From Bacteroidales bacterium (GTDB lineage: Bacteria; Bacteroidota; Bacteroidia; Bacteroidales; JAADJA01): a DNA stretch of 64,000 bases. This document shows, one piece after another, positions 1 through 64,000 of this stretch (positions are counted from its first letter, which is position 1; the number at the start of each line of letters is the position of its first letter). The translations under genes and the position numbers were made by a program. The DNA is taken from positions 124,001 to 188,000 of the forward strand of contig JAGQVE010000002.1 in the NCBI GenBank assembly GCA_020438105.1, given 5' to 3'. A model generated the notes under the pieces. The model ran no database searches. It was not told the DNA's origin and was given only the letters and a program-made list of their open reading frames with translations.

Positions 1-132
1 GCTTATCAAATCCTCTACTTTCTTTACCTGTGCCGTTTTATCACCTTTTAGGGTGGGTCCGTTGTCCGGATTTTTAGCCTGGTTAGTTAAGGTTTCACTA
101 TTTTCAGAATGATGCCGGTATATATCCCCCAT
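1..132 (-). CDS. 5' end of an unrecognised gene, cut by the window edge
   Basis: Reading leftwards from an ATG at 132-130, 44 codons stay open to the edge of the window (N-terminus MGDIYRHHSENSE). The visible peptide is hydrophilic, rich in Asn, Lys and Thr, and has no signal peptide or known motif. A perfect TAnnTTTG box sits 27 nt upstream, which is the main reason to believe the start. No function can be assigned from this fragment; it could also be a chance open frame. Confidence 0.4.
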   Translation of the reverse strand, partial: MGDIYRHHSENSETLTNQAKNPDNGPTLKGDKTAQVKKVEDLIS

Positions 133-158
133 ATAAAAAACGATGTTTATACTAATAA

Positions 159-166
159 CAAATTTA
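159..166 (-). promoter_or_regulatory. -7 box for the left-edge gene
   Basis: The minus strand reads TAAATTTG here, matching the Bacteroidota -7 consensus TAnnTTTG, 27 nt before the ATG at 132. No convincing -33 TTG was found at 19-21 nt. This would give a leader of roughly 20 nt. Confidence 0.4.
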
Positions 167-242
167 GGAATATTTATTAGAATACTTTAGTCAGGGCTTG
201 GATACGAAAATAAAAAACATAAGTTTTAACATTGACTAATGT

Positions 243-269
243 TTGTCTAGCCCAAAATCACTATTTTTG
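243..269 (+). promoter_or_regulatory. Possible promoter of the inositol phosphatase operon
   Basis: TATTTTTG at 262-269 matches TAnnTTTG, with a TTG at 243-245. The 16 nt spacing is shorter than the usual 19-21. The box ends 18 nt before the ATG at 288. It is the best candidate in the gap and would drive the four-gene operon. Confidence 0.35.
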
Positions 270-287
270 ACCTAAATTGATAGCAGG

Positions 288-1082
288 ATGTATTTGGAAT
301 TAATCACCAAGCAAGTTGCAAATTTGAGCAGGGCCATTGGCGCTTATATCAAGGCTGAAAGTAAAAACATTCACAATAAGCGGATTGAAGATAAGGGCGT
401 AAATGATTTTGTGACCGAAGTGGATAAAAATTCGGAGAAAAAACTTGTTGCCGAACTGCAAAAGATTTTGCCCGAAGCAGGGATAATAGCTGAAGAAGGA
501 AGCGATTATGAAAGAAAAGACAATTACAACTGGATCATTGACCCGCTGGACGGCACCACCAATTTTATACACGGAGCCCAACCCTATTCCATCAGCATTG
601 GACTAATGGAAAAAAGCAGGATCGTTTCGGGGGTAGTTTATGAAATAAATTTAAACGAATGTTTTTACGCCTGGCAAAAAGGCGGCGCTTACCTGAACGG
701 CCATAAAATAAGCACCTCGCAGGCTCCAATGGTAAAAGACGCACTGGTTGCTACGGGATTTCCCTATTCCAACTTCAGCAGGCTGGATAATTACCTGGAC
801 GCTTTTGTTTACTTCATGAAAAACTCGCATGGATTGCGCCGGCTGGGCTCTGCGGCAGTTGATCTTGCCTATGTTGCCTGTGGCAGGTATGATGCCTTTT
901 TTGAATACGGACTCAAACCCTGGGATGTAGCCGCAGGTTCCATCATTGTTCAGGAAGCAGGTGGAATAGTGGCTGATTTTTCGGGGGCGGACAATTTTGT
1001 ATTTGGAGGTGAGTTAGCAGCCGGAAATGGCTTGCTGGCTGATGAGTTTATTCGGATTCTGTCAGATAAATTTAATTCATGA
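288..1082 (+). CDS. Inositol monophosphatase family phosphatase
   Basis: This is a 264-residue Mg-dependent sugar/inositol phosphate phosphatase of the SuhB/IMPase family, cytosolic. The three metal-site motifs are all present: EEGS around residues 69-72, DPLDGTTNF at 85-93, and PWDVAAG with Asp213. The length is normal for the family. In vivo substrates differ among members (inositol-1-phosphate, fructose-1,6-bisphosphate, histidinol phosphate), so the substrate here is not known. It is first in a plus-strand operon; the next gene starts 17 nt after its stop. Confidence 0.9.
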   Translation: MYLELITKQVANLSRAIGAYIKAESKNIHNKRIEDKGVNDFVTEVDKNSEKKLVAELQKILPEAGIIAEEGSDYERKDNYNWIIDPLDGTTNFIHGAQPYSISIGLMEKSRIVSGVVYEINLNECFYAWQKGGAYLNGHKISTSQAPMVKDALVATGFPYSNFSRLDNYLDAFVYFMKNSHGLRRLGSAAVDLAYVACGRYDAFFEYGLKPWDVAAGSIIVQEAGGIVADFSGADNFVFGGELAAGNGLLADEFIRILSDKFNS

Positions 1083-1099
1083 TCAAAGTGATATGATTT

Positions 1100-1495
1100 A
1101 TGGCAAGGAAAAAGAATTCTTATAATATTCAGCCCGATGCAGAAACAAGGGTGGTAAAGGATACACCCAGCCGAAGTATTGCCAAGGCCATCACCTGGCG
1201 GATCATTGCTTCTGCTACCACTTTTATTGCCGTTTTTATAGCATTGTCATTTAAAGCCTTAAAAGATCCCGAAGGCCAGCATGAAGATTTGATTAAAAAT
1301 GCCTGGACCGCGCTTTACATCACCCCTTTTGAGGCTGTTGCCAAACTCCTTTTATATTATTTTCACGAACGGGCCTGGACCAATATAACCTGGGGTAAAT
1401 ACATGCAACGTAAATACTGGAAAGGCAGAGCCTGGCGCAAAATGTACCGGCAAATGCATTCCGATGGACGGCAAAATCAAAATAACCAGAAATGA
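1100..1495 (+). CDS. DUF2061 small membrane protein
   Basis: This 131-residue protein carries the DUF2061 signature AKAITWRIIASATTFIAVF (about residues 28-46) at the start of a first membrane helix. A second hydrophobic stretch (YITPFEAVAKLLLYYFHERAW) follows after a short soluble loop. The tail is basic and rich in Trp, Lys and Arg and probably cytosolic. The family is widespread but has no established function. Its last codons overlap the next gene by 4 nt (ATGA), which suggests translational coupling with the NfeD protease. Confidence 0.8.
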   Translation: MARKKNSYNIQPDAETRVVKDTPSRSIAKAITWRIIASATTFIAVFIALSFKALKDPEGQHEDLIKNAWTALYITPFEAVAKLLLYYFHERAWTNITWGKYMQRKYWKGRAWRKMYRQMHSDGRQNQNNQK

Positions 1496-2862
1496 TATTA
1501 AAGCTTAAACCGATCCTTTTTTTCATCAGTGTATTCTTACCAATGCTAAGCATTTTGGCAAACGACAGCACCTTTGTTGTTTATAAGTTCAACATCAAGG
1601 AAGAGATTGCAGCGCCTGTTCAACGTAAAACGCATGAGGCGTTTGAGGAAGCCCGCAAAATGCATGCTGATCTTATCCTCATTCACATGAACACTTACGG
1701 CGGGAGGCTCGATGCAGCCGACAGCATTCGTACGATGATACTTCGGTCAAAAATTCCGGTTTATGTTTTTATTGATAACAATGCGGCATCGGCCGGCGCA
1801 TTGATCTCCATTGCCTGCGATAGTATTTACATGACCACTGCCGCCAACATTGGCGCTGCCACCGTGGTGGATCAGTCGGGCAAACCGGTACCCGACAAAT
1901 ATCAGTCGTACATGCGGTCGATGATGCGTTCAACGGCTGAGTCAAAGGGTCGAGATCCGGATATTGCACAGGCGATGGTGGATCCCAGGATTTACATCGA
2001 AGGTATTATTGACACCGGAAAAGTTTTAACTTTCACGGCCAGTGAAGCGATGAAATTCGGGTTTTGTGAAGGTATTGCCGAATCGGTGCCCGAAGTGCTG
2101 ACAAAAGCAGGTGTAAAGGATTATACCATTGTTGAACAACAATTTTCATGGACCGATAATGTGATCCATTTCCTGATCAACCCATTTGTGAGCGGCATTC
2201 TTATCATGGTCATCATCGGCGGAATTTATTTCGAACTTCAAACGCCGGGAGTAGGCTTTCCTATCGCAGCCTCTGTTGTAGCGGCCCTTCTCTATTTTGC
2301 TCCGCTCTACATACAGGGAATGGCCGAAAACTGGGAAATCCTGCTGTTTATTGTAGGGGTTATTCTCATAGCGGTTGAAATATTTGCCATTCCCGGTTTT
2401 GGTGTAACCGGAGTACTCGGAATCATTTTCGTGCTTACCGGCTTAACCCTGAGCATGACCGGAAATATGGGCCTGGATTTTACGGGTGTTGCACTTACTG
2501 CATTGGTCAAATCCTTTTTCATAGTGGTCATTGCCATGTTTGCCTCCCTGATTCTCTCTTTCTATTTTGGCAAAAAAATACTCACCAGCACCATTTTCGG
2601 GCACCTCGCCCTTGATTCGGAACAACTCAAAGAAGCTGGATTTACCTCATCCGACAGCACATATCAATCGATGGTGGGCAATACGGGCGTGGCATTTACC
2701 GTGCTTCGCCCGGCCGGCAAGGTAAAAATTGGCGATGACATTTTTGATGCTACGGCAGAGGCTGGATTTATCGAAAAAGGCAAAAAGGTTAGGGTGACCG
2801 GCTATCAAACCTCCCAGCTTTTTGTAATCGCCATCGCCGAACTTGAAGGAGGAAATGAATGA
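1492..2862 (+). CDS. NfeD-family membrane-bound ClpP-class serine protease
   Basis: 456 residues. A signal peptide (about residues 1-23) is followed by a ClpP/SppA-like serine protease domain. The segment [14 protein letters not shown] holds the likely nucleophile serine. Four to five membrane helices (about residues 230-360) come next, then a C-terminal soluble OB-fold NfeD domain. This is the long NfeD form; known members cleave membrane proteins such as stomatins, but no stomatin/SPFH gene is adjacent here. It overlaps both neighbours by 4 nt (ATGA at 1492 and at 2859), so it is translated as part of the operon. Confidence 0.9.
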
Positions 2863-3362
2863 AGATAGAGATCATACGGGGCGATATAACCGCCCTGGAA
2901 ACCGATGCCATCGTAAATGCAGCCAACAACAGCCTGCTTGGCGGGGGCGGCGTTGACGGAGCCATTCATCGGGCGGCGGGACCGCAATTGCTTGAAGCTT
3001 GCAAACAACTGAACGGATGCCAAACAGGAGATGCTAAAATTACCCCCGGCTTTCATCTGCCTTCCAAATTTGTGATACACACCGTGGGGCCAGTTTGGCG
3101 AGGCGGAATCAATAATGAAGAAAACCTCCTGCGCTCCTGTTATTTAAAAAGCATGGAACTGGCCACCGCTAATCATTGCCAATCCATTGCATTTCCAAAC
3201 ATCAGCACCGGGGTTTATCATTTTCCGAAGGAAAAAGCAGCTGAAATTGCAGTAGAGACAATAAGATCATACATGCAGGAAGTTACACAACCCCGGCAGG
3301 TGTATTTTGTATGTTTTGATGCAGAAAACCATGATATTTACAAACGCTTGCTGAATCAATAA
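2859..3362 (+). CDS. Macrodomain protein, probable O-acetyl-ADP-ribose deacetylase
   Basis: A 167-residue single macrodomain of the YmdB/MacroD type. It shows [19 protein letters not shown] (residues 16-34) with the ADP-ribose-binding Asn and glycine loop, then HTVGPVW and [10 protein letters not shown], the second loop around the distal ribose. Family members remove acetyl from O-acetyl-ADP-ribose or mono-ADP-ribose from acidic residues in proteins. It overlaps the NfeD gene by 4 nt and ends the operon. It is the last ordinary chromosomal gene before the cassette array. Confidence 0.92.
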
Positions 3363-3496
3363 TTATCAACAAGCGAACATCCCCTCATGCTTACTTTCAA
3401 AAAAGGGTGCCTCCCCTGTTGCCGGTATCGATTTTTAATTTAGTTTAGTAGCACCAAAATTAAAAGCATGAAGAAAACAACAAAATCAATAATCCA

Positions 3497-3586
3497 TAAC
3501 AGCTTACTAAGTAAAAAAGCGGTTTTTATCACGTTTTTGTACCGTATATGGAAATTAACGTGATAAAAGCTGTTGATATATACTAG
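3497..3586 (+). other. Putative recombination site at the 5' border of the cassette array
   Basis: The 224-nt gap 3363-3586 has no gene. It contains a perfect 12-nt inverted repeat, TTTTATCACGTT (3524-3535) and AACGTGATAAAA (3557-3568), with 21 nt between the arms. AACAGC (3498-3503) and GCTGTT (3569-3574) add a second pair. The sequence ends in ACTAG^TTGGC, where the first cassette begins. It could be an attI-like site or the attC of a lost upstream cassette. That is inferred from position and symmetry. Confidence 0.4.
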
Positions 3587-3601
3587 TTGGCAAACATTAA
3601 A

Positions 3602-4024
3602 ATGAAAGTACTTGTAACGATATTAACTTCATTAATTCTTTTGGCTATGACCGATAAGAACAATCGGACTCTTCAAGGTGACTATTACGGTTCGTGGGCA
3701 AGAACAACTTGGGAGTATCACTTTAACAAAGACAATTCTTTTAGTTTTAAATCGAATGGACATTTTGGAAATACACGCTCTATTGGTAAATACTCAGTAA
3801 CAGGAGACACCTTGATTCTTAATTCTATTTTGAGCGATACGACTGATAGAAAAGGATTTTACAATTTTAAAAACGAGAAATTCTTGATTGATGGAGATTC
3901 TTGCATTATAAGCTTAAGTACGGGTTATGACTACTGTAAGACTCACTTGACAGAATCTAAAATTGAAAACTCTAATGATGTCATTTGGACAATAGAGCCT
4001 AGTAGAAAGAGAATTGAAAAATAA
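3602..4024 (+). CDS. Cassette 1: small exported protein of unknown function
   Basis: 140 residues from the ATG at 3602. A TTG at 3587 in the same frame would add five codons, but it is the first base triplet of the cassette after the crossover, so the ATG is preferred. A hydrophobic N-terminus (residues 1-16) suggests a signal peptide without a lipobox. The rest is rich in Gly, Tyr, Phe and Asn (QGDYYGSWARTTWEYHF, then a GKYSVTGDTLIL turn), a pattern seen in small lipocalin-like beta barrels. I do not recognise a family. The base composition is clearly more AT-rich than the operon before it. Confidence 0.7.
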   Translation: MKVLVTILTSLILLAMTDKNNRTLQGDYYGSWARTTWEYHFNKDNSFSFKSNGHFGNTRSIGKYSVTGDTLILNSILSDTTDRKGFYNFKNEKFLIDGDSCIISLSTGYDYCKTHLTESKIENSNDVIWTIEPSRKRIEK

Positions 4025-4028
4025 AAAC

Positions 4029-4161
4029 GTTTGCCAACACGGCATATAGCTTATGGCGGGTGAACGGCTACCAGCAAGGTTTTCGCTCCGTAGCCAGCTT
4101 TGGTTTCGGTGGACAGGAAAGTGCTTCGAAACCGCCACAAGCCATATGCAAACCGTTGTGC
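4029..4161 (+). other. attC1, recombination site of cassette 1
   Basis: GTTTGCCAAC (4029-4038) is the exact reverse complement of GTTGGCAAAC at the start of cassette 1 (3586-3595). The stem GCATATAGCTTATGGCGG (4042-4059) pairs with 4132-4149 at 16 of 18 positions. Short unpaired spacers lie between the outer box and the stem, as in known attC sites. The loop contains further small hairpins (GGCTAC with GTAGCC; GGTTTCGG with CGAAACC). The site ends in AAACCG^TTGTGCC, with crossover after 4155. Confidence 0.7.
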
Positions 4162-4195
4162 CCCATTAAAAAAAGACATTATAAATAGATAAATT

Positions 4196-5017
4196 ATGGA
4201 TATTGAAAAAATAAAAAATTACAACCAGAAAATGCTTGCAGCTTTTAGTACAATGATTGTAATAGCTGCTGGAATTGGACTGATTGCATTGATAATCTTT
4301 GTGATTTCCGAATTGATTCCGAATAAAAGACCAATGACTAATACTTTACTTGCGGACGAGAAGGTTGACGAATTAAAAAAAGATAGCCTTCGACAGCAAA
4401 TTATCTCATATGATTCGCCAAGACTTGTAGATACCTTGAATTTAATTTATTTATTACCTGTCAATGTTAAGACTCTTGAGAAACCTGAAAAAATGGATAA
4501 GGAAGTACTCGGACTTCTTGATATGGATTACGAAATGAGTTCTGGTCGAAAATTCTCAGGCAGGAGATTTTATGGAGCCTTTAATAATCTGATTGTTTAT
4601 GATTATAAAAACGGTACTTCTACCAAGATTAGTGATTCAAGATTTATCGGAACAGATTTATCGTTTGAATATTTTGATGATGAAATAATCATAGTGTTTA
4701 CAGGAGCAGCAAAGGATACTGACAAGGACAAAAGCATTACTCTGCTTGACTTTAAATCATTATTTGTCTATTCCCTTAAAACAAGAGAACTTAAAAAAGT
4801 AAGTCTTGACAATTCAACTGTTAATGAATTTAAGTACGTAGAAAATAAAAAAGATATTCTTATAACATTTGGATACGATAGGAATAAAAACAACAAGTTT
4901 GATTCTGACATTGAACCGACTTTTGTAATGAAATATGATTACACGAATGATAAGTTAATTCCGATAGTTGACAAAGAACTTGAAAAGGATATTCAAAAAA
5001 TTATTGATAAAAATTAA
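4196..5017 (+). CDS. Cassette 2: membrane-anchored protein with EF-hand-like loops
   Basis: 273 residues with one membrane helix near the N-terminus (about residues 13-39) and a large, probably periplasmic, domain. Two loops resemble calcium-binding EF-hands: DTDKDKSITLLD (about residues 180-191) and DRNKNNKFDSDIE (about 229-241). Both carry acidic or Asn/Ser side chains at alternating positions. The middle of the protein is beta-rich. No enzyme family is recognised. It starts 40 nt after the crossover at 4155 and ends one base before attC2, a compact cassette layout. Calcium binding is inferred from the loops only. Confidence 0.75.
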   Translation: MDIEKIKNYNQKMLAAFSTMIVIAAGIGLIALIIFVISELIPNKRPMTNTLLADEKVDELKKDSLRQQIISYDSPRLVDTLNLIYLLPVNVKTLEKPEKMDKEVLGLLDMDYEMSSGRKFSGRRFYGAFNNLIVYDYKNGTSTKISDSRFIGTDLSFEYFDDEIIIVFTGAAKDTDKDKSITLLDFKSLFVYSLKTRELKKVSLDNSTVNEFKYVENKKDILITFGYDRNKNNKFDSDIEPTFVMKYDYTNDKLIPIVDKELEKDIQKIIDKN

Positions 5018-5018
5018 C

Positions 5019-5199
5019 GGGGCACAAAACTAAATATAAGTAATAGCGGTTTCGGTGGGTATTCTGGCGGTTGTTTTTCAAATCAGCCCCACCAAATCTG
5101 CCGATTTGACTATTTAGATAAGGTGCAGCTTTGGCTACTTTGTAACTTGATATGAAACCGCTCTGAAGTCCGCTACTGCTCATATTATTACCGTTCACA
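5019..5199 (+). other. attC2, recombination site of cassette 2
   Basis: GGGGCACAAA (5019-5028) matches, at 9 of 10 bases, the reverse complement of GTTGTGCCCC at the start of cassette 2 (4155-4164). The stem ATATAAGTAATAGCGG (5034-5049) pairs with 5170-5185 at 13 of 16 positions. GGTGGG and CCCACC form an inner hairpin. The site ends in TTACCG^TTCACAG, with crossover after 5193. At about 175 nt this is a long attC. Confidence 0.65.
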
Positions 5200-5211
5200 G
5201 CATTTTGAGAA

Positions 5212-5796
5212 ATGAAAACCATTGAAGAGAAATATAAAGAATTCTATCATCTGGAATTTCCAAGTGAATTAAAAGGGGAAGAAATATTGGGAATAGATTT
5301 AGTATTGCTTGACTCTGAGACTGCAGGACTTATTGACAAATACATTAGTTATAAAGGAAAACTTACAAAACCTGACTTTGAATTACTTGAAATACTTAAC
5401 CAAGAATTGAAAACAGTAACAAAAGAATTAAAAGGAATTTACCGAACTTACTTTTCGACTTTGTGGAATTTATCAAATCAAGTTGTTTCAAAATTAAGTC
5501 AAACAAAACGATTTTTGAAAAATACGAAAGACGAAGAAATTCATAGAAAGTGGAAAAAGAACTTCAAAATAATTAGAGAAATACTAAATGAATGGGACCC
5601 ACTTGGAGTTGCAGATATGGTTGATGATGAATATGACGCAATTAATTTTTTAGCATATTCTGCTGTGATTAATAATGGAGAATTAAAAGAAATTAAAAAT
5701 GCTATTAATGGATATTTGACCAAGTCAATGGAAATTAATGCTTCTGAAAATGATATTGAAGAGATTGCAAGAAAGATAAAAAACGCTGTACAATAA
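5212..5796 (+). CDS. Cassette 3: soluble helical protein of unknown function
   Basis: 194 residues, no signal peptide and no membrane helix, strongly charged and probably almost all alpha-helical (many Lys, Glu, Leu and Ile in heptad-like runs). Visible landmarks are LLEILNQELKTVTKELKG and EWDPLGVADMVDDEYDAINF. The second resembles the small hypothetical proteins often annotated near toxin-antitoxin or phage genes, but I cannot name a family. The start lies 18 nt after the crossover at 5193. The stop codon falls inside the left end of attC3. Codons are very A-rich compared with the flanking housekeeping genes. Confidence 0.7.
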   Translation: MKTIEEKYKEFYHLEFPSELKGEEILGIDLVLLDSETAGLIDKYISYKGKLTKPDFELLEILNQELKTVTKELKGIYRTYFSTLWNLSNQVVSKLSQTKRFLKNTKDEEIHRKWKKNFKIIREILNEWDPLGVADMVDDEYDAINFLAYSAVINNGELKEIKNAINGYLTKSMEINASENDIEEIARKIKNAVQ

Positions 5797-5918
5797 CAAA
5801 TATAGTGCATTTGGCTGATAGAGCTATAAATGAAAATGATAGCAATAAATGAACATAGTTGTAAATTGAGAATTTGGAGTGTTGAAATGCCAAACGCACC
5901 ATATTCAAACCGTTAGTG
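5783..5918 (+). other. attC3, recombination site of cassette 3
   Basis: TATAGTGCATTTGGC (5801-5815) pairs with GCCAAACGCACCATA (5889-5903) at 13 of 15 positions. The outer box is weaker than in the other sites: GCTGT at 5785-5789 matches part of the reverse complement of cassette 3's start GTTCACAGC (5193-5201), then diverges. The right end AAACCG^TTAGTGC has the same CAAACCGTT as attC1, with crossover after 5912. Confidence 0.6.
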
Positions 5919-5986
5919 CTAATTTAACAAAAATTCCATACAGTTATTAAACTGATTTTTTGATATAAAACTTAAAAGAAGACACA

Positions 5987-6571
5987 ATGGATAGAAATAA
6001 GATAAAAGAAGAAATGGGAAATTTTAGAAAAGCTCCTATTTCAATAACCATTTCAGTTATAATATTATCCTTCTTAGTATATCTTTTTTTGGATAAAGTG
6101 GTATATAAAAAACAATTGGAAAACAAGGATTCTCAAATTGAATTACTAGAAAGACAATTAGACATTTATAAAGACAAGAAATATATCGTAGGAGAAACAA
6201 CATTTTCGCGATTATCAAATACTGAGCTGAAAAAGACAGCCAAGAAAAAATATGACAAGTTATTAGAAACTTACTTAAAATATAAAAGTTATGATACTAT
6301 CAGATTGAATCGCATATCTTCTTCTCGGGACTGGGATAAAATGATGGAGATTCAGGAAACACAAAGTAATTTTGGTTACATGATGGTTAATAATTATATG
6401 AATTTACATATGGTTGAGATAATATTGATTCGAGAACAAATTTTATTACGACTTCCAAAAGAAGAAGCAAAAAAATCCGATTTATTTGTTTATCAACATC
6501 CTACAAATCCATTAGGGTATAAAGATTTATTAGATGATTTTAATTCATTGATACTAAAATTACCAGAATAG
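5987..6571 (+). CDS. Cassette 4: membrane-anchored coiled-coil protein, possibly truncated
   Basis: 194 residues with a membrane helix (about residues 17-34) followed by a short coiled coil (KKQLENKDSQIELLERQLD) and a soluble helical domain; family not recognised. It starts 74 nt after the crossover at 5912. The stop TAG (6569-6571) coincides with the boundary of the group II intron fragment: the G at 6571 may belong to the intron. The original protein may therefore have been longer, and the attC expected after it (reverse complement of GTTAGTGCTAATT) is not found. Confidence 0.65.
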   Translation: MDRNKIKEEMGNFRKAPISITISVIILSFLVYLFLDKVVYKKQLENKDSQIELLERQLDIYKDKKYIVGETTFSRLSNTELKKTAKKKYDKLLETYLKYKSYDTIRLNRISSSRDWDKMMEIQETQSNFGYMMVNNYMNLHMVEIILIREQILLRLPKEEAKKSDLFVYQHPTNPLGYKDLLDDFNSLILKLPE

Positions 6572-6607
6572 TCGAGTAGGTAAAGGGGAGTTTCACCCCT
6601 AAACCTC

Positions 6608-6905
6608 TCACAGAACCGTACGTGAACCTCTCGATTCATACGGTTCTTCGTAATCAACCGAAGGTCTAAACCCAAGCAACCAATGGGGAAACAGGTAAGC
6701 ATAATGCTTTGATACCTGCCTCAGCCAAAGCATTGCCGTACGAAGGGATTTAGTCCTCTTAAAGCGTTTGTACTTGTTAAATGCCCACTTGACCATACGG
6801 CGGTTGAGCAACCTGAAAGCCTGCCGGAGCGCCGAAAGATGAAACTTCCCATAGTAATACAACCAGCCCCTGATCTTTGACTCTGTATCCTTCCCTGAAC
6901 TTCGG
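6608..6905 (-). pseudogene. C-terminal remnant of the intron reverse transcriptase/maturase
   Basis: About 95 codons match the maturase and C-terminal part of group II intron proteins: SKIRGWLYYYGKFHLSAL, then NRRMVKWAFNKYKRFKR, WLRQVSKHYAYLFPHWLLG and FRP. The catalytic polymerase domains are absent, so no active enzyme can be made. The frame is open from about 6905 but has no proper start codon at the break. The last codons overlap domain V, as is common in these introns. Confidence 0.8.
6612..6645 (-). ncRNA. Group II intron domain V hairpin
   Basis: A 34-nt hairpin on the minus strand begins GAACCGTATG, ends CGTACGGTTC, and has a GAGA-type loop. The length and shape are those of domain V. 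The usual first bases are GAGC, with the catalytic triad AGC; here they are GAAC, so the triad reads AAC. Confidence 0.7.
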
Positions 6906-6971
6906 CCAATTAAAATTAGAGTTCGGCAAGCCCGACAGGGCGCGTTCAGTATGAATAATTACTAATTTTAA

Positions 6972-7262
6972 ACGGTCAAAAAGAACAATGAAAAAATCAA
7001 TATATTCAGAAATTTGCTTAACCAAATAATTGAGAAAGTAAAAGTTGATGCATCAAAGATTTACATAAAAGGGTTGGTTGAGTTACTTTTTGAACAACCG
7101 TATTCAAAAATTGAATTTATTGTATATCAATTGGGCGAGGAGAGAAAGGCATCATCCAGATATCCAAAGGAGTTGGAGATAATAGGAATTCTTGAATCTC
7201 AAAATGTTGGAAGTGAGACTTTGTATATAAATAATAACTTGATTGAAATACTAAAAAAATAA
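6972..7262 (+). pseudogene. C-terminal fragment of a Fic-family protein
   Basis: An open frame after a TAA at 6969-6971 encodes about 96 residues. They resemble the C-terminal winged-helix tail of Bacteroidota Fic/DOC proteins: KGLVELLFEQPYSKIEF, then YPKELEIIGILES and SETLYINNNLIEILKK. The Fic core motif HPFxxGNGR and all of the catalytic domain are missing. A TTG at 7014 could start a shorter peptide. The loss of the 5' part fits a recombination event that also removed most of the adjacent intron. Confidence 0.6.
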
Positions 7263-7278
7263 AATCAATTATAACTAA

Positions 7279-7746
7279 ATGAACAATCATATAATATTAA
7301 ATCCGGTTGCTTCGGTAAAAAACACAAGGCAAGCGAAAATAGATGACAATTGGGGTGAAATAATTTCGGAGATAGAGTTGGCGCCCAATATACCAATCGA
7401 AAGCCTCGACGGCATTGAATCATTTTCGCATTTGGAAATCATCTTTTACTTTGATAAAGCCACCAAAACGATTACAGGGAGCGAACATCCAAGGGAAAAT
7501 CCAAACTGGCCAAAAGTTGGAATTTTTGCACAACGAAAAAAAGACCGACCCAACCATCTCGGCTTAACCATTGTTAAACTACTTGGCAAACACGGAAAAA
7601 CACTGACCGTTTCTTATCTTGATGCAATCGATGGAACTCCTGTGCTTGACATAAAGCCCGTTTTTGAAGCTTACTTGCCTGTGGGCAAAATAAAGGAACC
7701 TGAGTGGTCAAAAGAATTGATGAGAAACTATTACAACAAGGAATGA
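7279..7746 (+). CDS. trmO: TrmO-family tRNA (t6A37-N6) methyltransferase
   Basis: A 155-residue member of the TsaA/TrmO (UPF0066) beta-barrel methyltransferases, which use SAM to methylate t6A at position 37 of tRNA-Thr. Recognisable blocks are FSHLEIIFYF, VGIFAQRKKDRPNHLGLT and VSYLDAIDGTPVLDIKP. The block usually written RPNP reads RPNH here, so activity on the standard substrate is not certain. It starts 16 nt after the fic remnant, and no attC-like site follows it. It may be an old resident or an accessory gene. Confidence 0.75.
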   Translation: MNNHIILNPVASVKNTRQAKIDDNWGEIISEIELAPNIPIESLDGIESFSHLEIIFYFDKATKTITGSEHPRENPNWPKVGIFAQRKKDRPNHLGLTIVKLLGKHGKTLTVSYLDAIDGTPVLDIKPVFEAYLPVGKIKEPEWSKELMRNYYNKE

Positions 7747-7841
7747 AAGTAAAAATGCGTGTGTATCATTTTCAACCTGCGTTTTGAAGGACCATAAAAT
7801 TGAATTTCAAAGTTAATATTTAACATTTGGATACAGAAATA

Positions 7842-8771
7842 TTAATGCCTGAGTTTAGCCGCAAACTCAACCGGGATATAGTTTTCCAGTGATTCGCAAA
7901 CAGCCGATCCAAATGCAACTCCAATATTTAACAGTGTTTCCCATTCGTGTTTTTTCAATGAAAATAAGTCGTTTTTATTAAGGTGCAATTTACATAGTCC
8001 GTAAATCAAACCTGCGTTAAAAGAATCACCGGCACCGATGGTGCTCACCGTGTTGTTAAAGGGAGGGTCAACCTTTACATTCAGCCTTTCCGATTTAAAA
8101 TGAACCGGATTTCCCCCATCGGTCATGATCATCAATTCGCAACCCGATTCCTGCACATGATAAAAAGCCTCCTGCGTGTTCCAGGCATTAAAGATCATTT
8201 GAAAATCGGGAAGCGATCCACGCACGATATCTGCCATTCCAATATTTTCAGTTACAAAAGGCATCACCTTTGCAAGCTCAGCCAGGTGGGGTTTCCTGAA
8301 GTTTGGATCATAAATAACAATGGCATCTGCATGTTTGGCATTTTGTAACAATTCCTTTAGAAATGGCCGCGTTGCCGGGTCGAGGGAGGCAAAGGACCCG
8401 AATATTACGATATCACCCGGTTTAAACTTTGGCATTTGAATTTGATACCGCTTTGCCGGGTAATGCTTGTAAAAGGTGTATCTGGCTTCATTTTCATCAT
8501 CCAAAAAAGCAATCGCAAGTGCAGTTTTGCCATGGTCAAAACGGTAGATATACCGGGTTCCCACCTCATTGTTCTCCAGAAACCGGATCACCTGCTCCCC
8601 TACATCATCAAGGCCGATTTCGGAAAGCAGTTCCACATGTAGTCCAAGACGGCCCAGGCTTACAGCAGTATTTAGCATTGCGCCACCTGCTTTAGCGCCC
8701 ATAGCTGCATCTCCCTTTAAAATTATATCAAAAACGGTTTCACCAATGGAATAGATACGCTTGTTTTGCAT
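7842..8771 (-). CDS. PfkB-family sugar kinase
   Basis: A 309-residue ribokinase/fructokinase-fold kinase. The N-terminal glycine motif is AKAGGAMLNTAVSLGRLG (residues 26-43). The C-terminal signature STIGAGDSFNAGLIYGL carries the catalytic Asp. Sequences of this type in Bacteroidota are usually called fructokinases; the substrate cannot be fixed from sequence. The ATG at 8771 lies only about 5 nt after a well-formed promoter, so the mRNA may be nearly leaderless. The gene is convergent with trmO. Confidence 0.85.
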   Translation of the reverse strand: MQNKRIYSIGETVFDIILKGDAAMGAKAGGAMLNTAVSLGRLGLHVELLSEIGLDDVGEQVIRFLENNEVGTRYIYRFDHGKTALAIAFLDDENEARYTFYKHYPAKRYQIQMPKFKPGDIVIFGSFASLDPATRPFLKELLQNAKHADAIVIYDPNFRKPHLAELAKVMPFVTENIGMADIVRGSLPDFQMIFNAWNTQEAFYHVQESGCELMIMTDGGNPVHFKSERLNVKVDPPFNNTVSTIGAGDSFNAGLIYGLCKLHLNKNDLFSLKKHEWETLLNIGVAFGSAVCESLENYIPVEFAAKLRH

Positions 8772-8775
8772 GTAC

Positions 8776-8805
8776 CAAATTTACAACAAGAACAACACAC
8801 AGCAA
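8776..8805 (-). promoter_or_regulatory. Promoter of the PfkB kinase gene
   Basis: On the minus strand TTG (8805-8803), 19 nt, then TAAATTTG (8783-8776) gives an exact Bacteroidota promoter. Transcription should start 3-4 nt downstream, at about 8773, within two bases of the ATG. Confidence 0.5.
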
Positions 8806-8918
8806 CTCATTTTTGTGATTTTTAAGGATTCTTCAATTAAAATAAGATTGTTAAAAAGTTTTGTAGGTTCACCTCTGAGCCCTCGACTTAATAAGGGTAT
8901 TTTTACAAAAAACCGTCT

Positions 8919-9143
8919 ATGCCTCCAGGTTCAAAACGCAGAAGAAAAAAGACAAAATTTGTCAAGATCACCATAAAACTTTCCACGCGTCAAAAAAAGT
9001 CACTGTTGAATTATTGCAGGGCAAGGCGCACCACCCCCAACAAACTCATTAAAAAGTCGATCAAAAGGTATATTAATGGATTTGATAAAAATGTACCGCA
9101 GGAGTTTTATGTAACCGAAAACCAACTCGACCTGTTCGATTAG
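8919..9143 (+). CDS. Small basic protein with a ribbon-helix-helix-like core
   Basis: 74 residues, very rich in Lys and Arg in the first half ([19 protein letters not shown]) and ending in a short acidic tail (NQLDLFD). A strand (KITIKL) followed by two helices ([17 protein letters not shown] and [12 protein letters not shown]) resembles the ribbon-helix-helix fold of small DNA-binding proteins. Function is unknown. Its stop overlaps the convergent recR stop by 4 nt. Nucleic-acid binding is an inference from charge and pattern. Confidence 0.65.
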
Positions 9144-9760
9144 CTGTCAAGTGTATTCTCATAAGGAAGGCGGTTAAGAATTGATCTTCCCAAAGTAATT
9201 TCATCGGCATATTCCAGCTCATCTCCTACCGAAATCCCCCGCGCAATGGTGGAAATTGCAATCCTGGTTTCTTTAAGTCTTTTATAAATGTAAAAATTGG
9301 TAGTATCACCTTCGATGGTGGTGGAAAGAGCCATGATCACCTCACTCACATTTCCTTTTTGGATGCGGTTCACCAGCGATTCAATATTCAAATCCGCAGG
9401 GCCAATGCCATCCATCGGCGAAATGATGCCACCCAAAATATGGTATAACCCATTATACTGGCCTGTATTTTCGATGGCCATTACATCACGAATATCTTCC
9501 ACCACGCATATGAGCGATTCATTTCTTTTGGGGCTGGCGCAAATTTCACAAATCTCACTATCAGAAAGATTATGACAAACCTTGCAAAATTTTATTTCAT
9601 TCCTCAACTGTATGATCGCGTTGCCCAAAGCCTCCGAAACCGCCGGTTCTTTTTTCAACAGGTGAAGTGCAAGCCGGAGTGCCGTTTTTTTCCCCACACC
9701 GGGCAAACGTGATAACTCATTTACAGCATTTTCGAGCAACCTTGAGGCGTAAGTGTTCAT
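9140..9760 (-). CDS. recR: Recombination mediator RecR
   Basis: 206 residues, the normal length. An N-terminal helix-hairpin-helix ([20 protein letters not shown]) is followed by a Cys4 zinc finger (C59, C62, C71, C74; [16 protein letters not shown]) and a Toprim domain starting near [13 protein letters not shown]. RecR acts with RecF and RecO to load RecA at gaps. A single gene with its own promoter upstream. Confidence 0.95.
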
Positions 9761-9803
9761 TTTTATAGAAAATTGGAATTAAATATCTTCCTGAATTTGT
9801 TCA

Positions 9804-9835
9804 CAAATCTAATGCAAATAAATTTTCACATTCAA
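9804..9835 (-). promoter_or_regulatory. Promoter of recR
   Basis: On the minus strand TTG (9835-9833), 21 nt, then TAGATTTG (9811-9804). The predicted start gives a leader of about 40 nt before the recR ATG at 9760. Confidence 0.5.
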
Positions 9836-9883
9836 TAAAATAAGTAGTTTTACAAGCAGAAGACGCAATACCCGAGCAGGTTT

Positions 9884-10594
9884 ATGAAACGTTACAGACT
9901 GGTTTTTATATTGTTCCTAATCTCTTTTTCCTTGCCCTTGCTGGCGCAGGTATCCAACGACACCATTAACCGCACCGATGACGAAGGCCGCAAGATCGGC
10001 TTTTGGAAAAAAGTGAATGAGGAAGGAATGCTTTTGTACGAAGGGAGTTTTGAGGCTGATATTCCGGTTGGGGAATTCACCTATTTTTATCCGGATGGCA
10101 TTGTGAAAGCCAAATCGGTTTTTTCAGAAAATGGCCGTAAATGTTTTACCACCTCTTTTCATCATTCAGGTAAAATGATGACCGAAGGGCTGTACCTGGA
10201 GAAAGTTAAAGACAGCCTCTGGAAGTATTATGACAATGAAGGGGTTTTGCTTAAAGAAGAATTTTATAAAAACAACCAGAAGCATAATGTTTGGAAAACT
10301 TATTATCCCAACGGACAAATTGCTGAGGAAACTTACTGGGAGTATGGAAAACAAAGCGGCCCCTGGAAACAATATTTCAGTGATGGTTTGTTAAAGGCTG
10401 CGGGTAATTTTGTTAATGACGAAAAGGAAGGGCCGTTTGACTATTATTATCCCAATGGAAGATTAAGAACCACAGGCAGCTACCTTAGCGGGTACAAAAC
10501 AGGCGAATGGTTTTACATGAACGAAGACGCGAAAGTCACTAAGCGGGAGGTTTATGAAGAAGGCCGTCTCCTGAAGACTGAGGAATATGAATAA
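9884..10594 (+). CDS. Exported MORN-variant repeat protein
   Basis: 236 residues with a signal peptide ending near LLAQ (residue 21), then seven to eight degenerate MORN-variant repeats of about 23 residues. Each centres on a Y-x-P/S-N/D-G turn, such as YFYPDGIVKAKS, TYYPNGQIAEET and YYYPNGRLRTTG. The type is often labelled YwqK-like antitoxin component in databases, but no toxin is seen here. The repeats probably form a beta-sheet platform in the periplasm or on the cell surface. It overlaps the next gene by 8 nt. Confidence 0.8.
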   Translation: MKRYRLVFILFLISFSLPLLAQVSNDTINRTDDEGRKIGFWKKVNEEGMLLYEGSFEADIPVGEFTYFYPDGIVKAKSVFSENGRKCFTTSFHHSGKMMTEGLYLEKVKDSLWKYYDNEGVLLKEEFYKNNQKHNVWKTYYPNGQIAEETYWEYGKQSGPWKQYFSDGLLKAAGNFVNDEKEGPFDYYYPNGRLRTTGSYLSGYKTGEWFYMNEDAKVTKREVYEEGRLLKTEEYE

Positions 10595-10829
10595 ATCTAT
10601 TTATATTAACTCCTTAAACCTGGAAAAAACGGGCGACTGGGATGCTTCTCACCGATTAATACAACAATATTTTACTTCTGAAGCTTGCTGGATTCATGCC
10701 TATCTGCATCGGGTGGAGGGTGACCTGGGAAATGCCGCTTACTGGTATTCAAGGGCAGGCAAAACGATGCCTGTGATCAGTCTGGAAAATGAATGGGAAT
10801 ACCTCATGGAATACATGAAAGCACTGTAA
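10587..10829 (+). CDS. Small conserved protein translated with the MORN protein
   Basis: 80 residues, soluble, rich in Trp, Tyr and His. Blocks such as NLEKTGDWDASHRLIQQY, CWIHAYLHRVEGDLGN and AAYWYSRAGKTMP look like one and a half TPR-type helical hairpins and resemble small Bacteroidota hypothetical proteins. The function is unknown. It begins inside the end of the preceding gene (ATG at 10587) and ends 2 nt from the convergent secreted-protein gene. Confidence 0.7.
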   Translation: MNKSIYINSLNLEKTGDWDASHRLIQQYFTSEACWIHAYLHRVEGDLGNAAYWYSRAGKTMPVISLENEWEYLMEYMKAL

Positions 10830-10831
10830 TT

Positions 10832-13618
10832 TCAATCCGTTCCTGAAATAATGGTGAGGCTGCCTTTAATGGTTTGTTTGATATTTTCGCCACCGTAATA
10901 CACTTCCAGTACCCAAAAATAAGTTCCATCAGCAACAGGCCGGCCATTTCGTTTGCCATCCCAGCCTGATTGAAAATCTTCGGATTCCCAAACCTTTTCA
11001 CCCCAGCGATTAAATACTTCAATATGGTGTTTATTGATACCTTGCCAGTGCTCCGGATCCGGTTGAAAAATGTCGTTTTTCTGATCACTGTTCGGCGTAA
11101 TGACCTGTGGCACCCACACTTCAAATAATACTATTTTCAAGGTATCGCTGTTGGTACAACCATCTTTTGACACTTCCACAAAATAATACGGATTTTCGGG
11201 GTTGAGCGCGCCGGTGGTAACTTCATAAAATTGCCCTGATGATCCATCCTGCCAGAGGTAAGTATCAAATCCGGCCCCAGCATTCAAAGTTATCGACTGT
11301 CCTTCAACCAATACCTGATCTTCGCCAAGATTGATCAGAGGTACAGGCGCAAAACTTACAGTTATATTATCCGATGCATTTCCACACTCATTGGATATTT
11401 CGAGCGTTACATCACCCGAGCTGCTAACTTCATAAGTGTTGTCTCCTTCCACCCCATTCCAGTAATAGGTGTAATCACCCGATGGGGCGGAAATCGTATA
11501 CAATTCGCCCACGCACAATTGCTGATCGGCGCCTAAATCCAGGGAAGGTTTTGGCTTTTCAGTTATGGAAATTTCACCACTGCCCAGGCAGCCATATTGA
11601 TCAATAATATCTACGCTGTAAACACCTGCACCAACTACCTCAAAGTACTGGCCGGTAGAACCGTCCTGCCAGAGATAACTGTCATTGCCTGCTCCGGCAT
11701 CCAAAAGGAGTGTATCGCCTGTGCATAAAAGAGAGTCAGTACCAAATGCAGCTTCGGGGCTAGTAACCTGAACGAATATTTCATCTGTTGTTGCACAATT
11801 ATAGATATTGGTAACTGTTAACATGTACAATCCTGATGAAGTAACAGTGTAAAACGGAAGGGTTGAATTATCCTGCCATACATAAGATATGTACTGGCCG
11901 GCTGGTTCAAGGGTTAAAATTTGCCCATCGCATATGGTGGTATCTGCTCCCAGTTCAAGTGCGGGTGAAGGCTGCACCTGAATATTTACGGTATCTGAAC
12001 CAGAACATCCGTAAATATCAGTTACATAAACCCAATAAGTCCCGGATTGTGTAATTGTATAAAAGGATGTATTTGCACCGTTTTGCCATTCATAACTTAC
12101 AAATCCATTACCCGGTGATAAATTATAGTTATCACCCATACAAACTGTTGTATCAGGCCCAAGATTCACCACTACAGCAGGGCTGTAATTCACCTGAACC
12201 GAATCAGTGGTTGAACATCCGTTTTGATCGCTTACTGTTACCCAGTAAATTCCCGGATCACTCACAGTGACTGTTTGCCCGGATGAATTATCAAACCAAA
12301 GGTAGGAGGTAAATCCACCCCCGGGATTTAACAATACCGACCCATCTACACAAATGGCCGTATCGGTGGGCAGATTAGTTTCGATGGGCGGGTAAAAGCT
12401 TACAAATACCGAATCGGAATTTTGACATCCGCCGGGACCCACGACCTGCACCCAGTATAGTCCAGGCTGAGTAACAGTCAAAGTTGAATCGGTGGAACCA
12501 TCCTGCCACAGATAGGAAAAATACCCTGAACCGGCATTGAGTGTTGTATCATTTCCACCACAAATGTTTATCTGTTCGGGTAAGCCAATTTCAGGACCTT
12601 CTAGCACAATAACTTTAATTTGATCCGTTAATGTATCTCCACATTTATCAATAATATTAACATAAAAGGTTGTTGTGCTGTCAGGACTTAGAATCACATT
12701 TGCAGTGGTATCAGGCAATCCAACCCATTGATAACTATAAGGTTCAGCCCCATTTTCCACTTCCAGGGTTACTAAAACCTGCTGCCCCTGGCACATGTAC
12801 GTTGAGTCGATCATCTGGGAGATCATCGGCTCATACTCAAGTATTTCTACAAATATGGTATCAGTATCATCACAACCTTCATTTCCCAGTACGTTTACCC
12901 AATAATATCCGGTAGTATCAACAAAGATCACACTGTCGTTGCTACCAGTTGACCACTGATAACTAACAAATCCGCCACCTGTATTAATTTCTAATTGTTC
13001 ACCCTCGCAAAGAGTAAGGGTAGTATCGTTTCCAAGATCGAGTGAAGGCGATTTCAGGATGCGAATATTGTCCATCAACATATAACCCCAATAGGGATTA
13101 TTCCCGATATAATAAGCTTCCAGCGTTAAATCGGTGATATCAAACTCGGGTTGCAATACAAATGAATAGGTCACCCAATCTTCATTCTCCACACCCGGTG
13201 ATTGCCAGATCATGTTGGTTTTATCGCATGAATTGCCTGAACCATACATTCTCAGGGTAATAGGACTCATATTGTAAACGGAAACATTTTCCTGGAATGC
13301 AAGATCAATTTTTATGGTATAGCATGAATCCGCAGAAAGCGGAATATTTAAAGTTGTGTGAACATCTTCCCAGGTAAAATCCTCGCGGGCAGTCATACCA
13401 AGAAAAGTACTTCCATCAGAAGCGGGCAAAAATACTCCAAAATTACCAGGTTGAATATCAGGAGTACTCCATACCGGCGTACAAATTGCCCAACCGGGAG
13501 GTGCGGTTGCTGGAGCCGGAGTTCCTTCGAACGAGGGGTTCGGGAGCCACTGAGCCCTGCTTAGCACAGTTAGTAAAACAAGGAATAGAATAGCAAATGC
13601 TCTGATCGGTTTTTTCAT
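10832..13618 (-). CDS. Large secreted repeat protein with type B T9SS sorting domain
   Basis: 928 residues from the ATG at 13618; an in-frame TTG at 13639 is less likely because the signal peptide begins at MKKPIRAFAILFLVLL. After the signal comes a jelly-roll-like domain of about 170 residues (NPSFEG to MLMDNIRI). Eight immunoglobulin-like repeats of about 70 residues follow (typical: ADTTICDGQ, SYLWQDGST, YWVTVSDQNGC) with one PKD-like insert. The C-terminal gliding-motility-type sorting domain (PQVITPNSDQKNDIF to GTYFWVLEVYY) marks export by the type IX system. Likely a surface adhesin or polymer-binding protein. Confidence 0.88.
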   Translation of the reverse strand: MKKPIRAFAILFLVLLTVLSRAQWLPNPSFEGTPAPATAPPGWAICTPVWSTPDIQPGNFGVFLPASDGSTFLGMTAREDFTWEDVHTTLNIPLSADSCYTIKIDLAFQENVSVYNMSPITLRMYGSGNSCDKTNMIWQSPGVENEDWVTYSFVLQPEFDITDLTLEAYYIGNNPYWGYMLMDNIRILKSPSLDLGNDTTLTLCEGEQLEINTGGGFVSYQWSTGSNDSVIFVDTTGYYWVNVLGNEGCDDTDTIFVEILEYEPMISQMIDSTYMCQGQQVLVTLEVENGAEPYSYQWVGLPDTTANVILSPDSTTTFYVNIIDKCGDTLTDQIKVIVLEGPEIGLPEQINICGGNDTTLNAGSGYFSYLWQDGSTDSTLTVTQPGLYWVQVVGPGGCQNSDSVFVSFYPPIETNLPTDTAICVDGSVLLNPGGGFTSYLWFDNSSGQTVTVSDPGIYWVTVSDQNGCSTTDSVQVNYSPAVVVNLGPDTTVCMGDNYNLSPGNGFVSYEWQNGANTSFYTITQSGTYWVYVTDIYGCSGSDTVNIQVQPSPALELGADTTICDGQILTLEPAGQYISYVWQDNSTLPFYTVTSSGLYMLTVTNIYNCATTDEIFVQVTSPEAAFGTDSLLCTGDTLLLDAGAGNDSYLWQDGSTGQYFEVVGAGVYSVDIIDQYGCLGSGEISITEKPKPSLDLGADQQLCVGELYTISAPSGDYTYYWNGVEGDNTYEVSSSGDVTLEISNECGNASDNITVSFAPVPLINLGEDQVLVEGQSITLNAGAGFDTYLWQDGSSGQFYEVTTGALNPENPYYFVEVSKDGCTNSDTLKIVLFEVWVPQVITPNSDQKNDIFQPDPEHWQGINKHHIEVFNRWGEKVWESEDFQSGWDGKRNGRPVADGTYFWVLEVYYGGENIKQTIKGSLTIISGTD

Positions 13619-13671
13619 TTTGGTGATAGACAAGATCAATTTTGATTTAGTTGCCCCCTGTTTTTGATCAA

Positions 13672-15036
13672 TTAATCGCTAAAGATAGCATTATATGATG
13701 TAAATCCTTTTGGTGCTTTGTTTTTTAATGCTGTTTGGGGTTTATGAAATTCCGGACTGTCGTATATTCGCTTCAGTAATAAATCTCTTGTTGCAGGCTC
13801 CGCAAGGTGTGCAATTCCCACAGCATGCTCGCCGATGCTTAATCCACGCGGATCGAATGCGCCGTTTTCGGTAACAATGATCACCGGATCGGCTGATATA
13901 GCTGTGGTGGTTATCCCTTCCGGACACATATCCAGGATTTTGGAAATCCCTTTTGCGGTGGTTGATTTCATCGCAATAACAGCATAGCCGCCTTCTGAAA
14001 GGTAAGAGCCTCTTAAAAAGTCGGCCTGTCCACCGATCCCGCTGTAAATTTGCCGTCCCCTCAATGAGTCGGCCCAGATATTTCCATGCAGGTCAACACC
14101 GATAGCGCTGTTTATGGCCACCATCTTTGGCTGACTGGCGATCCGTAGGATATTGTTTGTAAAATTACAGGGTCGAGATTGCACTGAGGAGTTATAATTC
14201 AGCCACTCATAGCCTTCAGCATCCGCAGCAAGAAAAATGGAGGCGATGGCAAAATTAACATCCAAATATTTATTGGTGACTACCCCTTCATCAATCAATT
14301 TGCGCATGGCATCGGCAAACAACTCGGTATAAATCCCAATATCTTTCACGCCCTTATCCAAAATGGCTTCCGTTACTGCTTCCGGCACCTCTCCTATTCC
14401 ATATTGCAGTGTTGATCCGTCTTTGATATACAATTCGGTAACCAGGCGGCCTATTTTCATGGCAGTTTCATCGGGTTGATGAACCGGGCTGATTGGCAGG
14501 GCGTAATCAGTATCAATCATAAAATCTATTTCTGACTCATGCAGTGTTGTTCCTAAAACAAAGGGCATTTGTTTATTTCGCTCCACAATCACCAATCCAC
14601 CGTTTTCCCGGATGGAATGCACTGCCGACTGAACCCCTTCTACCGTGGTTCCATAACTGTAATTGCCACCATTATCAGGTCCGGCCACGGTAAAAACTGC
14701 CACATTGGGTTTGATATAATTCAAAACCTGTTTCGGGATATCAGAAAGGTGCATCAACTGGTAAGTGGCCATTCCCCTGTTTAAAGGCTCCCGCGAATAG
14801 GGGCCTGAAAAAATGATCCGGTGTTTAATTTTCTGGCAGGCCACTTCCGAAAAAAGTTCTTCTACATCACCAAGTAACAAAACACTTAGCAACTCAACAT
14901 TGTAAATATTGGGATCCCTGGCAAGCTGCTTCAGAATTTTTTGAGGTACGGCAGCATTTCCCGCAGTATAAATAACACTTCCGGGTTTAATATAGGTTGA
15001 ATTAATAATATCCTCAACACGTTTAACTATCTTCAT
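13672..15036 (-). CDS. Acetyl-CoA hydrolase/transferase family CoA-transferase
   Basis: 454 residues, related to 4-hydroxybutyrate and other short-chain CoA-transferases. LQYGIGEVPEAV (about residues 210-221) is the family glycine motif. IYTELF places Glu238 where the catalytic glutamate sits in characterised relatives. NSAIGVDLHGNIWADSL and SGIGGQADFLRG form the C-terminal CoA-binding region. It would exchange CoA between acyl groups (acetate, succinate, butyrate or hydroxybutyrate), fitting a fermentative metabolism. The exact substrate is not shown. It lies 24 nt downstream of the HAD gene on the same strand. Confidence 0.87.
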   Translation of the reverse strand: MKIVKRVEDIINSTYIKPGSVIYTAGNAAVPQKILKQLARDPNIYNVELLSVLLLGDVEELFSEVACQKIKHRIIFSGPYSREPLNRGMATYQLMHLSDIPKQVLNYIKPNVAVFTVAGPDNGGNYSYGTTVEGVQSAVHSIRENGGLVIVERNKQMPFVLGTTLHESEIDFMIDTDYALPISPVHQPDETAMKIGRLVTELYIKDGSTLQYGIGEVPEAVTEAILDKGVKDIGIYTELFADAMRKLIDEGVVTNKYLDVNFAIASIFLAADAEGYEWLNYNSSVQSRPCNFTNNILRIASQPKMVAINSAIGVDLHGNIWADSLRGRQIYSGIGGQADFLRGSYLSEGGYAVIAMKSTTAKGISKILDMCPEGITTTAISADPVIIVTENGAFDPRGLSIGEHAVGIAHLAEPATRDLLLKRIYDSPEFHKPQTALKNKAPKGFTSYNAIFSD

Positions 15037-15060
15037 TTATTGGTAATTTTTACTTATTTC

Positions 15061-15717
15061 TCAATTAAAAAAACCGGATAATTCTCTCAGCGAATTCAGC
15101 ACAGGAACACCTGAACGTGCCAGTCTGCTATAACTTTGATGGCCATTTGCGATGAGTATGCATGAAATTCCCAGGGCTTCGGCTACTTCATGATCATGCA
15201 ATGTATCGCCGATCAGGCAGGCACTTTGCTTGTTTATGTTGTGCTCCCTCAAAAACGACTTTGCCATACTAATTTTAGAATTTGCAAAATGATCCCTGAT
15301 GCCTGAAATTTCAATAAAATAATCCCTTATTCCCAGGTTTTGAACAGTCTGCTCAAGAAATTCATGCTGCATGGCCGAAACCATATACTGTTTGTAGTTT
15401 TTATTTTTAAATGCTGAAAGTACAATACTGACGTCAGGAAACAAAGAGGCCCCCTGGAGATTTTCGTCGTACTTGCGGATAAAATCATGGGCCACCCTAT
15501 CCCATTCTTCTTTTTCAAAATCAAAACCAACTGCCTTGTAATAATCAATTACCGGGAATGTAAAAACTTCGCGATATTTTTCAATGGTAAGCAAATTCAA
15601 ATTGCGCTCCGAAAGAAGCTGATTGATGGCATTAATACATATGGAAATATCATCAAGAAGGGTTCCGTTCCAATCCCAGATAATTGTGTTAATATGTCCG
15701 TTTAAAGGCGAATTCAT
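15061..15717 (-). CDS. HAD-family phosphatase, phosphoglycolate phosphatase-like
   Basis: 218 residues of the haloacid dehalogenase superfamily. WDWNGTLLDD (residues 15-24) is motif I, with the first Asp as nucleophile. SAMQHE is near motif II, and CLIGDTLHDHEVA is motif IV with the Mg-binding Asp. An all-helical cap lies between motifs I and II, as in Gph-type phosphatases. The substrate is unknown, probably a small phosphorylated metabolite. It is likely co-transcribed with the CoA-transferase gene downstream. Confidence 0.85.
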   Translation of the reverse strand: MNSPLNGHINTIIWDWNGTLLDDISICINAINQLLSERNLNLLTIEKYREVFTFPVIDYYKAVGFDFEKEEWDRVAHDFIRKYDENLQGASLFPDVSIVLSAFKNKNYKQYMVSAMQHEFLEQTVQNLGIRDYFIEISGIRDHFANSKISMAKSFLREHNINKQSACLIGDTLHDHEVAEALGISCILIANGHQSYSRLARSGVPVLNSLRELSGFFN

Positions 15718-15820
15718 GCAGCAAATGCTGTTGAGTATTATCCGGTAAAATTAATCAGAATACTTAAACACCTATTGAAAATTTACTTAATTTGCGAGCA
15801 CGATATTTTGAATTTTCTAT

Positions 15821-16666
15821 ATGATATTAATAGCTGATAGTGGCGCTACCAAGTCGGACTGGGTGCTGTTGGACAACAATGGAAATGAAATGAATTTCCA
15901 GCTTGCAGGATTAAATCCATATTATTTGAGTACCAATGAAACCATAGATATTTTAAATAAAGATCTCACGCCGTTTATTGAAGCGAAAAAGATCGACCAT
16001 ATTTTCTTTTATGGCGCAGGCTATGCATCGCCTTATAAATCGCTTTTGCTCGAAGAAGCACTAAGCAATGTTTTTCCGAATGCTGAAATTGATATTGAAT
16101 CGGATTTATTGGGTGCAGCCCGTGCTTTATTCGGAAAGGATGAAGGACTGGCTTGTATCTTAGGAACAGGGTCCAATGCCTGCCATTATGATGGAGAAAA
16201 AATAGTGGATAAAATAGTTTCGCTTGGTTATTTTTTTGGCGACGAAGGTAGTGGAGCCCACATTGGAAAGCAATTTATCAAAGACTATTTACTGGGAAAC
16301 CTTGGTGAAGAACTTGTTTCAAAATATAAACAAAAATTCAACTACTCCCGCGACAACATTCTTGATGCAGTTTACAACCTGCCATTTCCCAACCGGTTTT
16401 TAGCTTCATTCAGTGAATTTTTCGCTGATAATATCTCTGATCCTTATATTTTTGAATTAATAACCAATTCATTCAGGGAGTTTTTTACCAATCAAATTGA
16501 AAAGTTTCCGGGATACAAAAAACTGCCTCTTGCTTTTACCGGATCCATATCCTTTTATTTTGAACCTATACTGCGGCAGGTAGCCAATGAATTTGGAATT
16601 AAAATTTCGAAGGTCATTCAAAATCCGATAAAGACGCTTGCGACGTACCATAGCAATAAAGCATAA
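15821..16666 (+). CDS. BadF/BadG-family sugar kinase, N-acetylglucosamine kinase-like
   Basis: 281 residues of the ASKHA ATPase fold. MILIADSGATKSDWVLLD is the first phosphate loop, CILGTGSNACHY the second, and FFGDEGSGAHIGK the adenosine or sugar site. Close relatives in Bacteroidota are annotated as N-acetylglucosamine kinases. With anmK and murF elsewhere in the window this would fit reuse of cell-wall sugars, but the substrate is inferred. It is convergent with the aldehyde oxidoreductase gene; a hairpin lies between them. Confidence 0.82.
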   Translation: MILIADSGATKSDWVLLDNNGNEMNFQLAGLNPYYLSTNETIDILNKDLTPFIEAKKIDHIFFYGAGYASPYKSLLLEEALSNVFPNAEIDIESDLLGAARALFGKDEGLACILGTGSNACHYDGEKIVDKIVSLGYFFGDEGSGAHIGKQFIKDYLLGNLGEELVSKYKQKFNYSRDNILDAVYNLPFPNRFLASFSEFFADNISDPYIFELITNSFREFFTNQIEKFPGYKKLPLAFTGSISFYFEPILRQVANEFGIKISKVIQNPIKTLATYHSNKA

Positions 16667-16699
16667 AACAGATAGTTTCAAAAGTGTTTATCGGTAAAA

Positions 16700-16750
16700 T
16701 TTCAGCGACTCCTGCACCTGTTCAAAAGGGAGAAATCGCTGAAAATGATT
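16700..16750. terminator. Bidirectional terminator between convergent genes
   Basis: TTTCAGCGA (16700-16708) and TCGCTGAAA (16736-16744) form a 9-bp stem with a 27-nt loop, followed on the plus side by ATGATTTTT. It lies in the 110-nt gap between the kinase and the oxidoreductase. Confidence 0.5.
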
Positions 16751-16776
16751 TTTAAGACAGCCGCTTCGTTATTTTA

Positions 16777-18933
16777 CTATTGCAAAGGTTTCACTATTTC
16801 AATTAATTCAGGAAGATCCATTCCCAGTTTTTCCAGGTGCTCAATTTTCGGTACTCCGTTTTTGTTCCATCCTCTTCTGAAATAAACAGCATCGAGTAAT
16901 TTCTCATAGCGGTCTTCACGGTATTTACGGGTTATAGCCAATTTTTCAGCAACTGTTTTTCCTTCGGGGTCAACACCTATCAGCTCTTTCATTTGTTTAT
17001 CGTAACGCTCAGCTCTTGATTCATATTCTTCAATGGTTACGGGTCCTGCTGCACGATAAGGTTGAGCATCATGCTTGCGCAGGCCATATCCACGCCGAAT
17101 ATTAAAAATCCGCTGAAAATTATATACCCGTTCCGACTGATTGATCATTTCATGCTTATCAAAAGGTTTTCCGGTAACTGCTGTATATATGGTAACGTAA
17201 TTGTCAACATGTTCAGGAACCTTGGCCGGTTCTGAAGTTTCGGCATTGTTCTCCGGCTCCACATCATTCCAGGGCAGTTTACATAATCCCTGTAATCCAA
17301 ACCAGGTGCGGAACATCGGGAAATAATGCAGTGCCTCGGCTTTATCCTCAAAGGTTGGGATTTGGTTGTTTACCATGTCCATAAAAATGAGCCAGGCCTC
17401 ATCGTGTTGAGGTCCTTTATTGGTCATGGCATATCCCCCTTGCTGTGCCAATGATTCTTTGGAAACATATTGTGAATATTCCAGGCCTTTGTTCTCCATG
17501 CCAATATCCTGCATAAACCCGGGATCGCCCCAGCCTTTTTCGGCAAATAAGGCTTTCATTTTGCGAACGCCCAAACCAGCTATCTTACCAAACCCTTCGC
17601 CCCGTGCGAGCTGATGTAAAACCTCCATGGCAGAATCGGCGTTTCCAAAATTCAATTTTAATCCTCCGGTACGTTCTTCATTCAGAATTCCATTTTCATA
17701 ACACTCCATCACAAAGCCCATAATGGTACCCCAGGTGATGGTACAAATACCATAGGTATCACAATAAAAGTTAGATTCAATGGTGAAGTCAGGGTTAAAA
17801 ATTCCCATGATCGAGCCCAATGAGGAAGCAGTTTCATATTCGGGTCCATCCACAATTACCTTTTGTCCGGCATACGGACCGGTACGCAGCAGGTAATTAT
17901 CTACTCCTTTGGCGCACGACATATTACAGCCGATCCAGCATCCATCAGGCACCCCCTGAGTAAAGCGCTCTTTATAAACTTCCGAGTGAATTTTATCAGC
18001 ATCTTTATGATTTCCGAACTTAAAATTATTCACCGGAAGCAAGTCATAATCGTTCATGATATTGGTAAGGTGGGCAGTACCTTTCGAACGCATTTCAGCC
18101 TGAGAATCGTCCAATTCACGCATTTCACGATTGAAGCGTTTTCCCCTCTCCATAATCGCACTAAGATCAACTACATTATTCAGATTTCCTTTCACTCCAG
18201 GAATTTTGGCAATTATTGCTTTTATTTTTTTATCCCTGAATACAGTACCTATTCCTCCCCTGCCTGCCTGTTTAAGGCGGACTAGTTTTCTTTTGGGATC
18301 ATAAAAACTGAAATTGAGCATCCCAATCAATGAGTGATCAGCAGCTGTACCTGCCGATACAACTGATACATTTTTCTTATCCTTTTCATCATCCGAATAC
18401 ATTTCATGAAGTGTTTCGGCCAGCAGATGGCTATCAATCGGTTCCAACGGAGCTTCATAAATTTCCACATTGTGGTTAACACCATCAATAAATATGATGA
18501 TATCTTTTTCGGCTTTTCCCTGTATTTCAAGTGCATCATACCCCGAAAACTTCAGGAATGGACCAAAATGACCACCCACATTGCTATCAACCGGAATATT
18601 TGTTTGCGGAGAAATGGAAACACAAATTGACTTACCAGTTCCGGAATACTGAGTAATACCGCCAATCGGGCCTGATGAAATATTGATTTCGTTTTCAGCA
18701 TCATTCCACTGAGTATCGGGGCTGGTAGCATCCCATAAAAGACGCAATCCATAACCACGCCCCCCAATGAATTTTTCTTTCATTTGGGCAGGCACTGCCT
18801 TTTCAGTGACAGCTAAATCAGTAAGGTTTATGTACAGGGTTTTATCAGTATAACCCTTGTCCAGTGGAGTCCAATTGTATTTCCAGGTAGTAAGGGTTTT
18901 ATGCGCTTTCTTCATATCCAGAATTTCTTCCAT
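16777..18933 (-). CDS. aor: Tungsten-dependent aldehyde:ferredoxin oxidoreductase
   Basis: A 718-residue enzyme of the AOR family, larger than archaeal AOR (about 600). It oxidises aldehydes to acids, or reduces acids, with ferredoxin, using a tungsten bis-pterin and one [4Fe-4S] cluster. The N-terminal domain has FIGGRGYGLRLLW (residues 55-67), GPIGGITQYSGTGK and SNVGGHFGPFLK. Cluster cysteines are C332, C336 and C340 (CWIGCNMSC), with the fourth in FGLQGLCKLPWND near residue 556. It has its own strong promoter. A divergent thiF/thiS-like pair may supply sulfur for the pterin. Molybdenum use cannot be excluded. Confidence 0.93.
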   Translation of the reverse strand: MEEILDMKKAHKTLTTWKYNWTPLDKGYTDKTLYINLTDLAVTEKAVPAQMKEKFIGGRGYGLRLLWDATSPDTQWNDAENEINISSGPIGGITQYSGTGKSICVSISPQTNIPVDSNVGGHFGPFLKFSGYDALEIQGKAEKDIIIFIDGVNHNVEIYEAPLEPIDSHLLAETLHEMYSDDEKDKKNVSVVSAGTAADHSLIGMLNFSFYDPKRKLVRLKQAGRGGIGTVFRDKKIKAIIAKIPGVKGNLNNVVDLSAIMERGKRFNREMRELDDSQAEMRSKGTAHLTNIMNDYDLLPVNNFKFGNHKDADKIHSEVYKERFTQGVPDGCWIGCNMSCAKGVDNYLLRTGPYAGQKVIVDGPEYETASSLGSIMGIFNPDFTIESNFYCDTYGICTITWGTIMGFVMECYENGILNEERTGGLKLNFGNADSAMEVLHQLARGEGFGKIAGLGVRKMKALFAEKGWGDPGFMQDIGMENKGLEYSQYVSKESLAQQGGYAMTNKGPQHDEAWLIFMDMVNNQIPTFEDKAEALHYFPMFRTWFGLQGLCKLPWNDVEPENNAETSEPAKVPEHVDNYVTIYTAVTGKPFDKHEMINQSERVYNFQRIFNIRRGYGLRKHDAQPYRAAGPVTIEEYESRAERYDKQMKELIGVDPEGKTVAEKLAITRKYREDRYEKLLDAVYFRRGWNKNGVPKIEHLEKLGMDLPELIEIVKPLQ

Positions 18934-18964
18934 GAGTCATTAATTTATATCGTTATTCAGTTCA

Positions 18965-18994
18965 CAAAAGTAAAGTAATGCGGTAAAAATGCAA
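18965..18994 (-). promoter_or_regulatory. Promoter of the aldehyde oxidoreductase gene
   Basis: On the minus strand TTG (18994-18992), 19 nt, then TACTTTTG (18972-18965), an exact Bacteroidota promoter with a leader of about 28 nt to the ATG at 18933. The -33 element lies within a perfect inverted repeat. Confidence 0.6.
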
Positions 18995-19009
18995 CTCTTT
19001 TTGAGAGTT
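18993..19009. promoter_or_regulatory. Inverted repeat overlapping the aor -33 element
   Basis: AACTCT (18993-18998), TTTTG, AGAGTT (19004-19009) is a perfect 6-bp inverted repeat. It covers the TTG of the aor promoter and is a candidate operator; no bound regulator is known. Confidence 0.35.
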
Positions 19010-19169
19010 TTTACAATATGCACAAGCATGCATATCGTTTGAATCAGAACAAGTTAAACATAACAGACTGTTACAACGAAGATTTACATGAATTCCAAAA
19101 AAAGCCAACAGGAGATTTGAATAAATATAAATTTCTGCATATATTTCTGTCTATATGAAATTAGTTGGG

Positions 19170-19177
19170 TACCTTTG
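19170..19177 (+). promoter_or_regulatory. -7 box of the thiF-thiS pair
   Basis: TACCTTTG matches TAnnTTTG and lies 43 nt before the ATG at 19220. No good -33 TTG at the expected distance was seen. Confidence 0.4.
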
Positions 19178-19219
19178 ACGATGTTGATAGATAATTGAAT
19201 AATTTTCAGCTTTTGACAC

Positions 19220-19804
19220 ATGGAAAGTTTCACAAAAATCAAGAGAAAACTAAGACGAAAAACGGTAGGAATAGCTGGAGCAGGAGGCCTTGGGTCAAAT
19301 TGCGCAGTTGCACTTGCCCGGGTTGGTATTGGCAAACTAATTATTTGCGATTTTGATAAAGTTACAAGGGCAAACCTGAACCGTCAATATTATTTCAATG
19401 AGCAGATTGGTCAACAAAAGGTATTTGCACTTGCCGATAATATATTTTTTATTGATCCCTATGTTAAAGTGCTTCCGAAAAACATAAAGCTCAGCCCCGC
19501 AAATATCAAAGAGAGCTTTAAAAGTTGCGACGTAATTGTAGAAGCATTTGATAAGGCAGAAATGAAGGAAATGCTTATTGAAACTGTACTTGATGAAATG
19601 CCTGAGAAACCACTTGTGGTTGGATTAGGGATGGCAGGATGGGGTAAAAATGAAATCATCAAATCACGAAACATTGACAATCTTTTTATTTGTGGAGATG
19701 AAGAAACTGAAATAAGCCCCGAATTACCCCCGCTTGCTCCCCGGGTCGGAATAGTTGCCAATATGCAGGCAAACCAGGTTTTGGAATTATTACTAAATCA
19801 GTGA
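19220..19804 (+). CDS. thiF: ThiF/MoeB-type E1-like adenylyltransferase, short form
   Basis: 194 residues. VGIAGAGGLGSNCAVALARVG (about residues 16-36) is the nucleotide-binding loop. DFDKVTRANLNRQY is the E1 signature with the Asp and Arg that position ATP. LAPRVGIVANMQANQVLELLL is the C-terminal helix. These enzymes adenylate the C-terminal glycine of a small ubiquitin-like sulfur carrier. The zinc CxxC pairs of MoeB are absent, as in the short anaerobe ThiF forms. The partner carrier gene starts 4 nt after the stop. No other thiamine genes are near, while the tungsten enzyme is divergent, so a pterin-cofactor role is possible. Confidence 0.82.
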   Translation: MESFTKIKRKLRRKTVGIAGAGGLGSNCAVALARVGIGKLIICDFDKVTRANLNRQYYFNEQIGQQKVFALADNIFFIDPYVKVLPKNIKLSPANIKESFKSCDVIVEAFDKAEMKEMLIETVLDEMPEKPLVVGLGMAGWGKNEIIKSRNIDNLFICGDEETEISPELPPLAPRVGIVANMQANQVLELLLNQ

Positions 19805-19808
19805 TCGT

Positions 19809-20012
19809 ATGCAAATAACCTTAAATAACCGACCAGAGATTATTGATAAAAAGGAGATTACCATTTCTGAGTTAATCAATTTAAAATCGTTCACATTTAA
19901 ACTCCTTGTTACCAAAATCAATGGAAATTTGATAAAAAAGGCTGATCGGGAAACTGCAGTGATCAAAGACGGCGACAAGGTTGATATAATCCACTTGATC
20001 AGTGGTGGTTAA
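19809..20012 (+). CDS. thiS: ThiS/MoaD-like sulfur carrier protein
   Basis: A 67-residue beta-grasp protein ending in ISGG, the di-glycine tail that is adenylated and then thiocarboxylated. The core pattern (ITLNNRP, then SELINL, LLVTKINGNLI and GDKVDIIHLISGG) fits ThiS. It overlaps no gene but is 4 nt from its activating enzyme, so the pair is surely co-translated. It could deliver sulfur to the thiazole of thiamine or to the dithiolene of a molybdopterin/tungstopterin. The neighbouring aldehyde oxidoreductase favours the second, by inference only. Confidence 0.8.
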   Translation: MQITLNNRPEIIDKKEITISELINLKSFTFKLLVTKINGNLIKKADRETAVIKDGDKVDIIHLISGG

Positions 20013-20130
20013 ATACTTTATCTCTCCCCTTTATTTTAAATCTATTCTAAATTAGGTATTTATATTGATTTTGTGAAACATAGGGTTTTGTTAGTCGTAA
20101 AACAATCATTATACTCAAAATCAGCAAATC

Positions 20131-20589
20131 ATGGTAAAGGGAAACCCAATCAGGCGCAAAAGGGAAACGCCGCAAGCACGATTGAACTCTGTCCCGATTA
20201 TTAAAGGAGTTTTAATCATTTTAGTACTGGCAATGTTTACACCAGTTTTAAAAGCGCAGGAATCCGACACACTTTCAATGGGTGAGAGCAAAGCCCAAAC
20301 TTTAAAGTATCTGAAGTCATTGGCCACAATAGAAAAAGAAAATTGTGATCGGGCAAAATTCATTGAAGAATACGAAATTGATCTCACTTCCGCACAGGAA
20401 GTGTTAATTACAAAAGATTCCTGGATCAAACGCGAACCAGCCGATGATGCAAAAAACTGCAATACGCTGATCCCTCAAAATGCAATCGTTAAAATCTATT
20501 CCAGCTCTTGTAGCCCTGGGTTTTATGCGGTAAAATACAAAAATAAATGGGGCTTTATATCAGCAGATGTAGTGGAGCATTTCGAATAA
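20131..20589 (+). CDS. Exported protein with an SH3-like domain
   Basis: 152 residues. A basic N-terminus (KGNPIRRKRETPQAR) precedes a hydrophobic segment (about residues 25-40) that ends in KAQ, a signal peptide or anchor. After a helical linker with one Cys, residues 90-152 look like a bacterial SH3 (SH3b) domain: LITKDSWIKREP, then NAIVKIYSSS and YAVKYKNKWGFISADVVE. SH3b domains often bind peptidoglycan or peptides. The function is unknown. Two further cysteines (around KNCN and SSCS) could form a disulfide. It ends 2 nt from the convergent folC stop. Confidence 0.72.
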   Translation: MVKGNPIRRKRETPQARLNSVPIIKGVLIILVLAMFTPVLKAQESDTLSMGESKAQTLKYLKSLATIEKENCDRAKFIEEYEIDLTSAQEVLITKDSWIKREPADDAKNCNTLIPQNAIVKIYSSSCSPGFYAVKYKNKWGFISADVVEHFE

Positions 20590-20591
20590 AA

Positions 20592-21881
20592 CTATAATAC
20601 TTCTGCTACCACAAAAGTACTACCCCCGATGAACAAAAGATCATCGGGGTTCATGGTTTTAAGAGCAACCCTGTATGCTTCCATCACCGATCCATAAACG
20701 TTTCCACGCAAACCAAATGGAGCTGCCAGTTCCTGTAATTCACTTGCTGGCAAAGCCCTTGGAATATTGGCATTGCAAAAATAATAAGATGCGCCCTTAG
20801 GAAACATTGATAGTATTGAATCAAGCTTTTTATCAGAAACCACCCCCAATACAATATGCAGGTTCATGTAAGGGATTTTCATTAACTGGTCAAGAACTAA
20901 AGCCAACCCATCGGAATTATGGGCTGTATCGCAAATAACCTGTGGCTTTTCGGATATAATTTCCCATCGGCCTCTGATGCCGGTATTTTTTATTACATTG
21001 GCTATCCCATCAGTTATATTTTGTTTGGAAATCTTTAATCCAGTTTTATTTAATTGTTCAATTGCCGCCATTACAGTTAATAAATTGAGGAGTTGATATG
21101 TTCCCCTGAGCGGACTCCAAATATCAATTATTTGTGCATCTTTGTTATTGGAGAAAACCAGCTTCAAACCCTGTTCATTATTGACAATTTTGGAATTGAT
21201 TGAATACAAATCTTCAGCAAAAACTATCGGGGCCTTTACCCTTGCAGCTTGACTGATAAATATGGATTTAACTTCTTGTTGTTTTTGACCAATAACCACA
21301 GGTACACCTTTTTTAATTATACCCGCTTTTTCAGTGGCAATTTTCTGTAGTGTATCTCCAAGGAACTGCATATGATCAAAACCGATATTGGTTATTACGG
21401 ATAGTACTGAATTTGTCACATTCGTAGAATCAAGCCTCCCTCCCATACCAGTTTCAGCCACCAAAAAATCAATTTTTTCTTCGGCAAAATAATTCATTGC
21501 CATTGAGAAGGTATACTCAAAAAATGAGGGTTTCAGATCATTAATGAGTTGCTGTTTTTGTTCCACGAACTCAACTACTTTTCTTTCGGGTATCACCTTT
21601 CCATTAATCTTGATACGTTCTCTAAAATCTTTTAAATGCGGTGAAGTAAAGAGTCCGGTTTTATAGCCGGCCTCCTGCAAAACAGACGCAATAAAATGGC
21701 TAACCGATCCTTTCCCGTTAGTGCCGGCAATATGAATGGTTGGCAGATCAGACTGAGGATTTCCCAATCTTCTGCATAATTCCAAAGTATTTGAAAGATC
21801 AGCTTTGTAGGCTGCGGCTCCGGTCCGCTGAAACATCGGAAGCTGTTTAAAAAGGAAACTTAAAGTTTCGGTATAGTTCAT
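20592..21881 (-). CDS. folC: Folylpolyglutamate synthase / dihydrofolate synthase
   Basis: 429 residues of the Mur ligase superfamily. IHIAGTNGKGSVSHFIASVL (residues 49-68) is the ATP-binding loop with Lys57; ITNIGFDHMQFLGDTL is the typical omega/Mg region; and ICDTAHNSDGL is the C-terminal domain signature. It adds glutamate to dihydropteroate and folates in the cytosol. Its ATG overlaps the tonB stop (TAATG at 21881), so it is translated with the exbB-exbD-tonB genes although the functions are unrelated. Confidence 0.93.
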   Translation of the reverse strand: MNYTETLSFLFKQLPMFQRTGAAAYKADLSNTLELCRRLGNPQSDLPTIHIAGTNGKGSVSHFIASVLQEAGYKTGLFTSPHLKDFRERIKINGKVIPERKVVEFVEQKQQLINDLKPSFFEYTFSMAMNYFAEEKIDFLVAETGMGGRLDSTNVTNSVLSVITNIGFDHMQFLGDTLQKIATEKAGIIKKGVPVVIGQKQQEVKSIFISQAARVKAPIVFAEDLYSINSKIVNNEQGLKLVFSNNKDAQIIDIWSPLRGTYQLLNLLTVMAAIEQLNKTGLKISKQNITDGIANVIKNTGIRGRWEIISEKPQVICDTAHNSDGLALVLDQLMKIPYMNLHIVLGVVSDKKLDSILSMFPKGASYYFCNANIPRALPASELQELAAPFGLRGNVYGSVMEAYRVALKTMNPDDLLFIGGSTFVVAEVL

Positions 21882-22678
21882 TAGTTTTTTACAACGAAGT
21901 GGTAGGTAATGGTACCTCTTTGGACTTCGGGAGCATTCATATCAGCATTAAACACAGCCTTTTTGGCGGCATCTTCAGCAAGGCGCCTTAAAGATGTATT
22001 GGTGGTATTTGATCCCTTGTCGATGGCTACGGCTTTTATCACCTTTCCGTATTTATTCACAGTAATTTGAACCACAACAGTTCCGTTTTCAGAGAAACTG
22101 GTGGAAGGCTTGGGTAAATAACTTGGATTACGACCTTCTAGATCCCAATCATTTCCATCACCAAATCCACCTTTCCCAAGATATTCTTTGGCATTGATGG
22201 TTCCTTTAGGATTTCCCTGATCGCCTTGCTCACCGGTGATTCCTTCGCCCTGGCTGGTATTTGGCTTTTTACTGGGTCCGGGGTACAAAGCATTTTCGTT
22301 GATCTCAGGCTCTTTAACAACTTCTTCAGGTTCTTCAATTTGCTTTGGTTTTTCAACTACAGGAGTCTCTTCCTTAACGACTTTTTCCTCAATTTTTTCA
22401 ATTGCCGGCGCTGGTTCAATATTTTGCGTTGCAATATCCTCCTTCACCTTTTCTTTAACTGGAGGTGGAGGTGTATTCTTCCTTTTTGTTGATGATTGCT
22501 CAGGCTGAATTTTACCTGAACCCCGCATATCAGTTCCCAGGTTTACCTCTACTCCTTCTTCTCCAGGTAAAGGCAAGGCTGTTGAAAATCCAAAAATGAT
22601 TAAAAGCCCAAGTATAATAACATGGAAAAGTACCGTTCCAATAATTCCCTTTACCCTATTTTTTCTGATTTCACTCAA
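21881..22678 (-). CDS. tonB: TonB-family energy transducer
   Basis: 265 residues. A short cytoplasmic N-terminus is followed by one membrane helix (about residues 11-32), then a long periplasmic stretch of Pro, Glu and Lys (about 60-140: PPPPVKEKVKED and similar) and a glycine-rich linker. A TonB C-terminal domain (about 185-265: VVQITVNKYGKVIKAVAI) closes the protein. It spans the periplasm to carry ExbB/ExbD energy to outer-membrane receptors. No receptor gene is adjacent. Confidence 0.88.
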   Translation of the reverse strand: MSEIRKNRVKGIIGTVLFHVIILGLLIIFGFSTALPLPGEEGVEVNLGTDMRGSGKIQPEQSSTKRKNTPPPPVKEKVKEDIATQNIEPAPAIEKIEEKVVKEETPVVEKPKQIEEPEEVVKEPEINENALYPGPSKKPNTSQGEGITGEQGDQGNPKGTINAKEYLGKGGFGDGNDWDLEGRNPSYLPKPSTSFSENGTVVVQITVNKYGKVIKAVAIDKGSNTTNTSLRRLAEDAAKKAVFNADMNAPEVQRGTITYHFVVKN

Positions 22679-22690
22679 ATGTCAATTTTT

Positions 22691-23113
22691 TTATCTGCGT
22701 TTTTTAGGACTGGTTGCCATAATAACCTTGTGTGTGGTATTATATTTATTGTTAACTTCATTAACAATATCAATCACATTTACAACGTATTGCACCGGCA
22801 CTGTTTTATCAGATTCAAGCCGAATAGAAGCACTCTCTTTTCCGGCAAGTAAATCCAACAAACCACTTTCAAGCAATTGATCACTTACCTGCACTCCCTG
22901 CAGGAAATAATTATAATCCTGATCAATTGAAATAACCACCTTAGGGGGTTTTTCAATTGTCCGGCTGTTGCTTTGGGGCAAAAGCAGTTTAAGTGCATTT
23001 GGTGCAACCAAAGTTGATGTGAGCATAAAAAAGATCAACAACAGAAACACCAGATCCGACATGGATGCCATGTTAAAATCTGCTTTTCTTTTATTTCTTG
23101 TTTGAATAGCCAT
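22691..23113 (-). CDS. exbD: ExbD/TolR-family proton channel subunit
   Basis: 140 residues with one membrane helix. DFNMASMSDLVFLLLIFFML contains Asp20, the conserved proton-carrying residue of the family. A periplasmic domain follows (about residues 45-140), containing the strand KVVISIDQDYNYFLQG. It sits between tonB (12 nt) and exbB (19 nt) in one operon and would form the inner-membrane motor with ExbB. TolR is an alternative name; the neighbouring TonB-type protein favours ExbD. Confidence 0.9.
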   Translation of the reverse strand: MAIQTRNKRKADFNMASMSDLVFLLLIFFMLTSTLVAPNALKLLLPQSNSRTIEKPPKVVISIDQDYNYFLQGVQVSDQLLESGLLDLLAGKESASIRLESDKTVPVQYVVNVIDIVNEVNNKYNTTHKVIMATSPKKRR

Positions 23114-23132
23114 ATCTTAACTGAATTGCTGG

Positions 23133-23858
23133 TTATTTTTTAGCAGGTTCATGAAGTACATCCATAAATTCAGTCGCACGGGCCTCCAGCAGGAACACCA
23201 GTTTTTCGATACGGCTTACCAATACATTATAGCATACATATGCAATGATCCCCACAATTAATCCGGCTACAGTTGTTACCATCGCCTGGTAAATACCTGA
23301 ACTCAGCAAGGCTATATCAATATTATTACCGGCCATCGACATATCATAAAATGCCCGAATCATCCCCATCACTGTTCCCAGAAATCCCAGCATAGGGCCT
23401 GCACCTGAAATTGTTGCCAGTCCGGCAATATTCTTTTCCAATCTTGACACTTCCAGTTTTCCTACATTTTCGATAGCAGCGTTTACATCATTGAGTGGTC
23501 TTCCTATTCTCGAAAGTCCCTTCTCAATCATTCTTGCTATGGGAGTGTCATTGTTCCTGCAAAGCGTAATGGCTGAATCAATCCGACCATCATGAATAAA
23601 ATCACGGATATTATTCATGAAATTCTTCTCCTCTTTACTCCCTTTCGAGATAGCAAAAAAACGTTCGATAAATATGTAAACAGCCACAATACTTAAAATG
23701 GCCAATACCGCAAGTATCCACCCACCTTTCATGGCAAGGTCAAGTAATGAAATAGAAATCTCCGATGGCTCCTGCCCGGCCTCTCCCATCATTGCACTCG
23801 CTGTATCGGCAACAGCCTGCCCACCTTTGGTAATTTGCAAAATAATCCCAGTCAACAT
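23133..23858 (-). CDS. exbB: MotA/TolQ/ExbB-family proton channel subunit
   Basis: 241 residues with three membrane segments: about 32-50 (GGWILAVLAILSIVAVYIF), about 143-165, and about 188-212 (ALLSSGIYQAMVTTVAGLIVG, the conserved TolQ/ExbB channel helix). GPMLGFLGTVMGMIRAF is the second conserved block. It is the first gene of the exbB-exbD-tonB-folC operon. The 297-nt gap to nhaD holds the operon's promoter, but no exact TAnnTTTG was found on this strand. Confidence 0.9.
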   Translation of the reverse strand: MLTGIILQITKGGQAVADTASAMMGEAGQEPSEISISLLDLAMKGGWILAVLAILSIVAVYIFIERFFAISKGSKEEKNFMNNIRDFIHDGRIDSAITLCRNNDTPIARMIEKGLSRIGRPLNDVNAAIENVGKLEVSRLEKNIAGLATISGAGPMLGFLGTVMGMIRAFYDMSMAGNNIDIALLSSGIYQAMVTTVAGLIVGIIAYVCYNVLVSRIEKLVFLLEARATEFMDVLHEPAKK

Positions 23859-24111
23859 AAGTCAATTTTATTATTTATAATGAAGTAAAATTACTGATTC
23901 CAAATGTTAAGGTAGAGGTGTGTGCTTATAATTTTTAACATTTAAATGTTAATACTAAAGGGATGATTATGTGCTTTTTACAGAGCGAATAATTGGACTA
24001 ATTAATGAATAATTTTATACAAAACTTGATTTATGTCATTTGAATAGCCGGGATATGTCATTCACATTTGAATTTTTATATATGTAATTATTTTTTGTAT
24101 TGAAATTCATT

Positions 24112-24119
24112 TACTTTTG
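24112..24119 (+). promoter_or_regulatory. -7 box of nhaD
   Basis: TACTTTTG matches TAnnTTTG, 37 nt before the ATG at 24156. An in-frame TTG (24117-24119) is inside this box and so cannot be the start codon if the promoter is used. The rest of the divergent gap 23859-24155 is AT-rich with nothing else recognisable. Confidence 0.5.
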
Positions 24120-24155
24120 CAGCCAAAATATCAATCCCTTAAACGAAATTGTGCT

Positions 24156-25565
24156 ATGTTTATTTTAATGGTAGTTGTTTTTGTTCTGGGCTATACAGCA
24201 ATCGCACTGGAACATCCGCTGAAAGTTGATAAGGCTGCATCAGCATTATTATTAGGTGTTATTTTATGGGTTATGTTCTTCCTGGGAAGAGTGGACATAC
24301 TAAGTATGGTAAATGAAGCCGGAGAACATATTAGCAAGTCGTGGGCTCATTTTCTCCATTTGGAGGGGCACGAGGCTGATACCCCCGAAGGAATGTTACA
24401 TTTTATCACTCAGTTTTCAATTATGGAGCATCTTGCTGAGATCGCAACAATATTGTTCTTTTTGCTTGGAGCAATGACCATCGTTGAAACCGTTGACCAA
24501 CACCAGGGTTTTAAGCTGATTACTGACAAGATAAAAACCACCAGTAAAGTTAAACTCTTATGGATTCTAAGTTTCCTAACTTTTTTCATGTCAGCAGCCC
24601 TTGATAACCTTACTACCACTATTGTTTTGGTGGCTCTTTTGCGCAAACTTATTGCCGATCAAAAAACACGTTGGTTCTTTGCCAGTATGGTTGTTTTAGC
24701 TGCCAATGCAGGAGGCGCCTGGTCGCCCATTGGTGATGTTACCACAATTATGTTATGGATTGGTGGGCAGGTAACAACAGGAAACATTATTGCCATGGTA
24801 TTTATTCCAAGTTTGATTACCATGGTAATCCCTCTCGCATTATTATCATTTACAATGAAAGGCCATGTGGAGCGGCCTAAAGCAAACGCGAACGAAGATC
24901 GCGAGTTTACTTCAGCCTTTGAACGTAAGTTGATTTTATTTATGGGTGTAGGCGCATTGTTATTTGTACCAGTTTTCAAAACATTTACACACCTGCCTCC
25001 TTACATGGGCATGTTGTTCGGACTTGGTGTATTATGGGTTACCACCGAAATAATGCACAGGTACAAACCCTTGGAAGACAAACGTAAACTCACAATTGTT
25101 GGAGTATTACAGCGCGTGGACGTCCCAACAATTTTCTTTTTCCTTGGAATATTAACTGCTGTTGCCAGTTTACAATCAGCAGGCCACCTGAGTTTATTAG
25201 CTGGCTATTTAGATAAACATCTTCACAATATATTTGCAATTAACCTGATCATTGGTGTTTTATCTGCCATTGTAGATAATGTTCCTTTGGTTGCCGGTGC
25301 AATGGGCATGTATGATATTGCTGCAGCCGGTTCTGCAGGTTATGATGCCTACTTTATGGTGGATGGTGCATTCTGGGAATTCCTGGCATATTGTGCCGGA
25401 ACTGGAGGAAGTATATTGATAATTGGGTCTGCCGCAGGTGTAGCAGCCATGGGTATGGAAAAAATAGATTTCATCTGGTACCTGAAGCGTATAAGTTTGT
25501 TAGCATTGATCGGATATCTGGCCGGAGCTGGAGCTTATTACCTGCAAATACAATTACTCCACTAA
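24156..25565 (+). CDS. nhaD: NhaD-type Na+/H+ antiporter
   Basis: 469 residues from the ATG at 24156, with about 12 membrane helices. LGYTAIALEHPLKVDKAA is the N-terminal signature of NhaD. SAALDNLTTTIVLVALL and AANAGGAWSPIGDVTTIMLW are the ion-transport motifs with charged and polar residues inside the membrane. SAIVDNVPLVAGAMGMYDI repeats the pattern in the second half. It exchanges sodium for protons across the inner membrane, for pH and salt balance. It is followed by a strong terminator. Confidence 0.93.
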   Translation: MFILMVVVFVLGYTAIALEHPLKVDKAASALLLGVILWVMFFLGRVDILSMVNEAGEHISKSWAHFLHLEGHEADTPEGMLHFITQFSIMEHLAEIATILFFLLGAMTIVETVDQHQGFKLITDKIKTTSKVKLLWILSFLTFFMSAALDNLTTTIVLVALLRKLIADQKTRWFFASMVVLAANAGGAWSPIGDVTTIMLWIGGQVTTGNIIAMVFIPSLITMVIPLALLSFTMKGHVERPKANANEDREFTSAFERKLILFMGVGALLFVPVFKTFTHLPPYMGMLFGLGVLWVTTEIMHRYKPLEDKRKLTIVGVLQRVDVPTIFFFLGILTAVASLQSAGHLSLLAGYLDKHLHNIFAINLIIGVLSAIVDNVPLVAGAMGMYDIAAAGSAGYDAYFMVDGAFWEFLAYCAGTGGSILIIGSAAGVAAMGMEKIDFIWYLKRISLLALIGYLAGAGAYYLQIQLLH

Positions 25566-25586
25566 GAATGTGATAATAAAATATAG

Positions 25587-25615
25587 AAAAGTGAGGCTTC
25601 GGTCTCACTTTTTTT
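25587..25615. terminator. Intrinsic terminator after nhaD
   Basis: AAGTGAGGC-TTCG-GTCTCACTT forms a hairpin closed by a UUCG tetraloop (25589-25610), followed by six T on the plus strand and preceded by four A. It can serve both directions and overlaps the anmK stop codon. Confidence 0.85.
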
Positions 25616-26669
25616 ATGGCCTGGCAATCACTCCGGCTGAGGTATCTGAACTTGCTCCTGTTACCGAACAGAGGCAATTAATCTCATTTCGCCATCGTAA
25701 AACGCCCAGAAATGCAAAAACCAGGGCTTCTTTAAAATTGACCAACTTTTCATCAGGAATTACAATACTTTGCCGGGCTTGTTTTTTGATCATTTCAATT
25801 AAATGCAAATTATATGCGCCTCCACCTGTTATTAATACTTTTGCCTGTTCTTTTTGCTTTACTGCCAGCAAAATCTGATGTGCAATGTGCCTTGTAAATG
25901 TTGAAATAACATCCTTTATTTCTATTTTGGATGCATCAATTATTGGATTGATATAATTCTCAACCCATTCACGCCCCAATGATTTCGGATACGGTGCCTG
26001 ATAATACTCCAGTGCATTTAATTTATTAAATAAGGTTTGATTCACATTCCCCGACCGGGCAATCATTCCATCCTTATCAAAGGGATAGCCCAACCGTTGA
26101 GACATTTCATTGAGCACAATGTTGGCCGGGCAAATATCATAAGCCATCCTTTGATGAACATATTCAAAAGAGATGTTTGCAAACCCACCAAGATTGATAC
26201 AAAAATCATAATCATAAAAGAGTAACCGGTCGCCTATTGGCACCAAAGGTGCACCCTGTCCACCTTTGGCAACATCCTCCGACCTGAAATCAAAAATTAC
26301 AGGAATACCAGTCTTTTCTGCAATTAGCCGGCCGTCGCCAATTTGAAGGGTAATGCCTTTGTGTGGCTGATGAAGAATAGTATGTCCATGTGACGCAATT
26401 AAATCAGGTTGTATATTATTTTTAGTAATAAAATCCAGGATAATTTGCGCCAGAAATGCCCCATACTCTTGATCAGGCTCTTTTAATGCATACCTATCCT
26501 GCCTGTACCAGGAAGTTAATTTCTTTTTCCATACGTCAGAATAAGGGATTGTAGTGGCAGTTTCAATTTCAAATTCCCAATTTTCAGATTTCCGAAAATT
26601 ACAGCAGGCAATGTCAATACCATCCAAGGAGGTTCCGCTCATTACACCGATTACTCTGTAACTTTCCAT
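25614..26669 (-). CDS. anmK: Anhydro-N-acetylmuramic acid kinase
   Basis: 351 residues. VIGVMSGTSLDGIDIACC (residues 6-23) is the ATP and sugar-binding signature of AnmK. ICINLGGFANISF-like text and VLITGGGAYNLHLIEMI complete the ASKHA fold. The enzyme hydrolyses the 1,6-anhydro bond and phosphorylates MurNAc in cell-wall recycling. It starts right after the murF stop (26669/26670) on the same strand, so both peptidoglycan genes form one unit. Confidence 0.93.
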   Translation of the reverse strand: MESYRVIGVMSGTSLDGIDIACCNFRKSENWEFEIETATTIPYSDVWKKKLTSWYRQDRYALKEPDQEYGAFLAQIILDFITKNNIQPDLIASHGHTILHQPHKGITLQIGDGRLIAEKTGIPVIFDFRSEDVAKGGQGAPLVPIGDRLLFYDYDFCINLGGFANISFEYVHQRMAYDICPANIVLNEMSQRLGYPFDKDGMIARSGNVNQTLFNKLNALEYYQAPYPKSLGREWVENYINPIIDASKIEIKDVISTFTRHIAHQILLAVKQKEQAKVLITGGGAYNLHLIEMIKKQARQSIVIPDEKLVNFKEALVFAFLGVLRWRNEINCLCSVTGASSDTSAGVIARP

Positions 26670-27959
26670 TTAAAGGCAATCTGCTATTTTTTCGAGTGCA
26701 TTTCCACGCGATCCTTTAATAAGAATTGTTTTCCCTTTCAAAGGATTAGCTTTGAAGTATTCGGCTAAAATTTCATTCGAATGAAACCATTGTTCTGTTA
26801 CACCGGCATTTTTAAAAGAATCACCCACAAAATATACCTCCCGAAAACCAAGCTCATCAACAAGCTTCACCAATTTTTGATGCTCAGGAATACTTTCATC
26901 ACCCAGCTCTAGCATTTCACCCAATATTAAAACTTTTTGGGGATAATCGCTACCGGCAAAATATTTGATGGACGCATCCATACTTGAGGGATTGGCATTA
27001 TATGCATCCATGATCAATAGATTATTACTGGTCCTCACAAGTTGAGACCGGTTATTTGATGGTAAATAACTTTCGATCGCGCGTTTTATGCCTTCCGGCG
27101 GAACTTTAAAATAAATCCCAATACAAATAGCAGCTAAAATATTTTCAAAATTATAATTACCCGATAATTTGCTTTCAACAGCGTAGATATTATCATTCGT
27201 CGAGAATTGGATTTTAACAAAAGGGTATGAAGCAAGCAGTTCACCACGAATTTCTGCATTTTCACCAGCTCCATATGTAACGCTTTTTATTCCGTCAATA
27301 TGCTTTTTAAGTAAGGGATTATCAACATTAAAGAAAATCTGGCCTCCGCTTTGCCTGATATAACGGTACATTTCCGTCTTGGTCCTGATAACTCCCTCAA
27401 ATCCGCCAAAACCTTCCAAATGAGCCCTTCCAATATTGGTAATAATACCATAACCTGGTTCAGCAATTTTGCATAAAGCATCGATCTCGCCCGGATGGTT
27501 GGCTCCCATCTCAATTACTGCAATTTGTGTTTCCTTTTTCAATTTAAGTAAAGTAAACGGCACCCCAATGTGATTATTCAAATTTCCTTTCGTCGCTAAC
27601 ACGTTATACTTCTCAGAAAGAGTTTTTGCGATAAGCTCTTTTGTAGTTGTTTTTCCATTTGAACCTGTAATTCCGATTACAATTACATTCAGGGAATTAC
27701 GATACCGATTTGCCAGAAGCTGTAGTGCTTTCAAAGTATCTTCCACCCAAATACAACCTTTTTCATTTATCAGCGACGAATCATCAACAACGGCCATGGC
27801 TGCACCGGAAGCAATAACTTCGGCAGCAAACCGGTTACCATCGAAACGATCACCTTTGAGTGCAAAAAACAAGTCGCCAGGTTTTACCTTGCGTGAATCA
27901 ATAACAACAGAAGGATTCTTAAGGAATTGATTATAAATTAAACTAAGTGCTTCTTCCAT
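26670..27959 (-). CDS. murF: UDP-MurNAc-tripeptide D-alanyl-D-alanine ligase MurF
   Basis: 429 residues. The N-terminal UDP-MurNAc-binding domain includes VIDSRKVKPGDLFFALKGDR. GITGSNGKTTTKE (about residues 96-108, Lys103) is the ATP loop, EMGANHPGEI the Mg-binding motif, and DAYNANPSSMDAS the C-terminal ligase motif. It adds D-Ala-D-Ala to the peptidoglycan precursor in the cytosol. A terminator separates it from gldJ upstream. A murF next to gldJ is also seen in other Bacteroidota. Confidence 0.95.
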   Translation of the reverse strand: MEEALSLIYNQFLKNPSVVIDSRKVKPGDLFFALKGDRFDGNRFAAEVIASGAAMAVVDDSSLINEKGCIWVEDTLKALQLLANRYRNSLNVIVIGITGSNGKTTTKELIAKTLSEKYNVLATKGNLNNHIGVPFTLLKLKKETQIAVIEMGANHPGEIDALCKIAEPGYGIITNIGRAHLEGFGGFEGVIRTKTEMYRYIRQSGGQIFFNVDNPLLKKHIDGIKSVTYGAGENAEIRGELLASYPFVKIQFSTNDNIYAVESKLSGNYNFENILAAICIGIYFKVPPEGIKRAIESYLPSNNRSQLVRTSNNLLIMDAYNANPSSMDASIKYFAGSDYPQKVLILGEMLELGDESIPEHQKLVKLVDELGFREVYFVGDSFKNAGVTEQWFHSNEILAEYFKANPLKGKTILIKGSRGNALEKIADCL

Positions 27960-28008
27960 ATTGCATAAATTGAGAAGTAAAAATAAATCATTCCTGGCAT
28001 TAAAATAA

Positions 28009-28043
28009 AAACCCCGAATCTGCTTTTAAACAGTCCGGGGTTT
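28009..28043. terminator. Terminator between gldJ and murF
   Basis: AACCCCG and CGGGGTT arms enclose a second short stem (CTG with CAG). On the minus strand TTTTTATTTT follows, so it ends the gldJ transcript. Confidence 0.8.
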
Positions 28044-28062
28044 ATAATATTTTTATTGGAGA

Positions 28063-29535
28063 TTAATAACCATCGTCGCTTCCAACCCGATCCATTGCGC
28101 AGCGGAAGCCAATGTAATTGGTAGCATGATTTTCATCAAGAAACCGGCGTGTTGCCGGCATCATCCAATATGAATTATCAAGCCAGGAACCACCTTTGTA
28201 AACACGTGCATGATCATTGATCATTGAAGTGATACTATAATCATACATGGTACTTGAGCCTGAATCTTCCGATTGCCTTACCCAATCTTCACTATTTATA
28301 GTTGATTGGAAATCCCCATCCTGATAGTTAATATTGTTCGCCTTCCGATAATTTCTTCGATCTACCAGATCCTCTGTTGGAACATCTTCGTATTGAAGAC
28401 GACCAAACTCATCTTTTTCGGCGATAAGACCTTCAGAGTCGCGCACCTTACGCTGGAAGACGTTTCCGCGGAAAGGATTCAAGTCAGCAACATCATCATG
28501 AGAAAGTGGGCGATACACATCCATAACCCATTCGCTAACATTGCCTGCCATATTAAACAAACCATAATCATTTGGCCAAAAGGAACCTACCATTGCGGGA
28601 CCAATAGCTCCATCATTAAGGTCACCTGCTACCCCGGCATAGTCACCATTTCCACGTTTATGGTTGCCTAAAAATGCACCATAATAATTCTTTTCATCTG
28701 TCCTGAGCACGTGACTGTTCCATGGATAAATACGGCGCTCCATTACACGCTCATAAATTGTATTTCCGATAAGACCAAGTGCGGCAAATTCCCACTCAGC
28801 TTCGGTCGGGAGCCTGTAACGGGGAAGTAAAATACCGTCTTCCATTCTCACCCTGCGTTCACCGGTACCATTAGGATTTAAATCACGCATGTTGCGATTT
28901 ACCAACCCTTCATACTGGCCGGCTAAATAGGCTTCTGTATTGAAGTTATTTTCATTAAGCTGATCCGGATCCAAGTCAAGAATACCTGACTGAACCAGCA
29001 ACATCTCATTTACACGATCAGTACGCCAGGCACAATAGTCAGTAGCCTGAATCCATGACACACCCACTACAGGATAATAGTGATAAGCTGGATGACGCAG
29101 ATATAACTCAACCATAGGTTCGTTGTAAGCCAATCGGTCACGCCAAACAAGTGTATCCGGCAGAGCTTTTTCATAAACTTCCGGATAGTCGGTTCCAAAT
29201 ACACGATTTAACCAATAGAGATACTCGAGGTAATCAACATTGGCGACCTCGGTTTCATCCATATAAAAGGTTTTAACTGTGACCTGCCTTGGTTGTGCAT
29301 TCCACTCAAAACCCGGGTCATCATAATTTGCCCCCATTGTAAAAGTTCCACCCTCAATAAGGATGAGGCCCGGACCAGTAACCTGGCCGGCATAATCTGC
29401 AACCTGGAATCCTCCATTTTTCGGATTGTTGTATTCCCATCCAGTTGTTGCTGATTTCTGCTTACTGCCGCAAGCTGCCATTAGCAAGGCCAGTCCAACA
29501 ATGGAAATAAAAGAATAGAAACGGAAGTACTTCAT
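28063..29535 (-). CDS. gldJ: T9SS-associated lipoprotein GldJ (SUMF1/FGE fold)
   Basis: 490 residues from the ATG at 29535; an in-frame TTG at 29556 would precede the signal. A lipoprotein signal ends at LLMAAC with Cys22. TTGWEYNNPKNGGF then leads into a formylglycine-generating-enzyme-like domain: GPGLILIEGGTFTMGANY near the start, ETEVANVDYLEYL, and VYKGGSWLDNSYW near the end. GldJ is needed for gliding and type IX secretion in studied species and lacks FGE enzyme activity as far as known. GldK, a relative, is a possible alternative; the TGWxYN block favours GldJ. It follows the porP/sprF gene by 27 nt. Confidence 0.85.
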   Translation of the reverse strand: MKYFRFYSFISIVGLALLMAACGSKQKSATTGWEYNNPKNGGFQVADYAGQVTGPGLILIEGGTFTMGANYDDPGFEWNAQPRQVTVKTFYMDETEVANVDYLEYLYWLNRVFGTDYPEVYEKALPDTLVWRDRLAYNEPMVELYLRHPAYHYYPVVGVSWIQATDYCAWRTDRVNEMLLVQSGILDLDPDQLNENNFNTEAYLAGQYEGLVNRNMRDLNPNGTGERRVRMEDGILLPRYRLPTEAEWEFAALGLIGNTIYERVMERRIYPWNSHVLRTDEKNYYGAFLGNHKRGNGDYAGVAGDLNDGAIGPAMVGSFWPNDYGLFNMAGNVSEWVMDVYRPLSHDDVADLNPFRGNVFQRKVRDSEGLIAEKDEFGRLQYEDVPTEDLVDRRNYRKANNINYQDGDFQSTINSEDWVRQSEDSGSSTMYDYSITSMINDHARVYKGGSWLDNSYWMMPATRRFLDENHATNYIGFRCAMDRVGSDDGY

Positions 29536-29562
29536 TTTTTTAAAATTTGAATGCAAACATAA

Positions 29563-30546
29563 CTAAAATTCCGGACATTTTATTGCACCGGGTTTGTTTC
29601 TTTTGTCGCAATTAAGAAACAAGGTTAAAGACAACTCATGCGCTCCACCACTCTCACCTGCTAACTCCGACATTGTTAAATCATAAGAGTAGCCAAATTT
29701 AAATCTTTTTTGTTTTAATCCCAGCAGAAATATAATTCCGTCTGGATTTTTAAAATTATACCGATACCAAACGCCTGCCACTAGCGGCATTAGCTCCATA
29801 TTTACACCAAGATTCAATTGTTGGGCATTTTGTTGTTGCTGGTATAATACGTTTGGATTTAGAATTAGTTTACCGCGACCCGTTTTGTAATCACCGTCAA
29901 TAAGGGTAAATATGGCTCCTGCATGGGCGGTGTATTTTCTATACAGTGATTCATCTGTACTATTATAATAACCAATGGCAGGCTCGGTAAGATGGTGGCC
30001 TGCAAGTCCCAAATAAAATTTTTCGTGATAGGCATACAGAAACCCCAAAGAAAAGTCGGCTGCCGAAACGGTAAGTCTGTCAGGCACTTGTTCTGCTGAA
30101 ATACCTTGCAAAACAGTTCCATCTGCATAATTTATCATATCAGAAAAAACAAGATCATCCCAATTTAATTTCCGCTGAAAATAAGCTCCCTCAAGGCCCA
30201 TATTCAATGTTGAAAACTCGTTCAGCTTTAAATGAAATGCATATATCCCCCCCAATCGTAATGTATTTATCATGCCTGCAGCATCATCTGAAAACACGGC
30301 AACTCCTATTCCGCCTGACAATGCAGAAATATAGGAATCAGCAGAAAATGCATACGTTTTAAAACCGCTGGAGAGAGAAGGCCACTGATTGCGGTAGTTA
30401 AACATTATACGGCTGCATTCGGCAGTTCCCGCAAGGGCAGGGTTCAAGTATAGCGGATTGGCGTAAAACTGAGAGAAGTGCGGGTCCTGCGAAAACCCCC
30501 GAATCAAAAATAAAAAGAACAACGCCGCAATGAGGCCACGCTGCAT
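29563..30546 (-). CDS. PorP/SprF-family outer-membrane protein
   Basis: 327 residues from the ATG at 30546 (a TTG at 30582 is the longer option). The signal peptide ends at FSQ, followed directly by the family hallmark DPHFSQFYANPLYLNPALAG. The rest is a FadL-like beta barrel with alternating strands such as FKFGYSYDLTMSEL near the end. These barrels work with the type IX system. SprF-type members help export proteins with type B sorting domains such as the one at 10832-13618. It is upstream of gldJ in one unit. Confidence 0.88.
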   Translation of the reverse strand: MQRGLIAALFFLFLIRGFSQDPHFSQFYANPLYLNPALAGTAECSRIMFNYRNQWPSLSSGFKTYAFSADSYISALSGGIGVAVFSDDAAGMINTLRLGGIYAFHLKLNEFSTLNMGLEGAYFQRKLNWDDLVFSDMINYADGTVLQGISAEQVPDRLTVSAADFSLGFLYAYHEKFYLGLAGHHLTEPAIGYYNSTDESLYRKYTAHAGAIFTLIDGDYKTGRGKLILNPNVLYQQQQNAQQLNLGVNMELMPLVAGVWYRYNFKNPDGIIFLLGLKQKRFKFGYSYDLTMSELAGESGGAHELSLTLFLNCDKRNKPGAIKCPEF

Positions 30547-30772
30547 TAATGAATACTGATGATATTTTCGCTTATCACTCAAATAGCTGAAAAATTACAC
30601 TGGTTAGGATGTACAATAACAAAGACCTATTAACGTTTTAAAATTTATTTTAGTTTGATGGGTAAAATTGAGCCAACAAACAAATTACAGAAAAGTGTTG
30701 TTATAACAGAATCTAATGAGGGTGTAAATTTACTTTTTATAATTTTACAAATTACTAATTTAATAACGGATC

Positions 30773-33700
30773 ATGAAGCTAACCAGGTGGTTCCTTTTAA
30801 TTTCGGCAGCTATTTTAATGGTTTTCCCGTCAATCGGACAGGATATAACCTTATATCGTCAGATAAATTGGAAAGGTATTAAAAATGTTGAACTTATCCC
30901 GGGTCAAAATTATTTTCTACTTCAATTCAGCGGCTCCCTTAACGAATCAGGTGATCAATTCCTTCCACGCTATTACGAACATTTCGAGCCGGGAACGGAT
31001 GTAAAAAACATAACTGCCGGTATACTTCAAGCTGTGTATGAACCTATCGACCCTGCTTCACTTTCGGTTTTGGAAGGTTTAGAAAATATCACCGATGAAA
31101 TTGATGTTGACGCAACAATTGGCTTTCAAAACAAAAAACCTGTAGCTACGGTTTCTTTTATTCCTTTGCGCAAAAACCCGATTACCGGCCAATTTGAAAA
31201 ACTTACAAATTTTACATTAATTATCAATTACCAAAAACAGGAGAAACAAACATTTAAAAGTTCTGCAGAAGTCACCAATTCTGTACTTGCCCAGGGGAAT
31301 TGGTATAAAATGTCCGTTGACCGAAGCGGTGTTTTTAAACTCACCTATCAAAACCTGAGTGATTTAGGAATGAATGTTTCAACACTTGATCCCAGAAACA
31401 TTCGTATTTATGGTATGAAAGGGGGCATGCTTCCCGAAAATATTGACGATCCCAGGGCAGATGATCTGCAGGAATTTACCATTTTCGTAGCTGGTGAGGC
31501 AGACGGAAGCTTCGACGCTTCGGATTATGTTTTGTTTTATGGGCAATCACCCAATGAAATGAAATACCTTGCCTCAAAACAAATCCTATGGGAACAAGTG
31601 AACTATTACTCCAATTACTCTTATTATTTTATAACTGCCGATTTAGGTGCTGGCAAAAGAATTGAAACGGAACCTACACCAACCGATGACCCCATCAACT
31701 TTGTGAATAGCTCAAACGATTATATACATTTTGAGGAGGAAACAAATAACTTAATTGGCTCTGGCAGGATGTGGTTTGGGCAGGAATATGACCTGAGTAC
31801 TGAATCCAGTAGGGAATATTCGATTCAAGGGCTGAAACCCAATAATAAAATTACACTAACAGCCTCCGCTGCTGCACGTTCTGATGTTTCAAGCTCATTT
31901 GGAATTTATGTAAATAACACAAAGCAGCTTCATCTTTCAGTTCAAAATACGAACAGTACAAATCCAAATTCGGATTTTGCTAAAATCAAAACTGATTCAT
32001 CACAATTTTATGCCAATTCGGAAAACCTGACTGTGAAGGTTGTTTACACTAAAACGCTTAACTCTTCGATAGGATGGCTGGATTATTATAATCTCAATTT
32101 CATGAGAGACCTTTCCTTAAGAAACGGACAAACAGCCTTCAGAAACTTCAGTACCGTATCCCTTGAGGGGATCACAGAATATACAATTTCCAAAGCCAAT
32201 CAAAACACCATCGTTTGGAATGTAACCAACCCCTATGATGTAAAACAAATGACCACCACCCTAAACAGTACATCTCTAAAGTTTTCGAACGAAGCAGCCT
32301 CGCTTCAGGAGTTTGTAGCTTTTGATGGAAGTGGTTTTTATTCGGCAAATATGTTAGGGGCTATTGAAAATCAAAACCTGCATGCCTTAAATAACTATGA
32401 TTACATAATTGTAACTTATCCTGAATTCAGGGAACAGGCCGAAAGGCTTGCGAACTTCCATAGCACCAATGATGGCATGAATACCCTGGTAGTGGAGCCT
32501 CAAATGATTTATAACGAATTTTCGAGTGGTTCCCAGGATGTAACAGCCATTCGTGATTTCATGAAAATGCTTTATGATCGCCGATCACCTGAAGATCCTG
32601 CGATGTATTTATTGCTTTTTGGTGATGCTTCTTATGATTATAAGGACAGAGAGGAAAATAATACAAACTATATACCTTCATGGGAGTCACCGGAAAGTCT
32701 AAACCCCGTTGGTTCTTATGTTAAAGATGATTATTACGGGCTTCTTGATGGTGGTGGGGATACTTTTTTAGATGTAGGAATCGGCCGATTTGTTGTTGGA
32801 TCAAATGCTGCAGCCAAGATTGCTGTCAACAAAGCCATTCATTATGAATCAAAAACACCTGAGGTGATGGGCGACTGGCGTAATATTATTTGCCTGGTGG
32901 CAGATGATGAAGATTCCAACCTTCACTTTGGAGATGCTGAAGAACTTGCCGACACCATTAACACACTGATGCCTGAAATAAATATTGATAAAATATATTT
33001 CGATGCCTACCAGCAGGTTTCAACTCCCAGTGGTGAAAGATACCCGGATGCAAACCTTGACTTGAATAACAGGATCAACCGGGGTGCCCTCATCGTTAAT
33101 TATGTTGGTCATGGCGGTGAAGGCGGATTGGCTCATGAAAGGGTGGTGGAAATTGCTGATATAAACTCCTGGGATAATTATGACAATATGCCGGTATTTA
33201 TTACAGCCACCTGCGAGTTCAGCCGCTTCGATGATCCAAAACGCACCTCAGCAGGCGAATTTGTTTTCCTGAGTTCAAAAGGCGCTGGAGTGGCACTGTT
33301 TACTACTACCCGAGCCACTTACGCAGGTGCAAATATGCAGCTAAACAGAAATTTCTACAAATATGCTCTCAATCCGGTGAATGGAAAATACCTCAGGATG
33401 GGTGATGTAATTCGTTTGGCTAAAAACTCAACCGGGAGCGTTGAAAATAAAAGTAAATTTTCCCTTTTGGGCGACCCAGCTCTGAACTTTGCTTTTCCTG
33501 AGCACAATGTTTTCACTGCGGCTATCACTAATGTAAAGAAAGACAATATTGATACCATCCAGGCGCTGCTTAAGGTTACCATTTCAGGACAGATAAGAGA
33601 TTTTAATAATAACAAGCTCGACTATTTTAATGGCACCCTCTACCCCACTGTTTACGACAAACCTTCAAGATATTCGACGCTTGCAAATGATCCGGCTAGC

Positions 33701-34570
33701 TTTCCTGGTGATTTCAGAATTCAAAAAAACGCACTATATAAAGGTAAAGCACAAATTGAAAATGGCGAGTGGAGTTTTACGTTTATTGCTCCCAAAGACA
33801 TTGCCTATCAATTTGGTTTTGGTAAATTAAGTTTTTATGCAAATAATGACGAAACAGATGCTAATGGTTATTACAGCAGTTTTGTGGTAGGTGGATATAA
33901 CCAAAACGCTGTGGCCGATAACCAGGGCCCCGACATTAATCTGTTTATTAATGATTATGCTTTTGTTAATGGCGGACTTACCAATGAAAACCCCAGCCTT
34001 TTAGCAGATATATTCGATGAGAACGGGATCAATACCGTAGGCAGTGGAATCGGGCATGATATCATTGCCACGCTCGACGAAAACAAAACATTTGTACTTA
34101 ATGATTACTATGAGGCGGGATTGGATGATTACAAAAATGGCAATGTGCTTTATCCCTTGTACGACCTTAGCAACGGCAAACACACGTTAACACTGCGAGC
34201 CTGGGACATTTATAATAATTCATCGGTGGCTTCCATTGATTTTATCGTGGCCGAATCCACTGAAATGGCAATTATGAACCTGATGAATTACCCGAATCCT
34301 TTTAAATCAGGAACAAAGTTCTCGTTTGAACATAATCAGTTGGGAGAACCACTGAGCATTTCACTTGAAATATTCGATTTATCGGGAAGATTGGTTACGA
34401 AACTTGATGATTTTTATAATGCAGAAGGTTTTAAATATGAGTCACGTTCATGGAGTGGAACAGGAAGTGAGGGCGAAAAATTGCAGGGGATGTACATTTA
34501 CAGGCTCAAGTTGCAGAATGCTGATGGGTCATTAATTGAAGATAGTAACAAACTTGTGATTTTAAAATAA
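30773..34570 (+). CDS. porU: PorU-type T9SS sortase, copy 1
   Basis: 1265 residues. The signal peptide ends near SIGQ (residue 23). An N-terminal region of about 480 residues leads to a C25/gingipain peptidase domain (about 540-890). The catalytic pair is seen as His780 in NYVGHGGEGG and Cys814 in FITATCEFSRFD. A beta-rich region and a C-terminal sorting-type domain (NLMNYPNPFKSGTKFSFE to GMYIYRLKL) follow. PorU removes C-terminal signals of T9SS cargo at the outer membrane and attaches them to A-LPS. It is the first of two adjacent paralogues of equal length. Confidence 0.88.
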   Translation: MKLTRWFLLISAAILMVFPSIGQDITLYRQINWKGIKNVELIPGQNYFLLQFSGSLNESGDQFLPRYYEHFEPGTDVKNITAGILQAVYEPIDPASLSVLEGLENITDEIDVDATIGFQNKKPVATVSFIPLRKNPITGQFEKLTNFTLIINYQKQEKQTFKSSAEVTNSVLAQGNWYKMSVDRSGVFKLTYQNLSDLGMNVSTLDPRNIRIYGMKGGMLPENIDDPRADDLQEFTIFVAGEADGSFDASDYVLFYGQSPNEMKYLASKQILWEQVNYYSNYSYYFITADLGAGKRIETEPTPTDDPINFVNSSNDYIHFEEETNNLIGSGRMWFGQEYDLSTESSREYSIQGLKPNNKITLTASAAARSDVSSSFGIYVNNTKQLHLSVQNTNSTNPNSDFAKIKTDSSQFYANSENLTVKVVYTKTLNSSIGWLDYYNLNFMRDLSLRNGQTAFRNFSTVSLEGITEYTISKANQNTIVWNVTNPYDVKQMTTTLNSTSLKFSNEAASLQEFVAFDGSGFYSANMLGAIENQNLHALNNYDYIIVTYPEFREQAERLANFHSTNDGMNTLVVEPQMIYNEFSSGSQDVTAIRDFMKMLYDRRSPEDPAMYLLLFGDASYDYKDREENNTNYIPSWESPESLNPVGSYVKDDYYGLLDGGGDTFLDVGIGRFVVGSNAAAKIAVNKAIHYESKTPEVMGDWRNIICLVADDEDSNLHFGDAEELADTINTLMPEINIDKIYFDAYQQVSTPSGERYPDANLDLNNRINRGALIVNYVGHGGEGGLAHERVVEIADINSWDNYDNMPVFITATCEFSRFDDPKRTSAGEFVFLSSKGAGVALFTTTRATYAGANMQLNRNFYKYALNPVNGKYLRMGDVIRLAKNSTGSVENKSKFSLLGDPALNFAFPEHNVFTAAITNVKKDNIDTIQALLKVTISGQIRDFNNNKLDYFNGTLYPTVYDKPSRYSTLANDPASFPGDFRIQKNALYKGKAQIENGEWSFTFIAPKDIAYQFGFGKLSFYANNDETDANGYYSSFVVGGYNQNAVADNQGPDINLFINDYAFVNGGLTNENPSLLADIFDENGINTVGSGIGHDIIATLDENKTFVLNDYYEAGLDDYKNGNVLYPLYDLSNGKHTLTLRAWDIYNNSSVASIDFIVAESTEMAIMNLMNYPNPFKSGTKFSFEHNQLGEPLSISLEIFDLSGRLVTKLDDFYNAEGFKYESRSWSGTGSEGEKLQGMYIYRLKLQNADGSLIEDSNKLVILK

Positions 34571-34645
34571 TTGTTGTTGCAGTTTGCGCAACGATATGTT
34601 TGATTTATTCGTCTTGTTAAAGGCTGATTTTAATTTTTGAAATTT

Positions 34646-37600
34646 ATGAAATACAAATTTACTTTTCTCATATTTATAATTTCCATTTTCTTTTTCAAAA
34701 CGGGATTTCCCCAGGAAACAGTAATTGAGGGCAAAATAGATTACGCTGGTCTTAAAACCGAACAAGTCACGCCTGAACAATCAATTACTTACTTAATGGC
34801 AGTTGGGCAGCAAATTAATTTGCAATATCAGTTACCAATGGTAAGACATGAGATTGAGGTTACAGATGCAAACTTTAACATAGAATCTCAACTTATTGAA
34901 TCCTCTTTTATTCCTTGCTCTGAAGCTGAAAATGCTTTTATTCAGAATTCGGGCTATAATTTACCGGAGATTCATATTTCAGGCAATTCATTTACCGATA
35001 GAAAAAATAAGAAAGCTTATATCGAATTTATTCCTATTAGATTTAATTACGAAACCGGCAAATTTGAAAAACTGATTTCTTACCACATTAATGTTGAAAT
35101 AACTTCCGCACCAGACCAACGATCTGCTCAAAAAATGATGTGGGCCGAAGAATCTGTATTAGCACAGGGCTTTTGGTATAAATTCAGTGTTATAAAATCC
35201 GGAATTTATAAACTGAGCTTCAGCGATCTGCAAGCGGCCGGCATTGACCCGTCAGGCATCGATCCTAAACAAATTCAGCTTTTTAGCAATGCCGGCTATA
35301 TGCTGCCCGAAGCCAACGATGAGCTCAGGCTGGATGATCTTTATGAAATTCCAATTTTTGTTTCAGGTGAAAACGATGGCTCTTTCGACAATGAAGATTA
35401 TATCCTATTTTATGGACTAAATCCAAATCAGGTGCAAAACGTGTTGGGATTTATGCTATATGACATGAATCTCTATGATGAACATAATTACTATTTCCTA
35501 ACTTTTGATCAAAATAATGGAAAACGGATTGAAACTGTTCCCTCAAGCAGTTCTTCACCCAGCCATCACATAAGTAAATTTAACGATTACCGGTTTTTTG
35601 AGGAAGATAATATTAACCTGATAGAATCAGGTAAAACCTGGTATGCCGATGAGTTTGGTGAGCAATTGAACAGATCATACAGTTTTCAATTTCCCGAAAT
35701 AATTAATGATGAAAATGTTGTGGTAAAAGTAGGTTTGGCTAACCGCACCTATGTAAACGATAATGTGGTAATTAAAATAAATGACCAGATCAATGATACG
35801 CTTACCCTAACTTCTGTTACAACTTCGTCAACCAAATATGCACAGGTAAAGAAAAAAACATACACCTTCACCACTGAAAATAACGATATTAATGTTGACC
35901 TCACCTATAATCCGGCAGATAATAGTGCCCGAATGTGGCTTAATTATATCTATGTAAATGCTATTTCAAACCTTAAACTTGTTAATGGTCAAATACAATT
36001 CAGAGAGCTTACCAGTGTAAATGATGGAGCTGTTACACAATTTACCGTGAGTAACACTAATGAAGAAACGCTAATTTGGGAGGTAACCGATTATTTGAAT
36101 CCAACTGAGATTGCATCTGAATTTAGTGATAATTCAACAATGTTTATCGTTGAAACCAATGAGTTAAGGGAGTTTGTAGCTTTTGACGGAACAAATTATT
36201 TCACTCCCGAGTTTGTTTCACAAGTACAAAATCAAAACATACACTCCCAGGGGCCGGTTGATTATGTAATGGTTGTATACCCTGAATTTATGGAGCAAGC
36301 CCTGAGGCTCAAGGCAATTCACGAAGATTATAATAATTTTAGTGTTCTGATTGTTACCCCGGAGGAAGTCTATAATGAGTTTAGTTCAGGTAAACAGGAT
36401 CCCACTGCCATAAGAGATATGATGAAGATGTTTTATGACCGGTATCCCGGTAACGAGCCCCGATATTTATTGTTATTCGGTGATGGATCATACGACCCAA
36501 AAGACAGGATTGAACATAACACCAACTTTATCCCTACTTTTCAAACTGAGGACTCCTGGATAACTGCACAGAGTTACGTTATCGACGATTACTTTGGTTT
36601 GCTTGATGAAGATGAGGGCGACGATGCAATTGGTTATCTTGACATAGGTATTGGCAGGTTACCTGTTCAAACCCAGGAAGAGGCAGAGATTGTTGTGGAT
36701 AAAATTGAAAGATACATGCAGCCGGGCGATCAGTCATTTGGCGATTGGCGCACGAGGATATGTGTTATTGCTGATGACGAAGACGGGAATCTTCACCTTG
36801 AACAAGCTGACAGTATTGCAAGCGTTAATGGCGACATTCCTCTAACCTATAATAAAAACAAAATTTACCTGGATGCTTTTCCGCAGGAATCAACTCCTAG
36901 TGGTGATAAATATCCGGAGGTAGTTGACGCTTTAAATAAGGAGGTTAACGAGGGTGCATTAATTGTAAACTATATAGGGCATGGAGGAACAGGCGGATGG
37001 GCACATGAGCGTATATTGCAGCAAAATGATATTTTGGGTTGGAAAAATGGAAATCATTTACCGGTTTTTATTACTGCAACCTGCGAATTCAGTCGGTTTG
37101 ACGAACCGGAAATAGTGTCCGGGGGCGAGTTGGTGATTCTTAATCCAAACGGTGGTGGCGTTGCGCTTTTCACTACTACAAGGTTGGCTTACTCTCAATC
37201 AAATTTCCGGTTAAACCTGAGATTGTTTAGCAGGACATTTACCCCGGTAAACGGTGAAATGCCATATCTTGGTGACTTGATTCGAGAATCAAAACCGCCG
37301 GGGCAATTAACTACCAGAAATTTTGTGCTACTCGGTGATCCGGGTGTAAAAATGGCTTACCCATTACATAACATCAATACGCTTACTGTTGATGGACATA
37401 CTGCAATGAGTTTTGTTTCGGATACACTTAAAGCCATGCAGAAAGTAATAATAACAGGAGAAATTACTGATCTGAGCGACAATCCTGTAAGTTCATTCAA
37501 TGGCGAAATTCTGCCGGTTTTATATGACAAAACCACCATATATAAAACCATTGGTAATGATAACTCAAGTTATCCGGTGGAATTCGAAAATCAGGATAAA

Positions 37601-38443
37601 ATTGTTTGGAAAGGAAAAGCCAAAGTTACTGATGGGAAATTTACATTTACTATGGTGGTTCCCAAAGATATTGCACTTGAATACGGCGATGCCAAAATTA
37701 GTTATTATGCCTATTCTGATATTGCCGATGCTTTCGGTTCATATGAAATAATTCTGGGTGGAATATATGAAGATGCTGCTGCTGACCAGGTTGGTCCTGA
37801 AATTGACCTTTACATCAATGATCTGGATTTTGTCTCAGGTGATCTCACTCATGAAAATCCGGTATTATTGGCTTTTTTGAATGACGAAAATGGAATCAAC
37901 ATTTCTGCAAATGGCATTGGTCATGATATTACACTCATCATGAATGACAATCATGCGGAAGTTATGAATCTCACAGATTATTTTGAGCCTACGATCGACA
38001 ATTATCAAAAAGGTGAACTTTCGTTTCCCTTTTATAACCTGCCCGACGGAGATTACACCCTAACTTTAAAAGCCTGGGACAATTTCAATAACTCTTCAGA
38101 GAAATCAATTGCATTCAGGATCAATACCAGTGCTGATCTGGACCTTTATAATGTAATGTGTTTTCCCAATCCATTTACCGACCACACCACATTCTCCTTC
38201 TCGCATACCAAGCCGGGTGCTAAACTAAATGTGGTGATGGAAATATATAATGGATTCGGCAAGTTTGTACTTTCCTACGAAACCACTTTATATTCTTCGG
38301 GGACAAAAATGGATTTTCTTGATTGGAACGGAAGGGATATAAATGGAAATAAAATTCCGAAAGGCATTTACATTTACACACTGGTTGTTACAGATGAAGC
38401 TGGTGATGTAAGCAGAAGCCAACAAAAATTCATAATCAGATAA
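34646..38443 (+). CDS. porU: PorU-type T9SS sortase, copy 2 (tandem paralogue)
   Basis: 1265 residues from the ATG at 34646; an in-frame TTG at 34637 would add three codons. The domain order is the same as the preceding gene. The catalytic residues are kept: His779 in NYIGHGGTGG and Cys813 in FITATCEFSRFD. The C-terminal domain is of sorting type (NVMCFPNPFTDHTTFSFS to GIYIYTLVV). The two proteins align over their whole length but differ widely in the N-terminal half, so the duplication is old. The next gene begins on its stop codon (TAATG). Confidence 0.88.
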   Translation: MKYKFTFLIFIISIFFFKTGFPQETVIEGKIDYAGLKTEQVTPEQSITYLMAVGQQINLQYQLPMVRHEIEVTDANFNIESQLIESSFIPCSEAENAFIQNSGYNLPEIHISGNSFTDRKNKKAYIEFIPIRFNYETGKFEKLISYHINVEITSAPDQRSAQKMMWAEESVLAQGFWYKFSVIKSGIYKLSFSDLQAAGIDPSGIDPKQIQLFSNAGYMLPEANDELRLDDLYEIPIFVSGENDGSFDNEDYILFYGLNPNQVQNVLGFMLYDMNLYDEHNYYFLTFDQNNGKRIETVPSSSSSPSHHISKFNDYRFFEEDNINLIESGKTWYADEFGEQLNRSYSFQFPEIINDENVVVKVGLANRTYVNDNVVIKINDQINDTLTLTSVTTSSTKYAQVKKKTYTFTTENNDINVDLTYNPADNSARMWLNYIYVNAISNLKLVNGQIQFRELTSVNDGAVTQFTVSNTNEETLIWEVTDYLNPTEIASEFSDNSTMFIVETNELREFVAFDGTNYFTPEFVSQVQNQNIHSQGPVDYVMVVYPEFMEQALRLKAIHEDYNNFSVLIVTPEEVYNEFSSGKQDPTAIRDMMKMFYDRYPGNEPRYLLLFGDGSYDPKDRIEHNTNFIPTFQTEDSWITAQSYVIDDYFGLLDEDEGDDAIGYLDIGIGRLPVQTQEEAEIVVDKIERYMQPGDQSFGDWRTRICVIADDEDGNLHLEQADSIASVNGDIPLTYNKNKIYLDAFPQESTPSGDKYPEVVDALNKEVNEGALIVNYIGHGGTGGWAHERILQQNDILGWKNGNHLPVFITATCEFSRFDEPEIVSGGELVILNPNGGGVALFTTTRLAYSQSNFRLNLRLFSRTFTPVNGEMPYLGDLIRESKPPGQLTTRNFVLLGDPGVKMAYPLHNINTLTVDGHTAMSFVSDTLKAMQKVIITGEITDLSDNPVSSFNGEILPVLYDKTTIYKTIGNDNSSYPVEFENQDKIVWKGKAKVTDGKFTFTMVVPKDIALEYGDAKISYYAYSDIADAFGSYEIILGGIYEDAAADQVGPEIDLYINDLDFVSGDLTHENPVLLAFLNDENGINISANGIGHDITLIMNDNHAEVMNLTDYFEPTIDNYQKGELSFPFYNLPDGDYTLTLKAWDNFNNSSEKSIAFRINTSADLDLYNVMCFPNPFTDHTTFSFSHTKPGAKLNVVMEIYNGFGKFVLSYETTLYSSGTKMDFLDWNGRDINGNKIPKGIYIYTLVVTDEAGDVSRSQQKFIIR

Positions 38444-39834
38444 TGAACTTTCCCAAAAGCCGGCTTTATCTGATATTCGTATTATTTTCCTTTTTGTTTT
38501 TAGCAACGATAATTGGCCGGGGTCAAAATACATCCTTTATTATCAATGGAATCGTTGCCGATTCCATCACCCATGAACCTATTGAGCAAGTTAATATCAA
38601 ATTAAAAGATACCAAGGGAGGTACATCATCTGATGAATTGGGGAATTTCAGGCTCGGGGTCTCTCAGCTACCTATCATCCTCGAATTCAGCCATGTTTCG
38701 TATCAAACTCAAATATTAAAACTGAATTACCCACCCGAACGGCAAATAATTGTAAAGCTTAAGCCAAAAACAGAAAAGCTTCCTGAACTGGTAGTAACTG
38801 CCCAAAAAATAGATACTATCTACAAGGACCTATTATACTCCGTGCTGGATTATGAATTAACTGATTCAGGAATCATGCTGCTCATCTATAAAGGGAATCT
38901 TACTAATGCTGAATTGTTATATACTGATTTTGATGGCAATAAGATCATTGACCTTCCGGTTCTGCCCGGTAAACCACTGGCATTGTTCAAAGATTGTTTG
39001 AATAATATTCATATTCTCACACGTACACGTGCTTACCAGCTTTATTTCGAAAATAAAAAAATCAAGTTGATGCCGGGTCAGGATATTGATGATTTTAAAA
39101 GTGTAATGGGCTCCTGCTTGTTTAGCTTAAAAAACAAACTTTATTTTGAATATTACAATGAATTCAATTTTGCTAAACTGATATTTTACATCAATACAAT
39201 CGACTCCTCATTTTCGGAGCTGGCTACTATTATCGACCAGGAGAAGTACGATATGCTTGAAGATAATCCTGAGGATTGGATAATATTTGGAGGTGCCTTC
39301 CAAACGCCAAGTTTGGGCGACTTACGTGGTTTGGGTTCGGATGTAAACACCCTTGCTCAAATCCGCAATTTGACGGATGGCACCAGGTTCATTAAAATGG
39401 CTTTTTATACAGAAATTTATGCACCCGTTCTTCCCATAGGTGATTCGGTTTGTGTGTTCAATCATCCCAACAATTGTATTGATTTTTATGATGCTTTTGA
39501 TAGTCTTACGGGGTCAATTCCCATTGACTATCACATAGCGGAAAAAGCAAATCAACTAATTACTTTCGGACGGGCATTTGCTCCGTCAAATAAGTGGCTC
39601 AATGAAATTTACACCGACCCGATAGGAAGAAAGGCGTACACCATTTTTCGGAACATTAACGGCACAAAGGATTTAATAAATATTGACCTGGCAACCGGTA
39701 AAACCCAATATATGCTTACCATTCCTTTTCCTTATGTTCAAAAGATCCAGGTGTACAAAAACTATCTTTATTTTGTGTACAAAGGCTGGGGAAACAATCA
39801 AAAGAAAAAGCTATTCCGTCAAAAAATATTCTGA
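38443..39834 (+). CDS. Exported protein with carboxypeptidase-regulatory-like and beta-propeller regions
   Basis: 463 residues. The signal peptide or membrane anchor spans about residues 9-29. INGIVADSITHEPIEQVNIKL (about 31-51) opens a carboxypeptidase D regulatory-like domain of about 90 residues, common at the front of Bacteroidota outer-membrane proteins. From about residue 115 the sequence has the repeated hydrophobic and DFDGN/NDLI-type turns of a six-bladed propeller. No enzyme motif is seen. Its ATG overlaps the porU copy 2 stop, implying a link with that sortase. The function is unknown. Confidence 0.75.
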   Translation: MNFPKSRLYLIFVLFSFLFLATIIGRGQNTSFIINGIVADSITHEPIEQVNIKLKDTKGGTSSDELGNFRLGVSQLPIILEFSHVSYQTQILKLNYPPERQIIVKLKPKTEKLPELVVTAQKIDTIYKDLLYSVLDYELTDSGIMLLIYKGNLTNAELLYTDFDGNKIIDLPVLPGKPLALFKDCLNNIHILTRTRAYQLYFENKKIKLMPGQDIDDFKSVMGSCLFSLKNKLYFEYYNEFNFAKLIFYINTIDSSFSELATIIDQEKYDMLEDNPEDWIIFGGAFQTPSLGDLRGLGSDVNTLAQIRNLTDGTRFIKMAFYTEIYAPVLPIGDSVCVFNHPNNCIDFYDAFDSLTGSIPIDYHIAEKANQLITFGRAFAPSNKWLNEIYTDPIGRKAYTIFRNINGTKDLINIDLATGKTQYMLTIPFPYVQKIQVYKNYLYFVYKGWGNNQKKKLFRQKIF

Positions 39835-39847
39835 TCGGAAAGATTGA

Positions 39848-42001
39848 TTATTCATCCTCTTTGCGGGCATTAGCTTCTTTATAATCTGTAATATCGCTCA
39901 TTACCCGGTAGGCTTCAAGCAGATAAACATCTTTCTTCAATGTTTTGATCCAGGCATCCATTCTGGCCATTTTAGAAGTATCGGCTAAAATATCGCGTTT
40001 ATCAGCATTCACATAATTAATGGTAAGACCAAGGGTATCTTTGCCAATCCGGTCATATTTTTCACCTTCTTTTTCACGATCATTAATCAGCTTATTGTAT
40101 TCATCGTAATTGAGCGTATAGGAAGAGTTATCGCGAACATCCTGCAACCGTCTGCCATTGGCATCTATCAGGTTAAATACTGAATCGGAAGCGATTCTCT
40201 TTTTACTGATCTCAATAATGTAATCCATGTCGTAGCTGGCATTCCAGGGAGTGTATTCAACTGCAGAAATTTCGTCAAATGGCATGGGGTAATCCAGATC
40301 TTTTTCACCAAAATCCATGTAATTAAAATAGTCCGGCATGATAATATCAGGAGTAACTCCTTTCAGTTGTGTTGCATCACCATTGATTCGGTAAAACTTC
40401 TGAACGGTCATTTTAAGTGATCCCAGTTCCTGCATATTGGCTGGTTTTTTAGGCACCATCCGGTCGAGTTCGGTAAAATTCTGTACTGTACCTTTACCAT
40501 AAGTATGATCATCGCCCATGATAATTGCCCGGTCGTAGTCCTGCATTGCAGCTGCAAAAATCTCGGAGGCCGATGCACTCACCATATTTACCATTACTAC
40601 CAAGGGTTTATCAAACTGGATTCTGGAATCGGTGTCGTCATAAGTTTTTTTAATTCCTCTCCTGCCCTTCGACTGAACCATAGGACCATCTTCGATAAAT
40701 AATCCGGCAATCTTAACAACATCTTCCAATGAACCACCGCCATTATTACGTAAGTCAAAAATCAATCCTACAACATTTTCCTGTTGCAATTTTTCAATTT
40801 CCTTTTTTACATCATCATAACAATTCTTCCCGTTTATCCTCGAAAAATCAACATAAAATGAAGGCAATTTCATATAACCGTATTTATCTCCGGTAGATGG
40901 ATCTGTAATTATAGCTGATTTCGCATAGGTTTCTTCCAAAACCACTACATCACGAACAAGCGTAATATCATTGATGCTTCTATCCGGTTTTTTAATAGTA
41001 AGCGTTACTTTGGTTCCTTTTTTACCACGAATCAGCAACACGGCTTCATCCAAACGCATATCAACCACATCCACCGGCTCCTCGCCCTCCTGTTTTACTT
41101 TTAAAATCAAATCACCAACCTCAAGTTCACCCTGCTTCCACGAAGGGCTGCCCGGAATAATTTTATTTACTTCAATGTATTCATTTTTTTGTGTAAGCTG
41201 TGCTCCAATACCTTCCAACTGACCGCTGAAACGAATATCAAAATTCTCTTTATCCTTGGGTGGAAAATACTCTGAATGCGGATCAAAAACATTTACAAGT
41301 GAATTTACATAAACACTTAAACGATCATTTTCATCAAGCATATTCATCCGATGAAACCAGTCATCATATCTTTTCAAAATCTTTTCACGGGCTGATTGCT
41401 CCAGTTCAGCAAATGATTTTACCACAACGGTATCGCTTTCTTTTACGGCTTTATCCTGCTCCTCTTTCATCTCATGAATTCGTGCCATGGTTTCATATTT
41501 CAATAACAACCTCCAGCGATCTTTTAAGTCATTTTTACTTTTAGCAAATTCAGTTTTATCTGCATCAAATTCATAAAATTCATCCTTATTAAAATCAAAT
41601 GGTTTCGACAAAGCCTCTTTGTAATATTCCTGTGCCTCATTTATTCTTTCATTCAAAACATCAACAGATAAATCAAAAAATGTGAAATCGATGTCGTTCA
41701 TTGCATCATCCAGCGAGTTTTTGTACTGGTCAAACTGGTCAACATCCTCCTGCAGTAAAAAACGTTTTCCGTAATCAAGCCTGTCAATATATAAAGAATA
41801 TGCTTTTTCAGAAAATTCATCATTAATATCACCCGGGTTATAATGGCCATTGTTGATAGCAAAGTTGATCACTTTTACCAGCAGGTCTCTTCTTAATTCA
41901 TCAGTCTCACCTCTGGAAGCAAGTACGATTATACTGAGTGAGATAAGGAGTGTAATCACTACTCCAAAATACCTGAAAGTTCTTTTAGTCATATTTATCA
42001 T
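39848..42001 (-). CDS. C-terminal processing protease (Prc/Tsp, S41)
   Basis: 717 residues; a start at the second Met (41992) is equally possible. A signal or anchor (about residues 10-28) is followed by an N-terminal helical domain and a PDZ domain (about 255-340: GIGAQLTQKNEYIEV). The S41 peptidase domain has FDLRNNGGGSL, Ser477 in SASASE and Lys503 in TYGKGTVQ as the catalytic pair. A Tsp-specific C-terminal region (about 560-717) closes it. It degrades or trims periplasmic proteins. Convergent with the propeller gene; a perfect inverted repeat lies upstream. Confidence 0.92.
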   Translation of the reverse strand: MINMTKRTFRYFGVVITLLISLSIIVLASRGETDELRRDLLVKVINFAINNGHYNPGDINDEFSEKAYSLYIDRLDYGKRFLLQEDVDQFDQYKNSLDDAMNDIDFTFFDLSVDVLNERINEAQEYYKEALSKPFDFNKDEFYEFDADKTEFAKSKNDLKDRWRLLLKYETMARIHEMKEEQDKAVKESDTVVVKSFAELEQSAREKILKRYDDWFHRMNMLDENDRLSVYVNSLVNVFDPHSEYFPPKDKENFDIRFSGQLEGIGAQLTQKNEYIEVNKIIPGSPSWKQGELEVGDLILKVKQEGEEPVDVVDMRLDEAVLLIRGKKGTKVTLTIKKPDRSINDITLVRDVVVLEETYAKSAIITDPSTGDKYGYMKLPSFYVDFSRINGKNCYDDVKKEIEKLQQENVVGLIFDLRNNGGGSLEDVVKIAGLFIEDGPMVQSKGRRGIKKTYDDTDSRIQFDKPLVVMVNMVSASASEIFAAAMQDYDRAIIMGDDHTYGKGTVQNFTELDRMVPKKPANMQELGSLKMTVQKFYRINGDATQLKGVTPDIIMPDYFNYMDFGEKDLDYPMPFDEISAVEYTPWNASYDMDYIIEISKKRIASDSVFNLIDANGRRLQDVRDNSSYTLNYDEYNKLINDREKEGEKYDRIGKDTLGLTINYVNADKRDILADTSKMARMDAWIKTLKKDVYLLEAYRVMSDITDYKEANARKEDE

Positions 42002-42040
42002 TTTGTAATTGGGAAATCATTGTAAACGTGTAAAATTAAG

Positions 42041-42067
42041 CATTACACGAAATAAATACGTGTAATG
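42041..42067. repeat. Perfect inverted repeat in a divergent promoter region
   Basis: CATTACACG (42041-42049) and CGTGTAATG (42059-42067) are exact reverse complements with a 9-nt AT-rich centre. The site lies 40-66 nt before the protease start. It has the shape of an operator. Confidence 0.45.
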
Positions 42068-42181
42068 ATGTTAAATGTTGTTAATCGACCTTATTTTATT
42101 TATGAACCTGCAAATCCACATTTTGTTTACACCGCAATGATTTTAAAGTATTTTTACCACCTAATTCCTTTTGAATAACAT

Positions 42182-43390
42182 ATGCGCACAATTTTCAAAA
42201 TAATCTTTTTCTTTCTCAAGGCACTGGGCCTGTTGATCCTGATGCTGGTACTGGTTTTCGTCATTAAATATATTAGCTGTCCGATTTTTAGTTTTCAGCC
42301 AGGAAAACCTTTTGAAGGAGAATTGATCTACAATCCCTACCAGGACCTGAATCCTAACCATTGGCACAAAGGCAATTTTCAGGTACAATCCAGGGCCTGG
42401 GGTGGCATAACTTCAGGTAGTGGCAATAGTAATGAGGATATTTACAAAGTTTATAAAAATCTTGGCTACGAAATTATTGCAACTTCAGACTATCAGCGGA
42501 TCAATCGTTTTCAGCTAGATGAACCTGGTTATATACCCGTTTACGAGCATGGTTATAGCATTCCGAAAACACATCAGGTATTAATTGGTGCCAACCGGGT
42601 GCTTTGGAAGGATTACCCGTTTTTCCAAACCATTCATAACAAACAAAATATCATCAATAAGCTGCGGCCAGATAACCAATTGATATTTCTTGCACACCCT
42701 AAACTCAGAGATGGCTATACCATCCACGACATGCGGCTTTTGGCTAACTATGATGGCATCGAAGTGCTGAATAATTACCGCACTTCAAATGAGCATTGGG
42801 ACGCAGCTTTATCGGCAGGTAATTACGTTACCCTGATTGGCAACGATGATGCACATGACATATCAAATCCTGACGAAATCGGACATCATTGTACCTTGAT
42901 CAATAGTCCCGGTTTAAGCCAACAAAATATTATTAAAGAATTAAAATCAGGCCGGTCAATTGGTGTAAAAATCTGGCGCCCCTTAGGTGAAACAATGGAA
43001 GCAAAGATAAAACGTACAAGCACCCTGCCTGTTTTGAAAAAAGCCCAACTTGAGGACCATGAATTCCTTATTGAAACTGACTCAGTTATCAGGGAAGTTA
43101 GATTTATTGGTCAGAACGGCGAATTGTTAAAGACTTCGGTTTTACCTTTTTCAGCAGTTTATACTTTTACGGATAAAGATTCGTATGTAAGAGCTGAGAT
43201 TGAATTTGAAAACCAAATTACCTTTTACCTGAATCCTGTTTGTCGTTATGATGGTAATAGTCCTGCTAAAATGAAAGCACCCGAAATTGATTTATACCGT
43301 ACCTGGCTTCTCCGGGTAATCGGGTTTGCAACATTAGGGTTTCTCCTGGTAAATTACCTAAAATTAAGAAAAAGAAGGAAAATGGCTTAA
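42182..43390 (+). CDS. Membrane-bound PHP-like protein with altered metal motifs
   Basis: 402 residues with a membrane helix at about residues 8-30, a soluble domain, and a second helix near the C-terminus (about 372-390). The soluble part resembles the PHP (polymerase and histidinol phosphatase) metallo-fold. FLAHP (His172) and LIGNDDAHD (Asp222, Asp223, His225) are kept. The first motif, normally HxH, reads QVQ (residues 67-69), and the second reads TSDYQ where TDH is usual. Hydrolase activity is therefore doubtful; a binding role is possible. It is convergent with infB. Confidence 0.65.
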   Translation: MRTIFKIIFFFLKALGLLILMLVLVFVIKYISCPIFSFQPGKPFEGELIYNPYQDLNPNHWHKGNFQVQSRAWGGITSGSGNSNEDIYKVYKNLGYEIIATSDYQRINRFQLDEPGYIPVYEHGYSIPKTHQVLIGANRVLWKDYPFFQTIHNKQNIINKLRPDNQLIFLAHPKLRDGYTIHDMRLLANYDGIEVLNNYRTSNEHWDAALSAGNYVTLIGNDDAHDISNPDEIGHHCTLINSPGLSQQNIIKELKSGRSIGVKIWRPLGETMEAKIKRTSTLPVLKKAQLEDHEFLIETDSVIREVRFIGQNGELLKTSVLPFSAVYTFTDKDSYVRAEIEFENQITFYLNPVCRYDGNSPAKMKAPEIDLYRTWLLRVIGFATLGFLLVNYLKLRKRRKMA

Positions 43391-43399
43391 TGCCTGGAT

Positions 43400-46300
43400 T
43401 TACAGGGTCTTTTTAACTTCCACCTCCTCGTATCCTTCGATGATGTCACCAACTTTGATATCGTTGAAATTTTCAATATTCAAACCGCACTCATAACCCG
43501 ACTTCACTTCTTTTACATCATCCTTGAATCGCTTGAGAGAGCCAAGTAATCCGGTGTAAACTACAATACCATCGCGGATAACACGAACTTTAGTTTTACG
43601 GGTTATCATTCCGTCAAGCACATAACAACCTGCAACTGTTCCAACCTTGGTAATTTTAAATACATCCCTGACTTCTACATTACACACAATCTTTTCTTCA
43701 ATATCCGGGGAAAGCATACCTTCCATGGCCGCTTTAATCTCTTCGATTGCCTGGTAAATTATAGAGTAGAGCCTGATATCGATCTGCTCAGCTTCAGCCA
43801 ACTTACGTGCCCCAACGGATGGACGCACCTGGAAGGCTACAATTACCGCATCAGATGCAGATGCAAGCATAACATCAGTTTCAGTTACCTGGCCCACCGA
43901 TTTATGTATAATATTTACCTGTATTTGCTCATTGGACAATTTCAGCAATGAATCGGATAATGCCTCCACAGAACCATCAACATCACCTTTAACAATGATA
44001 TTTAATTCTTTAAAATCGCCAATGGCAATCCTGCGTCCAATTTCATCGAGGGTAATGTGTTTTTGGGTACGCATTCCCTGTTCACGCTGTAATTGCGTTC
44101 TTTTGGTGGCAATTGCCTTGGCCTCTTTTTCATCACGCATTACATTAAAGACATCACCCGCCTGAGGTGCGCCATTCAATCCAAGCAACAGAACAGGAGC
44201 AGAAGGACCAGCTTCGGTAATTTTTTGATTTCTTTCGTTGTACATCGCTTTTACCCGGCCCATTGTGGAACCTGCCAGGACCACATCGCCATTGCGCAAA
44301 GTTCCATCCTGTACAAGCATTTTTGCAATGTAACCTCTTCCTTTATCCAGTGAACTTTCAATAACAGTTCCTTTTGCCAATTTGTTTGGGTTGGCTTTAA
44401 GATCTTGCAATTCAGCTTCCAATAATACTTTTTCAAGCAGTTCTTCAATATTTACCCCCTGCTTGGCCGAAACCTCCTGGCTTTGGAATTTACCACCCCA
44501 ATCTTCTACCAGAATATTCATCTTCGAAAGCTCTTCCTTAACTTTTTCAGGATTTGCAGCGGGTTTATCAATTTTATTAATAGCAAATACAATGGGAACA
44601 CCGGCAGCCTGTGCGTGATTGATTGCCTCAACAGTTTGTGGCATCACATTATCATCCGCAGCCACAACAATGATGGCAACGTCAGTAACACTTGCACCAC
44701 GTGCACGCATGGCGGTAAAAGCCTCGTGACCGGGAGTATCAAGGAAGGTGATTCTTCTTCCGTCATTCAGTACAACTTCATAAGCTCCAATATGCTGGGT
44801 AATACCACCAGCCTCTCCGGCTACCACATTACTTTTCCGGATATGGTCAAGTAATTTGGTTTTTCCATGATCAACATGCCCCATCACAGTTACAATAGGT
44901 GCCCTTGGTTCGAGATCCTCGGGATTATCCTCCCCTTCTTCAACTTCTGAAATGGCTTCAGCCACATCCACGCTCACAAATTCAACCTTGTAACCAAATT
45001 CTTCGGCAACAAGCGACAAGGTTTCCGCATCAAGCCGCTGATTGATTGATACAAAAAGCCCCAAAGTCATACAGGTAGAAATTACCTGGGTAACCGGAAC
45101 ATTCATCATGTTTGCCAATTCGTTTGCAGTAACAAATTCTGTTACCTTGAGAATATTTTTTTCCTGTTCTTGTTTTTCAAGTTCACGCTGACGGCTTTCG
45201 CTGAACGACTGTCGTTTTTCACGGCGGTGTTTTACGGCTTTTGATTTACCACCACCAGTGAGTTTTGCAAGCGTTTCTTTGATTTGTTGCTGTATATCTT
45301 CTTCTTTAATATCCGGGCGTTCCCTGTCGCGCCTGCCACGACGACCTTTGGGCTTACCTTTTCCGGCATCGCCTCTATTGTCGTGCTGTTCATGCTGCTG
45401 TTGTCCTCCCCCTTCGGAACCTTTTTGAATCCGTTTCCGCTTTTTCTTCTTACGTGATGAAATATTATCATCTTTAGAACTTGCCACCGGTTTTTTCTCC
45501 CGTTTTTTCTCTTCGGGTAACTCAATTTTATCTACGATCTTCGGTCCGGTTAATTTCGTAAATTGAGTTTTTATAAAGTTCGACTCCCTTTTCGGTTCTT
45601 CAACCGCAGGCTTTTCCTCAGGTTTGGGTGGTATAACTTCTTCTTTTTTAACTTCTGGCTTTTCAGTTTTAAATTCTTGTTCCTGTGCAGGCTTCTCTAC
45701 TTTCGTTTCTCGTTCCCTTCCAATCTCACGTTGCTTTCTCTTTTCTTCACGCTCTTTTTTCTTTTCCGCAGCAGATTTACGATCCGGTTTGGTTTTCATA
45801 TTCATATTATCCAAATCGATCTTTCCAAGAACCCTGGGAGTTAATCCATCATGCTCTTCTTCGACTGTTTCAGCAACAACCTCTGGCTCAGCTGCTTTTT
45901 CAACCTTTTCTTCAGGTTCAGGAACAACTTCGGTTTTTTCTTCCTCAGCTATTACCTTTTCTGATGGTTCTTCAACCTTATCTTCAACTTGCGGTTTTTC
46001 TTTCTCAGCTTTGGGTTCTGTTTCTTCTATGACAACTGGTTTGGGTTCAGGTTTTGTCTCAGCAGGAACAGGTTCTTTTTGCTCAGCTTTTATTTCTGAT
46101 TTCGAGATACTTGTATCCTTGATAAACACTTCATCAAAATCATCATCCTGATCCAAATCAGGCCGGAGATGGATATTATCATCAATACTGATAGTGTGAT
46201 GATCTGAGTAATCCAAACCGATCTTTTTTGCTTCCTCTTTCACCGATTTCTGGCCCTGGAATTTTTCCTCCAGCATCACGTACATATCAGGAGTTAGCTT

Positions 46301-46423
46301 GGTATTGGGGCTGGCAACAATAGTTACACCCTTTTTACCAAGAAATTCCACGATGGTGCTGATGCCCACATTGAATTCTCGAGCTGCTTTGCTAAGCCTT
46401 ATCGGTTTGTCAGTTTCTGCCAT
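43400..46423 (-). CDS. infB: Translation initiation factor IF-2
   Basis: 1007 residues. A short N-terminal helical domain ([15 protein letters not shown]) is followed by a long charged region rich in Glu, Lys and Pro (about residues 110-400), then a second IF2-N domain. The GTPase domain has [14 protein letters not shown] (G1), DTPGHEAF (G3) and NKIDKP (G4). IF-2 brings initiator tRNA to the ribosome. The acidic N-terminal region is longer than in E. coli and typical for Bacteroidota. It is third in rimP-nusA-infB. Confidence 0.97.
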
Positions 46424-46479
46424 AAAAACCTTCTAAAATAATATCTTAATTTTTCTAAAATTCGCTAAAGTAGTACATT

Positions 46480-47715
46480 TTATTCAAACTCCTCTTGCAG
46501 TATCCTGATTACCTCTTTGATGGTTTCTTCCTCCAAATCGGTTCTTTTTACCAGGTCAGCAATATCCAGATCGAGCACACTTTTTGCAGTATCACAGCCA
46601 ATGGCTTTGAATTCTTCAATGATCCACTGATCGATTTCATCTGAGAATTCCTGCAAATCAACATCCTCTGCATCTATATCACTTTCGCGGAACACATCAA
46701 TTTCATATCCGGTCAGTTTTCCGGCCAGTTTAATATTAAAACCGCCTTTGCCAATAGCCAGGGAAACCTGATCAGGTTTGAGGTAAACTTCAGCCCGTTT
46801 TTCGTCTTCCACAATATTGGTTGACGATATTTTTGCCGGGCTCAAAGCCCTTTGAATATAAAGTACAGGATTATTGGTAAAATTAATTACATCAATGTTT
46901 TCATTCTTCAATTCCCGCACAATGCCGTGGATTCGCGAGCCTTTCATACCCACACATGCACCTACAGGATCAATTCTGTCGTCGTATGATTCAACTGCAA
47001 TTTTAGCCCGCTCACCAGGAACACGCACGATGTTTCGAATGGTGATCAGTCCATCAAAAACCTCTGGGACCTCAGATTCAAAGAGACGTTCGAGGAAAAC
47101 AGGTGAGGTTCTTGACAATATAATTGCCGGTGTATTATTACGCATTTCAACTTTAGAAACAACTGCGCGAATGGTATCACCCTTCCTGTAAAAATCAGAA
47201 GGAATCTGCTCCGATTTCGGAAGAATCAATTCAATCCCTTCATCGTCAAGCACAAGAATTTCCTTTTTCCACACCTGGTAAACTTCGCCGGTAATGATCT
47301 CACCAATGCGTTCTTTGTATTTTTTATACACATTGTCTTTTTCGTATTCCTGTATTTTCGACATCAGGTTTTGCCTGATAGATAAAATATCACGACGGCC
47401 AAAATCAAGCATCTTGATCTCTTCAGAAACTTCCTCCCCTACTTCAAAATCAGGCTCAATTTTAATGGCTTCAGAATAAGGTATCTGAAGATTTTCATCC
47501 TCCACGTCATCATCTTCAACTATCGCACGATTTCTCCATATCTCGAGGTCACCGGTGTCGATATTAACAATAATGTCGAAGTTTTCATCTGTACCAAATC
47601 GCTTGGCTAACATGTGTCTGAAAACATCCTCAAGGATCCGCATCATCGTTTCACGTTCGATGTTTTTGAATTCCTTAAATTCTGAAAAGGTCTCGACAAG
47701 ATTTATGTGTTCCAT
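46480..47715 (-). CDS. nusA: Transcription termination/antitermination factor NusA
   Basis: 411 residues: an N-terminal RNA polymerase-binding domain, an S1 domain (GEIITGEVYQVWKKEILVL), KH1 with VGACVGMKGSRIHGI and KH2 with LAIGKGGFNIKLAGKLTG. It lacks the long C-terminal repeats of E. coli NusA, as is usual in Bacteroidota. It lies 25 nt or more from rimP and 56 nt from infB in the same operon. Confidence 0.96.
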   Translation of the reverse strand: MEHINLVETFSEFKEFKNIERETMMRILEDVFRHMLAKRFGTDENFDIIVNIDTGDLEIWRNRAIVEDDDVEDENLQIPYSEAIKIEPDFEVGEEVSEEIKMLDFGRRDILSIRQNLMSKIQEYEKDNVYKKYKERIGEIITGEVYQVWKKEILVLDDEGIELILPKSEQIPSDFYRKGDTIRAVVSKVEMRNNTPAIILSRTSPVFLERLFESEVPEVFDGLITIRNIVRVPGERAKIAVESYDDRIDPVGACVGMKGSRIHGIVRELKNENIDVINFTNNPVLYIQRALSPAKISSTNIVEDEKRAEVYLKPDQVSLAIGKGGFNIKLAGKLTGYEIDVFRESDIDAEDVDLQEFSDEIDQWIIEEFKAIGCDTAKSVLDLDIADLVKRTDLEEETIKEVIRILQEEFE

Positions 47716-47740
47716 TTTTATAATAGTACTTTATTGTTAG

Positions 47741-48187
47741 CTACTTAAATGATATTTCAGGCTTCACTGTTTTGATTTCTTCAAATTTAAAATCTGCCTG
47801 CGTTTTAGTTTTCGCTTTTTTATCTGCCTTATATTCCACTTTTATCCCTTCATCATCTACTGAAAGCAAAGTGGCTTTTAACTTTTGACCATCATTCAGG
47901 GATATCCTGATTTCTCTGCCCACATATTTTTTGTATTGCCTGAGCAATTTAAATGGGGAATCAAGCCCAGGAGAGCTCACACGAAGTTCGTAATCTTCTT
48001 CATCCCTGTCGAAAGCCGATTCAATCAACCTGCTGACCTGAACACACTCACCAATGCTGATCCCGTTGTCACCGTCAACATATACATCAATCACATTGGT
48101 GGAGGATATTTCGATATCAACTAAAAACTTATCACTCCCTTCCAGATGATTTAAAACGATTTCTTCTATTTTAACTTTATTCAGCAT
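47741..48187 (-). CDS. rimP: Ribosome maturation factor RimP
   Basis: 148 residues from the ATG at 48187; an in-frame TTG three codons earlier is also open but less likely. The N-terminal domain has DIEISSTNVIDVYVDGDNGI and VQVSRLIESAF; the C-terminal SH3-like domain has VGREIRISLNDGQKLKATL. It helps 30S subunit assembly. First gene of the operon with nusA and infB, behind a leader of about 90 nt that holds a terminator-like hairpin. Confidence 0.93.
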   Translation of the reverse strand: MLNKVKIEEIVLNHLEGSDKFLVDIEISSTNVIDVYVDGDNGISIGECVQVSRLIESAFDRDEEDYELRVSSPGLDSPFKLLRQYKKYVGREIRISLNDGQKLKATLLSVDDEGIKVEYKADKKAKTKTQADFKFEEIKTVKPEISFK

Positions 48188-48197
48188 TTTGTCCAAT

Positions 48198-48221
48198 AAA
48201 AGAGGGGACTAATGCCCCCTC
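48198..48221 (-). terminator. Terminator-like attenuator hairpin in the rimP leader
   Basis: On the minus strand GAGGGG (48221-48216 region) and CCCCTC (48207-48202) form a GC-rich stem with an 8-nt loop, followed by TTTTATT. It ends about 11 nt before the rimP ATG, so it could stop transcription early or hide the ribosome-binding site. Confidence 0.6.
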
Positions 48222-48242
48222 AACTCATGTTTCCTATCGTTG

Positions 48243-48258
48243 ATCGCTCGTTTGCGAT
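48243..48258 (-). promoter_or_regulatory. Upstream hairpin in the rimP leader
   Basis: ATCGC, six bases, GCGAT form a small stem-loop in the leader, ahead of the terminator-like hairpin. It could act as an anti-terminator partner or protein-binding site; this is inferred from position only. Confidence 0.35.
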
Positions 48259-48282
48259 ATAATTGCGTTCTAAAAAGCGGTG

Positions 48283-48290
48283 CAAAGATA
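48283..48290 (-). promoter_or_regulatory. -7 box of the rimP-nusA-infB operon
   Basis: The minus strand reads TATCTTTG, followed by CACC, a textbook Bacteroidota -7 element (TAnnTTTG). Transcription should begin near 48279 and give a leader of about 92 nt. A -33 TTG at the ideal distance was not found. Confidence 0.6.
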
Positions 48291-48330
48291 AATATTTATT
48301 TTGAAAAAAATATTTTATCCAAACTTTATT

Positions 48331-50370
48331 TTAATTCAATGAGTTCAGAAATCCCAGTACCTTTTTACTCACCTGCGCACCTGAAAACCCAAACTTTTCA
48401 TCCAACACCTTGTAGGGAGCAGAGTACCCAAAATGATCAAGGCCGAAAACAAAACCATTATCGCCCACCAATCCTTGCATTGTAACCGGCAGCCCTGCTG
48501 TTAATGCAAATATGGGTTTACCTTTTGGCAGTACTTTAAGTTGATAAGCCTTTTCCTGTTCCCTGAATAAACCCTCAGAAATAACTGAAACAACCTGTGA
48601 ATCAATTCCATTATTTTTTAAAATAGCTGCCGTATCAATAAGGGTGCTCACTTCTGAACCACTGGCAACCAAAATTACATCTGCAATGCTTTCAGCTGAC
48701 AAAGCTATATAAGCACCTTTTTCAGCATATTTTGCCCTGCTAAAAGAATCACCATTCCCGTTCACTGGCAGATTATTAATGTTCTGTCTTGATAGGATCA
48801 GTCCCGTTGGAGTATAAACATTTTCCATGGCCATTTTCCAGGCTACACGGGTTTCTTCTGCATCCGCAGGACGAAGTACCAGCATACTGTTTTTACCATC
48901 ATGGTTTTTGAGCCTTTCCAGCAACCTTAATTGTGCTTCCTGCTCAACAGGCTGGTGCGTTGGTCCATCTTCCCCTACCCTGAACGAATCATGTGTCCAC
49001 ACATATTTTACCGGCAACTGCATAAGTGCAGCCATTCGAATGGCCGGTTTCATATAATCTGAAAAGGCAAAAAAGGTACCACACACTGGGATTACATAAC
49101 TCAGTGCCATTCCATTTGCAAGTGCTGCCATCGTTAACTCCGATACCCCGGCATGCAGAAATGCACCTGAGAAGTCGCCCTTTTTGATCGTGCTGCTGTT
49201 TTTTAGGAATCCATCCGTTTTATCTGAATTTGCCAAATCGGCTGACATTACGATCATATTTTCGAATGCTTTTGCAAAATGAACCAGAACAGCACTGGAA
49301 GCAGCACGAGTGGCAATATTTTCTTTGATCTCTATATTGGCAAAGTCAATAACAGGAATTTCTCCGGCCAATATTTTCATTAATTTATCGGCTAATTCGG
49401 GATTTGCCACTTTCCAGTCATGGTATTCCTTTTCTTTTGATTTTACCATCTCCCGTTTTTCAGAATTTACCCGGTTATACAATTCTTCCGTTTCCCGTAA
49501 TTTTGCAAATGGATTTTCAGGATCTCCGCCCAGATTTAATATCGTATTATGAACATCTGCACCAGCGGCACTCAGAGGTTGTCCGTGCGTTGAGACCATT
49601 CCTTCAAAACTTTCATTTTGAGCTGTCCGGGCCCCTTTTCCCATCACGGTTCGGCCAATAATAAGCACCGGCTTTTCATTTTCCTGCTGAGCTTTCATCA
49701 GCGCTCCCCTTATCTCATCAGGATCATTGCCATTAATGGTCATAACACGCCATCCCCAGGCAATGTATTTTGTAGCGGTATCCTCAGTACTTACTTCATC
49801 CACCTTGGTTGATAGTTGCACATCGTTAGCATCGTAAAACATAACCAGGTTATTCAAGCCTAAAAATCCGGCTATCCTCCCGGCTCCTTGTGATATTTCT
49901 TCCTGAATACCTCCATCAGAAATAAAAGTGTATGTTTTATGCGACATCCAATCACCAAACCTTGCTGCTAAAAATCTTTCAGCTATCGCTGATCCCACCG
50001 CCATCACATGCCCCTGACCCAATGGTCCGGATGTATTTTCAACGCCACGTTTTACATCCAGTTCAGGATGTCCGGGTGTGGGACTACCCCATTGCCTGAA
50101 ATTTTCGAGATCATCCTGAGTGAATGTACCCACTAGATGCAACATGGAATACAACATGGACGACATGTGGCCGGGATCAAGGAAAAACCTGTCGCGAAAT
50201 GGCCATGCAAGGTCATCCGGATTATAGTTCAGGAATTCGGCATAAAGTAAATTTATAAAATCAGCACCACCCATTGCACCTCCCGGATGCCCTGAGTTGG
50301 CCTTTTCAACCATCGATAGTGCCAATACTCTGATATTATCAGCAGCTTTTGTTAAAATGGAATTCTCCAT
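48331..50370 (-). CDS. tkt: Transketolase
   Basis: 679 residues, full length. It shows the thiamine diphosphate enzyme layout: SMVEKANSGHPGGAMGGAD near the start, GPLGQGHVMAVGSAIAER and the GDxxxxE-type region (FISDGGIQEEISQGAG, slightly altered) in the first domain. The pyrimidine-domain stretch VWTHDSFRVGEDGPTHQPVE comes later. It works in the non-oxidative pentose phosphate pathway. Located 20 nt after pdxB on the same strand. Confidence 0.96.
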   Translation of the reverse strand: MENSILTKAADNIRVLALSMVEKANSGHPGGAMGGADFINLLYAEFLNYNPDDLAWPFRDRFFLDPGHMSSMLYSMLHLVGTFTQDDLENFRQWGSPTPGHPELDVKRGVENTSGPLGQGHVMAVGSAIAERFLAARFGDWMSHKTYTFISDGGIQEEISQGAGRIAGFLGLNNLVMFYDANDVQLSTKVDEVSTEDTATKYIAWGWRVMTINGNDPDEIRGALMKAQQENEKPVLIIGRTVMGKGARTAQNESFEGMVSTHGQPLSAAGADVHNTILNLGGDPENPFAKLRETEELYNRVNSEKREMVKSKEKEYHDWKVANPELADKLMKILAGEIPVIDFANIEIKENIATRAASSAVLVHFAKAFENMIVMSADLANSDKTDGFLKNSSTIKKGDFSGAFLHAGVSELTMAALANGMALSYVIPVCGTFFAFSDYMKPAIRMAALMQLPVKYVWTHDSFRVGEDGPTHQPVEQEAQLRLLERLKNHDGKNSMLVLRPADAEETRVAWKMAMENVYTPTGLILSRQNINNLPVNGNGDSFSRAKYAEKGAYIALSAESIADVILVASGSEVSTLIDTAAILKNNGIDSQVVSVISEGLFREQEKAYQLKVLPKGKPIFALTAGLPVTMQGLVGDNGFVFGLDHFGYSAPYKVLDEKFGFSGAQVSKKVLGFLNSLN

Positions 50371-50389
50371 CAGAAAATTAAATATTTAA

Positions 50390-51511
50390 TTACACACCTA
50401 TATGAAATCCAAAGGACTTCAATTTTAATTTAACTTCTTCACCAGCGTTATGAAGGATCAATTCCCAACCTGAATTTTCATGCCGATACACATAATTTCT
50501 CCGCAAATCCTTAAAATGATCCGGAGCGGATTTTAAAGTAACGGAATCAGCATGAATGGGATAAACAGCATTAAAAACCATTCTGAATATTTCCAGGTTA
50601 GACAATCCTTGGCAATTCAATTCCATTTGCCTGGGATCAGCCGGGATGTTTGGGAACCAATCATCTTTTCCCAATCCGTAAAAATCGCTTACAGCATGAA
50701 CAACCATCGCAGTGGCATTGGCCTTCCCTTCCACTGAATATCCGGCTATGTGGGGTGTTGAAATACCCGCCATATTCATTAATTCCTCATCAATTTCAGG
50801 TTCATTTTCCCAAACATCTATCACCAGTTTTTTTATAAAACCTTCACGGTAGGCATACTTGAGCACCTCTGTATCCAATACGGCACCCCGGGAAGTATTG
50901 ATTAAAACAACCGGCCTGTTCAGTCCCTCGAAAAAGGACTCATTCAAAAGGTGAAATGTTTTATCTGCTCCCCCAAAGGTTAGCGGAACATGAATGGTAA
51001 TATAATCGGCTTTTTGCTGAATTTCTTCCAGATTTACAAACCCTTCCTGCCCTTCGGCTCTTGCACGGGGCGGATCGTTCAATAAAACGTTCATGCCCAG
51101 CAATTCAGCAACTCTTTTTATTCTTGAGCCAATTTCGCCAACTCCAATTATACCGATCGTTTTACCTACCAAATCGAGTTTCTCATTTGCAGCCTTCTCA
51201 ATCAGTCCTGATGTAACATATTGCTCAACAGCACCAGCATTGCTGCCTTTTGCGGTAGCCCATTCAATATTGTGATCCATGCAATATAGCTTGTCGATAT
51301 GGTCATCACCAATTGTGGCAGTTACAATAAATTTAACAGCTGTTTTTTTGAGTAAATCAGCATTGCATTGCGTAATTGAACGTGTTAGTAAAACATCGGC
51401 ATCTACAAGCAAATTGCTATTAATTTCATCACCGGGGAGGTAAACAATCTCTCCATAAGGTTCAAAAACCCCTTTGAGGAAAGGTATTTTGTCGTCGGCA
51501 ACAATTTTCAT
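50390..51511 (-). CDS. pdxB: 4-phosphoerythronate dehydrogenase PdxB
   Basis: 373 residues of the D-2-hydroxyacid dehydrogenase family: MKIVADDKIPFLKGVFEPYG at the N-terminus, the NAD loop GKTIGIIGVGEIGSRI, and INTSRGAVLD and DVWENEPEID around the active site. The C-terminal extension of about 90 residues (from about residue 285) is the PdxB dimerisation domain, which separates it from SerA. It oxidises 4-phosphoerythronate in pyridoxal phosphate synthesis. Upstream of tkt; erythrose-4-phosphate links the two enzymes. Confidence 0.92.
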   Translation of the reverse strand: MKIVADDKIPFLKGVFEPYGEIVYLPGDEINSNLLVDADVLLTRSITQCNADLLKKTAVKFIVTATIGDDHIDKLYCMDHNIEWATAKGSNAGAVEQYVTSGLIEKAANEKLDLVGKTIGIIGVGEIGSRIKRVAELLGMNVLLNDPPRARAEGQEGFVNLEEIQQKADYITIHVPLTFGGADKTFHLLNESFFEGLNRPVVLINTSRGAVLDTEVLKYAYREGFIKKLVIDVWENEPEIDEELMNMAGISTPHIAGYSVEGKANATAMVVHAVSDFYGLGKDDWFPNIPADPRQMELNCQGLSNLEIFRMVFNAVYPIHADSVTLKSAPDHFKDLRRNYVYRHENSGWELILHNAGEEVKLKLKSFGFHIGV

Positions 51512-51891
51512 AAGGCGCTTTTTAGTTATTACAAATCTCTCCTTAAATTGATTGATTCAAAATGGCAGTTCATAACATCCTGATGACGGGCAAAAGTAAA
51601 AAAATAGTAATGTTGTATTTGGCGTGTTGAAAACTGATGAAAAATATCGGATTAATCAAATCTGGCTTAAAATGGCCTTTTCATTGATTAGTTATGTGCA
51701 CTGATCGGATTAATTTGAGTCAGTTTAAGATGAATAAACAATTGTGCGCCTGAATCATCAAATTAGATCGCTCATAATCATCATACCCAATATTAAGCCC
51801 ACTTTTACAAATTGTAATTTATAATTTAGAATTTCAATTTTTTATAAATCAAATTGAAAACGTGAGCCGGCGTGCCGTAGGTGCGCAATAA
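51512..51891. other. 380-nt intergenic region, no gene seen
   Basis: AT-rich spacer between the hydE end and the pdxB start. The only clear signal is a minus-strand TACTTTTG (51598-51591), a probable pdxB -7 box with a leader of about 75 nt. A short GC-rich stretch at 51862-51885 (with CGGC/GCCG arms) just after hydE may fold, but no T-run follows close by. Confidence 0.5.
51591..51598 (-). promoter_or_regulatory. Probable -7 box of pdxB-tkt
   Basis: TACTTTTG on the minus strand matches TAnnTTTG. No TTG lies at the usual -33 distance. The leader to the pdxB ATG (51511) would be about 75 nt. Confidence 0.4.
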
Positions 51892-52992
51892 CTACGAATC
51901 AAATCCCAATCCCTTTACCCGATTCGCAAAATGCTTCGAATCCCCCCACTCCCCAAATTTGATCTGATATCCGTTTAAGTTACCAGATTCATTGATCTTT
52001 TTAATCAACGCATCAGCCTCGGTGAGGTAGGGTTTATTTTCATAGAGGAAATAGTTTTCCCGGTATTTCAAGGGCGTGAAATTGGGCATCAGCACATTGG
52101 CTCCGGAACAAATCGCTTGCATCCGACCATCATCTGCAAGCGAATCGAGAGCAGTGGCCGCTGCAATGTTTATGTCGGGCATTAAGATACGTAAAACTGC
52201 AATCATTAGCAGTGAAAGTGCCAGCCGTTCATCTTTCGGTAACAGTTGATCTCTTTTTTCAAACAAAGGTGTATCCTTGTGTTCGATGTAGGGACCCATA
52301 CCCACCATATCTACATTAAGCATTTTCAACATCAGCAGGTCATCGGCGAGGTTTTCGGGAGTTTGACCAGGCAACCCGATCATCATACCCGAACCTACCT
52401 GGTAACCGGTCTCTTTCAGGTATTGCAGGGAGTTCAGCCGGTTCAGCAGGAAATGTTTTTTATTGTTGGGATGGATCTTATAATAAAGATCGGGATCGGA
52501 TGCTTCGAAACGCAACAAATACCGGTGTGCTCCACTGTCGAACCATCGCTGGTAGGTCTCTTTGGATTGATCACCGCAAGACAGTGTGATGCCCAGCTTT
52601 CCGTGCGATAAAATTTTGATCTTACGAACCAGGTTGTCGATCTTGATGATGAAATCCTCGTTTGTTCGTTCTCCCGATTGGATCACCACCGAACCGTAAT
52701 TATTTTCAAACGCATGCTGGGCACAAGCAATCACTTCATCTTCTTCGAGGCAATATCGCTCCACCTGCGCATTTCCGGTGCGAATGCCACAATAGAGGCA
52801 ATTTTTTTCACACCTGTTCGAAAACTCGATCAGACCCCGCAAGTAAACATTTTTACCAACGTTTTCAGACCTCACCTTAGCTGCTTTCTGAAAAATCAGG
52901 TCCCGCTCCGCTTTGCTAGTCACAGTAAGCAACCGGATCAGGTCTTCGCGCGTCAACAATTCTTTATCCAATATATGAACAATGTCAGGCAT
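51892..52992 (-). CDS. hydE: [FeFe]-hydrogenase maturase HydE (radical SAM)
   Basis: 366 residues from the ATG at 52992, which overlaps the hydF stop by 8 nt; an upstream ATG at 53034 is open but lies within hydF. RGLIEFSNRCEKNCLYCGIR contains the CX3CX2C radical SAM cluster. IRTGNAQVERY and SGMMIGLPGQTPENL are further HydE landmarks. With HydG and HydF it builds the 2Fe part of the H-cluster. It is the last gene of the hydrogen cluster. Confidence 0.92.
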   Translation of the reverse strand: MPDIVHILDKELLTREDLIRLLTVTSKAERDLIFQKAAKVRSENVGKNVYLRGLIEFSNRCEKNCLYCGIRTGNAQVERYCLEEDEVIACAQHAFENNYGSVVIQSGERTNEDFIIKIDNLVRKIKILSHGKLGITLSCGDQSKETYQRWFDSGAHRYLLRFEASDPDLYYKIHPNNKKHFLLNRLNSLQYLKETGYQVGSGMMIGLPGQTPENLADDLLMLKMLNVDMVGMGPYIEHKDTPLFEKRDQLLPKDERLALSLLMIAVLRILMPDINIAAATALDSLADDGRMQAICSGANVLMPNFTPLKYRENYFLYENKPYLTEADALIKKINESGNLNGYQIKFGEWGDSKHFANRVKGLGFDS

Positions 52993-54196
52993 ATACTTTT
53001 CGAAAGGGTTCTGTAACACGGTCAAACATTCCATTCACCCAGGCGATGGCCATGCCGTAGTTGGAGATGGCGATTTGTGCGTCTTTGGCCGGTTTCAGAC
53101 GGCTGCGCAACTGTTTCCGCGTCACCATGCAGCCCCCGCACTGGATCACCATTTTATAATCTTCCGTGTTGCGACTGATCTTATCCAGACCGGCCACAAT
53201 ATCAAATTTTATGTTTTTCCCGGTATATTCTTTGATCCAGTTGGGCAACTTAAACCGACCAATGTCATCGCAATTCACCTGGTGGGTACACGATTCGAGG
53301 ATCAGTACACGGTCGCCGTCCTGGAGTTCATCAATTTTTGGCGTTCCATCAAGATAAGCCTTAAAATCGCCCCGAAACCGGGCCAGCATAATGCTGAAAC
53401 TGGTAAACGGCACATGTGCCGGGACAATGTCTTTCATCTTCCCGAACACCTGGCTATCGGTGATGGCGAGTTTGGGTGTAATGCCCGAGGTTTTGAAAAA
53501 GTTTTCCACCTGGTCTTCCTTCAATACAATGTTGATGGCATCATTGTCGAGCACATCACGAATGGCAATCACCTGCGGCAGGATCATCCGTCCGTCGGGG
53601 GCTTCGTTATCGATGGGCGTGATCAGCAGCACATAGTCGCCTTTGCCAATCACATCGCCCAACAGTGGCGGTTTCTGGAAGACTGACTCAGGAATTTTAT
53701 TTCGCAATGCTTTAATGACCGGATCTAAATCGTATCCCGTTTGGGAGCTGAAGTCCAGCACAATCGTATCGGAAATATTTTCGATATCCGATTTGATCTT
53801 GCTTTGCAGTGGCTCGATATCAAATTTATTATGAACAACAATAAAAGGAATGTCATAATTGCCGAAAGCGTTGACGAGATCGGCTTCAAATGCACCGAAA
53901 GTATTTTCAGAAATCATCAATACCGCCACATCTACCATCTTTAAAACTTCCAGCGACTTTTCAATTCGTTTGTTGCCAAGTATTCCTTCATCATCAATAC
54001 CGGCGGTATCCACCACGATGGCGGGACCGATACCAAATATCTCGATCGACTTTTTCACCGGATCTGTAGTGGTACCGGCCTGTTCCGAAACGATGGCAAT
54101 CTCTTGCCCTACCAGTGCGTTGATGAAAGAGCTTTTACCAGTATTTCGCCGCCCGAAGATGCCGATGTGTGGTTTGTTGTCGCGCGATTTATTCAT
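52985..54196 (-). CDS. hydF: [FeFe]-hydrogenase maturase HydF (GTPase scaffold)
   Basis: 403 residues: a GTPase domain with GIFGRRNTGKSSFINAL (about residues 12-28), VDTAGIDDEG and VVHNKFD, then a dimerisation part, and a C-terminal [4Fe-4S] domain. Its ligands are visible in ESCTHQVNCDD and IQCGGCMVTRKQL. The His often found before CxxC is Gln here. HydF carries the 2Fe precursor to HydA. A 307-nt gap separates it from hydG upstream, so it may have its own promoter. Confidence 0.93.
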   Translation of the reverse strand: MNKSRDNKPHIGIFGRRNTGKSSFINALVGQEIAIVSEQAGTTTDPVKKSIEIFGIGPAIVVDTAGIDDEGILGNKRIEKSLEVLKMVDVAVLMISENTFGAFEADLVNAFGNYDIPFIVVHNKFDIEPLQSKIKSDIENISDTIVLDFSSQTGYDLDPVIKALRNKIPESVFQKPPLLGDVIGKGDYVLLITPIDNEAPDGRMILPQVIAIRDVLDNDAINIVLKEDQVENFFKTSGITPKLAITDSQVFGKMKDIVPAHVPFTSFSIMLARFRGDFKAYLDGTPKIDELQDGDRVLILESCTHQVNCDDIGRFKLPNWIKEYTGKNIKFDIVAGLDKISRNTEDYKMVIQCGGCMVTRKQLRSRLKPAKDAQIAISNYGMAIAWVNGMFDRVTEPFRKVYA

Positions 54197-54261
54197 AGTA
54201 ATTTGGTAGTTTTTATTAAAAATTTTATTGGTATTGTGGCATTTTGAGCTTTCGTGTTTTT

Positions 54262-54281
54262 GTGGCAGGAAAATTTGCCAC
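54262..54281. repeat. Short hairpin upstream of hydF
   Basis: GTGGCA and TGCCAC enclose eight bases in the gap before hydF. Flanking text (CACAAAACCACAAAA) is of the low-complexity type often seen between Bacteroidota genes. No promoter with TAnnTTTG is evident in 54197-54331. Confidence 0.35.
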
Positions 54282-54331
54282 TAAATCACAAAACCACAAA
54301 ATTCACTAATTGATTTCATTCAGTAAAAAAT

Positions 54332-54366
54332 AAAAAAGGGTCAGCAGTCTGTTCAGACCACCGACC
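54332..54366 (-). terminator. Intrinsic terminator after hydG
   Basis: On the minus strand GGGTC and GACCC form the base of a stem with an inner pair (GTCTG with CAGAC), followed by six T. It closes the transcript of the signalling gene and hydG, about 140 nt after the hydG stop. Confidence 0.75.
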
Positions 54367-54435
54367 CGCTACGACAAATTAAAATTAAAAGTGTGTGTAT
54401 GTTATTTATTAGCAAACTGATATTAATATAGCAAT

Positions 54436-54473
54436 GAGATTGCTTCTCCGCCAACTGGCGGATCGCAATGACG
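54436..54473. repeat. Palindromic GAGATTGCTTC/GCAATGACG intergenic repeat
   Basis: GAGATTGCTTC at one end and GCAATGACGG at the other flank CCGCCAACTGGCGG, itself a palindrome. This layout matches a dispersed intergenic repeat family common in many bacterial genomes. Located in the 3' part of the hydG transcript. Confidence 0.55.
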
Positions 54474-54503
54474 GTGGCAGTGTATTTGTTCCTTTTTCTC
54501 ATT

Positions 54504-55931
54504 TTAGAAATAAATATCCCTCTCACCTGCTTTGATCCGTTCGATGCGGCTTTGCAATTCGCCTTTCCGGTTGAAACCGTTGAGTTGTTCGATGTTTTCA
54601 TTGATCACCGTCCAACCCTTTTTCTTTGTTTCTTTGGGTGCATAATCCATGAGGTATTCGGCCAGGGTTAAAATGGCATTGGGTGTACAATAGCGTTTGA
54701 TAAATCCCGGAACCGAAAACTCCATAAAATGCTCGCCGGTTCTCCCTTTGCGGTAACAGGCCGTGCAAAACGACGGTAAATAACCATTTCCCAGCAACTC
54801 ATCAATCACCTCATTCAAACTCCGGTCGTCGCGGATCAGGAACTGCTCCTTATCGAGATTTTGTGCCTGTTTGAATTCTTCGGCATAAGCGCCAAGTTCG
54901 ATCTTTGTTCCTGCATCGATCTGCGAACAACCGAACTGTAACACTTCATCCCGGATATGCCTTGGTTCCCTTGCCGTCAGGATCATCCCGGTGTAAGGGA
55001 CAGCCAATCTTAAAATGGCTACGATCCTTACGAATTCCTCATCCGAAACCAGGTAATCTTCATCGATGTTGATGTCCGAAGCATTTTGAAGACGCGGGAA
55101 CGAAATCGTATGCGGTCCCACATTAAAACACGCTTCGAGGTGGTTTACATGACGCACCAGTCCCATCACTTCAAACCGCCAGTCGCACAATCCGAACAAT
55201 GCGCCGATCCCCACATCATCGATGCCGGCTTCAAATGCGGTGTCGAGCGAGGTGAGCCGGTATTCATAATCGGCCTTTTTACCGCCTTCGTGATATTTTT
55301 TATAGGTATCGGGATGATAGGTCTCTTGAAAAATCTGATAGGTGCCTATGCCGGCTTCGTGTACCTTTTTGAACCCTTCCAGATCAAGCGGTGCCGCATT
55401 GATGTTCACCCGCCTGATCTCACCATTTCCTTTTTTAACCTGGTAAACCGTTTTCACTGTCTCGGCAATATAATCCGCCGAATAGTTTTTATGTTCGCCA
55501 TAAACGAGGATCAACCGTTTCTGTCCGTTCTCTTCGAGTGCCTCCACATTTTTGATGATCTCATCATGACTCAACGTCCGGCGCTCCGCATGTGGATTGG
55601 AAGCCCTGAAACCGCAATAACGGCAGTTGTTCGAGCAAAAGTTGCCAATGTACAAAGGGGCAAACAGCACGATGCGGTTTCCATAAACCGTTTCCTTCAG
55701 TGTCTTTGCACCCTCTTTGATCTGTTCGATCAATTCAGGATCGGTTGTATTCACGAGTACGGCCACATCCTGCATACTTAACCGCTGCTTGTTCAGCGAT
55801 TTCTGAATGATCCGCTCCACCGATTCGCGATTCGACAAGGAAGTGCCAAGCATCAGTTCGATCTCCTGCGGATCAATAAAAGGCAGGCCCGGCCGGTCTT
55901 CTATGTTATATTTTTCTGGATTGAATTTCAT
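54504..55931 (-). CDS. hydG: [FeFe]-hydrogenase maturase HydG (tyrosine lyase)
   Basis: 475 residues. FCSNNCRYCGFRASN holds the CX3CX2C radical SAM cluster. The C-terminal CTAC...C has 22 residues between (CX2CX22C), the second cluster with the extra iron that separates HydG from its relative ThiH. It splits tyrosine into CO and cyanide for the H-cluster. It follows the receiver-kinase gene by 23 nt and precedes a terminator. Confidence 0.95.
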   Translation of the reverse strand: MKFNPEKYNIEDRPGLPFIDPQEIELMLGTSLSNRESVERIIQKSLNKQRLSMQDVAVLVNTTDPELIEQIKEGAKTLKETVYGNRIVLFAPLYIGNFCSNNCRYCGFRASNPHAERRTLSHDEIIKNVEALEENGQKRLILVYGEHKNYSADYIAETVKTVYQVKKGNGEIRRVNINAAPLDLEGFKKVHEAGIGTYQIFQETYHPDTYKKYHEGGKKADYEYRLTSLDTAFEAGIDDVGIGALFGLCDWRFEVMGLVRHVNHLEACFNVGPHTISFPRLQNASDINIDEDYLVSDEEFVRIVAILRLAVPYTGMILTAREPRHIRDEVLQFGCSQIDAGTKIELGAYAEEFKQAQNLDKEQFLIRDDRSLNEVIDELLGNGYLPSFCTACYRKGRTGEHFMEFSVPGFIKRYCTPNAILTLAEYLMDYAPKETKKKGWTVINENIEQLNGFNRKGELQSRIERIKAGERDIYF

Positions 55932-55954
55932 TGTCGTAGTCTTTTATAGCTTTT

Positions 55955-57073
55955 TCAGTCCGGCAGGATCACCGTAAATTTCGATCCCACATCGGGCCGG
56001 CTTTCCACCCTGATCTCCCCGTCGTACATCTCCACCAGCTTTTTCACGATGGATAACCCCAGCCCGCTGCCGGTTATATTTTTTGTCTTAATATTTTTTA
56101 TCCTAACAAACTCCCCAAAAAGTTTTGAAACCTCATCTTCGCTCATCCCTATGCCGGTATCTTCCACCGAAATTTCGAGGCTGCCGTTTTGTTTTTTCAG
56201 GTTTACCGTTACTTGCCCGCCTTCACGATTATATTTCACAGCGTTGGAAAGCAGGTTGTTGAGAATGATCTCTATTTCACCGCGATCGGCATTGATGTAA
56301 ATGCCTTCATCCTGCACCGGGTGAACTTTCACATTTCGTTGTTGCGCCAGCGGCTCGATGGTATCCCTCGCAATCCGGAAAACTTCCGTGATATCCACCG
56401 GTTTAAAATCCCGGGTTTTCACGCCTGTTTCGATCTTTGTCAGGTCAAGCAAGTCCGAGATCAGCGTTCGCATTCCTTTGAGCCTTTCCAGCGAACGGTC
56501 GATCATCACCTTGTAATCCCCGATATTTTCGCCTACCTGTTTGTCATGCATGATCTGCAGATATCCTTCGATGGCATTCACGGGACTTTTCAGCTCATGC
56601 GACAACACCGACAAAAACTGGAATCGCAATTGTTGTCCATCCTCATTCATTTTGCGGGAAATGCGTTTCAGAAACAGGTGTTTGGTGATGTTTTCCATGG
56701 CAGACTTCAGTTCCTGTGGTGTAAATGGTTTGGGAACAAAGTTGAAAGCGCCATTGTTGGTTGCCTTCACCGCCAGGTCGAGGGAAGCGTAGGAAGTGAT
56801 CATCATCACTTCGGCATCGTAATTTTTTTTGTTGATGTATTCGAGCACCTCGATTCCATGGATGCCGGGAAGTTTATTGTCGAGCAACACAATGTCGATC
56901 TGCTGGCTATCGATGATTTCGATGGCCTTTTCACCCGTTTCTGCGTCGATCATCGCGAAATCAAAAGCCTCATCCATGAAAGGATAACCCACCGTAAAAT
57001 TTTGCAGGATGCGGTTGATACCGGAGCGGATGCCGGGTTCGTCGTCGACTACAAGTACTTTGAGTATTGCCAT
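55955..57073 (-). CDS. Receiver-histidine kinase hybrid
   Basis: 372 residues. The N-terminal receiver domain has VVDDEPG, phospho-acceptor Asp65 in LLDNKLPG and Lys115 in PKPF. A short linker follows, then a HisKA domain with His159 in LSVLSHELKSPVNAI, and an ATPase domain with NLLSNAVKYN (N box) and GSGLGLSIVKKL (G2). There is no transmembrane or DNA-binding part. The receiver-first order suggests it takes phosphate from an upstream kinase, probably the H-domain kinase two genes upstream. It is co-transcribed with hydG. Confidence 0.88.
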   Translation of the reverse strand: MAILKVLVVDDEPGIRSGINRILQNFTVGYPFMDEAFDFAMIDAETGEKAIEIIDSQQIDIVLLDNKLPGIHGIEVLEYINKKNYDAEVMMITSYASLDLAVKATNNGAFNFVPKPFTPQELKSAMENITKHLFLKRISRKMNEDGQQLRFQFLSVLSHELKSPVNAIEGYLQIMHDKQVGENIGDYKVMIDRSLERLKGMRTLISDLLDLTKIETGVKTRDFKPVDITEVFRIARDTIEPLAQQRNVKVHPVQDEGIYINADRGEIEIILNNLLSNAVKYNREGGQVTVNLKKQNGSLEISVEDTGIGMSEDEVSKLFGEFVRIKNIKTKNITGSGLGLSIVKKLVEMYDGEIRVESRPDVGSKFTVILPD

Positions 57074-57089
57074 TTTAATTTGTCATTTT

Positions 57090-57144
57090 AAAAAAGACAT
57101 GCAGGCATTTGATTAACTTCATTCACAGGTCATGCCCGCATGTC
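57090..57144 (-). terminator. Intrinsic terminator after the receiver gene
   Basis: GACATGCGGGCAT and its partner ATGCCTGCATGTC pair at 12 of 13 positions on the minus strand, followed by TTTTTTAAAA. It splits the H-sensor/receiver unit from the hybrid kinase/hydG unit. Confidence 0.75.
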
Positions 57145-57181
57145 ATACTAACCAAATTACTAATCCAATTTTTGAGAAAAT

Positions 57182-57574
57182 TTAAATCTTCAACAACTTA
57201 TTAATCTCCCTCTGCAACTGATCCGGCCGGATGCCTTTCTCGAGGTACTGATCGGCTTTGATCCAGTTGCGCTCTTCCTCGGTGTCGAGACCGAAGATCA
57301 TCCCGGTTTCGGCAGTCACGGCTGTGGCAATGATCACCGGCACATCGGGGTATTTTTTCTTCATTTTATAGCTGAGGATGAAACCGCTGTCCTGGTTTTC
57401 CATCATCAGGTCGAAAATGGCCAGGTCGGGCTTTTCTGTTTCCATCAGCGCCTCGCCTTCTTTCTGGCTCTCCGCTGTTATCGTATCATATCCAAAGCGT
57501 TCCACCTGCATTTTCATCTGTGTCAGCACATCGATATCGTCATCCACGATCATGATCTTTTTTCTTGCTTCCAT
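57182..57574 (-). CDS. Stand-alone response regulator receiver
   Basis: 130 residues from the ATG at 57574 (an in-frame TTG three codons earlier is also open). A single receiver domain: IMIVDDDIDVL for the acidic pocket, Asp55 in LAIFDLMMEN as the phospho-acceptor, and IIATAVTAETG at the switch position. An insert of about 10 residues (GLDTEEERNWIKADQYLEK) precedes the final helix. No output domain. It starts 11 nt after the H-domain kinase gene stops, so the two are surely made together. Confidence 0.88.
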   Translation of the reverse strand: MEARKKIMIVDDDIDVLTQMKMQVERFGYDTITAESQKEGEALMETEKPDLAIFDLMMENQDSGFILSYKMKKKYPDVPVIIATAVTAETGMIFGLDTEEERNWIKADQYLEKGIRPDQLQREINKLLKI

Positions 57575-57585
57575 TGCTTTCAAAT

Positions 57586-59574
57586 TTATAGTTCCCGTTT
57601 TCTCGGTATTGTGATTTTAAATGTTGTTCCTGTTTCTCCTTTTTCAGGATCGGCATTCGACTGAACGGTGATCTGGCCTTTGTGCATTTTCACGATGCCA
57701 TAGATCAGCGGAAGTCCGAGCCCCGTTCCTTTTCCCATTTGTTTGGTTGTGAAAAAGGGTGTAAAAAGTTTGTCCATATTCTCGTCGGGAATACCCACTC
57801 CTGTGTCTTTCACAAGGATATCAACAGAAAGGTCATTCCCTACCAGATCCACCTGTAAAATACCTCCATTCGTCATTGCTTCCACAGCATTTTTTTCGAG
57901 GTTGGTCAGCACCTGCATCATCTGATCCTGGTCGATCTGAACCACCGGGTCGCTCAGTTCCGAGTGGAATTTGATCACCACATTTCCCGGATTGATCACC
58001 GAATCGAGGCTGTGTTTCACAAATTCCTCGATGTTGGTTTCCTTCAGTTTCACCTGGTTTTTCCGGGCAAAATTGAGCAGTCCGCCAACGATCCCTTTGC
58101 AACGATCAGCCTGTTCAACAATCAGTTCCAGGTCTTTCCGGATTGGGCTATCCTCGGGTGCTTCATCTTTTAATATGTTCGAATACATGGTGATCACCCC
58201 CAGCGGATTGTTGAGCTCATGCGCGATGCCTGCCGAAAGTTGTCCCATGCTCGCCAGTTTCTCCGATTGTTTGAGCGCCTGTTGCGTAGTGGCCAGCTTC
58301 TCATTCGAAAGGTTGAGGTCTTCCACCGATTTGTGCAATTTTTCAATGGTGAAAGGCAAACACATCTCTGTTTCGGCCAGTCCTTCCACGATGGCTATCG
58401 CATGATCCACACAGGTTTCGTATCCGCAAGCGCCGCAATTCAGATGGTCTTTCTGAGAAAACTTGCCCATCTTTTGAAGGGCTGATTCGATATCCTTTTC
58501 ATCCGGTAACGGAATCCTTCTGTCGGCCGCTTCGAATTGTTGACTGTAGTCAACTTCACTGAATTCTTCAACCTGTTGTTTGAATACTTCAGGATCGATC
58601 AGTTCGAGTTTCTCACGCACATAATTGCTGATCTGCGTGCGACGGGTGTACCGTTTACCTCCCTTCGACATACCGGGTCCCATGATACACCCCTCGCAAC
58701 ACAGCAGCTCCAGGTGATGCGAATGCAACAAACCGCTCTCAAACTCCTTCACCGCATCCCTGAAATTGACCCTTCCTTCCGCGACCACAATATTTCCTTC
58801 GGCGATGTCGTCCGACTTATTCACCGTTTGCAGCAATCCCCGGCTCACCGGGAAAATGGCACCTTTACCGGCCAGCGGCGGATCGAATTCCGTCGCTTCA
58901 ATCTCCTCCTCTTTGATCCCGTTGGCTGCCAGTAAATACCTCAGCTCGGTGAAGGTGATGGCAGCGTCCACTTCATCCGATTCTGCTTTTTTAGCGATGC
59001 ATGGTCCGATGAAAACCAGCTTGAGGTCATCACCATGCATCTTGCGCAGGATCCTTGTCATGGCCACCATCGGCGAAACGATCGGTGCCAGGTAGCCCAC
59101 CAGTTGGGGATGATATTGGCGAATGTAATACACAATAGCAGGGCAATCGGAGGAGATATGGGGACGATCCCCGTTCAAATCCATCAACTTCTCATATTCA
59201 CGCGCCACCATATCCGCTCCAAAAGCCACTTCATTCACCAAATCAAACCCTAATGAGCGGATCATGCCCACTAGCTTTTTATAATCTTTTATATCCGAAA
59301 ACTCGGCCGCAAAACTGGGCGCCACAATGGCTGCCACCTTGTGCTCCGACTCCAGCAATGCCTTCACCTCCGGATTTGAATTGTAATACACCTTCGCACC
59401 CTGACTGCAAACTTTCACACAATTCCCACACCCGATGCAGCGCTCGATCATCACCTCGGCCTGACCGTTCATGATGCGGATCGCTTTCACCGGACACTCG
59501 CGCACACAGGTATAGCATACCTTACAGAGGTCCTTCTGCGTGTAAACGAGGTTGGTATGTGGGGTTCCGGACAT
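57586..59574 (-). CDS. Ferredoxin / [FeFe]-hydrogenase-like sensor fused to histidine kinase
   Basis: 662 residues, cytosolic. Order: two [4Fe-4S] clusters (C17, C20, C23, C27; C46, C49, C52, C56); an H-cluster domain (about 80-325); a further Fe-S module (C380, C383, C388, C405, in NCGACGYETC and TEMC); a coiled linker; HisKA with His452 in AHELNNPLGV; and an ATPase domain ending at 660. H-cluster ligands remain as C144 (SSDCPAI), C192 (GPCIAKK), and C293 and C296 (LCCEGCIMG). The proton-transfer cysteine before C144 is Asp143. Sensory relatives (group C) are thought to detect hydrogen or redox state; the signal here is inferred. Confidence 0.9.
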   Translation of the reverse strand: MSGTPHTNLVYTQKDLCKVCYTCVRECPVKAIRIMNGQAEVMIERCIGCGNCVKVCSQGAKVYYNSNPEVKALLESEHKVAAIVAPSFAAEFSDIKDYKKLVGMIRSLGFDLVNEVAFGADMVAREYEKLMDLNGDRPHISSDCPAIVYYIRQYHPQLVGYLAPIVSPMVAMTRILRKMHGDDLKLVFIGPCIAKKAESDEVDAAITFTELRYLLAANGIKEEEIEATEFDPPLAGKGAIFPVSRGLLQTVNKSDDIAEGNIVVAEGRVNFRDAVKEFESGLLHSHHLELLCCEGCIMGPGMSKGGKRYTRRTQISNYVREKLELIDPEVFKQQVEEFSEVDYSQQFEAADRRIPLPDEKDIESALQKMGKFSQKDHLNCGACGYETCVDHAIAIVEGLAETEMCLPFTIEKLHKSVEDLNLSNEKLATTQQALKQSEKLASMGQLSAGIAHELNNPLGVITMYSNILKDEAPEDSPIRKDLELIVEQADRCKGIVGGLLNFARKNQVKLKETNIEEFVKHSLDSVINPGNVVIKFHSELSDPVVQIDQDQMMQVLTNLEKNAVEAMTNGGILQVDLVGNDLSVDILVKDTGVGIPDENMDKLFTPFFTTKQMGKGTGLGLPLIYGIVKMHKGQITVQSNADPEKGETGTTFKITIPRKREL

Positions 59575-59639
59575 GGGTGTTTAGTTGTTTAGTTTGTTGT
59601 TAATCTCATTTTCTGGGTTTCCAGGCTTACTTTGTTTTT

Positions 59640-59737
59640 GGAATGATGGAAAAATGGAAAAATGGAATGACTGATATTCTCATTCAGAACAACACTGTCA
59701 ATTCTTCCAACATTCCAGTATTCCAATTTTCCATTCC
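59640..59737. repeat. GGAAT-rich inverted repeat between hydA and the sensor gene
   Basis: The left arm (59640-59669) has three ATGGAA-type units; the right arm (59708-59737) has matching TTCCAT/ATTCCA units in reverse. It looks like the dispersed ATTCCA-type intergenic repeat of some Bacteroidota. The 207-nt gap holds no gene. Confidence 0.5.
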
Positions 59738-59781
59738 TAATCTCCATTTAAAAATTCTTAATTTTTTTATTTCACATCAAT

Positions 59782-61527
59782 CTACAACGGCACCTCTCGT
59801 TTCTCATACTCCGTATGCAACAACGCATGACTCTTATGTCCCAGGGGTTCGCCCAGGAATTTATCGTAGAGTTCGATCACTTCGGGATTCTTGTGGGAAA
59901 CCTTGATCGAGTCGCGGTCGTCAATGTCGTACAAGGAGCTCAGTCTTGACAGGATCGCTTTCTGATCGGCTCCGATGTGCTGTCCGCCACCTGCGATACA
60001 GCCGCCCGGACAGGCCATGATCTCGATGAAATGAATGTCGTTCCGGCCATTCCTGATCTCATCCAGCAACACCTTTGCGTTTTGCAATCCGCTAACTACG
60101 GCAACGCCGACTTCTAGGTCACCGATCTGCAACTTTGTCTCTTTTCTGCCGGTAAGTCCGCGAACAGCATTGATCTTAAACTCTTTCAATTCTTCACCGG
60201 TGAGTTTAAAATAGGCAGTTCTCAAGGCTGCTTCCATCACACCACCCGATCCGCCAAACAACTTTCCTGCTGAACTTCGGATGCCCAAAGGTGAATCAGT
60301 CAGCTCGGGATTGATGTTGTACATATCCACCCCGTACAAACGGATCAACTGGGCCAGTTCGCGAGTGGTCATCACCGCATCCACATCCGTGATGCCGTGA
60401 TGGGTCATGTCTTCGCGCTGTGCCTCGAATTTTTTAGCGGTGCATGGCATCACCGACACCGAATAAATATCCTCCGGTTTTGTGTTGATCTTCTCTGCAA
60501 AATAGGTCTTGATCACAGCGCCAAGCATCTGTTGCGGCGATTTGCAACTCGAAACATTCGGCAGAAAATCGACGGCAAACTCCTCGGCATATTTTACCCA
60601 TGCCGGACAGCAACTCGTGATCAGCGGTAACGTGCCGCCGTTGGCCACGCGGTCGATCAGCTCAGCCGATTCTTCCATGATGGTAAGGTCGGCGGAAAAA
60701 CTCGTGTCGAACACAAAATCAAAACCGATCTTGCGCAAAGCAGCGTTCATCAGTCCGTTGACGTCTGTACCCGGTTGCATGCCGAATTCTTCAGCGAGGG
60801 ACACGGAAATTGCAGGAGCATACTGAACCACCACTTTTTTGGACGGATCGGTCAATGCCATCTGGATTTCGTTCAAATGTCCTTTTTCACTCAATGCGCC
60901 GGTGGGGCAAACCATGATGCATTGCCCGCAGTTCACACAACTCGATGTGTTTAAACCTTTATTAAATGAAGTGCCGATCAGGGTTTTGCTTCCGCGATTG
61001 ATATAATCGATGGCCGAAACCCCCATCACTTCTTCGCAAACCCGCACACAGCGGCCGCACAAAATGCATTTATCGGGATCGCGGGTAATGCTCGGGCTCG
61101 ACAGATCCTTGCTGAAATTGTTTTTCAACCCGGAGATCCGTCTTTCGGTCACATGATGCTCGACCGACAAATCCTGCAACTGGCAATTGCCATTGCGAAC
61201 GCAGTACAAACAATCATCGGGGTGATTCGATAACAGCAACTCCACGATCATCTTGCGAGCTTCCACCACGCGCGATGTATGGGTTTTGATGCGCATCCCT
61301 TCCTCCACCGGGTATGAGCAGGATGTAACCAGCTTTCCCGAATTTTCATGTTCCACCACACACATCCTGCAGGCCCCCGACGGGAAATAGTCTTTCATGT
61401 GGCAAAGGGTCGGCACCTTGATCCCGTTGCGCGTGAGCACATCGAGGATGGTTTCGCCCCGGGTTGCCTTCAACTGCCTGTTATTTATTTCGATATTCAT
61501 TTCCATTGCTTCAATTTTTAAACTCAT
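59782..61527 (-). CDS. hydA: [FeFe]-hydrogenase catalytic subunit HydA (trimeric, NAD-linked)
   Basis: 581 residues. An N-terminal [2Fe-2S] ferredoxin domain is followed by the His-Cys [4Fe-4S] region (C106 LYC, C115) and two [4Fe-4S] sites (CILCGRCVRVC, CVNCGQCIMVC). The H-cluster domain has TSCCPAW (304-310), MPCTAKKFE (C362) and MACPGGCIAGGG (C506, C510), then a C-terminal tail. All proton-path residues are kept, including C306. It makes or uses hydrogen with electrons from reduced ferredoxin and NADH through HydB and HydC. It overlaps hydB by 4 nt (ATGA). Confidence 0.96.
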   Translation of the reverse strand: MSLKIEAMEMNIEINNRQLKATRGETILDVLTRNGIKVPTLCHMKDYFPSGACRMCVVEHENSGKLVTSCSYPVEEGMRIKTHTSRVVEARKMIVELLLSNHPDDCLYCVRNGNCQLQDLSVEHHVTERRISGLKNNFSKDLSSPSITRDPDKCILCGRCVRVCEEVMGVSAIDYINRGSKTLIGTSFNKGLNTSSCVNCGQCIMVCPTGALSEKGHLNEIQMALTDPSKKVVVQYAPAISVSLAEEFGMQPGTDVNGLMNAALRKIGFDFVFDTSFSADLTIMEESAELIDRVANGGTLPLITSCCPAWVKYAEEFAVDFLPNVSSCKSPQQMLGAVIKTYFAEKINTKPEDIYSVSVMPCTAKKFEAQREDMTHHGITDVDAVMTTRELAQLIRLYGVDMYNINPELTDSPLGIRSSAGKLFGGSGGVMEAALRTAYFKLTGEELKEFKINAVRGLTGRKETKLQIGDLEVGVAVVSGLQNAKVLLDEIRNGRNDIHFIEIMACPGGCIAGGGQHIGADQKAILSRLSSLYDIDDRDSIKVSHKNPEVIELYDKFLGEPLGHKSHALLHTEYEKREVPL

Positions 61528-63473
61528 GAAATCGAGATTGCATCAAACTTACATGCGTCCACACAACTCCCGCAACCGATACACAGATCTTCCACGATGA
61601 AGTGGTGTGTTTTGCGGGCGCCTACGATGGCATTCACCGGGCACTTCCGAACGCAGGCCATACAGCCGGTACACAGGTCGATGTCGATTTTGTAGGTTCG
61701 CAATTCAGTGCACACTTTGGGATCGCATTTTCTTTCGTAGATGTGCGATTCATATTCGTCGCGGAACCATTTGAGGGTACTGAGCACCGGGTTGGGCGCC
61801 GTTTGTCCGAGTCCGCACAACGAAGTTTCTTTGATCACCTTGCCGAGTTTTTCCAACTGGACGATTCCCTTGAATCGCTGCAAAGCCTCTTTTTCATTGT
61901 TTTTGTTGGGCTTGCTGGTGATACTTTCCAGAATTTCCAGCATCCTCCGGGTTCCTTCGCGGCAGGGAATACATTTGCCACAGCTTTCACGCTGGATAAA
62001 ATCCATAAAAAACTTGGCTACATCCACCATGCAGGTATTTTCGTCCATCACGACCAGTCCGCCTGATCCCATCATGGCCCCCACGCTGATCAGCGATTCA
62101 TAATCAACCTGGATGTCGAGGTTTTCTTCGGTGATACAGCCGCCTGACGGGCCGCCGATCTGTACCGATTTAAATTTTTTGTTGTTGGGAATCCCTCCTG
62201 CGATGTCGAAGATTATCTCGCGAACGGTCGTTCCCATGGGGATTTCCACGAGGCCGGTCAGGCTGATGTTTCCCGAAAGGGCAAACACCTTGGTTCCTTT
62301 GCTCTTTTCAGTCCCGATGGAAGCAAACCACGCCTCGCCCCTGGCCATGATCTCCGGCAGGTTGGAGAGGGTTTCCACATTGTTGATGATGGTCGGTTTA
62401 CCAAACAGTCCGTTAACTGCCGGAAACGGCGGCCTGGGTCGCGGCATTCCGCGTTTGCCTTCGATGCTGTGGATCAGCGCGGTTTCTTCACCGCAAACAA
62501 ATGCACCGGCACCCATCTTGATGATGATGTCGAAGTCGAATCCACTGTCGAAAATATTTTTTCCGAGCAAACCATATTCACGGGCCTGGGTCAAAGCAAT
62601 TTTCAACCGTTCGATGGCAAGTGGGTATTCAGCCCGGATGTACACATAACCTTTCGTTGCACCGATCCCAAAAGCTGCAATGGCCATCCCTTCGATCAGG
62701 CGGTGCGGATCACCTTCGATCACGGCACGATCCATAAAAGCACCGGGGTCACCTTCGTCGGCGTTGCAAATCAGGTATTTCTGATCGGCTTCGGTGCCAT
62801 TGGCGAATTTCCATTTTTTACCGGTCGGGAAACCGCCACCACCGCGACCGCGTAGCCCGCTTTTTTCGATCTTATCGCAAACCTCAAAAGAGGAATATTT
62901 TTTAATGGTTTCCAGGAAACTGTTATATCCGCCCCTGGCAACATATTCTTCGATGTCGATGGGATTGACGAGGCCACAGTTTTTCAGGACGATCCTTTTC
63001 TGGGGTGCAAAAAACGGGTGTTCATCGATGAAAGGAACATTTTCCCAAACATCCAGTTTTTCCGACCTGAATTGCCCCAAAATGTGTTCATTGTTCGAAT
63101 CGAGCGTGAACGCGCTTTCAAGCACATCGTTCACCTTGTCACCGGTTACATTTTTAAAAGAAATCCGGTTTTTACCCGGAAGCTGCACATCCACCAGGGG
63201 TTCGGCAGCACAAAAACCGATGCAACCCACTTTGATCACCTCCACATCGAGTTGATGATCTTCGATGTAACGTTGCGTTTCAAACCAGGTTTTTTCAGCG
63301 CCGGCGCCCAGTCCACAGGTTCCGGTTCCGATGAAGATCACAGGTTTAGTCACGTCTTCACGCCTGAGTTCTGCGAGTTTGCTGCTGACAAACGGATCGG
63401 TCCTGTCCGGTGAACCGGTTCGCAACTGTTCGATCAGGAATTCCTTCATTCCTGTTTTGTTTGCCGTTTCCAT
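61524..63473 (-). CDS. hydB: HydB, NuoF-like NADH/FMN subunit of the hydrogenase
   Basis: 649 residues. An N-terminal thioredoxin-like [2Fe-2S] domain (GTGTCGLGAGAEKTW, then KVGCIGFCAAEP) is followed by the NuoF core: GLRGRGGGGFPTGKKWKFA for NADH/FMN, CNADEGDPGAFMDR, and SCGKCIPCREGTRRM for a [4Fe-4S] cluster. A C-terminal two-cluster ferredoxin (CTGCMACVRKCP, CIGCGSCVDACK) completes it. In studied trimeric enzymes this subunit is the site of electron bifurcation between NAD and ferredoxin. It overlaps hydC by one base (TAATG). Confidence 0.95.
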   Translation of the reverse strand: METANKTGMKEFLIEQLRTGSPDRTDPFVSSKLAELRREDVTKPVIFIGTGTCGLGAGAEKTWFETQRYIEDHQLDVEVIKVGCIGFCAAEPLVDVQLPGKNRISFKNVTGDKVNDVLESAFTLDSNNEHILGQFRSEKLDVWENVPFIDEHPFFAPQKRIVLKNCGLVNPIDIEEYVARGGYNSFLETIKKYSSFEVCDKIEKSGLRGRGGGGFPTGKKWKFANGTEADQKYLICNADEGDPGAFMDRAVIEGDPHRLIEGMAIAAFGIGATKGYVYIRAEYPLAIERLKIALTQAREYGLLGKNIFDSGFDFDIIIKMGAGAFVCGEETALIHSIEGKRGMPRPRPPFPAVNGLFGKPTIINNVETLSNLPEIMARGEAWFASIGTEKSKGTKVFALSGNISLTGLVEIPMGTTVREIIFDIAGGIPNNKKFKSVQIGGPSGGCITEENLDIQVDYESLISVGAMMGSGGLVVMDENTCMVDVAKFFMDFIQRESCGKCIPCREGTRRMLEILESITSKPNKNNEKEALQRFKGIVQLEKLGKVIKETSLCGLGQTAPNPVLSTLKWFRDEYESHIYERKCDPKVCTELRTYKIDIDLCTGCMACVRKCPVNAIVGARKTHHFIVEDLCIGCGSCVDACKFDAISIS

Positions 63474-63937
63474 TATGCTTCCTTATTTTTCAGGTTTTCG
63501 ATGATCTCCGTGAGCGATTGCTCGGTGACTTTAGCATAAAAATTACCATTGATATTCACCACAGGTGCCAATCCGCAAGCGCCGATGCAGGCCACCACTT
63601 CGATGCTGAAAAGCCCGTCGCGGGTGGTTTGCCCGGCTTTCGCCCTGAGTATTTTTTCGAGTTTGTCGAGTACGGTTGCCGAACCGAGTACGTGGCAGGC
63701 CGTTCCGCGGCATACCTGGATGTGGTATTTGCCTTTGGGCTCAAACCTAAACTGGTTGTAAAAGGTGGCAACGCCGTAAATCTTACTGGTAGGGATACCC
63801 AGCCTGCTACCCACTTCAGAAACCGCTTCCTGAGAGAGAAACCCTTCACTTTCCTGTATCTCCTGAAGAATGGGTATCAGGCTGTCGCGTTTCGCGCCTC
63901 CCCGTGCTTCCAGTATTTCCGCTATCCCGTATTTCAT
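63473..63937 (-). CDS. hydC: HydC, NuoE-like [2Fe-2S] subunit of the hydrogenase
   Basis: 154 residues of the NuoE family. LIPILQEIQESEGFLSQEAV opens the helical part. The [2Fe-2S] ligands are in CRGTACHVLGS (CX4C) and EVVACIGACGLAPVVNING (CX3C). It hands electrons to HydB. First gene of hydC-hydB-hydA, all joined by overlaps. The 63 nt upstream to the window edge contain no clear promoter box. Confidence 0.95.
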   Translation of the reverse strand: MKYGIAEILEARGGAKRDSLIPILQEIQESEGFLSQEAVSEVGSRLGIPTSKIYGVATFYNQFRFEPKGKYHIQVCRGTACHVLGSATVLDKLEKILRAKAGQTTRDGLFSIEVVACIGACGLAPVVNINGNFYAKVTEQSLTEIIENLKNKEA

Positions 63938-64000
63938 AATAAATATTTTTTGATAATTCCTCTGTAATCAGTCCCTTTTAGTTGGCGTGAAAACTCACCT

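Follow-up and report, generated by a model that had tools for sequence, protein, structure and literature searches.

A probable mobile-cassette array of an integron-like, I2-less lineage of Bacteroidota in a Bacteroidales chromosome

The window, that is, the whole stretch of 64 kb analysed here (G000:C66:124001-188000), comes from a Bacteroidales genome of 4.3 Mb that is 90.6% complete. Framed by a Macro-domain gene and a PfkB gene, it carries four one-gene blocks with three long hairpins between them (Table 1). The original prediction had described four one-gene cassettes separated by palindromes; the four cassettes hold, but the complete sites are three, cassette 4 being without a site of its own, and cassette 1 begins at 3586, just outside the proposed start of 3587. 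The product of cassette 1 is a small, predicted exported protein, and that of cassette 2 has an N-terminal membrane segment and is of unknown family. None of the window cassette proteins matched a Pfam family over the cut-off or had relatives among the proteins of the collected loci. The 3' end of a group II intron abuts the stop codon of cassette 4, with a maturase remnant at 6608-6862 (a weak GIIM match). Beyond the intron remnant, at 7014-7746, a small ORF that matches a SoFic-like C-terminal domain is found together with a TrmO-like gene; relatives have neither at this place. Since the Macro and PfkB genes are adjacent in congeners G014, G006, and G008, and a different gene (828 aa) lies between them in the closest congener, G012, we regard the cassette block as an insertion.

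Table 1. Features of the cassette array and its flanks (window coordinates; R1, covariance model of the site class).
Feature	Position	Strand	Remarks
Macro-domain gene, upstream chromosomal flank	2859..3362	+	neighbour of the PfkB gene in relatives that lack the insertion
Putative attI-like landing element, inverted repeat TATCACGTT ... AACGTGATA	3445..3585	+	core AACGTGATAAAAGCTGTTGATATATACTA ends exactly at the crossover GTT
Cassette 1	3586..4154	+	GTT 3586 to GTT 4155; ORF 3602-4024
Site 1	4029..4157	+	foot GTTTGCCAAC 4029-4038, hairpin, CAAACC then crossover GTT; R1 89.3 bits, bottom strand
Cassette 2	4155..5192	+	ORF 4196-5017, 273 aa
Site 2, long loop	5019..5195	+	foot GGGGCACAA 5019-5027; R1 44 bits
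Cassette 3	5193..5911	+	ORF 5212-5796, 194 aa, unknown
Site 3	~5782..5914	+	foot AAAACGCTGT..., CAAACC then crossover GTT; R1 80.5 bits
Cassette 4	5912..6571	+	ORF 5987-6571, 194 aa, unknown; own site missing
Group II intron 3' end, domains V-VI	6571..6648	-	RF00029, 57.1 bits against a gathering threshold of 40
PfkB-type sugar kinase, downstream chromosomal flank	7842..8771	-	

The pairing of each left arm with the start of its own cassette, on which the original prediction had relied, was borne out. The foot of site 1 is perfectly reverse-complementary to the opening 10 nt of cassette 1 (GTT at 3586), and the foot of site 2 pairs over 9 nt with the start of cassette 2 (GTT at 4155), whereas against the starts of the other cassettes these two feet match over 6 nt at most. 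At site 3, the foot pairs with the start of cassette 3 with an interruption (AAAACGCTGT... against AAAATGCTGTGAAC), and it also matches its own cassette only. For a GTT-initial 14-mer and a foot of 21 nt, a match of at least 9 nt is expected by chance with P ~0.0005 and one of at least 10 nt with P ~0.0001. The block has in this way the structure of a tandem array of cassettes, each site pairing at its foot with the beginning of the cassette that it belongs to. A detector combining a cassette start, its complement at the foot of the next hairpin, the hairpin itself, and chaining recovered sites 1 and 2 of the window as a linked chain and, as a positive control, arrays of the known type beside IntI in other genomes of the phylum. 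As linking by exact 9-mers was too strict, it was relaxed, with the chains serving as a control; the detector led to arrays of the window type in relatives, one of which, at L126, comprises seven sites or more. That the hairpins are ordinary intergenic palindromes, REP/MITE-like or terminators, lying among unrelated genes seems to us practically negligible as an explanation: intergenic palindromes are common and the window cassettes have no known function, but each foot pairs with its own cassette start alone, shuffled windows gave no chain, and duplicates in a Persicobacter plasmid, described below, end at the crossover.

The original prediction had proposed an attC covariance search as a check, and its outcome depends on the model. 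R1 is a covariance model of the window's own site class, in which site 1 was the sole window site used for training. In the 64-kb window it finds exactly three sites, at 4036-4157, 5792-5914, and 5026-5195 (89, 80, and 44 bits), the untrained sites 3 and 2 having E-values of 1.6e-16 and 4e-8, and the next-best match in the 64 kb reaches 10.6 bits (E 2.2). R2 was built here from 22 IntI-linked attC sites of the phylum and is not the model of IntegronFinder; it finds 44 sites at IntI loci and, at E<=10, none in either the window or six loci bearing window-class arrays, including a stretch with ~45 sites. Taking a CALIN as at least two attC sites with no nearby integrase, the window has such sites as seen by R1 and none as seen by R2. 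R1 matches are present in 84 of 119 relatives, and the same model yielded four sites, all from one small L079 group, at 22 IntI loci and 31 loci of distant Xer-like recombinases.

The fold of these sites is distinctive. The arms of 34 oriented sites pair with no extra bases, and in place of extrahelical bases there are wobble positions, with A on the left and C on the right 61 times versus one reversed case, usually at two positions five apart; further loci gave 64 versus one. Extra T and G bases of the classical kind are seen in the IntI-linked sites of the phylum. An alignment of 46 sites has changes on both sides in 18 of 19 stem pairs, and one stem pair is fixed as G.U in 45 of them. This fixed G.T wobble can be formed by the bottom strand only, the top strand having an A.C mismatch, and the bottom hairpin is the more stable one in 57 of 64 sites (mean -14.8 versus -12.5 kcal/mol), a difference that IntI-linked sites do not have. 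Site length is 117-128 nt with a mode of 123 in the set without long loops, and the crossover arms differ freely between cassettes. Classical attC core boxes are RYYYAAC/GTTRRRY. The crossover boxes of the window read GTTGGCA, GTTGTGC, GTTCACA, and GTTAGTG; none has the GTTRRRY core, and GTT/AAC alone is conserved.

In relatives, arrays of the window class lie directly beside a tyrosine recombinase, with the array on its 3' side. The alignment places box I and box II of this enzyme 91 residues apart, versus 133 in IntI, such that the I2 insertion is absent. We collected 63 Bacteroidota loci of this I2-less recombinase, 28 of which extend 2.5 kb or more beyond the gene on its 3' side; a same-strand array is found 3' in 20 of these 28 well-flanked loci and a divergent array in two more, whereas six have no site. 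Over all 63 loci, 80 sites follow the gene 3' on its own strand, no 3' site is on the opposite strand, six are divergent and one is elsewhere. Detection in these counts is favoured by R1 training sites taken from some of the same loci, although the strand of a site and its placement relative to the gene played no part in the training; no site of the class was found in 189 kb of control loci. In 30 loci the contig ends within 1.5 kb 3' of the enzyme, and in three it ends equally close on the 5' side, an excess expected if repeated arrays break assemblies. At the level of genomes, sites occur in 50 of 54 enzyme-bearing relatives versus 34 of 65 in which the enzyme was not detected (n=119, P 8e-7), and, among the 30 genomes bearing IntI, in 7 of 9 with the I2-less enzyme versus 5 of 21 without it (P 0.0125). 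Carriers include Zunongwangia mangrovi, Algoriphagus ornithinivorans, Algibacter onchidii, Winogradskyella ursingii, Flavobacterium enshiense, and Seonamhaeicola aphaedonensis, and phage records gave one weak integrase match.

In the tree, IntI forms one clade (support 100/99) with all 21 array-linked enzymes outside it, and these 21 group as a single clade in 50% of the bootstraps. Among solved structures, XerA is the closest, followed by Vibrio IntI. A structure model of the integrase (pLDDT 80, pTM 0.52) was used for fold family and secondary structure alone, and, given this pTM, the packing of its domains is unsure. Array-linked integrases have, ahead of the core-binding domain, an N-terminal domain (residues 1-80 of L162) for which Pfam gave no match, and some of their relatives reach 500-700 aa. 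At G005:C87 (L161, L266), the integrase and its array are present twice as a long perfect inverted repeat, which is probably an assembly artefact.

One could still argue for a classical CALIN, in which an ordinary IntI acts in trans on divergent attC sites and the neighbouring I2-less recombinases are bystanders. IntI is indeed encoded in 105 of 395 genomes of the phylum and in congener G003, sites are found in the 34 relatives without a detected I2-less integrase, and G064 has a small R1 array 4-6 kb from an IntI. Nevertheless, we give this explanation very little credence: R2, which does find sites at IntI loci, finds none of these at E<=10; R1 finds no IntI-linked array save the separate L079 group; and the adjacency of the I2-less enzyme and the same-strand order speak for a different partner. 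The IntI of G003 (L012:8493-9461, 381 bits) is a true one in an apparent In0; no R1-type or IntI-type array was detected beside it, the new-class sites of G003 lying on other contigs, and it was dropped as a likely partner of the window array. The original prediction of a CALIN is consequently retained in part. An integron-like array without a local integrase is upheld by the own-end pairing, the insertion, and the lack of a cognate integrase, but the idea of classical attC sites awaiting an IntI has to be given up, as there are neither extrahelical bases nor a GTTRRRY core, the IntI-type model is blind to the sites, and the enzyme linked to them in relatives is not IntI but an I2-less one related to XerA and IntI.

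A further possibility is that the I2-less enzyme uses double-stranded sites in the manner of Xer and dif, with the hairpin serving termination or intron targeting only. The joint lack of I2 and of the extrahelical bases, those that I2 recognises, and the closeness of the enzyme to XerA favour it, yet the long stem covaries, its fixed G.T pair is available to the bottom strand only, which folds more stably in most sites, and the crossover arms vary freely between cassettes, as in folded attC. On balance we find the double-stranded reading unlikely, and the integron-like reading, with recombination of a folded bottom strand, is the one that we develop below.

The behaviour of cassettes as units can be followed in pPP2, a closed plasmid of Persicobacter psychrovividus NBRC 101262, which has 126 R1 sites on one strand over ~100 kb (NZ_AP025294.1:303376-403528; L278, L281, L282), with a median site spacing of 686 bp. 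At the head of the array, an I2-less enzyme of 396 aa spans the origin of the record. Among the cassettes there are 28 near-identical duplicate pairs encoding hypothetical proteins, and 54 of their 56 ends lie no more than 25 nt from a crossover, versus 6% expected. Because the ends of the duplicates coincide with sites, the cassettes are the unit of copying or movement.

In the genome of the window itself, the proposed search turned up further sites but no IntI. Against the IntI model, there are only matches at the level of XerC and XerD, both of which the cell encodes; ten R1 sites at E below 1e-5 are spread over seven contigs. Outside the window, sites of the class lie at G000:C77:42411-44156 and on contigs C111, C120, C122, C55, and C110, and self-complementary cassette ends are visible on C77, C111, and C120. 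The profile of the I2-less recombinase gave a best match of 3e-53, which is at Xer level, so no cognate integrase was found in this 90.6%-complete genome, and no integrase relics were found in the window or in the other array loci of the genome. Two leads were discarded along the way: CAAACCGTT is not enriched genome-wide (66 occurrences, the reversed pattern having 106), and two candidate pairs, from C143 and C83, fall within ordinary genes.

The ~140 nt preceding cassette 1, which we call the landing element, recur on C111 with 73% identity overall and near-perfect identity over the last 30 nt. Copies occur at four places in this genome, window included, and at three in congener G012, those beyond the window and C111 (two and three, respectively) being shorter or weaker. 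The similarity of the copies reaches the GTT, after which the sequence differs, with one exception (L287). An R1 site lies downstream in four of the six other places, and the remaining two belong to short loci close to contig ends. The site next to the G012 integrase reads GTGATATAACGA up to the GTT, resembling TTGATATATACTA up to the GTT in the window. From this arrangement, we infer that the landing element may be an attI-like entry point. Whether the window array is still alive bears on its activity, not on its identity. It could be a dead relic of a real system, immovable by any enzyme of the lineage, given that its genome has no integrase, cassette 4 has lost its site, and the foot of site 3 is degraded. 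Against this, sites 1 and 2 appear intact, the genome has ten sites and four landing elements at scattered places, and congeners G005, G008, and G012 have intact I2-less integrases; we put the relic slightly below even odds.

Taken together, we propose with a probability of roughly 0.86 that the block in the window is a small mobile-cassette array of an integron-like system widespread in Bacteroidota that operates with an I2-less recombinase, and we name it the I2-less integron lineage of Bacteroidota. The proposal builds on the conservation of the site class and its fold, the array structure, the recombinase adjacent to arrays in relatives, and the cassettes as units of duplication. We also consider it fairly probable, though with less assurance, that these elements are a second integron family, with an XerA-like recombinase devoid of I2, bottom-strand hairpins, and strand choice by the fixed G.T wobble. 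As judged from sequence, cassettes would recombine at the GTT that terminates each site. The site would fold as a uniform hairpin of ~123 nt, preferably from the bottom strand, and the conserved G.T wobble, A.C on top, would direct strand choice in place of extrahelical bases. The I2-less recombinase would be the catalyst, cutting the single-stranded bottom hairpin at the GTT and joining it to the attI-like element or to another hairpin site. The window cassettes were probably placed at the attI-like element by such an enzyme, since lost or acting in trans.

I2 has been named as the distinguishing feature of IntI (PMC9024848), and it is reported to be required for capturing cassettes and to be absent from other proteins (PMC7790495), so that hairpin recombination lacking I2 needs another solution. 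An integrase survey chose its sequences by the I2 domain (PMC2426708), and IntegronFinder gave at first In0 only in Bacteroidetes and later a complete integron in Salinibacter (PMC9024848). As integrons are recognised by the I2 domain and classical attC folds, a lineage with cassette arrays, plasmids of superintegron size, and no I2 would have been overlooked by survey design. We found no description of it in the full-text literature searched, a scope that leaves aside preprints and most subscription papers, and an I2-less gene-capture system is apparently undescribed so far. The lineage would broaden the gene-capture repertoire of a major phylum, and it makes testable the standing question of whether I2 and extrahelical bases are needed for single-strand recombination. 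If the reading as a second integron family is true, the I2 helix would be just one of two ways in which cassettes are recombined as single strands.

Compared with known systems, the lineage shares with integrons the tandem one-gene cassettes, the pairing of the foot with its own cassette start, the GTT crossover, an integrase at the head of the array, and large arrays with duplicated cassettes. It differs from them in that the integrase lacks I2 and falls outside the IntI clade, in that the sites have a uniform length near 123 nt and a fixed G.T wobble, with no extrahelical bases and, in the window, no GTTRRRY core, and in that the array lies mostly 3' on the integrase strand. XerA and Xer recombinases (NF040815; PDB 5hxy, 4a8e) provide the closest solved structures by sequence and fold and likewise have no I2, but the array-linked enzymes mostly have an extra N-terminal domain of ~80 residues and are tied to cassette arrays, not to dif. 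As for group IIC-attC introns, a group II intron on a Chryseobacterium plasmid (L279:7381-9355) begins at the base of the bottom-strand hairpin, as IIC-attC introns do at classical attC, and the window remnant at 6571-6648, antisense to the array and ending at the stop of cassette 4, is placed consistently with this if its 5' part has been lost; here, however, the target hairpin is a new class of site.
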